A stretch of 44,254 nt of DNA, from NCBI GenBank assembly GCA_903858685.1, contig CAIOJR010000156.1:1-44254 (forward strand), read 5' to 3'. This DNA comes from an uncultured Caulobacterales bacterium (GTDB lineage Bacteria; Pseudomonadota; Alphaproteobacteria; Caulobacterales; Caulobacteraceae). The notes beneath the pieces were generated by a model. That model was not told where the DNA came from. It made no database searches and saw only the letters and a list, made by a program, of their open reading frames with translations. Positions 1 to 44,254 of this stretch are shown here, piece by piece; the first letter of the stretch is position 1; every line of letters begins with the position of its first letter. The translations under genes were made by a program, and so were the position numbers.

Positions 1-640
1 ATTGTAACTTTTGTGGCTGCAGCGATATCGAGGAAGGCGGTTCGTTCAAAACAAAATCTGGCAGCGTATTTATGGTTTCCGCAACAACGCGCGATGATGC
101 TGAATACAAAGTATATGTGATGTTTGCCATGAATAAACTGCGTTGATCCAATATGCCCGACATCATCCAAATAAATTTATGTACATCTTGCATAAATGTG
201 GGTGGGTGTAAATATAATGCATGTACAGCATCATCCACAGCGGCATGAGCTTCAGCAACTGCCAGATCATTCAATAGATTGTTCCCAAAATACCAACGAA
301 TTCCTTCAGCCATGGCAAAATTTCGACTTGCACCTTTTGAGTGAGCAAAAGTGACAGTGTCATAACGACCCAAACGAGTAATCATTTTCCTCAGCGCTGC
401 CTGATAGCCAGCGGCATCGGATTTCGTGTCAAAATCATCCGGCACCGTCACAATGTCTATAACGTTTGAAATGCCCTGACACGCTGACACCAGCGCTTCG
501 CTGCACCCAGGATTTATTGCAATCAGAGCGTCAGAGTTTCTAAATTTTTCCCGGATGAGGTCAGTGTAGAAGTCGATCCATATGCTGGCGTCGGGATTGC
601 TATCAGGAATCCAACAAGAGAATATCAGAAGGTTCTTCAT
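1..640 (-). CDS. Unrecognised protein, C-terminus outside window
   Basis: An open frame runs on the minus strand from an ATG at 640 to the left edge, about 213 residues without a stop. The protein begins MKNLLIFSCWIPDSNPD and contains a segment around residues 95-110 reading TVTFAHSKGASRNFAM. I do not recognise a family; the style (N-terminal strand, then a predicted alternating alpha/beta pattern, HSKG-like motif) would fit a cell-surface glycan or glycosyltransferase-associated protein, but this is a guess. Codons are much richer in A/T at third positions than the rest of the window, and it lies on the 3' side of a tRNA-Ser gene, so horizontal acquisition as part of an island is likely. No signal peptide or obvious membrane segment is seen. 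The frame is long enough, and its codon usage consistent enough, that I think it is a real gene. Confidence 0.6.
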   Translation of the reverse strand, partial: MKNLLIFSCWIPDSNPDASIWIDFYTDLIREKFRNSDALIAINPGCSEALVSACQGISNVIDIVTVPDDFDTKSDAAGYQAALRKMITRLGRYDTVTFAHSKGASRNFAMAEGIRWYFGNNLLNDLAVAEAHAAVDDAVHALYLHPPTFMQDVHKFIWMMSGILDQRSLFMANITYTLYSASSRVVAETINTLPDFVLNEPPSSISLQPQKLQ

Positions 641-728
641 TCGCTACCGCCCGATTCAGTTCCAAAAAGCGTATCAACCTCGACAGCAAAAATCACGTGT
701 GCATTTCAGCTTCGACCGTCGCTCACAA

Positions 729-757
729 TTCATAATTTCATCACGTTGACAGTTCAA
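729..757 (-). promoter_or_regulatory. Candidate sigma-70-type promoter for the leftward gene
   Basis: On the minus strand TTGAAC (752-757) and TATGAA (729-734) are separated by 17 bp in an AT-rich stretch about 90 bp upstream of the ATG at 640. The -10 matches only four of six consensus bases, so this is tentative. Confidence 0.3.
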
Positions 758-841
758 TATAAGCTATAAGTTGAAGTCCTAGAAAATGGCGCAACCCGGC
801 ATGAGGGTGCCTTTTGTCGGCGGAGCGAAGGGAAATGACAT

Positions 842-860
842 CCCTTACATGGTGTAAGGG
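842..860. repeat. Perfect 8-bp inverted repeat
   Basis: CCCTTACA and TGTAAGGG flank a 3-bp centre TGG. The arms match perfectly. It has no T-run, so an operator or a fragment of a mobile-element end is more likely than a terminator. No regulator gene is nearby to pair it with. Confidence 0.4.
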
Positions 861-995
861 CGATCCTCGCTCTCAACGAGAGTCCCAAGGTGCTGGATGG
901 GTCGCTGGAGACTCATACGACGGTCAGGACGGTCAAGTCGCGGTGGTTCGCTGCATCGGTAGCCCACGGCCAAATCGACCGCCAGTGACTCTCCC

Positions 996-1283
996 TCAGG
1001 ATAAGTTGGTCACAAGGCGAATGTGCCGCATCAGCTTTGGCGGTCGACCGCGAAATTCGACCACGCCGTCACATCCAATCCGGAGACAATGCGCCTGTCG
1101 GTTCCACAAGACAGTCTCAGGTCCGGTGGTCCGCAGGATTAAGCCAAGGTCGACTCGCATTGCGAGGTGGCACGATTGGCAGAACGAAAGCACCTCCCAG
1201 CCGAACCGCTGCATTTGATCAACGGTCTCGGCTGTCATCCGCCAGTCTGCTGACGTCCAGCGATCATAGTTGCGATGTCCCAT
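996..1283 (-). CDS. Small four-cysteine (zinc-ribbon-like) protein
   Basis: A 95-residue protein starting at the ATG at 1283 (MGHRNYDRW). A longer version would need a TTG at 1358 and adds a low-quality N-terminus. It carries CQSC near residue 35 and a second pair, CLRIGC, near residue 66, with VDL and LW.R between them. This pattern resembles small alphaproteobacterial proteins of unknown function in which C-x2-C, a VDL segment, L-W-x-R and a final C-x2-C-G likely bind zinc. Here the second pair is spaced C-x4-C, so metal binding may be altered. The protein is probably cytoplasmic. It sits between a tRNA-Ser and an AT-rich gene, in a likely integrated segment. Assigned as a probable real gene of unknown function. 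Confidence 0.5.
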   Translation of the reverse strand: MGHRNYDRWTSADWRMTAETVDQMQRFGWEVLSFCQSCHLAMRVDLGLILRTTGPETVLWNRQAHCLRIGCDGVVEFRGRPPKLMRHIRLVTNLS

Positions 1284-1389
1284 TAGCTTATGTTCTATAT
1301 TTGTTCCAAATGGGCAAGGCGCACCGTTGTGTTGTCCACAAGCCGCTTCAGCGTTCAATGGGGCATTGAACTGAGGCTAGCGCAAAAGC

Positions 1390-1411
1390 GTGTCACACAA
1401 AGTGTCACACA
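1390..1411. repeat. Tandem GTGTCACACA repeat beside tRNA-Ser
   Basis: Two exact copies of GTGTCACACA (1390-1399 and 1402-1411) are separated by 2 bp, about 50 bp from the 3' end of the tRNA-Ser gene. Short tandem repeats at this position are often integrase arm-binding or control sites of tRNA-targeting elements. A comparable but unrelated set lies next to the tRNA-Leu at 5089-5138. Confidence 0.55.
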
Positions 1412-1458
1412 GCGACCCCGTCTTGGGTTTCAAGCTACTGCTTTAGCTGCATTTTTTG

Positions 1459-1553
<95 letters not shown>

Positions 1554-1609
1554 AGGCGCGTCATAACGCGGGCGCTTTTCGGCGCACGGGTTGAGCGAGG
1601 GGCGGATAA

Positions 1610-2425
1610 CTAGCGGGGTCGGGCGGATAAGGCAAGCTCTGTTGCAGATCCGTCAAACTGGCCATGCTTGCCCTGACCGGACGTGAAACGTTGCGCGCCT
1701 GCGACCGCTTCGCCAGATCTCAGGGTGTCAAGCCCGAGTTCGGTCTCGTGGACCAGGGCCGGCTCCCAGTCCAGGCTCCATTGGTCCAGCGCCGATTGGC
1801 GATCATGTCGCAGGCAGGTTTGCGGAAAACCTGCGATCTGGAGGGCGAGGTCCATCGCGGCGGTCAGGGCGGCGCCGGGTTTAGCCAATCGGTTAACCAG
1901 TCCAAAGCTTAACGCCTCTTCAGCCGTTACAGCCCGCCCCGTCAGGATCATGTCCATTGCGCGCGAATGCCCGATGAGGCGCGGCAGACGGATGGTGCCG
2001 CCGTCGATCAGGGGAACGCCGAACCGACGGCAAAACACGCCGAACACGGCGTCCGACGCCGCCACGCGCAGGTCGGCCCAGAAGGCCAGTTCCAGACCGC
2101 CCGCGACGGCGAAGCCCTCTATGGCGGCGATGACCGGCTTGGTCGTGCGAAGGCGCGTGGGGCCCATGGGTCCGAAATCGCCGGTGCGTCTGACCGGGTT
2201 GGCGCCTGAGCCCGCCGCCAGGGCTTTGAGGTCCGCGCCGGCGCAGAAATGGGGTCCGCGACCGGTGAGAATACTGATGCTGACCGTCTCGTCCTGATCG
2301 AGCGCGCGAAAGGCGTCGTAAAGGGCCAATGCTGTGGCGCCGTCTACCGCGTTGCGACGCTCCGGGCGTTCAATGGCGACAATGGCCACGGGTCCGTGGC
2401 GCTCGACGCTGATCTCGTCGGTCAT
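1610..2425 (-). CDS. Crotonase-superfamily (enoyl-CoA hydratase-like) protein
   Basis: A 271-residue protein with the crotonase fold. The N-terminus has ERPERRNAVDG, the oxyanion-hole segment is CAGADLKAL near residue 60, and the GG..RLPRLIG and TGRAVTAEEALSFGLVN segments follow. Family members act on acyl-CoA thioesters. By eye, the two catalytic glutamates of true enoyl-CoA hydratases are not kept: the first position falls on Cys (FCRRFG) and the second on Asp (AMDMILTG). It may therefore be an isomerase, hydrolase or other crotonase rather than a hydratase. Its ATG overlaps the stop of the upstream amidohydrolase by 4 bp (ATGA), so the two are translationally coupled. Function beyond acyl-CoA chemistry is not decidable. 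Confidence 0.9.
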   Translation of the reverse strand: MTDEISVERHGPVAIVAIERPERRNAVDGATALALYDAFRALDQDETVSISILTGRGPHFCAGADLKALAAGSGANPVRRTGDFGPMGPTRLRTTKPVIAAIEGFAVAGGLELAFWADLRVAASDAVFGVFCRRFGVPLIDGGTIRLPRLIGHSRAMDMILTGRAVTAEEALSFGLVNRLAKPGAALTAAMDLALQIAGFPQTCLRHDRQSALDQWSLDWEPALVHETELGLDTLRSGEAVAGAQRFTSGQGKHGQFDGSATELALSARPR

Positions 2426-3327
2426 GGGACAAGCTCTGGCAGGGATTGGACCAGTCTGGCGGTGATGATGTTGATCCGTTGCTTCAGGCGGGCAAAGCCG
2501 TCCGTCGGTGTCAAACGCTCTTCATCGAGATAGAGGGCGCGGTTGATTTCGATCTGGAGAACGTGGCGATTCAGATGGGGCTTGCCATAATGTTCGGTCG
2601 TATAGCCCCCGGCATAGGGTGTGTTCCGGGTGACGAGGCAATCCTCGGCCTCAAATGCGGCCTGAACCGCGTCGGTCAGGGCGGGCGCACAGGACTGGCC
2701 GTGCCGGTCCCCCAGGATCACATCGACGGCGCGGCGTCCGCGAAGGGCTGCTGAGCCTGCGGCGGTCGAGGGCATGGAGTGCCAGTCGATCAGGATCACG
2801 CGGCCAAAAGCCTGCTGCGTTTCCGTCAGCATCGCCTCCAGCGCGGCGTGGTAGGGACGATAGACCTGATCCATACGGCGCCTGCCCTCGTCCTGAGTAA
2901 GCTTGCGCTGATAGATGTTGCGCCCTTCCGCCGCCACGCGGGCGATCAGACCCAGGCCGGCCGCAACCCGCACGGTTCTACGGCTGGGTCCGATGCAGCG
3001 TCCGGACTCGAACATCTGGGGGTCCAGTTCATCGGGCGCGCGGTTCACGTCGAGATAGGCCCGGCCATAGGAAGCGCTGAGAAGCGGCGCGCCAAGGCTG
3101 GGTCCGTCCTCGACCAATCTGTCCACCAGACCGTCTTCAAGACGCCTCAGGCTGATCAGATCGACCGACGCCTTCATGTCGGGCGGATAGAAACGCCCAC
3201 CATGCGGAGCGGAAAAAACAACCGGACCTGAAGCGCCGCCAACGGGGCGGCGCAGGTCGAAAGCCGCCGGGGGCGACGGCGCGTCGAGTGGAGGATCGTC
3301 CGCAGCAATGAGGTTCCACGCCTTCAT
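2422..3327 (-). CDS. N-formylglutamate amidohydrolase family protein
   Basis: A 301-residue protein of the N-formylglutamate amidohydrolase family, which releases formate from N-formyl-L-glutamate in one branch of histidine breakdown. Visible family features are SAPHGGRFYP near residue 40, LDVNRAPDELDP near 113, IDWHSMPS near 178 (metal-binding Asp/His), GDRHGQSC near 205 and TEHYGKP...LQIEINRALY near 245-265. No other hut genes are in the window, so a role in histidine use is not shown; many alphaproteobacteria carry this gene beside cpdR, as here, where it is divergent from cpdR across 126 bp. It is the first gene of a two-gene unit with the crotonase-like gene. Confidence 0.9.
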   Translation of the reverse strand: MKAWNLIAADDPPLDAPSPPAAFDLRRPVGGASGPVVFSAPHGGRFYPPDMKASVDLISLRRLEDGLVDRLVEDGPSLGAPLLSASYGRAYLDVNRAPDELDPQMFESGRCIGPSRRTVRVAAGLGLIARVAAEGRNIYQRKLTQDEGRRRMDQVYRPYHAALEAMLTETQQAFGRVILIDWHSMPSTAAGSAALRGRRAVDVILGDRHGQSCAPALTDAVQAAFEAEDCLVTRNTPYAGGYTTEHYGKPHLNRHVLQIEINRALYLDEERLTPTDGFARLKQRINIITARLVQSLPELVP

Positions 3328-3453
3328 ATTTTCACTATGGCGACGCAGACAATAGCGTCAATCGGCCAATCTGCGGCTGGACCTTTATCTCGGGTTTACG
3401 CATAGACTCTAAGTTGGCACTTCCACTGACCATCAACGGATCGATAGCGCTAG

Positions 3454-3813
3454 ATGAGCCGCATACTCCTCGCCGAAGATGATGACAGCCTGCGCGGCTT
3501 CCTGGCGCGCGCGCTTGAGCGCGCCGGCTATGAGGTGCGCGCCTGTGCGGATGGCGACGAGGCTTTGGCCGCGCTGGACGACGGTCCTTATGACCTGTTG
3601 CTGACCGACATTGTCATGCCTGGCGCGGACGGGATCGAAGTTGCGCGTGAGGCGGCGGCGCGCAAACCCGGCCTGCCGATCATGTTCATCACCGGATTCG
3701 CCGCTGTGGCCCTGGCCAATGGCGACCGTACGCCACAGGGCTCCAAGGTGCTGGCCAAGCCGGTGCATCTGCGTGAAATCGTGTCTGAAGTGGAAAAGAT
3801 GGTCGCCGCCTGA
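3454..3813 (+). CDS. cpdR: Single-domain response regulator CpdR
   Basis: A 119-residue lone receiver domain: acidic pocket EDDD at residues 8-11, phospho-acceptor Asp52 in LLLTDIVMP, Thr in FITGF near residue 77, and Lys in LAKPVHLREIV near 103. Overall sequence closely matches Caulobacter CpdR (MSRILLAEDD start, MFITGFAAVAL, KPxHLREIV). In Caulobacter, unphosphorylated CpdR primes ClpXP at the cell pole to degrade CtrA, PdeA and other substrates, while phosphorylation through CckA-ChpT turns it off. The protein ends in Ala-Ala, as in CpdR, where the terminal alanines are linked to its own ClpXP turnover. I see no convincing CtrA box in the 126-bp upstream gap. The glycosyltransferase gene begins 35 bp downstream. 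Confidence 0.95.
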   Translation: MSRILLAEDDDSLRGFLARALERAGYEVRACADGDEALAALDDGPYDLLLTDIVMPGADGIEVAREAAARKPGLPIMFITGFAAVALANGDRTPQGSKVLAKPVHLREIVSEVEKMVAA

Positions 3814-3848
3814 GGTTTTGCGCCATGTTTGCTGGCGGGGCTTGAGAC

Positions 3849-4700
3849 ATGACGACGCACACCGGACCAGATCACGGCGCCATTATCTCCCCGCCAAGCC
3901 ATCGACCGGGAGAGCGTGTGCGCATCCTGGGTGTCGAGGTTGATCTCGTCCGGCCGGAAGAAATGCTGTCGTTCACAGCGCGCTGTGTCGAAGGCGGTCG
4001 CCGCGCCATTATCGCCAATCACAATCTTCACAGCATTTCGCTCCTCCGCCGCCATCCGGCGATGGCGGCGTTCTACGAATCCGCCGATCTGATCGAGGTG
4101 GATTCACAGCCCATGATCGCCTGGGGTCGCCTCTTGGGCCGCCCGGTCCGGCCGTTTCATCGCTGCACCTATCTGGATTGGCGGAACGATTTCTGGGACG
4201 CCGCTGTGCATCATGGCTGGCGGGTCTTTTATCTGGGCGGCGCGCCCGGTGTCGCTGAGCGTGGGGCGAGCGCTCTGCGCGCCAGGTGGCCCAAGGCGCA
4301 GATCGAGGTTCACGACGGCTATTTCGACGCCCGGCCTGGCTCCGCCGACAATGCGACGCTCATTGCAGGCATCAATGCCTGGCGCCCACAGGTGCTGCTG
4401 GTCGGCATGGGCATGCCGCGTCAGGAGTTGTGGATTCAGGCGCATTCAGACCGGATCGATCCGTGCGTGATCTTGCCCGTCGGCGCTGCCTTTGATTATG
4501 AGGCGGGCGTGCAATCCGCTGCGCCGCGCTGGATGGGACGATTCGGCGTTGAATGGCTCTATCGCCTGCTTCGAGACCCCAGGCGGCTGGCCTATCGCTA
4601 TCTGGTGGAGCCATGGAGCATCGCACCCGAAGCCTGGCGCGATGTTCGTGAATGGCTGTCTCAGCGAGCGCAGAGCCACAGATCGACGCGCGCCGTTTGA
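3849..4700 (+). CDS. WecG/TagA/CpsF-family glycosyltransferase
   Basis: A 283-residue protein of glycosyltransferase family 26. Typical features are the NHNLHSISLLRRHP segment near residue 57, ADLIEVDSQPMIAWGRLLG near 80 (conserved acidic residue), VFYLGGAPGVAE near 128, DGYF near 157, LLVGMGMPRQE.WI near 185 and GAAFDYEAG..SAAPRWMGRFG.EWLYRLL.DPRRL.YRYL near 212-260. These enzymes transfer N-acetylmannosaminyl-type sugars onto undecaprenyl-linked intermediates during surface polysaccharide synthesis, at the inner face of the membrane. It lies 35 bp after cpdR on the same strand and may be co-transcribed. No other polysaccharide genes are adjacent, so the product polymer is unknown. Confidence 0.9.
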   Translation: MTTHTGPDHGAIISPPSHRPGERVRILGVEVDLVRPEEMLSFTARCVEGGRRAIIANHNLHSISLLRRHPAMAAFYESADLIEVDSQPMIAWGRLLGRPVRPFHRCTYLDWRNDFWDAAVHHGWRVFYLGGAPGVAERGASALRARWPKAQIEVHDGYFDARPGSADNATLIAGINAWRPQVLLVGMGMPRQELWIQAHSDRIDPCVILPVGAAFDYEAGVQSAAPRWMGRFGVEWLYRLLRDPRRLAYRYLVEPWSIAPEAWRDVREWLSQRAQSHRSTRAV

Positions 4701-4861
4701 CCTATCCAGACGTCGGCCTGAGAGGATGTGGATCCCAAAAGGGGCGCCGCGCCGCCAGGGCGTCAGACGCCCGATCGACCACGCCTTGGCCCCGTGATGC
4801 TGAGCGATATTCAATCCTATATAGCGCGCCCGCATCCATGCGTACGATCCCGGCGCACGGG

Positions 4862-5086
4862 TCAGCAGCGGATCCGGCGGACAAGATGCCGATCCGCAGT
4901 TCGGGTTTTGCTGGGACGCTGGGCGCCAAGCGAGAGAAGCTTTTCCTTGCCCAAGCCACGGTGCTCTCGCCGCCAAGCTATTCCGCCCGTCGGGGTGATG
5001 AAGAGATCAAGACCTCCGCCATCGAAAAGCTTCTGTGCGGTCACGCCTGCCTTGGCATTTCGGAGGGCTGGGTCAGTCAGCGCCAT
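4862..5086 (-). pseudogene. Truncated P4-type tyrosine integrase (N-terminus only)
   Basis: From an ATG at 5086 the minus strand encodes MALTDPALRNAKAG followed by KLFDGGGLDLFITPTGG, W, and LGKEKLLSLGA. This is the DUF4102 arm-binding domain found at the start of P4-like integrases (about 400 residues). After LLSLGA the family resemblance is lost and a stop follows at 4862, so about 60 recognisable residues remain and the catalytic domain is gone. The gene points away from the 3' end of the tRNA-Leu at 5251, the standard layout for an element integrated in that tRNA. The plus-strand reading of this stretch is a shadow. Confidence 0.8.
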
Positions 5087-5088
5087 CT

Positions 5089-5138
5089 GGGGGTATTGCT
5101 TCCGGGGGTATGGCTCGCCTACCCCCAAACCTACCCCC
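5089..5138. repeat. Four GGGGGTA boxes upstream of the integrase remnant
   Basis: GGGGGTA occurs at 5089-5095 and 5104-5110 on the plus strand and as TACCCCC at 5120-5126 and 5132-5138, giving two direct pairs facing each other. They lie between the tRNA-Leu 3' end and the integrase ATG; the last box is only 2 bp from the start codon. Likely integrase arm-type binding sites and/or autoregulatory operators. Confidence 0.7.
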
Positions 5139-5250
5139 AAATCGTGTGGTTGCAGGCGAACGCAGACGAACCGTGATGAACATTTCCCGGCTAATCTATC
5201 AGTTTTTATTGGGTTTTTCTAGCTTCAGCGACCACCCGCGAACAGCTAGG

Positions 5251-5337
<87 letters not shown>

Positions 5338-5454
5338 CCCGGTCGTGCTGGATTTCGGCATGGCCGGTCGCCAGCGCGGCGAGAGGGGCGTCTCTTAAGG
5401 CGCCGTCCTGCACAGGTCAACAGAACTTTGCAGGACGGCGGGGATTGGGTGAAA

Positions 5455-6720
5455 TTACTTGGCGGGGGGCTTGGCGCCATAGGTCTGGATCAGGCGGGTC
5501 AGGACATAGAGGCGAGGTGTGACGCCGTCCAGATCAAGGGATTCGTTCGGCGTGTGTGCGCCTGCGCCTGTAGAGCCCAGACCGTCCAGGGCGGAAATGC
5601 CGGCCGCGTCGGCCAGTGCGGATTCTGAAGCGCCGCCATTGCCGCCATAGGCCAGTGGGCGGCCCAGTTCCGCCATGAAGCCCTTCGCCCGCTCGGCGAC
5701 GCTGGTGACGCGCTCGTTCTGGACCAGGGGCGGGAAGTTGTAGTCATAGTCGATGGATACGGCGGTGTCTGGAATGGCGGTGTGGGTTGACAGTTCCCGG
5801 GCCTTGTCTCCGACGGCCTTCATGGCCTCCAGGGTGCGCCCGCGCACAGACATCACCCCCTCTGCATCGGCAGGGATGATATTGGGCCGGGTTCCGGACC
5901 TGAGGATGGTCAGGTTGACGGTTGTGCCGTCGCCGGAGCGCGGGAAGGACGCCTCGATCTGTTCGATCTGATGGATCAGTTCGGACGCTGCATTGCGCCC
6001 GGCCTGAGGCTCAACGCCGGCATGGGCGGCGTGACCCTTGACCCTGATGGTCAGGTCGCCGGCGGACTTGCGCCAGACGGTGACGGTGTCCTTGTCCTCC
6101 GGCTCCAGGTTGAGCTCGATGTCGTTGTCATGCACCAGGCGGTCAATCAGCTTGCGCGTGCCGGGGGAGCCCCGCTCCTCGCTGGTCTCCACCAGAAGGG
6201 TGATGCGGGCGAAGTCGGTCAGGCCCAGCTTGTGAACAAGTTCAAGCGCGGTGACGCCGGTGACGACGCCGCCCTTTTCATCCATGACGCCGGCGCCATA
6301 GGCCCGGCCGCCTTCTGTGCGGAAGGGCCGGCGAGCGGCTTCGCCGGGTTCGAAAACCGTATCGATGTGACCGATCAGCAGGACGCGGCCCTTGCCCTTG
6401 CCGGTGATCGTGGCGACGAGGTTGGGCGGAAGGTTGGGCGCCTCGGCCGGGACCGTTTCCACCGATGCGCCGACGGCTTTCAGTCGCTCGCTCAGGACCG
6501 ACTGGATCCGGGTTCCGCCTTCGACATTGAAGGTGCCGGAGTCGATATTGACGATCTGGCTCAACAGCGCGATTTCGCCGTCATAGGCCGCTTTTGCAGC
6601 GGCGAGCATCCTGGCGTCTGGCTTGGCGGCGGCGGGGGCGGCGGCCACAGGCGACGCGGTCGCCAGAGCGGCGCCGAGGATCAGGGCGGCTGCGGCGGAG
6701 GAATTGCGAAACATTGTCAT
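5455..6720 (-). CDS. Exported M20-family metallopeptidase (glutamate carboxypeptidase-like)
   Basis: A 421-residue protein with a Sec-type signal peptide (MTMFRNSS, then a hydrophobic alanine-rich stretch ending near ASPVAAA, residues 1-28), so it acts in the periplasm or outside. The M20 features are LLIGHIDTVFEPG near residue 117 (first metal His and Asp), YGAGVMDEKGG near 142 (bridging Asp), ETSEERGSPG near 179 (catalytic Glu and metal Glu), and a dimerisation lid domain with KGHAAHAGVEPQAGRNA near 230. A late ligand region contains HTPNESLDL near 390. The closest class is carboxypeptidase G2, which removes C-terminal glutamate from folates and peptides; actual substrate is not known. It is a stand-alone gene, divergent from the next one. 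Confidence 0.9.
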   Translation of the reverse strand: MTMFRNSSAAAALILGAALATASPVAAAPAAAKPDARMLAAAKAAYDGEIALLSQIVNIDSGTFNVEGGTRIQSVLSERLKAVGASVETVPAEAPNLPPNLVATITGKGKGRVLLIGHIDTVFEPGEAARRPFRTEGGRAYGAGVMDEKGGVVTGVTALELVHKLGLTDFARITLLVETSEERGSPGTRKLIDRLVHDNDIELNLEPEDKDTVTVWRKSAGDLTIRVKGHAAHAGVEPQAGRNAASELIHQIEQIEASFPRSGDGTTVNLTILRSGTRPNIIPADAEGVMSVRGRTLEAMKAVGDKARELSTHTAIPDTAVSIDYDYNFPPLVQNERVTSVAERAKGFMAELGRPLAYGGNGGASESALADAAGISALDGLGSTGAGAHTPNESLDLDGVTPRLYVLTRLIQTYGAKPPAK

Positions 6721-6906
6721 TAGTTTTGGGTTCCCTGCCCAAACTTGGGCGCATGTCGAGGCTCGTGTTCGAAATCCAGACTATGTCGGACCGAACAACC
6801 TGTCTTCCCTTGCGTTGCCTTGAAAAGCCCCATCGTTTATCGAGCATGAGAAATGTGCAGACCGGGCGGCGGGCGCCTGTTCTGAGCCTTTGTATCGAGG
6901 GTGGCC

Positions 6907-7875
6907 ATGCAGGGTCTGGTGACGGTTTTTGGCGGCGGCGGTTTTGTCGGGCGTCATGCGGTTCGGGCTCTGGCCAAGCGGGGTCACCGCGTGCGCGTGG
7001 CGGTGCGTCGTCCCAACCTCATCCCCGAGCTTCGGGTCATGGGCGATGTGGGCCAGATTGAACTGGTACAGGCCAATCTGCGCCATGAGGATTCCGTGAG
7101 GCAGGCGCTGCAGGGCGCCGATGCTGCGATCAATCTGGTCGGCATATTGTACCCGTCAGGCCCGCAAAGTTTCCGCAGCGTGCATGAAGAGGGCCCAGGC
7201 CTGGTGGCGCGCCTGGCGACCGAGGCGGGCGTGGCGCGCCTTGTGCACATGTCCGCCATCGGCGCGGATGCGACGTCGGATTCGCGCTATGCGCAGAGCA
7301 AGGCAGCGGGCGAAGCGGCGGCGCGTGCAGGATTTCCGGGGCTGTCCATTGTGCGTCCCTCCATCGTGTTCGGGCCAGAGGACGACTTCTTCAACCGCTT
7401 CGCCGCCATGGCGTCTGTCTCGCCTGTCCTGCCGCTGATCGGGGGCGGGACGACACGCTTTCAGCCCGTCTATGTGGCTGATGTGGCCCAGGTTCTGGCC
7501 GATCTGGCGGAGGGGCCGGCGCGGGCGGGCGAAACCTTCGAACTGGGCGGACCGACCGTCTACACCTTCAAGGCGTTGCTGGAGCTGATCAATCTGGTCA
7601 CGGGCCGAAACCGCCCGCTTCTGCCCGTGCCCTGGCCAGTGGCCGGGCTGATTGGCGCGGTGGGTGATATTCAGTCTGCAATCCTGCCCATGCCCCCGGT
7701 CCTGACGTCAGATCAGGTGCGTCTCCTGAAGTCGGACAATGTGGTCAGCGCCGGGGCGCAAGGGCTGTCCGCCTTTGGCGTCACGCCGACGCCAGCGGAA
7801 TCCATCATCCGCAGCTATCTCTGGCGCTTCCGGAATGACGGGCAGTTTGCGGTGGCCCTGGGCGAGGGCGCTTAG
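6907..7875 (+). CDS. NDUFA9-like NAD(P)-binding protein (complex I-associated type)
   Basis: An extended-SDR/atypical epimerase protein of about 322 residues. It has the nucleotide motif VFGGGGFVGRH at the N-terminus, VRRP near residue 38, NLVGIL near 79, and YAQSKAAGE near 132 in place of the usual YxxxK. SIVRPSIVFGPEDDFFNRFA is the signature that places it with the NDUFA9 (complex I 39-kDa subunit) group rather than with sugar epimerases. I prefer the ATG at 6907 over the GTG at 6901 because GAGGG lies six bases upstream of it. In bacteria these proteins are often annotated as complex I NDUFA9 family, but a structural role in NADH dehydrogenase is unproven; no nuo genes are here. Confidence 0.85.
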   Translation: MQGLVTVFGGGGFVGRHAVRALAKRGHRVRVAVRRPNLIPELRVMGDVGQIELVQANLRHEDSVRQALQGADAAINLVGILYPSGPQSFRSVHEEGPGLVARLATEAGVARLVHMSAIGADATSDSRYAQSKAAGEAAARAGFPGLSIVRPSIVFGPEDDFFNRFAAMASVSPVLPLIGGGTTRFQPVYVADVAQVLADLAEGPARAGETFELGGPTVYTFKALLELINLVTGRNRPLLPVPWPVAGLIGAVGDIQSAILPMPPVLTSDQVRLLKSDNVVSAGAQGLSAFGVTPTPAESIIRSYLWRFRNDGQFAVALGEGA

Positions 7876-8044
7876 GAAAGGTCCATGAATGGGACTAAAT
7901 AGCGCAGTCTGCAAAAAATCCGGGCAGATCGCCTGTAAGATGCCGCGAATTTGGTCCCCAAAATAGACGATACTGTTTTCGCAGTCCTTTTTTGTCCCTA
8001 TAGGCGTCGGCAAGCGCCTTTTCGGGCAGGAGAGAGACTCCGTC

Positions 8045-9487
8045 ATGGTCGAACGTCTGTTGAAATTTGTCGCCACGCCTCGCGCCACGCCGCCCAAGCG
8101 AGAGCCGGCGATCCGCATTGGCGACTTTGACGAAATCTATCAGGCCTATGACGCCGCTCAGGGCGAGGCGCAGGCCTCGCGTTGCTCGCAATGCGGCGTG
8201 CCGTTCTGCCAGAACGCCTGCCCGCTGCACAACAACATCCCGGACTGGTTGAAAATGACCGCCGAAGGTCGGCTGGAGGACGCCTACGCCCTGTCCTCGG
8301 CGACCTCCACCATGCCGGAGATCTGCGGCCGCATCTGCCCGCAGGACCGACTTTGTGAAGGCGACTGCGTGATCGAGCAGTCAGGCTGGGAGACGGTCTC
8401 GATCGGCGCGGTGGAAAAGCACATCACCGACACAGCCTGGGACAATGGCTGGGTCAAGCCGCTGCGGCCATTGCGTGAGCGGGCCCAGTCGGTGGGCGTG
8501 ATCGGGGCGGGGCCGGCAGGCCTGTCGGCGGCGGAGCGTCTGCGTGAAAAGGGCTATCTGGTCACGGTCTATGACCGTCATGACCGCGCCGGCGGCCTTC
8601 TGATCTATGGCATTCCCGGCTTCAAGCTGGAGAAGAAGATTGTGGAGCGACGCACCGCCCGTCTGGCGGAAGGGGGCGTGGTGTTTCGCCTCAATTTCGA
8701 GGTCGGGCGCGATGCGACTCTGGCGGACCTCAAGGCCCGTCATGACGCCCTTGTGGTGGCGACGGGCGTTTACAAGGCGCGCGATCTGGTCATGCCCGGC
8801 GCAGGGTCGCGCGGTGTGGCTGCGGCCCTTCCCTTTTTGATGGCCGCCAACAAGGCCGATCTGGGCGATGGCCCCGTGCCAAGGGCGCTTGACGCCAAGG
8901 GGCGCCGCGTCGTCGTGGTTGGCGGCGGGGATACGGCCATGGACTGTGTGCGCACCGCCATTCGTCAGGGCGCCAAGAGCGTCACCTGCGTCTATCGTCG
9001 CGACCGGGCCAACATGCCGGGCTCCGATCGAGAGGTCAGCCATGCTCAGGAGGAAGGCGTTGGTTTCGAATGGCTGGCCCTGCCCAGGGCGATCTTCGGC
9101 GATTCCCAGGGCGTGACCGGAGTCAAGGCGGCGCGCATGCGTCTGGGCGCGCCGGACGGCTCGGGGCGCCAATCGCCGGAAGAGGTCCCTGGCGGCGAGT
9201 TCGAGTTGGGCGCCGATCTTGTGATCAAGGCCCTGGGCTTTGATCCTGAGGACGCTGTCAACGCTTATGGCGCGCCGGGTCTGGCCCTCAATGGCTGGGG
9301 CGCGATCAAGGTCGACAACCGCACCCAGGCGACCAATCTGGAGGGCGTGTTCGCAGCAGGAGACATTGTTCGCGGCGCTTCGCTGGTGGTCTGGGCCATC
9401 CGTGACGGCCTCGACGCCGCCGACGGCGTGCATCGTTATCTTGAACACAAGGCCGCGGCGAAAGCCGGTCTGGCCGCAGCCGAATAG
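8045..9487 (+). CDS. gltD: Glutamate synthase [NADPH] small subunit
   Basis: A 480-residue beta subunit of glutamate synthase. The N-terminal iron-sulfur region has CSQCGVPFCQNACPLHNNIPDW near residue 40 and ICGRICPQDRLCEGDC near 95. An FAD-binding GAGPAGLSAAERL is near 155, with AGGLLIYGIPGFKLEK following, and the NADPH-binding VVGGGDTAMDCVRTA is near 297. A final FAD segment GVFAAGDIVRGASLVVWAI is near 435. It passes electrons from NADPH through FAD and Fe-S centres to GltB. A strong ribosome site (AGGAGAGAG) precedes the ATG. It lies 12 bp upstream of gltB, the reverse of the common gltB-gltD order. The 169-bp leader may hold control sites, but I found no convincing promoter. Confidence 0.97.
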   Translation: MVERLLKFVATPRATPPKREPAIRIGDFDEIYQAYDAAQGEAQASRCSQCGVPFCQNACPLHNNIPDWLKMTAEGRLEDAYALSSATSTMPEICGRICPQDRLCEGDCVIEQSGWETVSIGAVEKHITDTAWDNGWVKPLRPLRERAQSVGVIGAGPAGLSAAERLREKGYLVTVYDRHDRAGGLLIYGIPGFKLEKKIVERRTARLAEGGVVFRLNFEVGRDATLADLKARHDALVVATGVYKARDLVMPGAGSRGVAAALPFLMAANKADLGDGPVPRALDAKGRRVVVVGGGDTAMDCVRTAIRQGAKSVTCVYRRDRANMPGSDREVSHAQEEGVGFEWLALPRAIFGDSQGVTGVKAARMRLGAPDGSGRQSPEEVPGGEFELGADLVIKALGFDPEDAVNAYGAPGLALNGWGAIKVDNRTQATNLEGVFAAGDIVRGASLVVWAIRDGLDAADGVHRYLEHKAAAKAGLAAAE

Positions 9488-9499
9488 ACGGGAAACCCC

Positions 9500-12400
9500 A
9501 TGTCCCAACGGATCGATCTCTATCTGAAGAACCGCGACCTGCTCACCCGGGGCCATGCCTATGATCCGTCGAGCGAGCGGGACAATTGCGGCGTGGGGCT
9601 CGTCTGCGCCATCGACGGAAAGCCCCGCCGCGAAGTGGTGGAGCTGGCCATTCGCGCCCTGAAAGCCGTCTGGCATCGGGGCGCGGTCGACGCCGACGGC
9701 AAGACCGGCGACGGGGCGGGCATTCTTCTGAACGTGCCGCAGGACTTCTTCGCCGATCAGGTGCGCCGCATCGGCCACAAGCTGCGCCCGGGCCCCATCG
9801 CCGTGGGCCAGATCTTCCTGCCCAGAACCGATCTGGGCGCGCAGGAGGCTTGCCGCACCATTGTGGAGCGCGAGGTGTTGCGCGCCGGCTTTTACATCTA
9901 TGGCTGGCGCCAGACGCCGGTGAACACCGCCGTGATTGGCGAAAAGGCCAACGCCACGCGCCCTGAGATCGAACAGATCATGCTGGCCGCGCCCGCCGCC
10001 CTGCTGGCTGAAGACACGGACGGCTCGCATCTGGAGCGCGCCCTGTTCCTGATCCGCAAGCGGATCGAAAAGGCGGTGTCGGCGGCGGGCGTGGCGCCCT
10101 TTTACGTCTGCTCGTTTTCAGCGCGTTCGCTGGTCTACAAGGGCATGTTCCTGGCCGAGCATATTGACGACTTCTATCCCGATCTGCGCGACAGCCGGTT
10201 CGCCAGTGCGGTGGCCATCTTCCACCAGCGCTATTCCACCAACACCTTCCCCGAATGGCGTCTGGCCCAGCCCTTCCGCATGCTGGCCCACAATGGCGAG
10301 ATCAATACGGTCAAGGGCAACATCAACTGGATGAAGAGCCACGAGATCCGCATGACCGCCGATGCGTTCGGCGAGGATGACGGTCTGGTCAAGCCGGTCA
10401 TTCAGCCGGGCGGCTCGGACTCTGCGGCGCTGGACAATGTATACGAGGTTCTGGTCCGCGCGGGTCGCCCCGCCCCCATGGTCAAGGCGCTGCTGATCCC
10501 TGAGGCGGCCTCGCCCCTGATGAAGCCGAGCCATGCGGCCCTCTACGCCTATTGCAACGCCGTGATGGAGCCGTGGGACGGTCCGGCGGCGATCTGCGCC
10601 ACGGACGGCCGCTGGGTTGTGGCGGGCAAGGATCGCAACGGTCTTCGGCCCCTGCGCGTCACCACCACGCGCGACGGCCTTCTGATCATGGGCTCCGAAG
10701 CAGGCATGTGTGGCGTGGACGAGGCGCGGATCGTCTCCAAGAGCCACATCACGGCCGGGCGGATGCTGGCCGTCGATCTGACGGAGGGCCGGTTCTATGG
10801 TGAAGAGGAGATCATCGACGCGCTGGCTGACGATCATCCCTACACCCAGTGGCTGGGCAATATTGTCGATCTGGAAGAACGCATCGGGCCGGGACCCGAA
10901 CCGCGCAGCCTGGACCGTCAAGGTCTGCTGCGACGTCAGGTCGCGGCGGGCCTGAGCCTTGAGGATGTGGAGCTGATCCTGGCTCCGCTGGCCGAGGAGG
11001 GCAAGGAAGCCGTCGGCTCCATGGGCGATGACACGCCTCTGGCCGTGCTGTCCGAGCGCTATCGCCCGCTCAGCCATTTCTTCCGCCAGAACTTCAGCCA
11101 GGTCACCAACCCGCCGATCGACCCGTTGCGCGAAACGGGGATGATGAGCCTCAAGACCCGGTTCAAAAATCTCGGCAATATTCTGGCCCAGGACGAGACC
11201 CAGACCGATGTCTATGTGCTGGAAAGTCCGATCCTGACCAATGGCATGTATGATCGCTTCCTGTCGGTGTTCGGCGAGAAGACGGCGGCGGTGATCGACT
11301 GCACCTTTGAGGCGCCTGCGCCCGGCGCCCGTCCCGGCGACGCTCTGCGCCTCAATCTGGACCGGATCCGCGCCGAGGCCGAAGAGGCCGCCCTGTCCGG
11401 TCGCACCCAGATCATCCTGACAGATGAACATGCGGATGCTGACCGCTGCGCCCTGCCCATGGTGCTGGCGACCGGCGGCGTGCACAGCCATCTGGTGGCG
11501 CGCGGCCTGCGCTCCTACGTGTCCATCATCGTGCGCTCGGCGGAGTGTGTGGACACGCACGGCTTTGCGGTTCTGGTGGGCGTGGGCGCCACCGCCGTCA
11601 ACGCCTGGCTGGCTCAGGAGACTTTTCAGGACAGGCTTGAGCGCGGTCTGATGGGCCAGACGAGTCTGCGCGACGCCTGTGTGAACTTCAAGAAGGGCGT
11701 TGAGGCAGGGCTTTTGAAGATCCTGTCCAAGATGGGCATTTCGGTCATCTCGTCCTATCGCGGAGGGTATAATTTCGAGGCGGTGGGCCTGTCGCGGGGC
11801 CTTGTGGCCGAGTTCTTCCCCGGCATGAGTTCGCGCATTTCCGGCATCGGCCTTGCGGGTCTGGAGCAGATGGCGCTTCAGGCCCATGGGCTGGCCTTTG
11901 AATCCGCCGCCATCGCCCTGCCCATGGGCGGTTTCTATCGCCAGCGGGCGTCCGGCGAAAAGCACGCCTATGAGGCGGACCTGATCCATATGCTGCAAAG
12001 CGCGTGCAACACTGGGTCCTATGAGACCTACAGGACGTTCTCGGCGGGCATGCGTTCGGACCGGCCGGTGGCGCTTCGCGATCTGCTGGAATGGCAGTCC
12101 GATCGCAGGCCCGTGCCGCTCGACGAGGTGGAGAGCGTGAACGCGATCCGAAAACGCTTCGTCACGCCGGGGATGAGCCTGGGCGCCCTGTCGCCCGAGG
12201 CGCATGGCGTTTTGAACATCGCGATGAACCGCATCGGCGCGCGCTCGGTCTCTGGCGAGGGCGGCGAGGTTCCCGAGCGCTACATGCCCATGGCCAATGG
12301 CGACAATCCCAATTCTGCGGTCAAGCAGGTGGCGTCGGGCCGGTTTGGCGTGACGGCGGAATATCTGAACCAGTGCCGCGAGATCGAGATCAAGGTCGCT

Positions 12401-14026
12401 CAGGGCGCCAAACCCGGCGAGGGCGGACAACTGCCCGGCTTCAAGGTGACCGAACTGATCGCGCGCCTTCGCCATGCGACGCCCGGCGTGACCCTGATCT
12501 CTCCGCCGCCGCACCACGACATCTATTCCATCGAAGACCTGGCCCAGCTGATCTACGACCTCAAGCAGATCAATCCTGACGCCAAGGTCTGCGTGAAGCT
12601 GGTGGCGGCGGGCGGCATCGGCGCCATCGCGGCGGGCGTGGCCAAGGCCAAGGCCGACATCATCCTGATCGCGGGTCATGTCGGCGGTACGGGCGCCTCT
12701 TCGCAAAGCTCGATCAAGCATGCGGGCGGGCCCTGGGAAATGGGTCTTTCGGAGGCTAATCAGGTTCTGACGCTCAACAATCTCCGTCACAAGGTGACCC
12801 TGAGGGCGGACGGCGGCATGCGCACCGGGCGTGATATTGTCATCGCCGCCATGCTGGGCGCGGAGGAGTTCGGCATCGGCACGGCCAGCCTCATCGCCAT
12901 GGGCTGCATCATGGTGCGCCAGTGCCACTCCAACACCTGTCCGGTGGGGGTCTGTAGTCAGGACGAGCGCCTGCGGGCGAAATTCACCGGGACGCCGGAA
13001 AAGGTCATCAACCTGTTCAGCTTCATTGCGGAAGAGGTGCGAGAGATCCTGGCGGGCCTGGGCGCTCGCACTCTGCAGGAGATAGTGGGTCGCACCGACC
13101 TGTTGACCCAGATCAGCCGGGGCGCGGAGCATCTGGATGATCTCGACCTCAACCCCCTTCTGGTCCGGGCTGACCCCGGCGTGAACCCGCCCTATTGCAA
13201 TGTGGAGGGGCGGACCGAAGTGCCGGACAGCCTCGACGCCGAGGTGGAGAAGGACGCTGCCCCCCTGCTTGAACGGGGCAAGAAGATGCAGCTCACCTAC
13301 ACGGTGCGCAATACGCAGCGGGCCATAGGCGCGCGCATCTCGTCGCGAATCGTGCGCCGGTTCGGCATGACGGGTCTGGCGCCGGCGCATCTGTCCCTGG
13401 AACTCAAGGGTTCGGCCGGGCAAAGCCTCGGCGCCTTTGCGGTGCAGGGGGTCAAGATCACCCTGACCGGCGAGGCCAATGACTATGTCGGAAAGGGTCT
13501 GTCCGGCGCCACCATCGCCATTCGACCGACGCCGTCGCTAAAGCGGTCTTCGACCAACGCCATTCTGGGCAATACGGTCCTCTACGGCGCGACATCGGGT
13601 CGTCTGTTCGCTGCGGGGCGGGCGGGAGAGCGGTTCGCCGTGCGCAATTCCGGCGCTGTGGCGGTGGTCGAGGGCTGCGGCGCCAATGGCTGTGAATATA
13701 TGACCGGCGGGGCGGCTGTGATTCTGGGTCAGTGCGGGGCCAATTTCGGCGCCGGCATGACGGGCGGCATGGCGTTTGTGCTGGACGTGGACGGCGCCTT
13801 CGCCAGTCGGGTCAATCCTGAAAGCGTGGTTCTGAGCCCCGTCGTGTCAGATCACTGGAATGGGTTGCTGCACGATCTGGTCCGTGAGCACGACGCCGAG
13901 ACCGGCTCACAACTGGCGCAGGAGCTTTTGCGCAACTGGGACGAGGCGCGCACGCGCTTTGTGCAGGTCTGCCCGCGTGAGATGCTCAACCGTCTCGCCG
14001 CGCCGCTGGAAGCCGAGGTGGCCTAG
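9500..14026 (+). CDS. gltB: Glutamate synthase [NADPH] large subunit
   Basis: A full-length 1508-residue alpha subunit. Cys30 in RDNCGVGLVC is the expected N-terminal nucleophile of the glutaminase domain after removal of a 29-residue propeptide. Further glutaminase motifs are HQRYSTNTFPEW and LAHNGEINT near residue 240-275. The central domain is followed by the FMN-binding synthase domain with SGEGGE, KPGEGGQLPG, SPPPHHDIYSIEDLAQLI and GHVGGTGASS near 915-1075. The [3Fe-4S] cysteines are in CIMVRQCHSNTCPVGVC near 1135-1152. The C-terminal beta-helix has repeated G-x-x-G segments. It converts glutamine plus 2-oxoglutarate to two glutamates with GltD. A 1101-residue open frame on the opposite strand is only a GC-rich shadow. 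Confidence 0.98.
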   Translation: MSQRIDLYLKNRDLLTRGHAYDPSSERDNCGVGLVCAIDGKPRREVVELAIRALKAVWHRGAVDADGKTGDGAGILLNVPQDFFADQVRRIGHKLRPGPIAVGQIFLPRTDLGAQEACRTIVEREVLRAGFYIYGWRQTPVNTAVIGEKANATRPEIEQIMLAAPAALLAEDTDGSHLERALFLIRKRIEKAVSAAGVAPFYVCSFSARSLVYKGMFLAEHIDDFYPDLRDSRFASAVAIFHQRYSTNTFPEWRLAQPFRMLAHNGEINTVKGNINWMKSHEIRMTADAFGEDDGLVKPVIQPGGSDSAALDNVYEVLVRAGRPAPMVKALLIPEAASPLMKPSHAALYAYCNAVMEPWDGPAAICATDGRWVVAGKDRNGLRPLRVTTTRDGLLIMGSEAGMCGVDEARIVSKSHITAGRMLAVDLTEGRFYGEEEIIDALADDHPYTQWLGNIVDLEERIGPGPEPRSLDRQGLLRRQVAAGLSLEDVELILAPLAEEGKEAVGSMGDDTPLAVLSERYRPLSHFFRQNFSQVTNPPIDPLRETGMMSLKTRFKNLGNILAQDETQTDVYVLESPILTNGMYDRFLSVFGEKTAAVIDCTFEAPAPGARPGDALRLNLDRIRAEAEEAALSGRTQIILTDEHADADRCALPMVLATGGVHSHLVARGLRSYVSIIVRSAECVDTHGFAVLVGVGATAVNAWLAQETFQDRLERGLMGQTSLRDACVNFKKGVEAGLLKILSKMGISVISSYRGGYNFEAVGLSRGLVAEFFPGMSSRISGIGLAGLEQMALQAHGLAFESAAIALPMGGFYRQRASGEKHAYEADLIHMLQSACNTGSYETYRTFSAGMRSDRPVALRDLLEWQSDRRPVPLDEVESVNAIRKRFVTPGMSLGALSPEAHGVLNIAMNRIGARSVSGEGGEVPERYMPMANGDNPNSAVKQVASGRFGVTAEYLNQCREIEIKVAQGAKPGEGGQLPGFKVTELIARLRHATPGVTLISPPPHHDIYSIEDLAQLIYDLKQINPDAKVCVKLVAAGGIGAIAAGVAKAKADIILIAGHVGGTGASSQSSIKHAGGPWEMGLSEANQVLTLNNLRHKVTLRADGGMRTGRDIVIAAMLGAEEFGIGTASLIAMGCIMVRQCHSNTCPVGVCSQDERLRAKFTGTPEKVINLFSFIAEEVREILAGLGARTLQEIVGRTDLLTQISRGAEHLDDLDLNPLLVRADPGVNPPYCNVEGRTEVPDSLDAEVEKDAAPLLERGKKMQLTYTVRNTQRAIGARISSRIVRRFGMTGLAPAHLSLELKGSAGQSLGAFAVQGVKITLTGEANDYVGKGLSGATIAIRPTPSLKRSSTNAILGNTVLYGATSGRLFAAGRAGERFAVRNSGAVAVVEGCGANGCEYMTGGAAVILGQCGANFGAGMTGGMAFVLDVDGAFASRVNPESVVLSPVVSDHWNGLLHDLVREHDAETGSQLAQELLRNWDEARTRFVQVCPREMLNRLAAPLEAEVA

Positions 14027-14077
14027 CCTGGTCGTTCGGCTGGCGTGTCCTTGGATCCGCCAGCCCGACGGGCCTTC

Positions 14078-14293
14078 TCAGGCCTTCTTGACGAACTCTG
14101 TGCGCAAAACCAGATCGCGCACCTTTTCGGCGCGGCACTCGATCTCTTCTTCATCGCCCGTGAGGCGGATATTCCGGATCAGCGTTCCGCGCTTCAGGGT
14201 GACCCCGCCCGAGCCCTTGACCTTGAGGTCCTTGATCAGGGTGACATTGTCGCCATCATTGAGTTCCGCCCCGTTGGCGTCGCGAACCGTCAT
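14078..14293 (-). CDS. Short PhnA/YjdM-like protein lacking the zinc ribbon
   Basis: A 71-residue protein matching the C-terminal domain of PhnA/YjdM: VRDANGAELNDGDNVTLIKDLKVKGSGG and a final EFVKKA. The usual N-terminal four-cysteine zinc ribbon is absent. I place the start at 14293 (MTVRDANG) because GGAGT lies just upstream with correct spacing; the ATG at 14308 would overlap it. The name PhnA comes from phosphonate use in E. coli, but this domain has no proven role in it and no phn genes are nearby, so the function is unknown. It is convergent with gltB, with about 50 bp between the stops, where a weak GGCTGGCG/CGCCAGCC hairpin lies. Confidence 0.85.
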   Translation of the reverse strand: MTVRDANGAELNDGDNVTLIKDLKVKGSGGVTLKRGTLIRNIRLTGDEEEIECRAEKVRDLVLRTEFVKKA

Positions 14294-14464
14294 GTGAACT
14301 CCGATCATCTGAGGGTGTGCTTCTAGCAGGACGAAACGCCATTAATCCACATGGTTGGCCGGGATATTGTCCAAAGGCTTACGCGCGCGTGATCTGGCGG
14401 GTCGGGTCTCAGCCTATTAGGATGGGTTCAACTGAACGGCTGCCCATCAAAAAAGGACTAAGCC

Positions 14465-15652
14465 ATGCGCGAAGCGGTCATCGTCTCGTTCGCCCGGACG
14501 GGCCTCGCCAAATCCATCCGTGGCGGGTTCAACAACACCCACGGGGCTGCTGTCGCAGGCCATGCGGTCAAGCACGCCATTGCGCGCGCCGGCATCGATC
14601 CGGCGGAGGTGGAGGAGGTAACGGTCGGCGTCGGCCATCCGGAGGGCGCCACGGGACATAATCTTGGCCGCAATGCCGCGCTCTATGCAGGCTGCCCCGT
14701 CACCACATCGGGCGGCGTGGTCAGCCGCTTCTGCTCGTCGGGCCTCAATGCTCTGGCCGTCGCCGCAAACCATATCCGCGCAGACGGCGCCAAGGTGGTT
14801 GTGGGCGCCGGGGCTGAGTCCATTTCGCTGGTGCAGATGGGGGGTCACATGAACACCTATTTCTTCACCGAAGAGCATCTGATCCAAACCCACCCGGCGC
14901 TCTGGATGCCGATGATCGACACCGCCGACATCGTTGCCGAGCGCTACAAGATCAGCCGCGAAGCTCAGGATGAATACGCCCTGCGCTCGCAACAGCTCTA
15001 TGCCAGGGCTCAGGCGGATGGCCGGATCGGCGAGGAAATCGTTCCCATGGCCACCCGGATGAAGGTGGTGGATCGCGCGACGGGGCAGGAATCCATCGTC
15101 GATTATGTCGTGACCAAGGACGAGTGCAATCGCCCCGAAACCACGCTGGAGGGTCTGGCCTCGCTCAAACCGGTCAAGGGAGACGGCAAGTTCGTCACCG
15201 CCGGCAACGCCAGCCAGCTGGCCGATGGCGGCGCGGCTCTGGTCCTGATGGACGCCAAGGAGGCTGAAAAGCGCGGCCTGTCGCCGCTCGGCGCTTTCCG
15301 CGGTTTTGCGGTGGCGGGCTGCGAACCTGACGAAATGGGTATTGGCCCGGTCTTCGCCGTCCCTCGCCTGTTGGAGCGTCATGGCCTGAAGGTTGACGAT
15401 ATCGACATCTGGGAACTGAACGAAGCCTTCGCCAGTCAGTGCCTCTACAGCCGCGACCGGCTGGGCATTGATCCAGACAAGTATAATGTCAATGGCGGCT
15501 CCATCTCCATCGGCCACCCCTATGGCATGACAGGCGCCCGCTGCGCCGGCGCTCTGCTTCTGGAAGGCAAGCGCCGCGGCGCCAAGCTCGGCGTCGTCAC
15601 CATGTGCATCGGCGGCGGGATGGGCGCTGCGGGTCTGATCGAGATCTATTGA
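14465..15652 (+). CDS. Thiolase (acetyl-CoA acetyltransferase family)
   Basis: A 395-residue thiolase. Nucleophile Cys90 is in GGVVSRFCSSGLNA; NEAFA is near residue 318; GHPYGMTGAR (active-site His) is near 349; and CIGGGMGAAG near the end provides the second active-site Cys. Enzymes of this fold condense two acetyl-CoA or cleave 3-ketoacyl-CoA. The protein keeps VSRFCSSG rather than the VCxSG of PhaA-type enzymes, so it is closer to degradative or broad-range thiolases; substrate length cannot be decided from sequence alone. It may feed beta-oxidation, or acetoacetyl-CoA to the ethylmalonyl-CoA pathway suggested by mcd 10 kb away. A monocistronic gene ending at a terminator hairpin. Confidence 0.93.
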   Translation: MREAVIVSFARTGLAKSIRGGFNNTHGAAVAGHAVKHAIARAGIDPAEVEEVTVGVGHPEGATGHNLGRNAALYAGCPVTTSGGVVSRFCSSGLNALAVAANHIRADGAKVVVGAGAESISLVQMGGHMNTYFFTEEHLIQTHPALWMPMIDTADIVAERYKISREAQDEYALRSQQLYARAQADGRIGEEIVPMATRMKVVDRATGQESIVDYVVTKDECNRPETTLEGLASLKPVKGDGKFVTAGNASQLADGGAALVLMDAKEAEKRGLSPLGAFRGFAVAGCEPDEMGIGPVFAVPRLLERHGLKVDDIDIWELNEAFASQCLYSRDRLGIDPDKYNVNGGSISIGHPYGMTGARCAGALLLEGKRRGAKLGVVTMCIGGGMGAAGLIEIY

Positions 15653-15671
15653 GGCTAAACTGAACGGGTGA

Positions 15672-15699
15672 GGCGAAGCGTCCTTCCCGACGCTTCGCC
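15672..15699. terminator. Bidirectional terminator hairpin
   Basis: Perfect 11-bp stem GGCGAAGCGTC / GACGCTTCGCC with a 6-base loop, placed between the convergent thiolase and SDR genes. There is no long T-run, so strength is uncertain, but position and stem quality support a terminator for both genes. Confidence 0.6.
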
Positions 15700-15707
15700 C
15701 GCTTCAA

Positions 15708-16583
15708 TCAACTCTTCATGGCGTCGCGCATGGCCGCCGCCTGCTCCGGATCAATGCCCATGGCGGCCATCAGAGGCGAGGCCGCCGTCGGGTCCCACGC
15801 ATGTCGCGGGCCTACCGTAATGCCGCCATCAACAATCAGATGCGTTCCCGTCACGAAGGCCGACGCGTCCGAGGCGAAGAACAGCGCTGCTTCGGCGATG
15901 TGCCGGGGCTGACCCGCCACTGGCAGGGGCTGCATTTGCGGTGCGACCTGCTCGATATGCGCCGCCATCTGATCGGCCACCTCCCGCGGCAGGCCCATCG
16001 ACGCGCCGAAGATCGAGGTGCAGATCAGGCCGGGGCAGATGGCGTTGACACGGATTCTCTGCGCCGCCAGTTCCGCCGCCGACACCCGGCTCAACTGGAT
16101 GACAGCGGCCTTGGCGGTGGAATAGGCCAGCGGTCCCCAACCGGCTTCCGTTCCCGCGATCGAGGCGGTGTTGATCACCGATCCGCCGCCACGCCTGGCC
16201 ATATGGGGTATGGCGTGACGCGTGGCGAGCGCGGGCGCGCGCACCAGAAGCGCAAACACATTGTCCCAGGCCTGCGCCGTCACTTCCTCCGCCGAGGCCA
16301 GGCTGCCGCCTGCGCCGGCATTGTTGAACAGGATGTCCAGCCCGCCGAAGCGCGTCTGGGCCGTCTCGATCGCCTTGATCAGATCCGCCTCTTGAGTCAC
16401 GTCGCAATGGACATAGGCCAGACGTTCGCCAAAACGCGCTTCAAGGCCTGCGCCCTTTTCGTCCTGGACATCGGCGGCGACCACATGGGCGCCTTCTTCG
16501 ATGAACAGCTCCACCGTTCCCAGTCCGATACCCGACGCCGCGCCGGTGATGACCGCGACCTTTCCTTCCAGACGACCCGCCAT
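15708..16583 (-). CDS. Short-chain dehydrogenase/reductase
   Basis: A classical SDR of 291 residues. The nucleotide motif TGAASGIG is at residues 14-21, NNAGAGGS near 83, the catalytic Ser is in NTASIAGTE near 137, and the catalytic Tyr/Lys pair is in YSTAKAAV near 154. A family-typical NAICPGLI follows. The start at 16583 (MAGRLEGK) has GGGGAGAG eight bases upstream, so I prefer it to the ATG at 16604. A tail of about 30 residues (HAWDPTAASPLMAAMGIDPEQ) extends beyond the common SDR core. Substrate unknown. It follows the quinone oxidoreductase gene on the same strand after 97 bp and may share its transcript. Confidence 0.92.
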   Translation of the reverse strand: MAGRLEGKVAVITGAASGIGLGTVELFIEEGAHVVAADVQDEKGAGLEARFGERLAYVHCDVTQEADLIKAIETAQTRFGGLDILFNNAGAGGSLASAEEVTAQAWDNVFALLVRAPALATRHAIPHMARRGGGSVINTASIAGTEAGWGPLAYSTAKAAVIQLSRVSAAELAAQRIRVNAICPGLICTSIFGASMGLPREVADQMAAHIEQVAPQMQPLPVAGQPRHIAEAALFFASDASAFVTGTHLIVDGGITVGPRHAWDPTAASPLMAAMGIDPEQAAAMRDAMKS

Positions 16584-16680
16584 GTGGCGCTCTCCCCGAG
16601 ACATGCTGTGAAATTGATATGAAAGGAGCAGCCAGGGCTCTGGCCGCTCCCAATATTGATCGTCAGATCTGATGAGGCGA

Positions 16681-17679
16681 TCAGGCCAGCATCACCACGA
16701 CCTTGCCCTGAGCCTTGCGCGCGCCCAGATGGCTGATGGCTTTTCCGGCGTCCGCCATGCTGAACCTTTCGGAAACATGGGGCTTGATCTTGCCAGCCGC
16801 ATAGAGGTCCATCAATTCCTTGATCTTGCTCTGATTTTCCACTGGGTGACGGGCTGTATAGGCGCCCCAGAACACGCCCACCACCTGACAGGATTTAAGA
16901 AGCGTCAGGTTCAGCGGCAGCTTGGGAATGCCGGCCGGGAAGCCCACCACGAGGAAGCGCCCCTCCCAGGCGATCGCGCGCAGCGAGGCTTCGGCATAGT
17001 CTCCGCCCACGGCGTCATAGATCACGTCGGCGCCATTGGGGCCGCAGGCGGTCTTGAACAGTTCGGCCAGCGCCTTCTGGCCGTCGCGATCAAACGGGCC
17101 TTGCGGGTAGACCACGCCGGCGTCGGCGCCGTGCTTGAGGCACAGATCAACCTTTTCCTGAGACGACGCTGCGGCGATCACCCGCGCGCCCATGGCCTTG
17201 CCCAGCTCCACCGCCGCCAGACCGACGCCGCCGGCCGCGCCCAGCACCAGAAGCGTTTCACCGGGCTTGAGGTGGCCGCGCAGCTTCAGGGCGTAGTGAC
17301 TGGTGCCATAGGTCATGATGAAGGCCGCGGCCTCGTCAAACGGCATGGCGTCGGGAATGGGAATGCAGCGCTGGGCCGCGAGCGCGATCTTCTGCGCCAT
17401 GCCGCCCCAGCCGGTGGAGCCGATCACCCGGTCGCCGGGCTTCACATTGGTCACGCCCTCGCCGACACTCTCCACCACGCCCGACACTTCGCCACCGGGA
17501 GCAAAGGGGCGTTGGGGCTTGAACTGGTACTTGTCCTCGATAATCAGCACATCGGGATAGTTGACCCCGCAGGCATGGACGCGGATCACCACCTCGCCGG
17601 CCTTGGCCGTGGGATCGGGCAGGTCCTCAACCACAAGGGTTTCTGGACCGCCCACAGTCTTGCTCAATACGGCCTTCAT
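16681..17679 (-). CDS. NADPH:quinone oxidoreductase (zinc-free MDR family)
   Basis: A 332-residue medium-chain dehydrogenase/reductase. The N-terminal catalytic domain contains ACGVNYPDVLII and FAPGGEVSGVVESVG, and the Rossmann domain has LVLGAAGGVGLAAVELGKAMGARV near residue 143. The zinc ligands of alcohol dehydrogenases are absent, as in the quinone oxidoreductase group, which reduces quinones or 2-enoyl substrates with NADPH. A final QGKVVVML is typical. It is the first gene of a probable two-gene unit with the SDR and is divergent from the asparaginase gene. Its exact substrate, quinone or an acyl-CoA, cannot be told from sequence. Confidence 0.93.
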   Translation of the reverse strand: MKAVLSKTVGGPETLVVEDLPDPTAKAGEVVIRVHACGVNYPDVLIIEDKYQFKPQRPFAPGGEVSGVVESVGEGVTNVKPGDRVIGSTGWGGMAQKIALAAQRCIPIPDAMPFDEAAAFIMTYGTSHYALKLRGHLKPGETLLVLGAAGGVGLAAVELGKAMGARVIAAASSQEKVDLCLKHGADAGVVYPQGPFDRDGQKALAELFKTACGPNGADVIYDAVGGDYAEASLRAIAWEGRFLVVGFPAGIPKLPLNLTLLKSCQVVGVFWGAYTARHPVENQSKIKELMDLYAAGKIKPHVSERFSMADAGKAISHLGARKAQGKVVVMLA

Positions 17680-17814
17680 GAAAAATCTCCCCTGATTTGC
17701 ACTTTCGCGGGGGCCGAGCCCCGGAAACAGATTTCCGGATCGGCGCCCGCCGTTTATGGATCGCCTGACGCTATCGCCTTGGCGGCGAGTTGCAAGACTG
17801 AATAAGGTTCACCT

Positions 17815-18693
17815 ATGCCCAAGTCCGGCTTTGCGATGGTGTTGCACGGGGGCGCAGGCGCCCGTCGGTCACGCGATTACGCTGCGGAAATCCGCCATAT
17901 GCAGGGCCTGATCGAAGCGGGGCGCGACCGATTGAAAGGCGGCGCCAGCGCGGTGGAGGTGGTGGTGGAGACGATAGGGGCGCTGGAAGCGTCTGGGCTC
18001 TATGTGGCTGGACGCGGCGCCTCGCCCAATACCGCGGGGCGCTATGAACTGGACGCCAGCCTGATGGACGGCGCCACGGGTCTGGCCGGAGCCGTAGCGG
18101 CGCTGGAGGGATTCGCCAGCCCGATCTCCGTCGCTCAGGCGGTGATGCAACGTACGCCGCATGTCATGCTGGCAGGCGATGGCGCCAGCGCCTTTGCGCA
18201 GGCCAACGGGTTTGCGCCCGTGATCGACCCTGATCTCTGGTTCACGCGGGCGGGCGCCGACGAGAGCAATTTCGCGCCTGGCGCGCTGGCCCATGGCACG
18301 GTGGGATGCGTGGTGCGCGACCAGGAGGGGCGACTGGCGGCGGGCACCTCGACGGGCGGCGTGTTCAACAAGCTTCCTGGACGGGTGGGGGACACGCCCA
18401 TCATCGGGGCGGGGACCTTTGCGGACGCTCACGCGGCGGTGTCCTGCACGGGTCAGGGTGAATATTTCATCCGCGTCGCCGCCGCGGCCCAGGTGGCGCA
18501 TCGCATCCGGCTGGCGGGTCAGTCGCTGGAACAGGCCACAGCAGCCGTCTTGGCCCAGATCAAGGCGCTGGGCGGAGAAGGCGGTCTGATCGCCATCGAT
18601 GCGCGAGGCCAGGTCACCGCGCCCTTTGTCAGCGAAGGCATGAAGCGCGGCGTGCTGCACCCGGACGGCCGGATCGAAGCCGCCGCATTCTGA
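17815..18693 (+). CDS. Isoaspartyl peptidase / plant-type L-asparaginase
   Basis: A 292-residue Ntn-hydrolase precursor. LHGGAGA at the N-terminus, a GRGASPN-type loop near residue 67, the autocleavage site HGTVGCVV with Thr162 as the new N-terminal nucleophile, TSTGGVFNKLPGRVGDTPIIGAG near 180, and CTGQGEYFIR near 215 are all present. Family members self-cleave into alpha and beta chains and hydrolyse isoaspartyl dipeptides and asparagine. The loop usually reading NAGxG is changed to GRGASPN. There is no signal peptide, so it is cytoplasmic. It ends 53 bp before the acyltransferase gene on the same strand. Confidence 0.92.
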   Translation: MPKSGFAMVLHGGAGARRSRDYAAEIRHMQGLIEAGRDRLKGGASAVEVVVETIGALEASGLYVAGRGASPNTAGRYELDASLMDGATGLAGAVAALEGFASPISVAQAVMQRTPHVMLAGDGASAFAQANGFAPVIDPDLWFTRAGADESNFAPGALAHGTVGCVVRDQEGRLAAGTSTGGVFNKLPGRVGDTPIIGAGTFADAHAAVSCTGQGEYFIRVAAAAQVAHRIRLAGQSLEQATAAVLAQIKALGGEGGLIAIDARGQVTAPFVSEGMKRGVLHPDGRIEAAAF

Positions 18694-18746
18694 CGTGATG
18701 ACGCCGACGGGAGCAAACCTGGCAGGCCGATTGCAACGGCCTGGTC

Positions 18747-19847
18747 ATGACAAACCCGTCCGTCCAGAATCGGTACAGTTCGCTTCAGGCCCTTCGCGGC
18801 CTGGCGGCGCTGGCCGTGGTTTATCACAATACCAATTTCGCCCAGTTTGAGCTGACTGGCGCCAATAATCGCTTTCTGCCCGGCGCCAGTCTCGGCGAAC
18901 TGGGCGTGGATCTGTTTTTCGTCCTGTCCGGCTTTCTGATGGTGTCCACCACCTCGTCGCAAGCTGGCGGTCTGAAGGCTGCCGGGCGCTTCATCGCCAG
19001 CCGGGCCCTGCGCATCTATCCGCTCTACTGGATCATGGCGCTGATCTGGGCTGCGACCCTGATCCTGGCGCCTTATGCAGCCCTTGGACGTCAGGGCGCG
19101 GATCTGGTCTCCTCTCTTTTGCTGATCCCGGCCGCCGCAACGCCGCAACTGACCCAGGCCTGGAGCCTGGTGTTCGAGGTGTTCTTCTACCTCGTCTTCG
19201 GGCTGATGATGCTGACGCGACACCGCAAGGCGGCGCTGGCAGGTTGGGCCCTGTGGCTTGGCGGTTGCGCCCTGACCGGCTTTCGTCTGCCCACAGCGGC
19301 GGGCCATCTGGCAAGTAATCCGCTGGCGCTGGAGTTCCTGATCGGCTGCGGATCGGCCTATCTGTCGCAGCGCGGGATCCGTCATCCCCGGATTCTGCTG
19401 GTTTGCGGCCTCTGCCTGGCCCCGGCGGGAGAATATCTCAGGACGCGCCTGTCGTTTGACGCCAATCTGGCCGAGGGCCTGCGCGCCCTGATGGTGGGCG
19501 TCCCCGCAGGCGCCATCGTGCTCGGCGCCGTCGCCATGGAGCGCGCCGGTCGCCTGCGCATTCCCGGCTGGCTGGAAGCTCTGGGCGACCGGTCCTATGT
19601 GCTCTACCTCGTCAACAATCCTGTGGCCTGCCTTATCGCCGCAACCTTCATGACCGGGTTGGGCGCCAGTCCCTTGCGGGACGTCGCCCTGGCCGTCGGT
19701 GTCTTCGCCTTGACCTTTGTGGCGATGGAGCTGCTGCACCTCCATGCTGAACGCCCCCTGCTGGCGATGGCGCGGCGACGTCTGAGCCATGGGTCCACGG
19801 TCCGCGCGCCAGCCCCGGGTGCAAGGGTTTTGCGCCCGGCGGCCTGA
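18747..19847 (+). CDS. Acyltransferase-3 family membrane protein
   Basis: A 366-residue integral membrane protein. It opens with SLQALRGLAALAVVYHN, the acyltransferase-3 signature with the conserved Arg and His, followed by LGVDLFFVLSGFLM and RALRIYPLYWI. About ten hydrophobic segments can be seen. These enzymes O-acylate sugars of surface polysaccharides or lipids on the outer side of the inner membrane. With the WecG-type enzyme 14 kb upstream it could act on cell-surface glycan, but this link is only inference. The ATG at 18747 has a poor ribosome site, and downstream alternatives are not better. Confidence 0.9.
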   Translation: MTNPSVQNRYSSLQALRGLAALAVVYHNTNFAQFELTGANNRFLPGASLGELGVDLFFVLSGFLMVSTTSSQAGGLKAAGRFIASRALRIYPLYWIMALIWAATLILAPYAALGRQGADLVSSLLLIPAAATPQLTQAWSLVFEVFFYLVFGLMMLTRHRKAALAGWALWLGGCALTGFRLPTAAGHLASNPLALEFLIGCGSAYLSQRGIRHPRILLVCGLCLAPAGEYLRTRLSFDANLAEGLRALMVGVPAGAIVLGAVAMERAGRLRIPGWLEALGDRSYVLYLVNNPVACLIAATFMTGLGASPLRDVALAVGVFALTFVAMELLHLHAERPLLAMARRRLSHGSTVRAPAPGARVLRPAA

Positions 19848-19901
19848 TCTGCTATTGGGCGCTTCCTCTCTATTCATTTCCGCCTGAAGCCTTCCGGCGA
19901 C

Positions 19902-21110
19902 ATGCGGCCCTTAGCGAACGGCCGGACCATGGCGAGCGTGACGCTCGATCTTTCCCGCGCACCCGAAGCGCAGGCGCTCAAAGCCGCCTCACCCGCAGCC
20001 CCCGTCAATCTGGCGGGTCTGACGCGGGCGGAGCTTCAGGCTGCCCTGGTCGCATCTGGCCTGACGCCGCCGGAAAAGGCGCGGATGCGCGCCAACCAGT
20101 TGTGGCGCTGGATCCATCATTTCGGCGTCACCGACTTCGCCGCAATGACCGACATCGCCAAGGATCTGCGCGCAGGTCTGATGGCGCAATTCGTCGTGGC
20201 TCGGCCCGAGGTGGTGGAGCGCCAGATCAGCAAGGACGGCTCGCGCAAATGGCTGATCCGCATGGCGCCCGGCATAGAGGTGGAGAGCGTCTATATTCCG
20301 GGCGTGGGCCGGGCTGGCGCGCTTTGCGTGTCCAGCCAGGTGGGCTGCACCCTGAACTGCACCTTTTGTCACACAGGCACCCAGCCTCTGGTGCGTAATC
20401 TGACCGCAGCCGAGATCGTCGCCCAGGTGCAGATCGCGCGCGATGATCTGGCTGAGTGGCCCTCGCCCCGGGAAGAGCGTCGGCTGTCCAATATCGTCTT
20501 CATGGGCATGGGTGAGCCGCTCTACAATCTCGACAATGTGGCCGCCGCGATGGACATCATCTCGGATGGGGAGGGAATCGCCATTTCCCGCCGCCGCATC
20601 ACGGTCTCCACCTCCGGCGTCGTGCCCGAACTGACCCGGCTGGGCGACACGACCCAGGCCATGATCGCCATTTCGCTGCACGCCACGAATGATGCGCTGC
20701 GCGATATTCTGGTGCCGTTGAATCGCAAATATCCCATTGAGCAACTTCTGAACGGCGTTCGCGCCTATCCGGGACTATCGAATGCGCGGCGCGTAACCTT
20801 TGAGTATGTCATGCTGAAGGGCGTCAATGACACACCCGCTGAAGCGCGCGAATTGCTGCGCCTGATCAAGGGCATACCAGCAAAGATCAATCTGATTCCG
20901 TTCAATCCCTGGCCGGGTTCGCCTTATGAGTGTTCGGACTGGAAGACGATCGAGATTTTCGCTTCCATTCTCAATCGCGGAGGCTATGCCTCGCCCATCC
21001 GTACGCCGCGCGGGCGCGACATACTGGCGGCGTGCGGCCAGCTGAAATCAGAGAGTGAAAAGATTCGCGCCAGCGCGCGGCGGGCAGTTGAATCTGCATC
21101 TTCCGTCTGA
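19902..21110 (+). CDS. rlmN: 23S rRNA/tRNA adenine-C2 methyltransferase RlmN
   Basis: A 402-residue radical-SAM enzyme. The cluster-binding CxxxCxxC is C149-C153-C156 in [21 protein letters not shown] is near residue 202; the second catalytic cysteine (methyl carrier) lies in ILAACGQL near 375. It methylates A2503 of 23S rRNA and A37 of certain tRNAs using two SAM molecules. The N-terminus (about 35 residues) is an alanine- and proline-rich extension; an ATG at 19929 (MASVTLDLS) is an equally good start. Downstream of it a hairpin at 21201-21230 precedes the ACP gene. Confidence 0.96.
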
Positions 21111-21200
21111 ATTCGCCACGAAAGGCTTGGGAAAAGCTGAAACTGGCGTCTTCGCCCTGTTTTCACCAAAGGCGGCGCCCACTAAGGTGCCTCTGAATTC

Positions 21201-21230
21201 ATCGCCGCCCGCCAAGGTCGCGGCGATTTT
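21201..21230 (+). terminator. Hairpin with short T-tract before the ACP gene
   Basis: ATCGCCGC (21201-21208) pairs with GCGGCGAT (21220-21227) around an 11-base loop and is followed by TTT. It lies 90 bp after rlmN and 19 bp before the ACP start. It may terminate rlmN or attenuate or shield the ACP leader. Confidence 0.45.
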
Positions 21231-21248
21231 AAAGGACAAGGATATTTC

Positions 21249-21485
21249 ATGGCGATCACCGCCGATCAGATTCTGGACGTCATCGCCGAAGAAGTGCCGA
21301 TCGAACGCGCCCAGCTGCTCCCCGAAGCCACGCTTGAAGCCCTGAACATTGCTTCGCTCGACATGATCAGCGTGATGTTCGCACTGGAAGACAAGTTCGG
21401 CGTCATCATTGAGCAGAATGACGTGGCGGACGCCAAGACTCTGGCCGACTTCATCGCTGTCGTCCAAAGCAAGAGCGCCGCCTGA
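21249..21485 (+). CDS. Acyl carrier protein with ASL in place of DSL
   Basis: A 78-residue acidic, helical protein of ACP type: EEVPIERAQLLPEATLEALNIASLDMISVMFALEDKFGV. The phosphopantetheine serine should be Ser36, but the usual Asp before it is Ala (ASL rather than DSL). Spacing to the L-x-M-I-x-V-M-F-x-L-E recognition helix is normal. Short ACPs of this kind usually serve a dedicated pathway rather than bulk fatty-acid synthesis. The ketosynthase gene starts 35 bp downstream, and the two are likely a functional pair. The pathway is not identified. Confidence 0.85.
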   Translation: MAITADQILDVIAEEVPIERAQLLPEATLEALNIASLDMISVMFALEDKFGVIIEQNDVADAKTLADFIAVVQSKSAA

Positions 21486-21520
21486 TCATCTTTTCCATCT
21501 GTTGAGTTGAGGGGACAGCC

Positions 21521-22750
21521 ATGGCCGACCGTCGCGTCGTCATAACGGGCATGGGCGCCATATCGTCGCTGGGTCAGGGGCTGGACGCCAACTGGACCGC
21601 GCTGGCCGAAGGGCGGAGCGGCATTGGCCGGATCAGCCGCAATATCGGCGAAGGCGATTTGCACCATTATGAGGGGCCGGCGGGGGTGGTGGCCTCTATC
21701 GACGCATCGGCTCTGGAAGCCAGGCTCGGCCCGCGGCCTCTGGCCCATCTCGACCCATTGGCGGCTTTTTCAGTGGTGGCCGGCCATGAGGCGCTGGTTC
21801 AGGCGGGGCTGATCGACCACAAGGTGCTCGAACGGCGAACGGCGCTGATCTGGGGCTGCGGCTCGGGCGGCAATCAGACGATGGAAGAGAGCTATGCCCG
21901 CAGCTTTCTCAAGGGCGCAGGCAACGTCCATCCCCTGACGATTCCCAAGCAGATGATCTCGGCGCCGGTCAGCCACCTGTCCATGCTGTTTGGCGTGCAG
22001 GGACCGGCCTTCACGGTCGCCTCCGCCTGCGCCTCGTCCGGCCACGCGATCGGCGAAGGATTGTGGATGCTCCGTTCCGGTCGGGCCGATGTGGCTGTTG
22101 TCGGGGGCGCCGAGGCCGCCCTGACCTATGGCTCCTGGCTAGGCTGGATTGCCCTGCGCGCCATGGCCGATGACGCCTGCCGTCCTTTTTCCATCAACCG
22201 CAAGGGGATGGTGCTGGGCGAAGGCGCTGCGGCCCTGGTGCTCGAGACCTATGAGCACGCTGCGGCGCGCGGCGCACATATTATCGCAGAACTGTCCGGC
22301 TATGGCGCCACGTCCGACGCCCATCACATCACCATGCCCCATGGGCGCGGCGCCGAGGCGGCGATTCGTGCGGCCCATGAGGATGCGGGCATAGGTCTGG
22401 ACACGCCGGTGTTGATCTCCAGCCACGGCACCGGCACGCCGCTCAATGACAAGGTGGAGAGTGCGGCTCTGCGTGCGGTCTATGGGGACAGTCTGGCGGC
22501 CAGCCGGGTCATCGCCACCAAGTCGTCCCATGGCCATTTGATCGGCGGCGCCGGCGCGCTGGAACTGGTCACGGGCATCCTCGCCCTGAACCATCGCATA
22601 GCGCCTGCCGTGCTTAACGGCCTGGGCGCGGACCCCGATAGCGCCGCACCTGTGGTGTGGGAAACGCAAGACTGCCCCTATGATGTACTGGTTTCAAATT
22701 CCTTTGCATTCGGCGGTCTTAATGCGGTTTTGATCGCAAAAAAGGTCTAA
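21521..22750 (+). CDS. Beta-ketoacyl-ACP synthase (KAS II/FabF-like)
   Basis: A 409-residue condensing enzyme with the KAS II triad: Cys170 in VASACASSGHAIG, His302 in SSHGTGTPLND and His337 in KSSHGHLIGGAGALE (with Lys334). It begins VVITGMGAISSLG and ends SNSFAFGGLNAVL, both family hallmarks. It extends acyl chains on ACP by decarboxylative condensation with malonyl-ACP. Placement right after a specialised ACP suggests a dedicated acyl chain (for example a modified lipid or a secondary metabolite) rather than housekeeping synthesis. No ketoreductase or dehydratase is adjacent, so partners must be elsewhere. Confidence 0.93.
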   Translation: MADRRVVITGMGAISSLGQGLDANWTALAEGRSGIGRISRNIGEGDLHHYEGPAGVVASIDASALEARLGPRPLAHLDPLAAFSVVAGHEALVQAGLIDHKVLERRTALIWGCGSGGNQTMEESYARSFLKGAGNVHPLTIPKQMISAPVSHLSMLFGVQGPAFTVASACASSGHAIGEGLWMLRSGRADVAVVGGAEAALTYGSWLGWIALRAMADDACRPFSINRKGMVLGEGAAALVLETYEHAAARGAHIIAELSGYGATSDAHHITMPHGRGAEAAIRAAHEDAGIGLDTPVLISSHGTGTPLNDKVESAALRAVYGDSLAASRVIATKSSHGHLIGGAGALELVTGILALNHRIAPAVLNGLGADPDSAAPVVWETQDCPYDVLVSNSFAFGGLNAVLIAKKV

Positions 22751-22906
22751 ACCTCAAGATGCGAAATGGTCCAACCTGTCACAATTGGTCTTTTTTCGCC
22801 ACATTTTAGCCACAGACTTTGCACCGAAGACAAGTTCGGGCAAACATTAAGCGATCCTGAATGGCCTATCGCTGCGGTGCACAATTAACAGAGGCGTGCT
22901 CAGGCC

Positions 22907-23572
22907 GTGGCAATGTCAGTTTCCATCTCATGCGATTTTGACGGCACCATCACCTGCGCCGACACGGTTGATTCCATACTTGAAGCCTTCGCCCTGCCTG
23001 AATGGCAGGACGTCGAGGCGGAATGGAAGGCGGGCCGAATCGGCTCGCGGGAATGTCTGGCCCAGCAAACAGCGTTGTTGCGCGTGTCGCCGTCCGAGCT
23101 TGACGGCTTCATTGACGACATCGCCGTGGATGCAGACGCCGCAGGCTTTTTTGACGACTGTGTGCGCCAGCTGACACCCGTCAGCGTGGTGTCTGATGGT
23201 TTTGACTGGGTGGTGCGGCGTGTCCTGTCGCGCATGGGCGTGCGCGGCGTGCCGATCGTGGCCAATCGTCTCGTCCATATGGGCGATGATCGCTGGTCCC
23301 TGCGCTTTCCTCATTCCGCGGCCAATTGCGGTTCCGGCGTCTGCAAGTGCGCCGTGGTCAATGCGCCGCAAAAGCTGGTTCATATCGGCGACGGGCGTTC
23401 CGACGCCTGCGTTTCCGACATTTGCGATGTGGTTTTCGCCAAGGGCTGGCTTCTGGACACGCGTCAGCGCAAGGGCCTTTCGTCCATTCCGTTCGAGACC
23501 TTCGCCACGGTGCGCGCCATGCTGCCGGAGCTGGATGTCATGACGCCTGCGGCGGCGCAGCGGATCGCCTGA
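22907..23572 (+). CDS. HAD-superfamily phosphatase (MtnX-like)
   Basis: A 221-residue HAD subclass IB phosphatase. CDFDGTIT supplies the nucleophile Asp10 and acid Asp12; VVSDGFDW near residue 100 supplies the motif-II Ser; HIGDGRSDACVSD near 162 supplies the motif-IV acids. The overall pattern (DFDGTIT...VSDGFD...IGDGxSD) fits MtnX/thrH-like phosphoserine-phosphatase relatives. In methionine salvage MtnX dephosphorylates hydroxyketo-methylthiopentenyl phosphate, but no other mtn genes occur here, so substrate is open. Start is GTG at 22907 or ATG at 22913; neither has an ideal ribosome site. A 156-bp gap separates it from the ketosynthase. Confidence 0.82.
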   Translation: MAMSVSISCDFDGTITCADTVDSILEAFALPEWQDVEAEWKAGRIGSRECLAQQTALLRVSPSELDGFIDDIAVDADAAGFFDDCVRQLTPVSVVSDGFDWVVRRVLSRMGVRGVPIVANRLVHMGDDRWSLRFPHSAANCGSGVCKCAVVNAPQKLVHIGDGRSDACVSDICDVVFAKGWLLDTRQRKGLSSIPFETFATVRAMLPELDVMTPAAAQRIA

Positions 23573-23612
23573 TCCAGCCCCTTTGCGTGGGCCTAGCCGG
23601 ACCTCTACCAAG

Positions 23613-24413
23613 ATGATCAAGAAGATTCCCGTCCTGCTGTTTCACGGGCTGACCGGCGCTCCGGCGGAGCTGCAGTCGGTTTCGCGCCATCTGCGGCGCG
23701 CCGGTTATGAGGTGGAAACGCCCATGCTGCGCGGACATGGCGTGGACGAGGCGACGCTTCTCAAAACGGGCTGGCGCGACTGGACAGCGGGCGCCGAGGA
23801 AGAACTCATGCGTCTGACGGCTGATGGCGGGCAGGCCATTGTCGGCGGCCTGTCCATGGGCGCGATCCTGGCCCTGTGGCTGGCCGAACGCTATCCGGAT
23901 CGGGTGCGCGGCGTGTTGAGCCTGGCCGCCACCTTCCGTTATGACGGCTGGGTCGTCCCGCCGGGCGTATGGTTCATGCCTATCGGCCGCTGGATCCCGG
24001 TCCTCAACACCTACCGCTTCATGGAGCGTCCGCCCTATGGGATCAAGGACGAGCGTCTGCGGGCGCGGGTGGAGGAAATGATGTTCTCCGGCTCCGTCAA
24101 GGATGCGGGCCTGCCCTATATGCCGGGAATGAGTCTCGTGGAGAATCTGGCCCTGGTGAAACGGGTCGAAAAGGACCTGTCCAAGGTCACGGCCCCGGTC
24201 TTTATCTGTCACGCGATGGAAGACGACATCACCCATGTGCGCAACGCAGAGCGGCTGGCCGAGAAAGTCTCTGGCCCGGTGACCAAGCTCTATCTGCACG
24301 ACAGTTATCATCTGGTCACGGTGGATCAGGAGCGGAACAAGGTGTCTCAGGCCTCGCTCGACTTCTGCAACAATCTCTGCGAGGTCGCAGAACCAGGCGC
24401 CGCCGCCGCCTGA
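23613..24413 (+). CDS. Alpha/beta hydrolase (carboxylesterase/monoacylglycerol lipase type)
   Basis: A 266-residue alpha/beta hydrolase. The oxyanion motif LLFHGLTGAP is at residues 8-17, the nucleophile Ser81 is in GGLSMGAI, an acid is in HAMEDDITH near residue 212, and the His is in HDSYHLVTVD near 238. This order and the HGxTG start match bacterial carboxylesterases of the Est30 type, which cleave short acyl esters. I prefer ATG 23613 (MIKKIPVLLFHG) to the upstream ATG at 23583 because the ten extra residues are not family-like. It is 40 bp after the HAD gene on the same strand. Confidence 0.88.
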   Translation: MIKKIPVLLFHGLTGAPAELQSVSRHLRRAGYEVETPMLRGHGVDEATLLKTGWRDWTAGAEEELMRLTADGGQAIVGGLSMGAILALWLAERYPDRVRGVLSLAATFRYDGWVVPPGVWFMPIGRWIPVLNTYRFMERPPYGIKDERLRARVEEMMFSGSVKDAGLPYMPGMSLVENLALVKRVEKDLSKVTAPVFICHAMEDDITHVRNAERLAEKVSGPVTKLYLHDSYHLVTVDQERNKVSQASLDFCNNLCEVAEPGAAAA

Positions 24414-24480
24414 GAGTGTCACACAGACCGACCTCAGGCGGTCATTGGTCGATGACAACGTTGCCAGTGGCGCGGTTTTC

Positions 24481-24508
24481 TTGTTCCGGAGGCCATCCGT
24501 CCTATACT
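24481..24508 (+). promoter_or_regulatory. Candidate promoter of the mcd unit
   Basis: TTGTTC (24481-24486) and TATACT (24503-24508) are separated by 16 bp, 33 bp upstream of the mcd ATG. Expected transcription start is near 24515, leaving a leader of about 25 bases. Confidence 0.5.
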
Positions 24509-24540
24509 CATCGCACGCGCCTGAATGGATGGGATAGATT

Positions 24541-26214
24541 ATGAGCCTTGCCGCCGCCGTTGACACCACCTCTGTCTCCACAGAAGGGCTGGACGGTCTC
24601 ATGACCGAGACGGCGGCTTGGGCGGCGGACTATGCCCGCTCAGCCACGACAGCCACGCGGGCCCTGGTGAGCCAGGGCGGAACGCTCGACCGCAAGCTTC
24701 TGGATGTCCATCAGCATGTGGTGCACGGCCTGGCCTGGGTGGCGACCTATGCTGAGCTTTTTCGGGAAGTGGGCGCATGGGCGGCGCGCCTGACCTCGGC
24801 GGGCCAATTGACGCAGACCGAAGCCCTTCTGATCCGTATCCTGTTTGCTGAATATACCGCCCAGCTTGTCGGCGGCGTGCCGATGAATCAGGGCGAGACC
24901 ATCCGTCCTTCCGATTTTGGCCTCAACCTCGCCGGTGGCGTGGCGACGCAGTGGCGCGCCCTGGCCTCGCAGGCGGACAAGTCGGCGCTGGCCGACAAGG
25001 TCGCCGTCGCCCAGGGACGCCCCACAGTCGAAAATGCGGGTCTGGATGAGACCCTGACCATGATCCGCGATCAGTTCCACGCCTTCGCTGAAGAGAAGGT
25101 GGTTCCCTTCGCCCATGGCTGGCATCTGCGCGATGAACTGATCCCGCTGGAACTGGTTGAAGAACTTGGCGAACTGGGCGTGTTCGGCCTGACCATTCCG
25201 GAGGCTTTTGGCGGTTCGGGCCTCGGCAAGACGGCCATGTGCGTGGTGTCTGAAGTGCTCAGCCGTGGCTATATTGGCGTCGGCTCGCTCGGCACCCGGT
25301 CCGAGATCGCCGCCGAACTGATCCTGACCGGCGGAACACGGGACCAGCAGGCCTATTGGCTGCCCCGTATCGCTTCCGCGGAAATCCTGCCGACGGCGGT
25401 CTTCACAGAGCCCAATACCGGCTCTGACCTCGGCGCCCTGCGCACCCGCGCCGTGCTGGCCGACGACAGCTACGCCATTACCGGAAACAAGACCTGGATC
25501 ACCCATGCCGCACGCGCGGATGTCATGACCCTGTTGGCGCGCACCGATCCGGATACGACCGACTATCGAGGTCTGTCCATGTTCCTGGCGCAAAAGCCGC
25601 GGGGGACAGAGAGCGAGTTTTTCCCGGCCCAGGGCATGAGCGGCGGGGAGATCGAGGTGCTCGGCTATCGCGGCATGAAGGAATACGAGATCGGCTTTGA
25701 CGGCTTTGCCGTGCCAAGGGAAAACCTGCTGGGCGGCATAGAGGGCCAGGGCTTCAAGCAACTGATGGCGACTTTCGAAAGCGCCCGCATACAGACTGCG
25801 GCGCGGGCCGTGGGCGTGGCTCAGGCGGCGATGGAGCAGGGGCTGTCCTATGCGCTGACCCGCAACCAGTTCGGCGGCCCGATCTTCCAGTTTCCGCGCG
25901 TCCACAACAAGATCGCCATGATGGCGGCCGAACTGATGGGCGTGCGCCAGCTCACCTATTTTGCGGCGGGCGAAAAGGATCAGGGACGGCGCTGCGACCT
26001 TGAGGCGGGCATGGCCAAGCTCCTGGCGGCGCGCGTGGCCTGGGCTGCGGCCGACAATGCGGTGCAGATCCATGGCGGCAATGGCTTTGCGCTGGAATAT
26101 CCGATCAGCCGCATTCTGTGCGACGCCCGCATCCTCAACATCTTTGAAGGGGCGGGCGAAATTCAGGCTCAGGTGATTGCGCGCAGGTTGCTGGAAGATG
26201 GCCGCAATGCTTGA
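24541..26214 (+). CDS. mcd: (2S)-methylsuccinyl-CoA dehydrogenase
   Basis: A 557-residue acyl-CoA dehydrogenase with an N-terminal extension of about 160 residues, as in Mcd of the ethylmalonyl-CoA pathway and unlike common 380-400-residue enzymes. Segments recalled from Mcd proteins include DVHQHVVHGLAWVATYAE in the extension, DQFHAFAEEKVVPFAHGWHL, AVFTEPNTGSDLG, GNKTWITHAARADVMTLLARTDP, and IHGGNGFALEYPISR. The catalytic Glu is in NIFEGAGEIQ near residue 541. The FAD enzyme oxidises methylsuccinyl-CoA to mesaconyl-CoA and passes electrons to ETF. The pathway lets cells without isocitrate lyase assimilate acetyl-CoA. It heads a probable three-gene unit with the HIG1 protein and the cobalamin adenosyltransferase. 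The other pathway genes (ccr, ecm, meaC) are not in this window. Confidence 0.9.
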   Translation: MSLAAAVDTTSVSTEGLDGLMTETAAWAADYARSATTATRALVSQGGTLDRKLLDVHQHVVHGLAWVATYAELFREVGAWAARLTSAGQLTQTEALLIRILFAEYTAQLVGGVPMNQGETIRPSDFGLNLAGGVATQWRALASQADKSALADKVAVAQGRPTVENAGLDETLTMIRDQFHAFAEEKVVPFAHGWHLRDELIPLELVEELGELGVFGLTIPEAFGGSGLGKTAMCVVSEVLSRGYIGVGSLGTRSEIAAELILTGGTRDQQAYWLPRIASAEILPTAVFTEPNTGSDLGALRTRAVLADDSYAITGNKTWITHAARADVMTLLARTDPDTTDYRGLSMFLAQKPRGTESEFFPAQGMSGGEIEVLGYRGMKEYEIGFDGFAVPRENLLGGIEGQGFKQLMATFESARIQTAARAVGVAQAAMEQGLSYALTRNQFGGPIFQFPRVHNKIAMMAAELMGVRQLTYFAAGEKDQGRRCDLEAGMAKLLAARVAWAAADNAVQIHGGNGFALEYPISRILCDARILNIFEGAGEIQAQVIARRLLEDGRNA

Positions 26215-26253
26215 CCCTCTGGCGCCCGCCGCGATTGAGACCTAGATAGGCGC

Positions 26254-26460
26254 ATGGGCACCTTCATAAACATCCTCATCGCGCTGGCGCTTCTGGCCGT
26301 TCTGGCCTCGCTGTTCATGGGTCTGGTGACCCTGGCCAGGGGGGGGGAATACGCCGCCGCCAATTCCAACCGCTTCATGCGCTGGCGGGTGAAAACCCAG
26401 GCAGTGGCCATCGTGCTGTTGATCATCGGGTTCATCTACAAGGCCTCGCATCCCGGATGA
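26254..26460 (+). CDS. HIG1-domain twin-transmembrane protein
   Basis: A 68-residue membrane protein with two hydrophobic helices (residues about 5-28 and 50-64) around a basic loop, NSNRFMRWRVKTQAVAIV. The GG.....S.R.MR.RV..Q pattern is that of bacterial HIG1-domain proteins, whose mitochondrial relatives assist respiratory supercomplexes, notably cytochrome oxidase. It is 39 bp after mcd and 7 bp before the adenosyltransferase gene. In alphaproteobacteria this gene commonly sits beside the adenosyltransferase, though no functional link is known. A short membrane adaptor role in respiration is an inference from the family. Confidence 0.85.
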   Translation: MGTFINILIALALLAVLASLFMGLVTLARGGEYAAANSNRFMRWRVKTQAVAIVLLIIGFIYKASHPG

Positions 26461-26467
26461 TCTGCCT

Positions 26468-27046
26468 ATGGTGACCTTGAACAGAATCTATACGCGGACC
26501 GGTGACGGCGGGGAGACGCGACTGGCGACAGGCGAATCCGTGCCGAAAAATGATCCCCGTGTGGAAGCCTATGGGGCGGTGGACGAGACAAACGCGTGCA
26601 TCGGCCTGGTGCGTCTCCACACGTTGGATCTGCCCAGGCTCGACGGCATTCTGGCGCGAGTCCAGAATGAACTGTTCGATCTGGGCGCTGATCTGGCGAC
26701 GCCTGAGCGAGAAGGCGCCAAGGACCGTGGACCGGCGCTTCGGATCATCGCCTCTCAGGTGGATCGGCTGGAAGCCGATATAGACGCGCTGAACGCCGAC
26801 TTGCCGGATCTGACCTCATTCATCCTGCCCGGCGGCACGCCCGCGGCGGCCCATCTGCACCTGGCCCGCACGGTCTGTCGGCGCGCAGAGCGGCTGGTGG
26901 TCGGGCTGTCCCGCACGCCGTCAGAGCAGGTGTCGCGCGAGGCGGTGCAATATCTGAACCGGTTGTCGGACCTGTTGTTTGTCGCCTGCCGTCACGCCAA
27001 TGGCGCCGACGGCGACATTCTGTGGCGACCCGGCGCCAGTCGCTAA
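26468..27046 (+). CDS. Cob(I)alamin adenosyltransferase (PduO type)
   Basis: A 192-residue PduO-type ATP:cob(I)alamin adenosyltransferase. The N-terminal ATP motif [16 protein letters not shown] is at residues 7-22, followed by [46 protein letters not shown] near 118-142, and [17 protein letters not shown] near 160-178. It converts cob(I)alamin to adenosylcobalamin, the cofactor of ethylmalonyl-CoA and methylmalonyl-CoA mutases. Its place directly behind mcd fits cofactor supply to the ethylmalonyl-CoA pathway. It starts 7 bp after the HIG1 stop, so it is probably co-transcribed. Confidence 0.95.
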
Positions 27047-27055
27047 GGGATGAAT

Positions 27056-28060
27056 TCAGCCTCCCGGGCGCAGCCAGATGTCGCAGACCACGCCATCAGG
27101 TTCGAAATGGCGTTCAATGGTCAAGGTGTCCCGACTGACGACGGAAAAGAGCTCGGTGCCGAAGCCCCGATGACCTGTCGGCGTGACCGCCGGGCCGCCG
27201 CGCTCGCGCCAGGCGAGGTGCACCGTCGAGGCTGTAGCATCTACTGTCCAACCCAGCATGACGCGACCATCGGCACAGGACAGGGCGCCGTGCTTGACCG
27301 CATTGGTGGCCAGTTCCGTGAGCACCAGAGACAGGGTCACGGCGGCATGAACCGGCGCCACGAAGTCCGCACCCGGGTGGATCATGATCGCGGGCGAAAT
27401 GTCGTCAAGGAACGGGCTGAGGGCTTCCATCGCCAATTGGTGGAGATCTACCGGCTCCCAACCGGTGTGGGTCAGCAAGGCCTGGGCTCGAGCCAGGGCG
27501 TGAAGCCGCGCCTGAAAACGATCCCGGAATTGTGGGAGATCTGTGCAATGCCGGGCTGTGAGATTGACCAGTGCGCCGGTGAGGGCCAGTGAGTTGTTCA
27601 CCCGGTGCTGCAACTCCATCACAAGCAGTCTCAGCCGGGCGTCTGAGTCCTTCATCGTGATTTCCTGCGTCCGAAGGCTGGACACAGTGGTCCGGAGCCC
27701 ATGGGCGATCACAATGACCACGCTAGCGGATATGACAAACAGCAGCATGGAGACGGTGACGCTTGGCAGGCTCAGGCCGGCCCCGTGAAGGGTCAGCACG
27801 AAGAACCCGAATATGGCGGCGGTGATGAGGCCGCCGATGGGGCCTGCCCGGACAGCCGATAGGGTGAGCGCCGGAAAGATCAGGATAAAGGGGAAGCTGC
27901 GCCCCAGTACGGCCTCCAAAGGGAGGCGCATCACAAGCGCGGCCAGGCCGCAGGCGGCTCCAAAAAGACATTGGAAAACAAACGTTTCGGGCTCTTCGGG
28001 CAGAAGCGCCAGCATTAGCCTCGAGGGCCAGTCTATCGGAGTATATCTAGGCACTCCCAT
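27056..28060 (-). CDS. HWE-family sensor histidine kinase (membrane-bound)
   Basis: A membrane kinase of about 334 residues. The N-terminal part has four hydrophobic segments (residues about 25-125) of DUF4118 type, reading PFILIFPALTLSAVRAGPIGGLITAAIFG. A short coiled region leads to ELQHRVNNSLALTGALV with the phospho-accepting His, followed by the N-box LVLTELATNAVKHGAL and a WRERGGP segment, the W-x-E of HWE kinases. A final GTELFSVVSRDTL is the G2-like region. No PAS or periplasmic sensor domain is evident, so the signal is probably sensed in the membrane. The start is uncertain: GTG 28069, ATG 28060 or ATG 28015. No response regulator is next to it, so it is an orphan, and it is convergent with the adenosyltransferase. 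Confidence 0.88.
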   Translation of the reverse strand: MGVPRYTPIDWPSRLMLALLPEEPETFVFQCLFGAACGLAALVMRLPLEAVLGRSFPFILIFPALTLSAVRAGPIGGLITAAIFGFFVLTLHGAGLSLPSVTVSMLLFVISASVVIVIAHGLRTTVSSLRTQEITMKDSDARLRLLVMELQHRVNNSLALTGALVNLTARHCTDLPQFRDRFQARLHALARAQALLTHTGWEPVDLHQLAMEALSPFLDDISPAIMIHPGADFVAPVHAAVTLSLVLTELATNAVKHGALSCADGRVMLGWTVDATASTVHLAWRERGGPAVTPTGHRGFGTELFSVVSRDTLTIERHFEPDGVVCDIWLRPGG

Positions 28061-28169
28061 GCATGACACGACGTCCGGAGCTTGTCAGTCTGTTTGGAGT
28101 CATCGGCGACAATTGAACAGGTCAGACATCTCATCGGACAAATCAGTTTGCGGGCGAAACGCCCACAGA

Positions 28170-28197
28170 AAAATCCGATCTGACTGGATCGGATTTT
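28170..28197 (-). terminator. Rho-independent terminator after the DUF2794 gene
   Basis: On the minus strand AAAATCCGATC and GATCGGATTTT form a perfect 11-bp stem with a 6-base loop, and the strand continues with TTTTTC. It is 65 bases downstream of the DUF2794 stop, so it closes that leftward transcript. Confidence 0.85.
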
Positions 28198-28261
28198 GCT
28201 CATAACCCGATATGATTTGTGCATTTTCTACGACGAACTGGTGTCCAACTCGTCGGAAATT

Positions 28262-28621
28262 CTAGTCAATCACGCGGAATTTTCGGCTTTCGAAAGCCTT
28301 GAGCGCCTGACCAAGTTCCTGCCCCCGGCGCAGAACCACTTCGCCCTGTCCGATCACCGCAAACGCCCCCTGCTTGCGCGCCAGGGCGGGTCGTTTTTCT
28401 ATCCGATAGAGAGGCGCCTCCGAGGCGCGGCGGAAGATGGCGAAGACTGCGGCTTCACGACCGCCGGCAATGGCATAGTCGCGCCACTCGCCCGCCGCCA
28501 CCATCCGGCCATAGACACGCAGTATGGCGTCCAGCTCGCGCCGCTCGAAAAAGACCTGAGGCGCGCTTTTGACAGGCTCCGGCGCTGCCGACAGGTGAGA
28601 CCCCTGACCTTCAGAACTCAT
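28262..28621 (-). CDS. DUF2794 family protein
   Basis: A 119-residue protein of the alphaproteobacterial DUF2794 family, recognised from FERRELDAILRVYGRMVAAGEWRDYAI, AVFAIFRRASEAPLYRIEK.P.LARKQGAFAV and a final RRGQELGQALKAF. The function is unknown. No signal peptide or membrane segment is seen. I use the ATG at 28621 instead of a TTG at 28651. It sits 88 bp beyond the end of flhA on the same strand, but it is widely conserved in non-flagellated relatives as I recall, so it is probably not a flagellar gene. It has its own terminator at 28170-28197. Confidence 0.85.
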   Translation of the reverse strand: MSSEGQGSHLSAAPEPVKSAPQVFFERRELDAILRVYGRMVAAGEWRDYAIAGGREAAVFAIFRRASEAPLYRIEKRPALARKQGAFAVIGQGEVVLRRGQELGQALKAFESRKFRVID

Positions 28622-28709
28622 GGGCGGTGCGAACCTCGACGATGTCCTCAACAGGTCAAGGTTAGCTGATCAACCGTCGGGTGGAAGCCCAAAACGCTGT
28701 ATACGGACG

Positions 28710-30791
28710 TCAGATTTGCCCGAGCGTCTTCAGACGCGCGCGCGGATGGATTTCGTTCTGGCTCATCACGGTGGTCTGGCTTCGCACGCGCTCGATGATG
28801 GAGCGCACATAGGGACGCACGCCGGCGCTGGTCAAAAGGACGGGTGTTTCACCCTGCTGGGCCGCCTGGTCGAAGCTGTCCCTCAGGGCCTGGATGAAGG
28901 CTTGCAGGCGCGAAGGCGCCAGGGCCAGCTGGCGATCCTCGCCCTGTCCGATCAGGGACTCGCCAAAGGCCTGCTCCCAGTCGGGCGACAGGGTGATGAT
29001 GGGCAAGGCGCCGTCGTCGGACCGGTTCTGCCAGCAGAGCTGCTTGGCCAGACGCGCACGTACATGCTCCACGATCGCCGTCAAGCCGGAATGCGGCCCC
29101 GCCACCTCGCCTATGCCTTCCAGAATGGTTGGAAGGTCGCGCACCGAGACTCGCTCCTTCAGCAAGGATTGCAGGACGCGCTGCATGGTGGAGGCGGAGG
29201 CCAGAGCCGGAATCAGATCTTCCGCCAGCTTCTTTTGTTCCGCGGGCAGATCGCGCAATAGTTTCTGGACCTCGGCATAGGACAGAAGCTCTGGCATGGA
29301 GTCCTTGAGAATCTCCGTCAGGTGCGTCGTCAGGACCGTGGCCGGGTCTACGATCGTATAGCCGCGGAAGGTGGCCTCCTCCCGCAAGGAATCGTCGATC
29401 CAGGTGGCGGGCAGGCCGAACGCGGGTTCGCGGACATGCTGTCCAGGCAGATCAACCTGGGAGCCGCGCGGGTCCATGGCCATGAGGGAGCCGATCTTCA
29501 CCTCGCCCGAGCCGGCCTCCATCTCCTTGATGCGGATGGAATAGCCCTCCGTCGCCAGCCGCATATTGTCCAGAATGCGTACGCTGGGCATGACAAAACC
29601 GAACTCCTGGGCCAGGGTTCGGCGAAGCGCCCGGATCTGATCGGTCAGCTTGCGGCCGTCCACGTCGTTGATCAGACCCAGCAGGCCATAGCCCAGCTCG
29701 ATCTTGACATCATCCATGGCCAGGGCCGTGGTGATCGGCTCCTCCACATCCTCGACGGGCTTGACCTCTACAGGCTCCGCCACGGGCTTGGCGTTGGCCG
29801 TGCGCCAGGCCAGCATGCCGGCGCCGAGCGCAATGGCGGCGAAGGGCAGGATGGGCATGCCGGGCACCAGCCCGATCACGCCCGCGGCGCCGGACACAAT
29901 TCCCAGACTGACCGGGTTCCTGGCGAGCTGGGTGGTCAGGGCCTTGTCAGCGGGGCCTTCAATGCCGGATTTGGCGACCAGAAGGCCCGCCGCAATGGAG
30001 ATGATCAGGGCGGGAACCTGGCTGACCAGCCCCTCGCCGATCGTCAGGATCGTATAGCTCGACGCCGCCGTCTGGAATGACACGTGGTGCTGGACCACGC
30101 CGATCAACATGCCGCCGATGATGTTGACAAAGGTGATGAAGATGCCGGCCATGGCGTCGCCGCGCACGAATTTCGACGCGCCGTCCATGGAGCCGAAGAA
30201 CTGGCTTTCCTGTTCCAGCTCCTTGCGTCGGCGCTTGGCTTCCTTGTCGTCGATCACCCCGGACGACAGATCCGCATCGATCGCCATCTGCTTGCCAGGC
30301 ATGGAATCGAGGGTGAAGCGGGCCGCCACTTCGGCGATCCGGGTCGAGCCTTTGGTGATGACGACAAAGTTGACGATCACCAGGATGATGAAGACCACCA
30401 CGCCGATGACATAGTTGCCGCCCATCATCAGACGGCCAAAGGCCTGGATCAACATCCCCGCCGGATCGCCGCCCTCGTGGCCGTGGGTCAGGATAAGTCG
30501 CGTCGAGGCGATGTTGAGGCCAAGCCGGTAGAGGGTCGCCACCAGAAGCACGGTGGGAAATGCGGTGAAGTCCAGGGGCTTCTTCATCAGAAGCGCCGTC
30601 ATCAGGATCAGGACGGCGGCCATCAGCGACATGGCCAGCAGCATGTCGATCAGGAAGGCTGGAATCGGCAGAACCAGCATGAGCAGGATCGCCACGATCC
30701 CGAGCGCCATGGCCACGTCGCCACGCGCCACCCAGCTCCACAACAGGGCTGGAGTGATCTGCGGCTGTGCTGGTGCGCTGACGCCCGCCAT
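28710..30791 (-). CDS. flhA: Flagellar export apparatus protein FlhA
   Basis: A 693-residue inner-membrane protein of the FHIPEP family. About eight transmembrane helices occupy residues 30-330, beginning VAMALGIVAILLMLVLPIPAF. The conserved cytoplasmic loop has LDSMPGKQMAIDADLSSGVID.KEAKRRRKELEQESQFFGSMDGASKFVRGDA near 155-220. A large C-terminal domain forms the nonameric ring that binds chaperone-substrate complexes. It is a core part of the flagellar type III export gate. It is the last gene of the fliF-fliG-fliH-fliN-flbD-flhA unit, 23 bp after flbD, in the order known from Caulobacter. Confidence 0.97.
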   Translation of the reverse strand: MAGVSAPAQPQITPALLWSWVARGDVAMALGIVAILLMLVLPIPAFLIDMLLAMSLMAAVLILMTALLMKKPLDFTAFPTVLLVATLYRLGLNIASTRLILTHGHEGGDPAGMLIQAFGRLMMGGNYVIGVVVFIILVIVNFVVITKGSTRIAEVAARFTLDSMPGKQMAIDADLSSGVIDDKEAKRRRKELEQESQFFGSMDGASKFVRGDAMAGIFITFVNIIGGMLIGVVQHHVSFQTAASSYTILTIGEGLVSQVPALIISIAAGLLVAKSGIEGPADKALTTQLARNPVSLGIVSGAAGVIGLVPGMPILPFAAIALGAGMLAWRTANAKPVAEPVEVKPVEDVEEPITTALAMDDVKIELGYGLLGLINDVDGRKLTDQIRALRRTLAQEFGFVMPSVRILDNMRLATEGYSIRIKEMEAGSGEVKIGSLMAMDPRGSQVDLPGQHVREPAFGLPATWIDDSLREEATFRGYTIVDPATVLTTHLTEILKDSMPELLSYAEVQKLLRDLPAEQKKLAEDLIPALASASTMQRVLQSLLKERVSVRDLPTILEGIGEVAGPHSGLTAIVEHVRARLAKQLCWQNRSDDGALPIITLSPDWEQAFGESLIGQGEDRQLALAPSRLQAFIQALRDSFDQAAQQGETPVLLTSAGVRPYVRSIIERVRSQTTVMSQNEIHPRARLKTLGQI

Positions 30792-30814
30792 ACGGGGTTC
30801 CTATCGGACGATCA

Positions 30815-32203
<1,389 letters not shown>

Positions 32204-32244
32204 GGTCCGTTCTCCTTATGTCTTCCGATCAGATTCGCGCGCCA

Positions 32245-32577
32245 TCAGGCGTTGGAATCGCCGTCCTTGATGATTTCCGTCATGGTCACGCCGAGACGCT
32301 CGTCCACGACGACCACCTCGCCGCGGGCCACCAGCCGGTTGTTCACATAGATATCGATCGCCTCGCCGACCTTGCGATCCAGCTCCAGCACACTGCCCTG
32401 GGTCAGCTTCAACAGGTCCGAAACCGACAGGCTCGTCTTGCCGATCACGGCCGAGATCTGAACCGGCACGTCGAAGACAGGCGCCAGATCCTGGGCGGTC
32501 TTTTCTTCATATTCCGCAGCTCCACCCGGTTGGTGGGCGTTGTCGAACTGCTCAAGATTTAGGGTCTCATCGCTCAT
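32245..32577 (-). CDS. fliN: Flagellar motor switch protein FliN
   Basis: A 110-residue protein with a C-terminal SpoA/FliN domain: LAPVFDVPVQISAVIGKTSLSVSDLLKLTQGSVLELDRKVGEAIDIYVNNRLVARGEVVVVDERLGVTMTEII, the canonical FliN pattern. The short acidic N-terminus is variable. FliN forms the base of the C-ring with FliM and docks FliH for export. The gene begins 2 bp after fliH, so translation is coupled. FliM is not in this window. Confidence 0.96.
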   Translation of the reverse strand: MSDETLNLEQFDNAHQPGGAAEYEEKTAQDLAPVFDVPVQISAVIGKTSLSVSDLLKLTQGSVLELDRKVGEAIDIYVNNRLVARGEVVVVDERLGVTMTEIIKDGDSNA

Positions 32578-32579
32578 GG

Positions 32580-33224
32580 CTAGGACTCCTGATCAAAGAC
32601 GACGGGTTCGCCATGCAGCCCTTCAGCCGCCAGCGCCGTCGATAGGGCGTGGGATACCGCCACCTCGGCCTGGGCGGGATCGAACCGCGCACGCCCGTCC
32701 CCCCAATCGAACATAAAGGCGGCGCGTGGCAGGGATGGGTCCACCCTGACAATGATTTGACCGGACAGGCCTATCTCGTCGGCGGCGCTGTTGAGCGCTT
32801 TCGTCAGGTGTTCGGCGTCGTTGGCGCTGGCGCGCACCATCAAGCGGGGCTCGGACTGAAGTTCGCCAGCCAGGGCCGCCAGCGCCGCTTGGGCGGGGGC
32901 CTGGGGAAAGCGATCCAGCGCCGCGTCGGCGATACGGCGCGCGCAGACCAAGGCCAGCTCCGCACTGGCCACGCGATGTTCCTGCGCCAGATGGGCCAGG
33001 GCGCCCAGAGCCTGGCGGGTGTCATGGGCGATCTCGGACAGGCTGGCGGCGATGTGTTGCTGGGCCAGCGCCACAGCGGAGCGTTCGCCCTGGGCATGGC
33101 CCTCGGCGCGCGCCGCATCGACCTCTTCCTGTGAAAAGGCGCGGCGAGGGCGGACCGATTCGATCACACGTCCCCCGTCGAAGACCGTGTCGAAGGTAAA
33201 TTTTCGGGGGAGCTGATCTGTCAT
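32580..33224 (-). CDS. fliH: Flagellar assembly protein FliH (FlbE)
   Basis: A 214-residue FliH/FlbE protein, identified partly by place between fliG and fliN. It begins with a short basic segment (MTDQLPRKFTFDTVFDGG), followed by an alanine- and glutamate-rich helix (FSQEEVDAARAEGHAQGERSAVALAQQHIAASL) and a C-terminal domain ending RARFDPAQAEVAVSHALSTALA, as in FliH/YscL stators. FliH regulates the FliI ATPase and links it to the C-ring through FliN. In Caulobacter the gene at this place is called flbE and also affects FlbD-dependent timing. Its ATG comes 1 bp after the fliG stop. Confidence 0.88.
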   Translation of the reverse strand: MTDQLPRKFTFDTVFDGGRVIESVRPRRAFSQEEVDAARAEGHAQGERSAVALAQQHIAASLSEIAHDTRQALGALAHLAQEHRVASAELALVCARRIADAALDRFPQAPAQAALAALAGELQSEPRLMVRASANDAEHLTKALNSAADEIGLSGQIIVRVDPSLPRAAFMFDWGDGRARFDPAQAEVAVSHALSTALAAEGLHGEPVVFDQES

Positions 33225-33225
33225 G

Positions 33226-34257
33226 TCAGTAGATCAGCTCATCGTCGCCGCCGGAGCCGGCCAGCATGATTTCGCCCTTGGCGGCCAGATCCTTGGCGAT
33301 CTGGACCATGGCCATCTGGGCCTGATCGACGTCCTTCAGACGCACGGGGCCCATGCTTTCCATGTCTTCTCGCATGATCTTCGCGGCGCGCTCGCTCATA
33401 TTGGAGAAGAACATTTCGCGCAGTGCGTCGGATGCGCCCTTCAGGCCGAGGCACAGGGCGTCCTTTTCCACAGCCCGCAAAAGGGTCTGCACCCCGCCAG
33501 GGTCGAGCTTGGACAGGTCTTCAAAGACGAACATCAGGGCGCGAATGCGTTCGGCGGATTCGCGGTTGCGTTCTTCCAGCGCCGCAATGAACCTGGCCTC
33601 GGTCTGGCGATCGAAATTGTTGAAGATGTCCGCCATCATTTCGTGGCTGTCGCGCTTGGAGGTGCGCGCCAGGTTGGACATGAACTCCGTGCGCAAGGTC
33701 TGTTCGATCTTGTCGAGAATGTCGCGCTGGACGGGCTCCATGCGCAACATCCGTGTCACGCACTCCAGGGCGAAGTCTTCCGGAAGGGCCGAAAGGACGC
33801 GGCTGGCGTGTTCGCCCTTGATCTTGGACAGGACGACGGCGACGGTCTGGGGATATTCGTTCTTCAGATAGTTGGCCAGAACCGCTTCGTTCACATTGGC
33901 CAGCTTGTCCCACATGGTGCGACCCGCCGGACCGCGGATCTCCTCCATGAGAAGCTCCACCTTTTCCGGCGGCAGAAAGGCCGTCAGCAGGCGCTGGGTC
34001 TGTTCGAAGGACCCCATGATCGCGCCGGTGGAGGACATGCCCGAGACGAACTCGACCAGCAGGGCCTCAACCACGGTGGACGACACTGTTCCCAGGCTGG
34101 ACATGGCCTGGGAGATCTCCTTGATCTCCTCGTCGTCCAGCGATTCCCACAGGCCGGCATGGTCCTCGCCAAGGGCCAGCAGGACGATGGCCGCCTTCTC
34201 AACGCCAGAGAGCTTGCTGATGTCGTCGACGGCGGCTTTCTTACGCGCAAGCGCCAT
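33226..34257 (-). CDS. fliG: Flagellar motor switch protein FliG
   Basis: A 343-residue FliG with the usual three domains. The N-terminal part [41 protein letters not shown] binds FliF; the middle [26 protein letters not shown] corresponds to the EHPQ motif, here EYPQ; and the C-terminal torque domain has [17 protein letters not shown], where alternating charges contact the stator. The protein ends DDELIY. It is 2 bp after fliF and 1 bp before fliH, tight coupling within the early operon. Confidence 0.97.
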
Positions 34258-34259
34258 GA

Positions 34260-35888
34260 TCAGGCCTCATGCAGCCAGCTCCGGAGGATCGAAACCGATT
34301 CCTCCGGATGATGTTCAATAAACTCCGACACCTTCTTGACCGACGAGGCGCGGACCTGACCCTCGATCTTGGCGATGTCGATCTTCTGGTCGAACTCGCC
34401 CTGGGGCAGGGCGGGCATGCCGCCGCCTTCGACCGCGAATTGCGCCGTCCCGCCCTCATAGACCCCGCCGCCGCCTGGAGCCAATTGCAGGGCGCGGCCG
34501 CCCGCGCCGACGGCGACGCTCTGGCCAGGACGCAGCATCGGGCGCACCACGAACAGAATGAGCAAGGCGGTCACGATCACCATCACCACCAGTTCGGCGA
34601 TGCGGATCATGTCGCTTTGGTCGAGGCTGAAGGGAAGCGCGCTGATCGGGGCTTCAGGCGGGTGATCAAAGCGCACATTCAGCACCTGCACCTGATCGCC
34701 GCGCTTTTCATCAAAGCCGATCGCGGCGCGCACCAGGGTGTCGATCCGTTGCATTTCCTCGGCTGACCGCGGCGCATAGGCGCCGGGCTTGCCGCCGGGG
34801 CCGATGGGCGTCACGCCATCCACGGCCACCGACACGGACAGCTTCTTCAGCGTGCCGGGCTCCTGGATGGTGGTTTTGACAGACTTGGAGATTTCATAAT
34901 TGGTGGTCTCATCGGTCTTGTTGGCCGAAGAGGTCTGGTTGGCCCCCCCGCTCAGATTCTGGGCGCCGGGCAGGTTCTGAGAGGCTGAGACCCCGCCCAG
35001 GCCTGAGGGTTTGTCCTCCTTGCTGGAATCCTGACCCGTGGAGGTGGAGCGCACGACCTGACCGTCGGGGTCGAATTTTTCTTCCTGGGTGGTGACGCGG
35101 CTCTTGTCCACATCGGCGGCGACATTGACGCGCACCTTGCCCACCCCGACCACGCCCTCCACCAGGTCCTTCACCTGATGGCGGATGCGTTCCTCAATAT
35201 CGGTCTGTTCCGCCGAGGCTGAGCCTCCGCCCGCGCCGGGCTCGTCCATGCCCGCCAGCATGGCGCCGGTCTGGTCGGTCAGCGCCACCCGCTGTGGCTT
35301 GAGGTTGGGCGTGGCGGCGGCGACAAGATTGCGGATGGCGCGGATCTGATCGGGCGTCAGCTTGCGTCCGCCGGTCTCGACCATCACAGAGGCGGACGGC
35401 TCGTCCTGATCCTGATCAAACAGGGCGCGCTTGGGGATGTTGAGCAGCACGCGCGCCTGGGTGACGCCCTGGATGGAGCGAATGGTGCGGGCCAGTTCGC
35501 CTTCGGCGGCGCGTTTGGCGTTGATGTTCTGGATGAAATCGGTCTGTCCCAGCGCCGGGGCGGAATCAAAGATTTCATAGCCCACCGAGCCGGAGGTCGG
35601 CAGCCCCTTGGAGGACAGCATCAGGCGCGCCTGATCAACCTTGTCGCGGTCAACCATGATCACTGTGCCGCCGCCCTTGGCCTCGTACTTGATCCCCGCC
35701 TGATCGAGCGACTGGGTGATCTGGGAGGCTTCTTTTAGGTCGAGATTGGAATAGAGCAGCGCCTTGGCGTCGCCGCCCACATGGGTCATCAGCATCACAA
35801 GCACAGCGACCAGCCCGAAGGCCGATCCCATGATCGCCGCCAATCTTCCGACGCCGAAGCGTTCGATCGCCTGGAGCAGTCCCTGCAC
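34260..35888 (-). CDS. fliF: Flagellar MS-ring protein FliF
   Basis: A 542-residue MS-ring subunit. Transmembrane helix 1 is at residues about 18-37 and helix 2 at about 440-462 ([18 protein letters not shown]). Ring-building motif 1 starts [13 protein letters not shown]; the RBM2 region has [26 protein letters not shown]; the long periplasmic loop is rich in Ser, Asn and Gly near 300-330. The C-terminal cytoplasmic tail that binds FliG contains [34 protein letters not shown]. It is the first gene of the early class II operon; a CtrA-like box lies 69-84 bp upstream of the ATG. Confidence 0.97.
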
Positions 35889-35956
35889 GCTTACCTCATC
35901 CCCCGCAGACGAGACGCCAGACCCGTCGCCGCTAGGCAGGAATTACCGGGTGTCTG

Positions 35957-35972
35957 GTAAACGAGGCTTTAA
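35957..35972 (-). promoter_or_regulatory. CtrA-like box upstream of fliF
   Basis: On the minus strand TTAA-AGCCTCG-TTTAC, against the CtrA consensus TTAA-N7-TTAAC, with one mismatch. It is 69-84 bp upstream of the fliF ATG, with a TAATTC-like -10 about 10 bp beyond it. CtrA activates the Caulobacter fliF promoter, so this fits the family arrangement. Confidence 0.65.
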
Positions 35973-36052
35973 GAAGTCGCTTGGATTGGCGGCCAATTGT
36001 AAACTTGCGGGCTCTGGCCCGACCGGCGCTCATGACCTGCATCAAAACAGCA

Positions 36053-36079
36053 ACGCCCCGCATACGGGATGCGGGGCGT
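36053..36079 (-). terminator. Terminator of sciP
   Basis: Perfect 11-bp stem ACGCCCCGCAT / ATGCGGGGCGT with a 5-base loop, followed on the minus strand by TGCTGTTTTG. It lies 70 bases beyond the sciP stop and upstream of the fliF promoter, insulating the two. Confidence 0.85.
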
Positions 36080-36148
36080 CGTTGTCTGACAGTTTGGCCA
36101 AGACCGGGACCCTGGCGCTTGACCACGGTTTCGGTCTCCGTCCTCGCT

Positions 36149-36433
36149 CTATTCCCGGTATTGCTGGATGCGCGTGGTGCGCAGTCCTGCAAGCCCGTGT
36201 TTGTCGATCGCCTGTTGCCAGGCGATGAACTCTTCATTGGTCAGCTTGTAACGATCACAAGCGTCGTCAAAGGTCAGAAGGCCGCCGCGAACCGCAGCCA
36301 CCACCTCAGCCTTGCGCCGGATCACCCATCTTTGGGTGTTCGCCGGCGGAAGATCGGCCAGGGTCAAAGGAGCGCCCGTAGGACCGATCACGTATTTTTC
36401 GCCCTTATTGTTCAGGCGTTGTTGCTGCAACAT
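36149..36433 (-). CDS. sciP: CtrA inhibitor SciP (DUF1153)
   Basis: A 94-residue DNA-binding protein of the SciP family (DUF1153). The hallmarks are KYVIGPTGAPLTLADLPPANTQRWVIRRKAEVVAAVRGGLLTFDDACDRYKLTNEEFIAWQQAIDKHGLAGLRTTRIQQYR, which includes a winged helix-turn-helix-like core. In Caulobacter SciP accumulates late, binds CtrA-activated promoters and blocks RNA polymerase recruitment, closing the flagellar and CtrA regulon in swarmer cells. Its ATG is preceded by GGAAGG. The gene lies between flgE and fliF exactly as in Caulobacter and has its own promoter region (163 bp) and terminator. Confidence 0.97.
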   Translation of the reverse strand: MLQQQRLNNKGEKYVIGPTGAPLTLADLPPANTQRWVIRRKAEVVAAVRGGLLTFDDACDRYKLTNEEFIAWQQAIDKHGLAGLRTTRIQQYRE

Positions 36434-36482
36434 GGCTGTCAGGCCTTCCCATCACCACAGGGCGGCAGATTACCCAACGCGA

Positions 36483-36498
36483 CATAACATCGGCTTAA
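36483..36498 (-). promoter_or_regulatory. Weak CtrA-like box upstream of sciP
   Basis: On the minus strand TTAA-GCCGATG-TTATG, matching the first half of the CtrA site exactly and three of five bases of the second. It is 50-65 bp upstream of the sciP ATG. sciP is CtrA-activated in Caulobacter, so the location is sensible, but the sequence match is moderate. Confidence 0.4.
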
Positions 36499-36596
36499 TC
36501 TGGATAGTAAAAATTTGGTCACCATTTGTGTTTCCTTATGAGACACTTAGGCGTCCCAAGTCTTTATCTCGAAGTTTGAATTATTAAACTCCGTTA

Positions 36597-38033
36597 TCAT
36601 CTAATAAGCCCGAGAAGATCTTGCAGCATTTGGTCTGATGTCGTGATGATCTTTGAAGAAGCTGTGTAGGCTCTTTGCGTCACGATCAGTCCTGTGAACT
36701 CCGACGACAGGTCAACAGTCGATGCTTCGAGCGTTTGTGGTGAAATAGCGCCAGCGCCGCCGGTGCCTGCGGACTTGAGATTATAGGAGCCGCTGGCGTT
36801 GGAGACCTGGTAGGCGCCGCCTGACACTGCAGCCAGACCATCCGGGTTAGGAAAGGTTGCGACGGCGACCTGAGCGATTTTTCGCGACACGCCGTTGTCG
36901 TAATTGGCGGTGACATAGCCCTGATTGTCGATTGTGACATTGGACAGGTTGCCAAAATTGGTGCCATTGGTCGTCAGCGACTGGGTCACGGACTGGCTGG
37001 CGAACTGTGTCAGACCGCCCGGCGCATTGCCGATGCTCAACCCGATCGACTGGGCGCCGATGCCCAGTCCCGACGCCCAGTTGACCGCGCCCGCGCCGGG
37101 CGCGGCGGCGGTCGATGCGCCGATATTGATGGAAGGCGAGGCCGGAGTTGAAAACAGCGTCGTATGCGCCGGGTCGTACTGGCCGGTTGCGGTGAAGGCC
37201 ACGGTGCCAGTGGCGATCTGACCATTGGACAGGCCCGCTCCGGTCGTCACGTCAGAGGCCGGGACCGCAACCATTTCAGCATACCACTGATTGGCCACGG
37301 TGGATTTGAGGAAGTCGATCTGGACGGTGTGGGGGCCGCCCTGACTGTCGGCCACGGGCACCTGGATGGAGAAGTCCGGCTTGACGCCCGTTCCCGTTGC
37401 GGCGTTGTACATGGCCATGGAATTGGTGGCGGCGTTATAGGCGCCCACGCCTGCGGGAACCGCGACGGCCGCGGTCGCAGCCGTTCCCGCCGTCGTCGTG
37501 GACTGAAGGTTGGCGTTGATGCTGACCTGGGTGGTCGGCGACGCCGCTCCGCCCTGGGTCAGGACGTTGATGGTCTGAAGCGACGTGACGCTGGTGGGAT
37601 TGGTGGTGATGGTCCCGTTGGAGTCAGCGACCCAGCCCTGCAGATAAAATCCGGCTGTATTCTTCAGATACCCCTGATGGTCCACCGTGAACGAACCCGC
37701 GCGCGTGAACAGGCGCGGTTCGGTGGCGCTTGTATTGGTGGGATCTGAGGTCGTGACGAACATGCCCGATCCGTTGATCGCCAGATCGGTATTGGACGAG
37801 GTTTGGTTCAGCTGTCCCTGCTGTGACACCAATAGTTGCGGGATCGCTGACACGCCGCCGGCGGAAAAGATTCCATTCTGGGCCGTCGAGGTCACGATGG
37901 ACGAAAAGTCCACCTGGGTCTGCTTGTAGCCGATGGTGTTGGAGTTGGAGATATTGTCGGAGATGGCGCTCACCGCGGCGGAGTTCGCCACCAGGCCGGT
38001 CACCCCGGCGGCCAGTGCGCTATTGATGCTCAT
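36597..38033 (-). CDS. flgE: Flagellar hook protein FlgE
   Basis: A 478-residue hook subunit. The N-terminal rod-like helix INSALAAGVTGLVANSAAVSAISDNISNSNTIGYKQTQVDFSSIV and the C-terminal STVDLSSEFTGLIVTQRAYTASSKIITTSDQMLQDLLGLIR are the conserved terminal regions of hook and rod proteins, while the middle (residues 100-400) is a low-complexity, threonine- and alanine-rich variable domain. It is shorter than the roughly 590-residue Caulobacter FlgE. It follows flgD by 41 bp and is the last gene of the fliK-flgD-flgE unit. Subunits are exported and polymerise outside the cell under the FlgD cap. Confidence 0.96.
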   Translation of the reverse strand: MSINSALAAGVTGLVANSAAVSAISDNISNSNTIGYKQTQVDFSSIVTSTAQNGIFSAGGVSAIPQLLVSQQGQLNQTSSNTDLAINGSGMFVTTSDPTNTSATEPRLFTRAGSFTVDHQGYLKNTAGFYLQGWVADSNGTITTNPTSVTSLQTINVLTQGGAASPTTQVSINANLQSTTTAGTAATAAVAVPAGVGAYNAATNSMAMYNAATGTGVKPDFSIQVPVADSQGGPHTVQIDFLKSTVANQWYAEMVAVPASDVTTGAGLSNGQIATGTVAFTATGQYDPAHTTLFSTPASPSINIGASTAAAPGAGAVNWASGLGIGAQSIGLSIGNAPGGLTQFASQSVTQSLTTNGTNFGNLSNVTIDNQGYVTANYDNGVSRKIAQVAVATFPNPDGLAAVSGGAYQVSNASGSYNLKSAGTGGAGAISPQTLEASTVDLSSEFTGLIVTQRAYTASSKIITTSDQMLQDLLGLIR

Positions 38034-38074
38034 CTAGGCGTTTCCTCTTTGGGATGTCGGATGGAAAGGGTTGG

Positions 38075-38767
38075 TCATACGCTGGTGCTGACGGATCTGA
38101 CGCTGGACACCGGCACAGTGGTCTGGCCGATCCCAAGCACGGTCTGTCCCGCGGCGTTTTGCTGGACGCTGGTGACGACGCCGGCCACCTGCGGCGTGGC
38201 GGAGACCGTGCCGCCATAGGCGTCCTGCGCCGAGATCGAGAGGGTGTAGACTCCGTTCGGCAAGGCCCGACCGGTGGAATCCGTCCCCGGCCAGGTGAAG
38301 GTGTTCGCGCCTGTGGTGAGCGCGTTGAGATTGCCGCTCCAGACCGCCGTGCCGGAGGAATTGGTGATCGTGGCCGTCCCTGACACTGCGCCGGAGCCCA
38401 ATGTGTACTGCCAGGACGCTGTCGCGCCGGTCTTGTTCACATCGGCCGTATTGGCCACGACCGATTTGCCGATCATGTTGACGGCGCTGGAGACGCCTTG
38501 ACCGCCGCCGCTATTGGACACCAGTTGTTGCAACAACTGATTGGACAGAAGTTGCTGCTGAACGCCATTCATCTCCACCAACTGTTGGGTGAAGGCGTTG
38601 GTGTCCATCGGCGAGGTTGGATCCTGGTTCTGAAGCTGCGTGGTCAAGAGCTTCAGAAAGGTGTCATAGCTGGAGTTCAGCGTGCTCTGGCCGGACGAAA
38701 TCTGCGCCGCCGCGCTGGTCGAGGTTGTTGCGCTGGCGGCGGTCGTGGCTGCGACTGCGGTGGTCAT
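38075..38767 (-). CDS. flgD: Hook-cap protein FlgD
   Basis: A 230-residue hook-assembly scaffold. The N-terminus STLNSSYDTFLKLLTTQLQNQDPTSPMDTNAFTQQLVEMNGVQQQL is the conserved FlgD segment; the C-terminal half has the FlgD Ig-like/Tudor domains with FTWPGTDSTGRALPNGVYTLSISAQDAYG. FlgD caps the growing hook and is discarded later. It is 13 bp after fliK and 41 bp before flgE. Confidence 0.95.
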   Translation of the reverse strand: MTTAVAATTAASATTSTSAAAQISSGQSTLNSSYDTFLKLLTTQLQNQDPTSPMDTNAFTQQLVEMNGVQQQLLSNQLLQQLVSNSGGGQGVSSAVNMIGKSVVANTADVNKTGATASWQYTLGSGAVSGTATITNSSGTAVWSGNLNALTTGANTFTWPGTDSTGRALPNGVYTLSISAQDAYGGTVSATPQVAGVVTSVQQNAAGQTVLGIGQTTVPVSSVRSVSTSV

Positions 38768-38780
38768 ATTGCGTCCCTCC

Positions 38781-40487
38781 TCAGATCCTGATGTCCAGGC
38801 CGCGTTTCGCGCCGTTTGCGGCGGTGAGCGCCGCCATGTCGGCGGTCTCTGAAAGGCGGGTCATGGCGTTGAAAGCTGCGGCGCCGCTGCTGGACGGGCG
38901 TCGCTGGTCGTCTGAATTCTGCCAGGCGCCATTGGAGGCGGAGCCCCCGCCATCGGCGCTGGCGGCCGTCTGAAAGGTCAGGTCGCTGGCGCCGAGGCTG
39001 AAGCCTGCGTCCTGCAGTGCCTGGCGCAAAGCGCCGGCGTTATTGGCGAGCGCGCTTGCGGAGTCCGATTTTTCGAAGCTGAGGGTTGCGGATAGTTCGC
39101 CCTTGGCGCCGATCGCTACCGAGACATTGACCTTGCCCAGCCCATCGGGATCGAGCGCCACATCAAACCGTGTGGTCTTTGAACCCAGTTTGTTGACGAT
39201 CTGCGCCGCCAGACTGGTCACCGTCTGGGATGTTGTCCGCAGGCCGGAAGGCGGGGCGTCGGTCGTCTGGCCCTGCACGGCGACGGACTGTGCGCCCGCA
39301 GCTTCGGCGGCGGCGGTTTGGCTGGACAGATCGACCGGCCCGTCCGGCGTGGGTTGGGCCGCCGTGGCCAGGATTGAGGCGTCTGCGCCGTTCCCCCCCG
39401 ATCCGTTCGATGATCCGGAGTGGCGCCCCGCGCCGCTGATGGCGCTCACCTCGGCGGCAAGTCCGCTGTCGCCGTTTGCAGTCGCGTCCGGCGTGGGGCC
39501 CGTCGTTGCGGCGACCAAACCGGACGCGCCTGTTGGGCGTCCTGAGGCCGACCCTGCCGTTGCGCCGGACCGGGCGCCGCTGGTCGTGTTGGAGGCGCTG
39601 GACGCGAGGCTCTTGCCGGACAAGGGGGCGAGCCCTGCAGAGATCGTGGAAAGGCTGACCGCGCCGCCGTCAGCACCGCCCTGGCTGGCGTCCGCGGCAT
39701 TCAGCTGGGCGATGGTCAGGCCGTCGGCGATTTTGCGGTCGGCTGTAACCTCCAGGTTTGTCGGCGCGTCGGGCGGGGATGCAGGCGCGGGCGCCGGTGC
39801 GGCTGCGGCTGTCGCTGAAGGCGCGTCACCGCCGTTGGACGATGTGGCCCTGTCTTTTGAGCTGAACGTTGCGTCGGCAGGCGGGGCGTCGGCAGGCGGG
39901 CTTGGCGCTGTCGGGGCTGCAGCCGCCGCCAGAATCGCAGCATCGGGTGCAGCGCTTGCCGCGGCGATCTCGCTCGTCGTCGATTGGGCTGCGTCGTCCG
40001 CCTTGCTTGCCGCAGATCTATTGGCGGCGTTGCCCCGTCCGGTCTGGCTGGTCGCGCTGCCGTCGCCGGCGCTGTTTGTCGGACCAGCGGAATCCGCCGC
40101 GTTTTGGACGGTCGTGGCGACGGCCGACGCCTGACCATCCCGTGCAGACGCACTGGAGGGTCGGGCCTGGGATGTGTTCCTGTCCGCCGCCGTGGGGGCT
40201 GCCCCATCCCCGCCCGAATGCGTTCTCGCGCCTGGCGCTGACCTGTCCGTCCTGGCGGTCGCCGCCACGGTTGCGCTGGCTTCTGTCGTCAGGGCCGCGT
40301 TCTGGGCCGCGTTCTGGGGGGTGGTTTCAGTGGGCGCATCAGCGGCGCTGATCAGGCTTGTAAAGTCGGACGCCGCCGCCGCCGTCGCCGCTGCGGCGCG
40401 GCTGGAGCGCGACCGGTCTGAGGACGCTGTCGACCTGCTGGCGGTCGCGGCGGAGTCAGGTGCGTGCGCTGGGCTGGCGGCTGAGGT
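38781..40487 (-). CDS. fliK: Flagellar hook-length control protein FliK
   Basis: A long alanine-, serine- and proline-rich protein (about 568 residues from the TTG at 40487) with the FliK C-terminal domain: LAAQIVNKLGSKTTRFDVALDPDGLGKVNVSVAIGAKGELSATLSFEKSDSASALANNAGALRQALQDAGFSLGASDLTF, the FliK/Flg_hook pattern that takes part in substrate switching. The linker (residues about 10-400) is disordered and alanine-rich. An upstream GTG at 40607 keeps the frame open but lies inside the -24 element of the sigma-54 promoter and so cannot be the start. The frame between 40490 and 40540 has poor third-base GC, and a different frame looks coding there (see findings), so the N-terminus is uncertain. 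Confidence 0.85.
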   Translation of the reverse strand, partial: TSAASPAHAPDSAATASRSTASSDRSRSSRAAAATAAAASDFTSLISAADAPTETTPQNAAQNAALTTEASATVAATARTDRSAPGARTHSGGDGAAPTAADRNTSQARPSSASARDGQASAVATTVQNAADSAGPTNSAGDGSATSQTGRGNAANRSAASKADDAAQSTTSEIAAASAAPDAAILAAAAAPTAPSPPADAPPADATFSSKDRATSSNGGDAPSATAAAAPAPAPASPPDAPTNLEVTADRKIADGLTIAQLNAADASQGGADGGAVSLSTISAGLAPLSGKSLASSASNTTSGARSGATAGSASGRPTGASGLVAATTGPTPDATANGDSGLAAEVSAISGAGRHSGSSNGSGGNGADASILATAAQPTPDGPVDLSSQTAAAEAAGAQSVAVQGQTTDAPPSGLRTTSQTVTSLAAQIVNKLGSKTTRFDVALDPDGLGKVNVSVAIGAKGELSATLSFEKSDSASALANNAGALRQALQDAGFSLGASDLTFQTAASADGGGSASNGAWQNSDDQRRPSSSGAAAFNAMTRLSETADMAALTAANGAKRGLDIRI

Positions 40488-40586
40488 CAAGGCTTTACCA
40501 AAGGGACGATGGCCAGGACCACTTCGGTGATCTTGGCCAATCAGGATGCGGCCGCGCTTCCTGCGCAGACTGTTGGGAAACGTGAA

Positions 40587-40602
40587 GCAACCGCCGGGCC
40601 AG
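40587..40602 (-). promoter_or_regulatory. Sigma-54 promoter of fliK-flgD-flgE
   Basis: On the minus strand TGGCCCG-GCGG-TTGC, with GG and GC separated by 10 bases as required, one base off the consensus TGGCACG-N4-TTGC. Transcription would start near 40576. The leader contains no ATG, and the likely fliK start lies at 40487 or 40540. Confidence 0.85.
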
Positions 40603-40618
40603 TCCACAAAAACCTATT

Positions 40619-40631
40619 TAAACAATTGATA
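40619..40631 (-). promoter_or_regulatory. IHF consensus site, hook-operon side
   Basis: On the minus strand TATCAA-TTGT-TTA exactly matches the IHF consensus WATCAA-N4-TTR. It lies between the sigma-54 promoter (40587-40602) and the ftr-like palindrome (40678-40692), where a bend would bring FlbD to the polymerase. Confidence 0.75.
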
Positions 40632-40677
40632 TTCATGTATTTTTCTGAAAATCACGATGCGCCGGATTGTTCTGGTG

Positions 40678-40692
40678 CGGCGTTTATTGCCG
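40678..40692. promoter_or_regulatory. FlbD-type (ftr-like) palindrome 1
   Basis: CGGCG-TTTAT-TGCCG, one base off a perfect CGGCA-N5-TGCCG. It is about 80-100 bp upstream of both sigma-54 elements (hook operon to the left, flgK to the right), the usual enhancer distance. Half-sites TGCCG (40720-40724) and CGGCA (40747-40751) lie nearby. Confidence 0.6.
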
Positions 40693-40781
40693 GGCGCCAA
40701 TGGCCGAACAGGTCGTTCCTGCCGAGCTTGGGCGATGTGCGAAACACGGCAAGGGTGTGACGTCGACAGCCGACGTCGAAC

Positions 40782-40796
40782 TGGCGCCAGTTTTGC
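40782..40796 (+). promoter_or_regulatory. Sigma-54 promoter of flgK-flgL
   Basis: TGGCGCC-AGTT-TTGC with GG and GC 10 bases apart, close to TGGCACG-N4-TTGC. The start would be near 40808, leaving a 135-base leader before flgK. It faces away from the minus-strand sigma-54 promoter. Confidence 0.85.
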
Positions 40797-40843
40797 GCGG
40801 CTACATCCGCCATGAAAGACTCAAATTCGTCAGAATTGTTAAA

Positions 40844-40856
40844 AATCAACAGGTTG
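40844..40856 (+). promoter_or_regulatory. IHF consensus site, flgK side
   Basis: AATCAA-CAGG-TTG exactly matches WATCAA-N4-TTR. It lies downstream of the flgK sigma-54 promoter, between it and a second ftr-like palindrome, so it mirrors the arrangement on the other side. Confidence 0.65.
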
Positions 40857-40891
40857 CGTTGCCTTGACGCTGCCGCGATCCTTTTGCGCCC

Positions 40892-40906
40892 CGGCAAAAC
40901 CTGCCG
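40892..40906. promoter_or_regulatory. FlbD-type (ftr-like) palindrome 2
   Basis: CGGCA-AAACC-TGCCG, with perfect 5-bp arms and a 5-base spacer, in the flgK leader about 85-100 bases downstream of the predicted start site. FlbD sites downstream of late promoters are known in Caulobacter. Confidence 0.65.
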
Positions 40907-40942
40907 AGTGACGTGGAAGTGTTGCCGAGGGGAGACCCGGTA

Positions 40943-43063
40943 ATGGCGACACTCGGCGGAATATTAAGCATCGCCTCAACGGCGCTTCGAACGGCTCAGG
41001 CGGGTTTGAACGTCGTTTCGGACAATGTCAGCAACGTCAATACAGCTGGCTATGTCCGAAAGGTCATGAATCAGGAGTCGCTCAGCTATGCTGGAACCGG
41101 CGCAGGCGTCGGCGTCGCCAGCGTCACCCGCGTTGCAGATCAGTATCTGCAGCAGGCCAGCCTGACAGCGACAGCCTCTTCCTCCAATTATGCCGCTGTC
41201 GCAGCCAATCTGGATCAGGCTCAGGCGTTGTTTGGCGACCCGTCAGCGACGGGATCGCTGTTTTCGCAACTCGACCAGGTGTTTTCCGCCTTTTCGTCTT
41301 TGGCCACCTCTCCCAGCAGCGTTCAACAGACCCAGTCCATCAGCACGCTGACGCAGTTTTTCAACAACGCCTCCCAGATATCGAACAGTCTGACGACGCT
41401 TCAGGCTCAGAGCAATTCCCAGGTCACGTCTGATGTGACCCAGGTCAATACGCTCCTGTCCCAGATCGACTCGCTGAACGCCGATATTTCTCGCGGCGGC
41501 GTCAGCAGTTATGATGTCACCGGCTATCAGAACCAGCAGAGCCAATATATTGACCAGCTTTCCAAGCTGATCGACATCAAGGTCAGTCCCTCGACGACGT
41601 CCGGCGGCGGGGTGACCATCAGGGGGTCGGACGGCACCGCCCTGACCGGGGTTGGACTTGGCCCTGCCGTATTCAGCTATGATCAGTCCAATGGCAGCGG
41701 ACAGTTGATGTTCACGCCGCCCGGCGGGCAACTGCAGCCCTATGGCTCTCGCCTGACCAGCGGAGAGATCGAGGGCCTGCTGCACTCTGTCAACACAGAC
41801 ATTCCCAACTTGGCGCAGCAACTGGCGCAGTTCACGGCCTCAACGGCGTCCGCGCTGAATCAGGCCGCCAACGCCAGTTCGCCAACGCCCGCGCCGGCCA
41901 CCCTGACCGGAAAGGATACCGGTCTGGATGCGCCAACGGCGATTGCAGGCTTTACCGGCAAGACAAATATCGCCGTGGTCAATGCTCAGGGCGTTATCCA
42001 GAAGCAGGTCGCGATCGATTTCAGCGCCGGGACCATCACCCCGGCAGGCGGCGCGGCCACTGCATTCACGCCCGCCAGCTTTGTCGCCACGCTCAACACG
42101 GCCCTCGGAGGGACGGCGACGGTCAGCACCAGCGGCAATGTGCTGAGCATCGCCGCGAGTGGGGCAGGCAACGGAGTCGCAATCGCCGATGACGCGACCA
42201 ACCCCAGCCAGTCCGGCGGCAAGGGGTTCTCCCAGTATTTCGGCTTCAACGATATCGTCAGTTCGGCGGGATTGGCTGACTACAATACCGGTCTGACGGC
42301 TGCCAGCCTGTCCGGATTCAATTCCGGGGCGGTCAAGTTCCGCATCGCCGGCGCTGACGGCACGGACGTGGCTGATATTTCGGTGACGCCGACGCCGGGA
42401 CAGACCCTTGGCGCCCTCGTCAATCAGCTCAACGCCAATAGCGGCGGGCTCGGCCTCTACGGCACGTTCACGCTCGACAGCAAGGGCGCGCTGAGCTTCG
42501 CGCCGAAGACTGGCTCGAACACGACATTGAGCGTCGTTTCCGACACGACCTCGCGCAATGGAACCGGGCCCAGCTTGACCGGTCTGTTCGGTCTGGATCC
42601 GTCTATCCGCGCCGGTCGGGCGACGGGGTTTTCGGTCAATCCCGCGCTCGTCCAGCAACCGGGCCTGATCCCCAACGCCAAGCTGAATCTGTCTGCGACG
42701 GCGCCAAGTTCGGCGCTCACCACAGGCGACACGTCTGGCTATGACGCACTGTCCCAGGCCGGGCAAGCTGTGCAGAATATCGCCGCCGCCGGGCAGGCGG
42801 TCGCCCAGACGGTCAGCCTGTCCAACTATTCCGCCAGCTTCGCCGCCAGCATCGCCACCTCAGCCTCTACCGCAGACGCAAACCAAAAGGCCGCCGCCGC
42901 CAGCGCGACCTCGGCAACCAATCAGAGATCGTCGGTCGAAGGCGTCAATCTGGATGAAGAGCTTATCCATCTGACAACCTATCAAGAGGCATATAATGCC
43001 TCCGCGCGCCTGATTACCGCGGCCAAGGACATGTACGACGCCCTCTTGGCCGCCGTGCCCTAG
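40943..43063 (+). CDS. flgK: Hook-filament junction protein FlgK
   Basis: A 706-residue hook-associated protein 1. The conserved N-terminus is LGGILSIASTALRTAQAGLNVVSDNVSNVNTAGYVRK and the C-terminus EGVNLDEELIHLTTYQEAYNASARLITAAKDMYDALL; the middle is a long variable domain rich in Ala, Thr, Ser and Gly. I start at the ATG at 40943, which has GAGGGGAG upstream; a longer frame from 40913 is not needed. FlgK joins the hook to the filament with FlgL. It is transcribed rightward from a sigma-54 promoter, 10 bp upstream of flgL. Confidence 0.96.
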   Translation: MATLGGILSIASTALRTAQAGLNVVSDNVSNVNTAGYVRKVMNQESLSYAGTGAGVGVASVTRVADQYLQQASLTATASSSNYAAVAANLDQAQALFGDPSATGSLFSQLDQVFSAFSSLATSPSSVQQTQSISTLTQFFNNASQISNSLTTLQAQSNSQVTSDVTQVNTLLSQIDSLNADISRGGVSSYDVTGYQNQQSQYIDQLSKLIDIKVSPSTTSGGGVTIRGSDGTALTGVGLGPAVFSYDQSNGSGQLMFTPPGGQLQPYGSRLTSGEIEGLLHSVNTDIPNLAQQLAQFTASTASALNQAANASSPTPAPATLTGKDTGLDAPTAIAGFTGKTNIAVVNAQGVIQKQVAIDFSAGTITPAGGAATAFTPASFVATLNTALGGTATVSTSGNVLSIAASGAGNGVAIADDATNPSQSGGKGFSQYFGFNDIVSSAGLADYNTGLTAASLSGFNSGAVKFRIAGADGTDVADISVTPTPGQTLGALVNQLNANSGGLGLYGTFTLDSKGALSFAPKTGSNTTLSVVSDTTSRNGTGPSLTGLFGLDPSIRAGRATGFSVNPALVQQPGLIPNAKLNLSATAPSSALTTGDTSGYDALSQAGQAVQNIAAAGQAVAQTVSLSNYSASFAASIATSASTADANQKAAAASATSATNQRSSVEGVNLDEELIHLTTYQEAYNASARLITAAKDMYDALLAAVP

Positions 43064-43072
43064 GAGTAGAAT

Positions 43073-44017
43073 ATGACCCGGGTATCTACAGCAGGTCTGT
43101 TTAGCGTTGCTGTTCTTGCAATCAATAATGCACAGCAGAATCTGGACAAGACCGGTCAGCAAGCCGATTCAGGCAAGATCGCCTCCGATCTGGCGGGTTA
43201 TGGCGGGTCTGCTGAACAAATCACGGCGTCGCGCACGGTGCAGTCGCGGATTCAGAGCTATCTGACCAATGGACAGGTTCTGTCCGGCAAGCTCGACATT
43301 CAGGACCAGAGCCTCCAGGCGGTCCAGACGGCGGCTGGGTCGGCCAAGACCGCCATCAGTTCCGCCGTCGCGGCCGGGGATGGCTCCTCCCTCATCACAG
43401 CCTTGCAGAGCGCGTTGTCGTCAACGGTGACGGCGCTCAACACGCAATATAATGGACAATACGTCTTTGCCGGCTCGCAGACCTCCACGGCGCCGGTCGC
43501 GGCGTCTCAATTGTCGGATCTGACGGCGGCGGGCGCCATCGCCAATGTGTTCAGGAATGACCAGAGCGCGCCCACCAACCGCATTAATGACAATACGGTC
43601 GTCACGACAGGCCAGGTGGCCAGCAATGTCGCCACGCCGCTCTTAAGCGCGCTGCAGCAGGTCGAGGCGTTCAACCAGGGTCCCAATGGTCCGATCACGG
43701 GAACCTTGACTGCGGCGCAGACCACCTTCCTGCAGGGTGTGCTGGCCAGTTTCACCTCGGCCCAGACCACTGTGACCTCCGCCGTGGTGCAGAACGGCGC
43801 CGTGCAAAGTCAGCTGACCAATACGACCGCGACCCTGACCAGTCAGAACGACTCGCTCACCAATACCTTGAGCAATCTGACCGACGTGAACGAAGCCCAG
43901 GTGGCGACCCAGTTGCAGATGGCCCAGTATGCCCTTCAGGCGTCGGTTCAGGTCTATAACACCCTGAAAGCCTCATCTCTGCTGAATCTGACGTCCAGCA
44001 CCGCGACCTCGGCTTAA
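43073..44017 (+). CDS. flgL: Hook-filament junction protein FlgL
   Basis: A 314-residue flagellin-like protein. The N-terminus MTRVSTAGLFSVAVLAINNAQQNLDKTGQQADSGKIASDLAGYGGSAEQI and the C-terminus LTDVNEAQVATQLQMAQYALQASVQVYNTLKASSLLNL follow the helical coiled-coil pattern of FlgL and flagellins. It is identified as FlgL rather than a flagellin by size and by place directly behind flgK. It forms the second junction layer between hook and filament. It ends 23 bp before a strong terminator. Confidence 0.95.
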   Translation: MTRVSTAGLFSVAVLAINNAQQNLDKTGQQADSGKIASDLAGYGGSAEQITASRTVQSRIQSYLTNGQVLSGKLDIQDQSLQAVQTAAGSAKTAISSAVAAGDGSSLITALQSALSSTVTALNTQYNGQYVFAGSQTSTAPVAASQLSDLTAAGAIANVFRNDQSAPTNRINDNTVVTTGQVASNVATPLLSALQQVEAFNQGPNGPITGTLTAAQTTFLQGVLASFTSAQTTVTSAVVQNGAVQSQLTNTTATLTSQNDSLTNTLSNLTDVNEAQVATQLQMAQYALQASVQVYNTLKASSLLNLTSSTATSA

Positions 44018-44040
44018 GGCCCTTATCCCGTCAAACACAG

Positions 44041-44078
44041 AAAAAGCGCCGGGCGAACAACCGCCCCGGCGCTTTTTT
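44041..44078. terminator. Strong bidirectional terminator between flgL and rpmJ
   Basis: AAAAAGCGCCGGGCG pairs with CGCCCCGGCGCTTTTTT (one bulged base), loop AACAAC. A-run on one side and T-run on the other serve the rightward flgL and the leftward rpmJ transcripts. Confidence 0.93.
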
Positions 44079-44136
44079 CAAATTATCATAGGGTCCAAAG
44101 GCGCGGGTCGACCGCGCCTTCGGACGCGCGTTGCAA

Positions 44137-44254
44137 TCAGCCCTGGCGGGCCTTGAAGCGCGGGTCGGTCTTGTTGATCACATAGACGCGGCCCTTGCGG
44201 CGCACAACCTTGCAATCCCGGTGGCGGGACTTCAATGACTTCAGGGAGCTGCGG
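44137..44254 (-). CDS. rpmJ: 50S ribosomal protein L36, start outside window
   Basis: On the minus strand the C-terminal 39 codons of L36 are read: [38 protein letters not shown]. The first codons (MKV) fall just beyond the right edge; the full protein would be 41 residues. It is the alphaproteobacterial type with a single cysteine and so lacks the zinc-binding site of the C+ form. It is convergent with flgL and ends before the shared terminator. Confidence 0.95.

Follow-up and report, generated by a model that had tools for sequence, protein, structure and literature searches.

The window (the whole stretch of DNA analyzed, 44,254 nucleotides from an uncultured Caulobacterales bacterium) carries divergent fliK-flgD-flgE and flgK-flgL genes, with an intergenic control region between them. 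The genes concerned are as follows.

30815–32203, minus strand: gene taken to be flbD, sigma-54 activator with AAA+ and Fis-type HTH domains
36597–38033, minus strand: flgE, hook protein (nearest model NF040922; Pfam FlgE domains above cut-off)
38075–38767, minus strand: flgD (Pfam FlgD domains above cut-off; NCBIfam FlgD models under cut-off)
38781–40490, minus strand: fliK (PF02120), likely TTG start at 40490
40943–43063, plus strand: flgK (TIGR02492 above cut-off, FlgK_D1)
43073–44017, plus strand: flgL-like hook-associated protein, or flagellin N-terminal domain (TIGR02550, PF00669)

The flgE product scores 646 bits against NF040922 ('flgE_Caulobact'), under the cut-off of 750, and the flgL-like open reading frame is under the cut-off for TIGR02550 and barely over that for PF00669. 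For flgK, the listed frame begins at GTG 40913, and the likely start is ATG 40943, the residue at which the alignments of same-genus FlgK relatives begin, from their own start codons. On the other side, fliK probably starts at TTG 40490, because GTG 40607 sits 5' of the predicted transcript start and because the TTGACC start context is seen again in three same-genus loci.

Flagellar regulators

The preliminary description of this DNA had placed flbD in the same block, 8 kb away, and the gene is indeed found there, at 8.4 kb. The activator is taken to be FlbD from that naming and from its phylogenetic spread, with orthologues (63–86% identity) occurring in families f1, f3, and f4 and in two f5 genomes. 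The genome encodes FlbD, together with FliX, RpoN, and three HU/IHF-family genes located elsewhere, among which IHF subunits are not told apart from HU.

A strong FlgK match (E 1e-76 or better) occurs in 42 of 60 related genomes, all 42 of which have FliX and 41 of which have an FlbD orthologue (at least 63% identity). The one remaining genome (G009) has the control region; no FlbD orthologue was found in it, the best match being an activator at 42% identity. Among the 18 genomes whose FlgK match is weak or missing, 13 are without FliX and 14 without an FlbD orthologue, yet four of these genomes (G034, G039, G046, and G051) have both FlbD and FliX. Both FlbD and FliX are also found in the six second-family genomes examined (6/6).

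Promoters, IHF sites, and palindromes in the control region

The scan of the intergenic region gave the following sites.

40587–40601, minus strand: sigma-54 promoter of the hook operon (fliK-flgD-flgE), TGGCCCGGCGGTTGC, exact consensus match
40619–40631, minus strand: IHF site TATCAATTGTTTA between hook promoter and upstream palindrome, 9/9 match
40678–40692, no strand: upstream FlbD-type palindrome (ftr1-like), CGGCGTTTATTGCCG, 8/8 in the arms
40710–40724, no strand: second upstream palindrome, degenerate, AGGTCGTTCCTGCCG, 6/8, right half TGCCG
40782–40796, plus strand: sigma-54 promoter of flgK-flgL, TGGCGCCAGTTTTGC, exact consensus match
40844–40856, plus strand: IHF site AATCAACAGGTTG in the flgK leader, 9/9 match
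40892–40906, no strand: downstream FlbD-type palindrome (3' enhancer), CGGCAAAACCTGCCG, 8/8 in the arms
40913–40927, no strand: second downstream palindrome, degenerate, 5/8, TTGCCG right half only

A sigma-54 (-24/-12) sequence is, therefore, present at each divergent unit, an ftr-type palindrome lies 5' of the hook promoter and another 3' of the flgK promoter, and an IHF consensus site is found between each promoter and its enhancer. All six elements of the preliminary description were recovered, the two degenerate sites being additional to it, with one correction of position (the minus-strand sigma-54 site spans 40601–40587, and had been said to begin at 40602) and one of form. Both palindromes had been given as CGGCA-N5-TGCCG-type; the one at 40892–40906 has five-base arms, but in that at 40678–40692 the left arm has G in its fifth place, which makes the form CGGC-N7-GCCG, with CGGC/GCCG arms. 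The palindrome form used here derives from that description and from conservation, rather than from a published ftr consensus. Both IHF sites match WATCAANNNNTTR exactly, which we take to be the IHF consensus.

The predicted transcription starts are near 40575 (hook operon) and 40808 (flgK). With ATG 40943 as the probable start of flgK, the predicted leader is some 135 bases long, and the downstream enhancer would therefore lie within it. Measured to the -24 T of the hook promoter, the minus-strand IHF site is at 18 bp, the upstream palindrome at 77 bp, and the degenerate upstream site (40710–40724) at 109 bp. On the flgK side, 3' of the -24 T, the plus-strand IHF site is found at 62 bp, the palindrome at 110 bp, and the degenerate site (40913–40927) at 131 bp. 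The two promoters are 181 bp apart, and the upstream palindrome is 104 bp 5' of the flgK -24 T.

Next to fliF, a CtrA-type site is found at 35957–35972 (minus strand), about 70 bp 5' of the open reading frame; it matches 8/9 positions of TTAA-N7-TTAAC, presumably the CtrA consensus, and is the sole match of such quality in the window. An FlbD-type palindrome of at least 7/8 is absent from 35880–36620, on the upstream side of fliF in the window. In this the fliF region is unlike that of C. crescentus, where an ftr4 site lies upstream of fliF according to the available text of PMC3930126.

Motif rarity

The two sigma-54 promoters and the two perfect IHF sites claimed earlier proved to be the sole exact matches in the whole 44-kb window, all inside the control region. 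Exact CGGC-N7-GCCG palindromes number eight in the window, two of them in the control region. Two others (2028–2042 and 2047–2061, one of them CGGCAAAACACGCCG) are 19 bp apart in overlapping open reading frames, about 38 kb from the control region.

In 5000 dinucleotide shuffles of 40580–40942, at least one sigma-54 match appeared 50 times and two never (0/5000); at least two IHF sites occurred in 3/5000, at least two palindromes in 3/5000, and two sigma-54 sites together with two palindromes in 0/5000. Genome-wide, the sigma-54 pattern gives 65 matches (27 for the reversed control), and a narrower palindrome pattern, CGGC-N6-TGCCG, gives 135 (298 for the reversed control). Single motifs being weak at this scale, the case is carried by clustering and conservation.

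Conservation within the family

FlgK is present in 230 of 249 genomes of the window's family, which is also that of Caulobacter. Among the matches listed, 193 upstream regions were compared, 185 from the family and eight from two other families, the third family being represented by two loci only (L039 and L040). A duplicate (L050, the same as L005) and two gene fragments without an upstream region (L029 and L202) were left out of the family set, and G067, starting at residue 35, was left out of the FlgK matches. C. crescentus is not among the loci compared. As the genomes of L041, L042, L043, L045, L046, and L048 also occur in the second-family set described below, both sets together amount to 242 distinct loci.

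The flgK sigma-54 site is found in 190/193 loci, a TTGAA variant being allowed in genus g15 only, and the scan rule finds no flgK promoter in 3/185 family loci. This leaves 182 family loci, of which 171 have a hook promoter, that is, a minus-strand sigma-54 site 5' of the flgK promoter. Complete loci, in which a hook promoter is joined by a palindrome on either side at a plausible distance, number 142/182 and come from 16/22 genera; all six loci of the window's genus are among them. Relatives sharing this gene order thus keep the boxes, whose lack of conservation there the preliminary description had named as a refuting outcome. At the thresholds used, 40/182 loci are incomplete (11 in g15, seven each in g3 and g22, four each in g7 and g2, two in g4, and one each in g8, g10, g11, g16, and g17). 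The complete set is found in no locus of six of the 22 genera (g2, g4, g8, g10, g11, and g17; ten loci).

Genus g15 has its own flgK promoter variant, with TTGAA in place of TTGC at -12 in 17/25 promoters (e.g., L030, L186, and L194); in 16 of these 17 loci, the downstream palindrome is found at 107–109 bp. On the hook side, where the scan demanded GC, 23/25 g15 loci have a canonical TTGC site.

An exact (8/8) downstream palindrome occurs +60 to +170 from the flgK -24 T in 130/182 loci (mononucleotide shuffles predict 1.3), and one of at least 7/8 in 172/182 (21.9 predicted in the same way). The site is 107–111 bp from the flgK promoter in 142/182 family loci, and most of the remaining sites are at 96–98, 117–122, 128–132, or 139–142 bp. 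Upstream sites of at least 7/8 are 74–79 bp from the hook promoter in 83/182 loci, and the distance from upstream site to flgK promoter ranges from 17 to more than 300 bp.

IHF sites are also repeated at set positions. A site of at least 8/9 occurs at offset 60–65 from the flgK -24 T in 75/182 family loci (0–4 in seven equally wide control windows), and a minus-strand one stands at 17–18 bp, measured to the -24 T of the hook promoter, in 50 of the 171 loci with a hook promoter, although other hook-side positions (6–7 and 41 bp) repeat too. The window's own distances (77, 181, 62, and 110 bp) all fall within classes occupied among relatives. Its degenerate sites have counterparts as well. The TGCCG right half is found at offset 126–133 in 88/182 family loci, against 0–1 in six control windows, and some relatives have fuller sites near the counterpart of 40913–40927, 128–132 bp downstream. 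On the upstream side, L002, L003, and L004, out of the six loci available for the window's genus, carry a full 8/8 site, CGGCGTTTCCTGCCG, 110–111 bp from the hook promoter.

The second family of the order

FlgK is found in 58/60 genomes of a second family of the order, from which 55 upstream regions were taken; L213 (replaced by L048), L218 and L220 (cut short), and G305 (close to the end of a contig) were left out. The flgK promoter is present in 50/55 loci, and 44 of these 50 have a minus-strand sigma-54 candidate. Palindrome pairs with 20–23 bp spacing on both sides occur in 21/50 loci overall and in 19/27 loci of the largest genus (g43), where they are typically 64 and 85 or 75 and 97 bp from the hook promoter, the downstream pair being typically 135 and 156 bp 3' of the flgK promoter. 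In this family, the upstream site can be as near as 24–29 bp to the flgK promoter.

Helical phasing of the spacings

Phasing was evaluated on distances merged by genus, by a scan over periods of 9.5–12.5 bp, with jittered sets (6 bp at most) as the reference, to which counts out of 5000 refer. In the family, the distance from the flgK promoter to the exact downstream site has a period of 10.6 (15 clusters, R 0.92, 0/5000), that from the hook promoter to the exact upstream site one of 11.2 (23 clusters, R 0.76, 0/5000), and that from promoter to promoter one of 11.5 (57 clusters from 17 genera, R 0.43, 0/5000). Taking all exact upstream sites, the distance to the flgK promoter gives R 0.45 (30 clusters, 63/5000); in the 83 loci with the upstream site 74–79 bp from the hook promoter, it is phased with a period of 11.4 (32 clusters, R 0.59, 0/5000). 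No phasing is seen between exact upstream and downstream sites in the family (1371/5000). In the second family, the corresponding counts are 297/5000 (promoter to promoter), 35/5000 (hook promoter to upstream site), 1/5000 (upstream site to flgK promoter), and 9/5000 (flgK promoter to downstream site), upstream and downstream sites being weakly phased (181/5000).

The clusters are few, and recurrent values also lift R at unrelated periods, R at five control periods being 0.28–0.52 for exact downstream and 0.21–0.56 for exact upstream sites. Distances from the hook promoter (3548/5000) or from the downstream site (2384/5000) to an anchor codon in FlgK show no phasing, and the control from flgK promoter to anchor codon is not fully clean (R 0.39, 68/5000); 11/182 loci have no anchor and some anchors are misplaced. 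Tetramer controls within the intergenic region (median R 0.24; top ten 0.43–0.52) are without discriminating power, because a whole interval shifting in turns predicts high R.

Since relatives share ancestry, a nearest-sequence pairing was added. Among 83 nearest pairs, the promoter-promoter distance differs by 0–3 bp in 42, by 4–8 bp in none, by 9–13 bp in 14, by 14–19 bp in four, by 20–24 bp in six, and by more in 17. This test is free of site preference; in the other pair tests, the search for the downstream site covered 90–125 bp and preferred values near 108, and that for the upstream site preferred values near 77, so small differences are favored. The distance from the best upstream site to the flgK promoter differs by 4–8 bp in 2/75 pairs. 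Control distances to the FlgK codon give five pairs at 4–8 bp and six at 9–13 bp (from the flgK promoter, 85 pairs), or five and four (from the downstream site, 78 pairs). In the second family, two of 21 promoter-promoter pairs fall at 4–8 bp and three at 9–13 bp.

These data suggest that promoter-enhancer and promoter-promoter distances vary among species by steps of about 10.5–11.5 bp, and that the parts of the control region, both promoters included, tend toward matching helix faces across the 242 loci. The phased spacing, above all that between the promoters, is a modest new part of this analysis; among the titles listed by a literature search restricted to papers outside subscription, none reports phasing or family-wide conservation of the region.

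Comparison with known systems and proposed mechanism

The preliminary description had likened the region to the divergent hook/HAP region of Caulobacter with its sigma-54 promoters, and gene context, sites, and conservation all agree with this. Very probably, the locus is a control region for class III flagellar genes in a member of the Caulobacter family, and the counterpart of C. crescentus flbG/flaN. Elements, order, conservation, and helix-phased distances are here read from the sequence and its comparison with relatives. Common to both regions are divergent genes with two sigma-54 promoters, an upstream ftr site for the hook operon, and a downstream ftr site with IHF for the flgK operon. 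Unlike in C. crescentus flbG-flaN, the second upstream and second downstream sites of the window are degenerate, the latter keeping its right half only. We take flbG and flaN to be the hook and flgK operons, respectively, and the assignment of ftr1 versus ftr2/ftr3 is in part likewise our assumption. The flbG-flaN region of Caulobacter, with ftr and IHF sites, is reportedly the subject of work by Gober and Shapiro (1990, 1992) and by Mullin and Newton (1989, 1993). The flgK-flgL operon of Caulobacter is an early example of a sigma-54 promoter with a natural downstream enhancer.

The IHF-palindrome pair in the flgK leader had been called unusual. This view was dropped in light of 1992–93 titles among the references of PMC3096577, which concern IHF elements and a 3' enhancer of a Caulobacter flagellar promoter, and the ftr2/ftr3 elements downstream in flaN/flbG. 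The arrangement is widespread in the family.

According to the available text of PMC3096577 and PMC3930126, FlbD with FliX, plus IHF, activates RpoN-dependent later flagellar genes of Caulobacter after early assembly. Binding proteins and activation steps can be carried over from the Caulobacter work to propose a mechanism. RpoN-polymerase would wait as a closed complex at both divergent promoters, and FliX would render FlbD active after early basal body assembly. On the upstream palindrome(s), FlbD would drive the hook operon, IHF bending the intervening DNA; on the leader palindrome(s), about 110 bp downstream, it would activate flgK-flgL, where IHF would likewise bend the DNA separating promoter and enhancer. 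Judging only from the phasing, both promoters and the upstream enhancer would sit in one shared geometry.

Two other systems offer partial parallels. For Vibrio qrr promoters (sigma-54, activated by LuxO), natural promoter-enhancer loop lengths are clustered about 11 bp apart in the available text of PMC4740811, much like the steps described here. In the same portion of that source, however, LuxO sites are upstream of single promoters, and a downstream enhancer or a divergent pair is unreported. The fla2 genes of Rhodobacter sphaeroides, also an alphaproteobacterium, likewise have divergent flagellar promoters; unlike the window, they are CtrA-controlled, with RpoN uninvolved and FlbD absent, as far as the accessible text of PMC6180460 goes.

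Probable enhancer assignment and alternative readings

It had been proposed that the flgK promoter could use either the upstream palindrome or the downstream pair. The comparison favors the downstream half of this proposal, with the site at 107–111 bp in most family loci; the upstream half fares less well, the corresponding distance varying from 17 to more than 300 bp. The far steadier spacing makes the downstream site most likely the chief enhancer of flgK, and the upstream site most likely that of the hook operon.

This assignment fits a reading in which two independent promoter-enhancer units share one intergenic region, any promoter-promoter phasing being inherited or due to steric packing, and this reading is considered fairly probable. 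Many loci have an IHF site and a palindrome at a characteristic distance from each promoter, the downstream site tracking the flgK promoter closely and the upstream site tracking the hook promoter. Steric packing has a possible basis in the second family, whose upstream sites, as near as 24–29 bp to the flgK promoter, mean that phasing could be avoidance of a steric clash. Nevertheless, promoter-promoter phasing holds after genus merging and in the nearest-pair test, which would not be expected of a contact-free origin.

A single shared complex, in which upstream-bound FlbD would serve both promoters or form one oligomer with the downstream FlbD and so time both operons jointly, is regarded as possible but rather unlikely. 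In its favor, the promoters are phased to each other in the family (R 0.43, 0/5000; 0/83 pairs at 4–8 bp), and the upstream site is phased to the flgK promoter both in the 74–79 bp class (R 0.59, 0/5000) and in the second family (1/5000). Mullin and Newton (1993), going by the title, reportedly found that regulated expression of divergent flaN and flbG requires ftr2/ftr3, which also speaks for joint control. Several of the distances do not follow, however: the enhancers are unphased to each other in the family (1371/5000) and weakly phased in the second (181/5000), the full set of exact upstream sites reaches 63/5000 in the family, two of 75 best-site pairs fall at 4–8 bp, and the second family gives 297/5000, with 2/21 pairs at 4–8 bp, for its promoters. 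The phasing, thus, lends modest support to the idea of a shared complex, without showing it. The weakest reading, a chance cluster of degenerate motifs in GC-rich intergenic DNA, may draw on the missing genome-wide enrichment of the palindrome pattern, but was dropped as vanishingly improbable, given that two sigma-54 sites arose in 0/5000 shuffles and that complete sets are conserved at fixed distances in relatives (142/182 family loci, 16/22 genera, with conservation in the second family also).

In its furthest form, coupling would mean that the divergent promoters and both FlbD enhancers are held on set helix faces throughout the order as one looped complex, with the flgK promoter inside the loop and a shared FlbD assembly firing both operons together. 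This is put forward as a speculation that we consider doubtful. Some coupling, with the upstream site perhaps serving flgK as well, is hinted at by how that site and the hook promoter are phased relative to the flgK promoter, and steric packing could yield such phasing too.

A 3' enhancer at the flgK operon is widespread in the family and also occurs in the second family. Spacings among the relatives form a natural series that tolerates changes by whole helical turns and seldom shows half-turn ones; 3'-enhancer looping and the possible coupling of the divergent operons are therefore directly testable.
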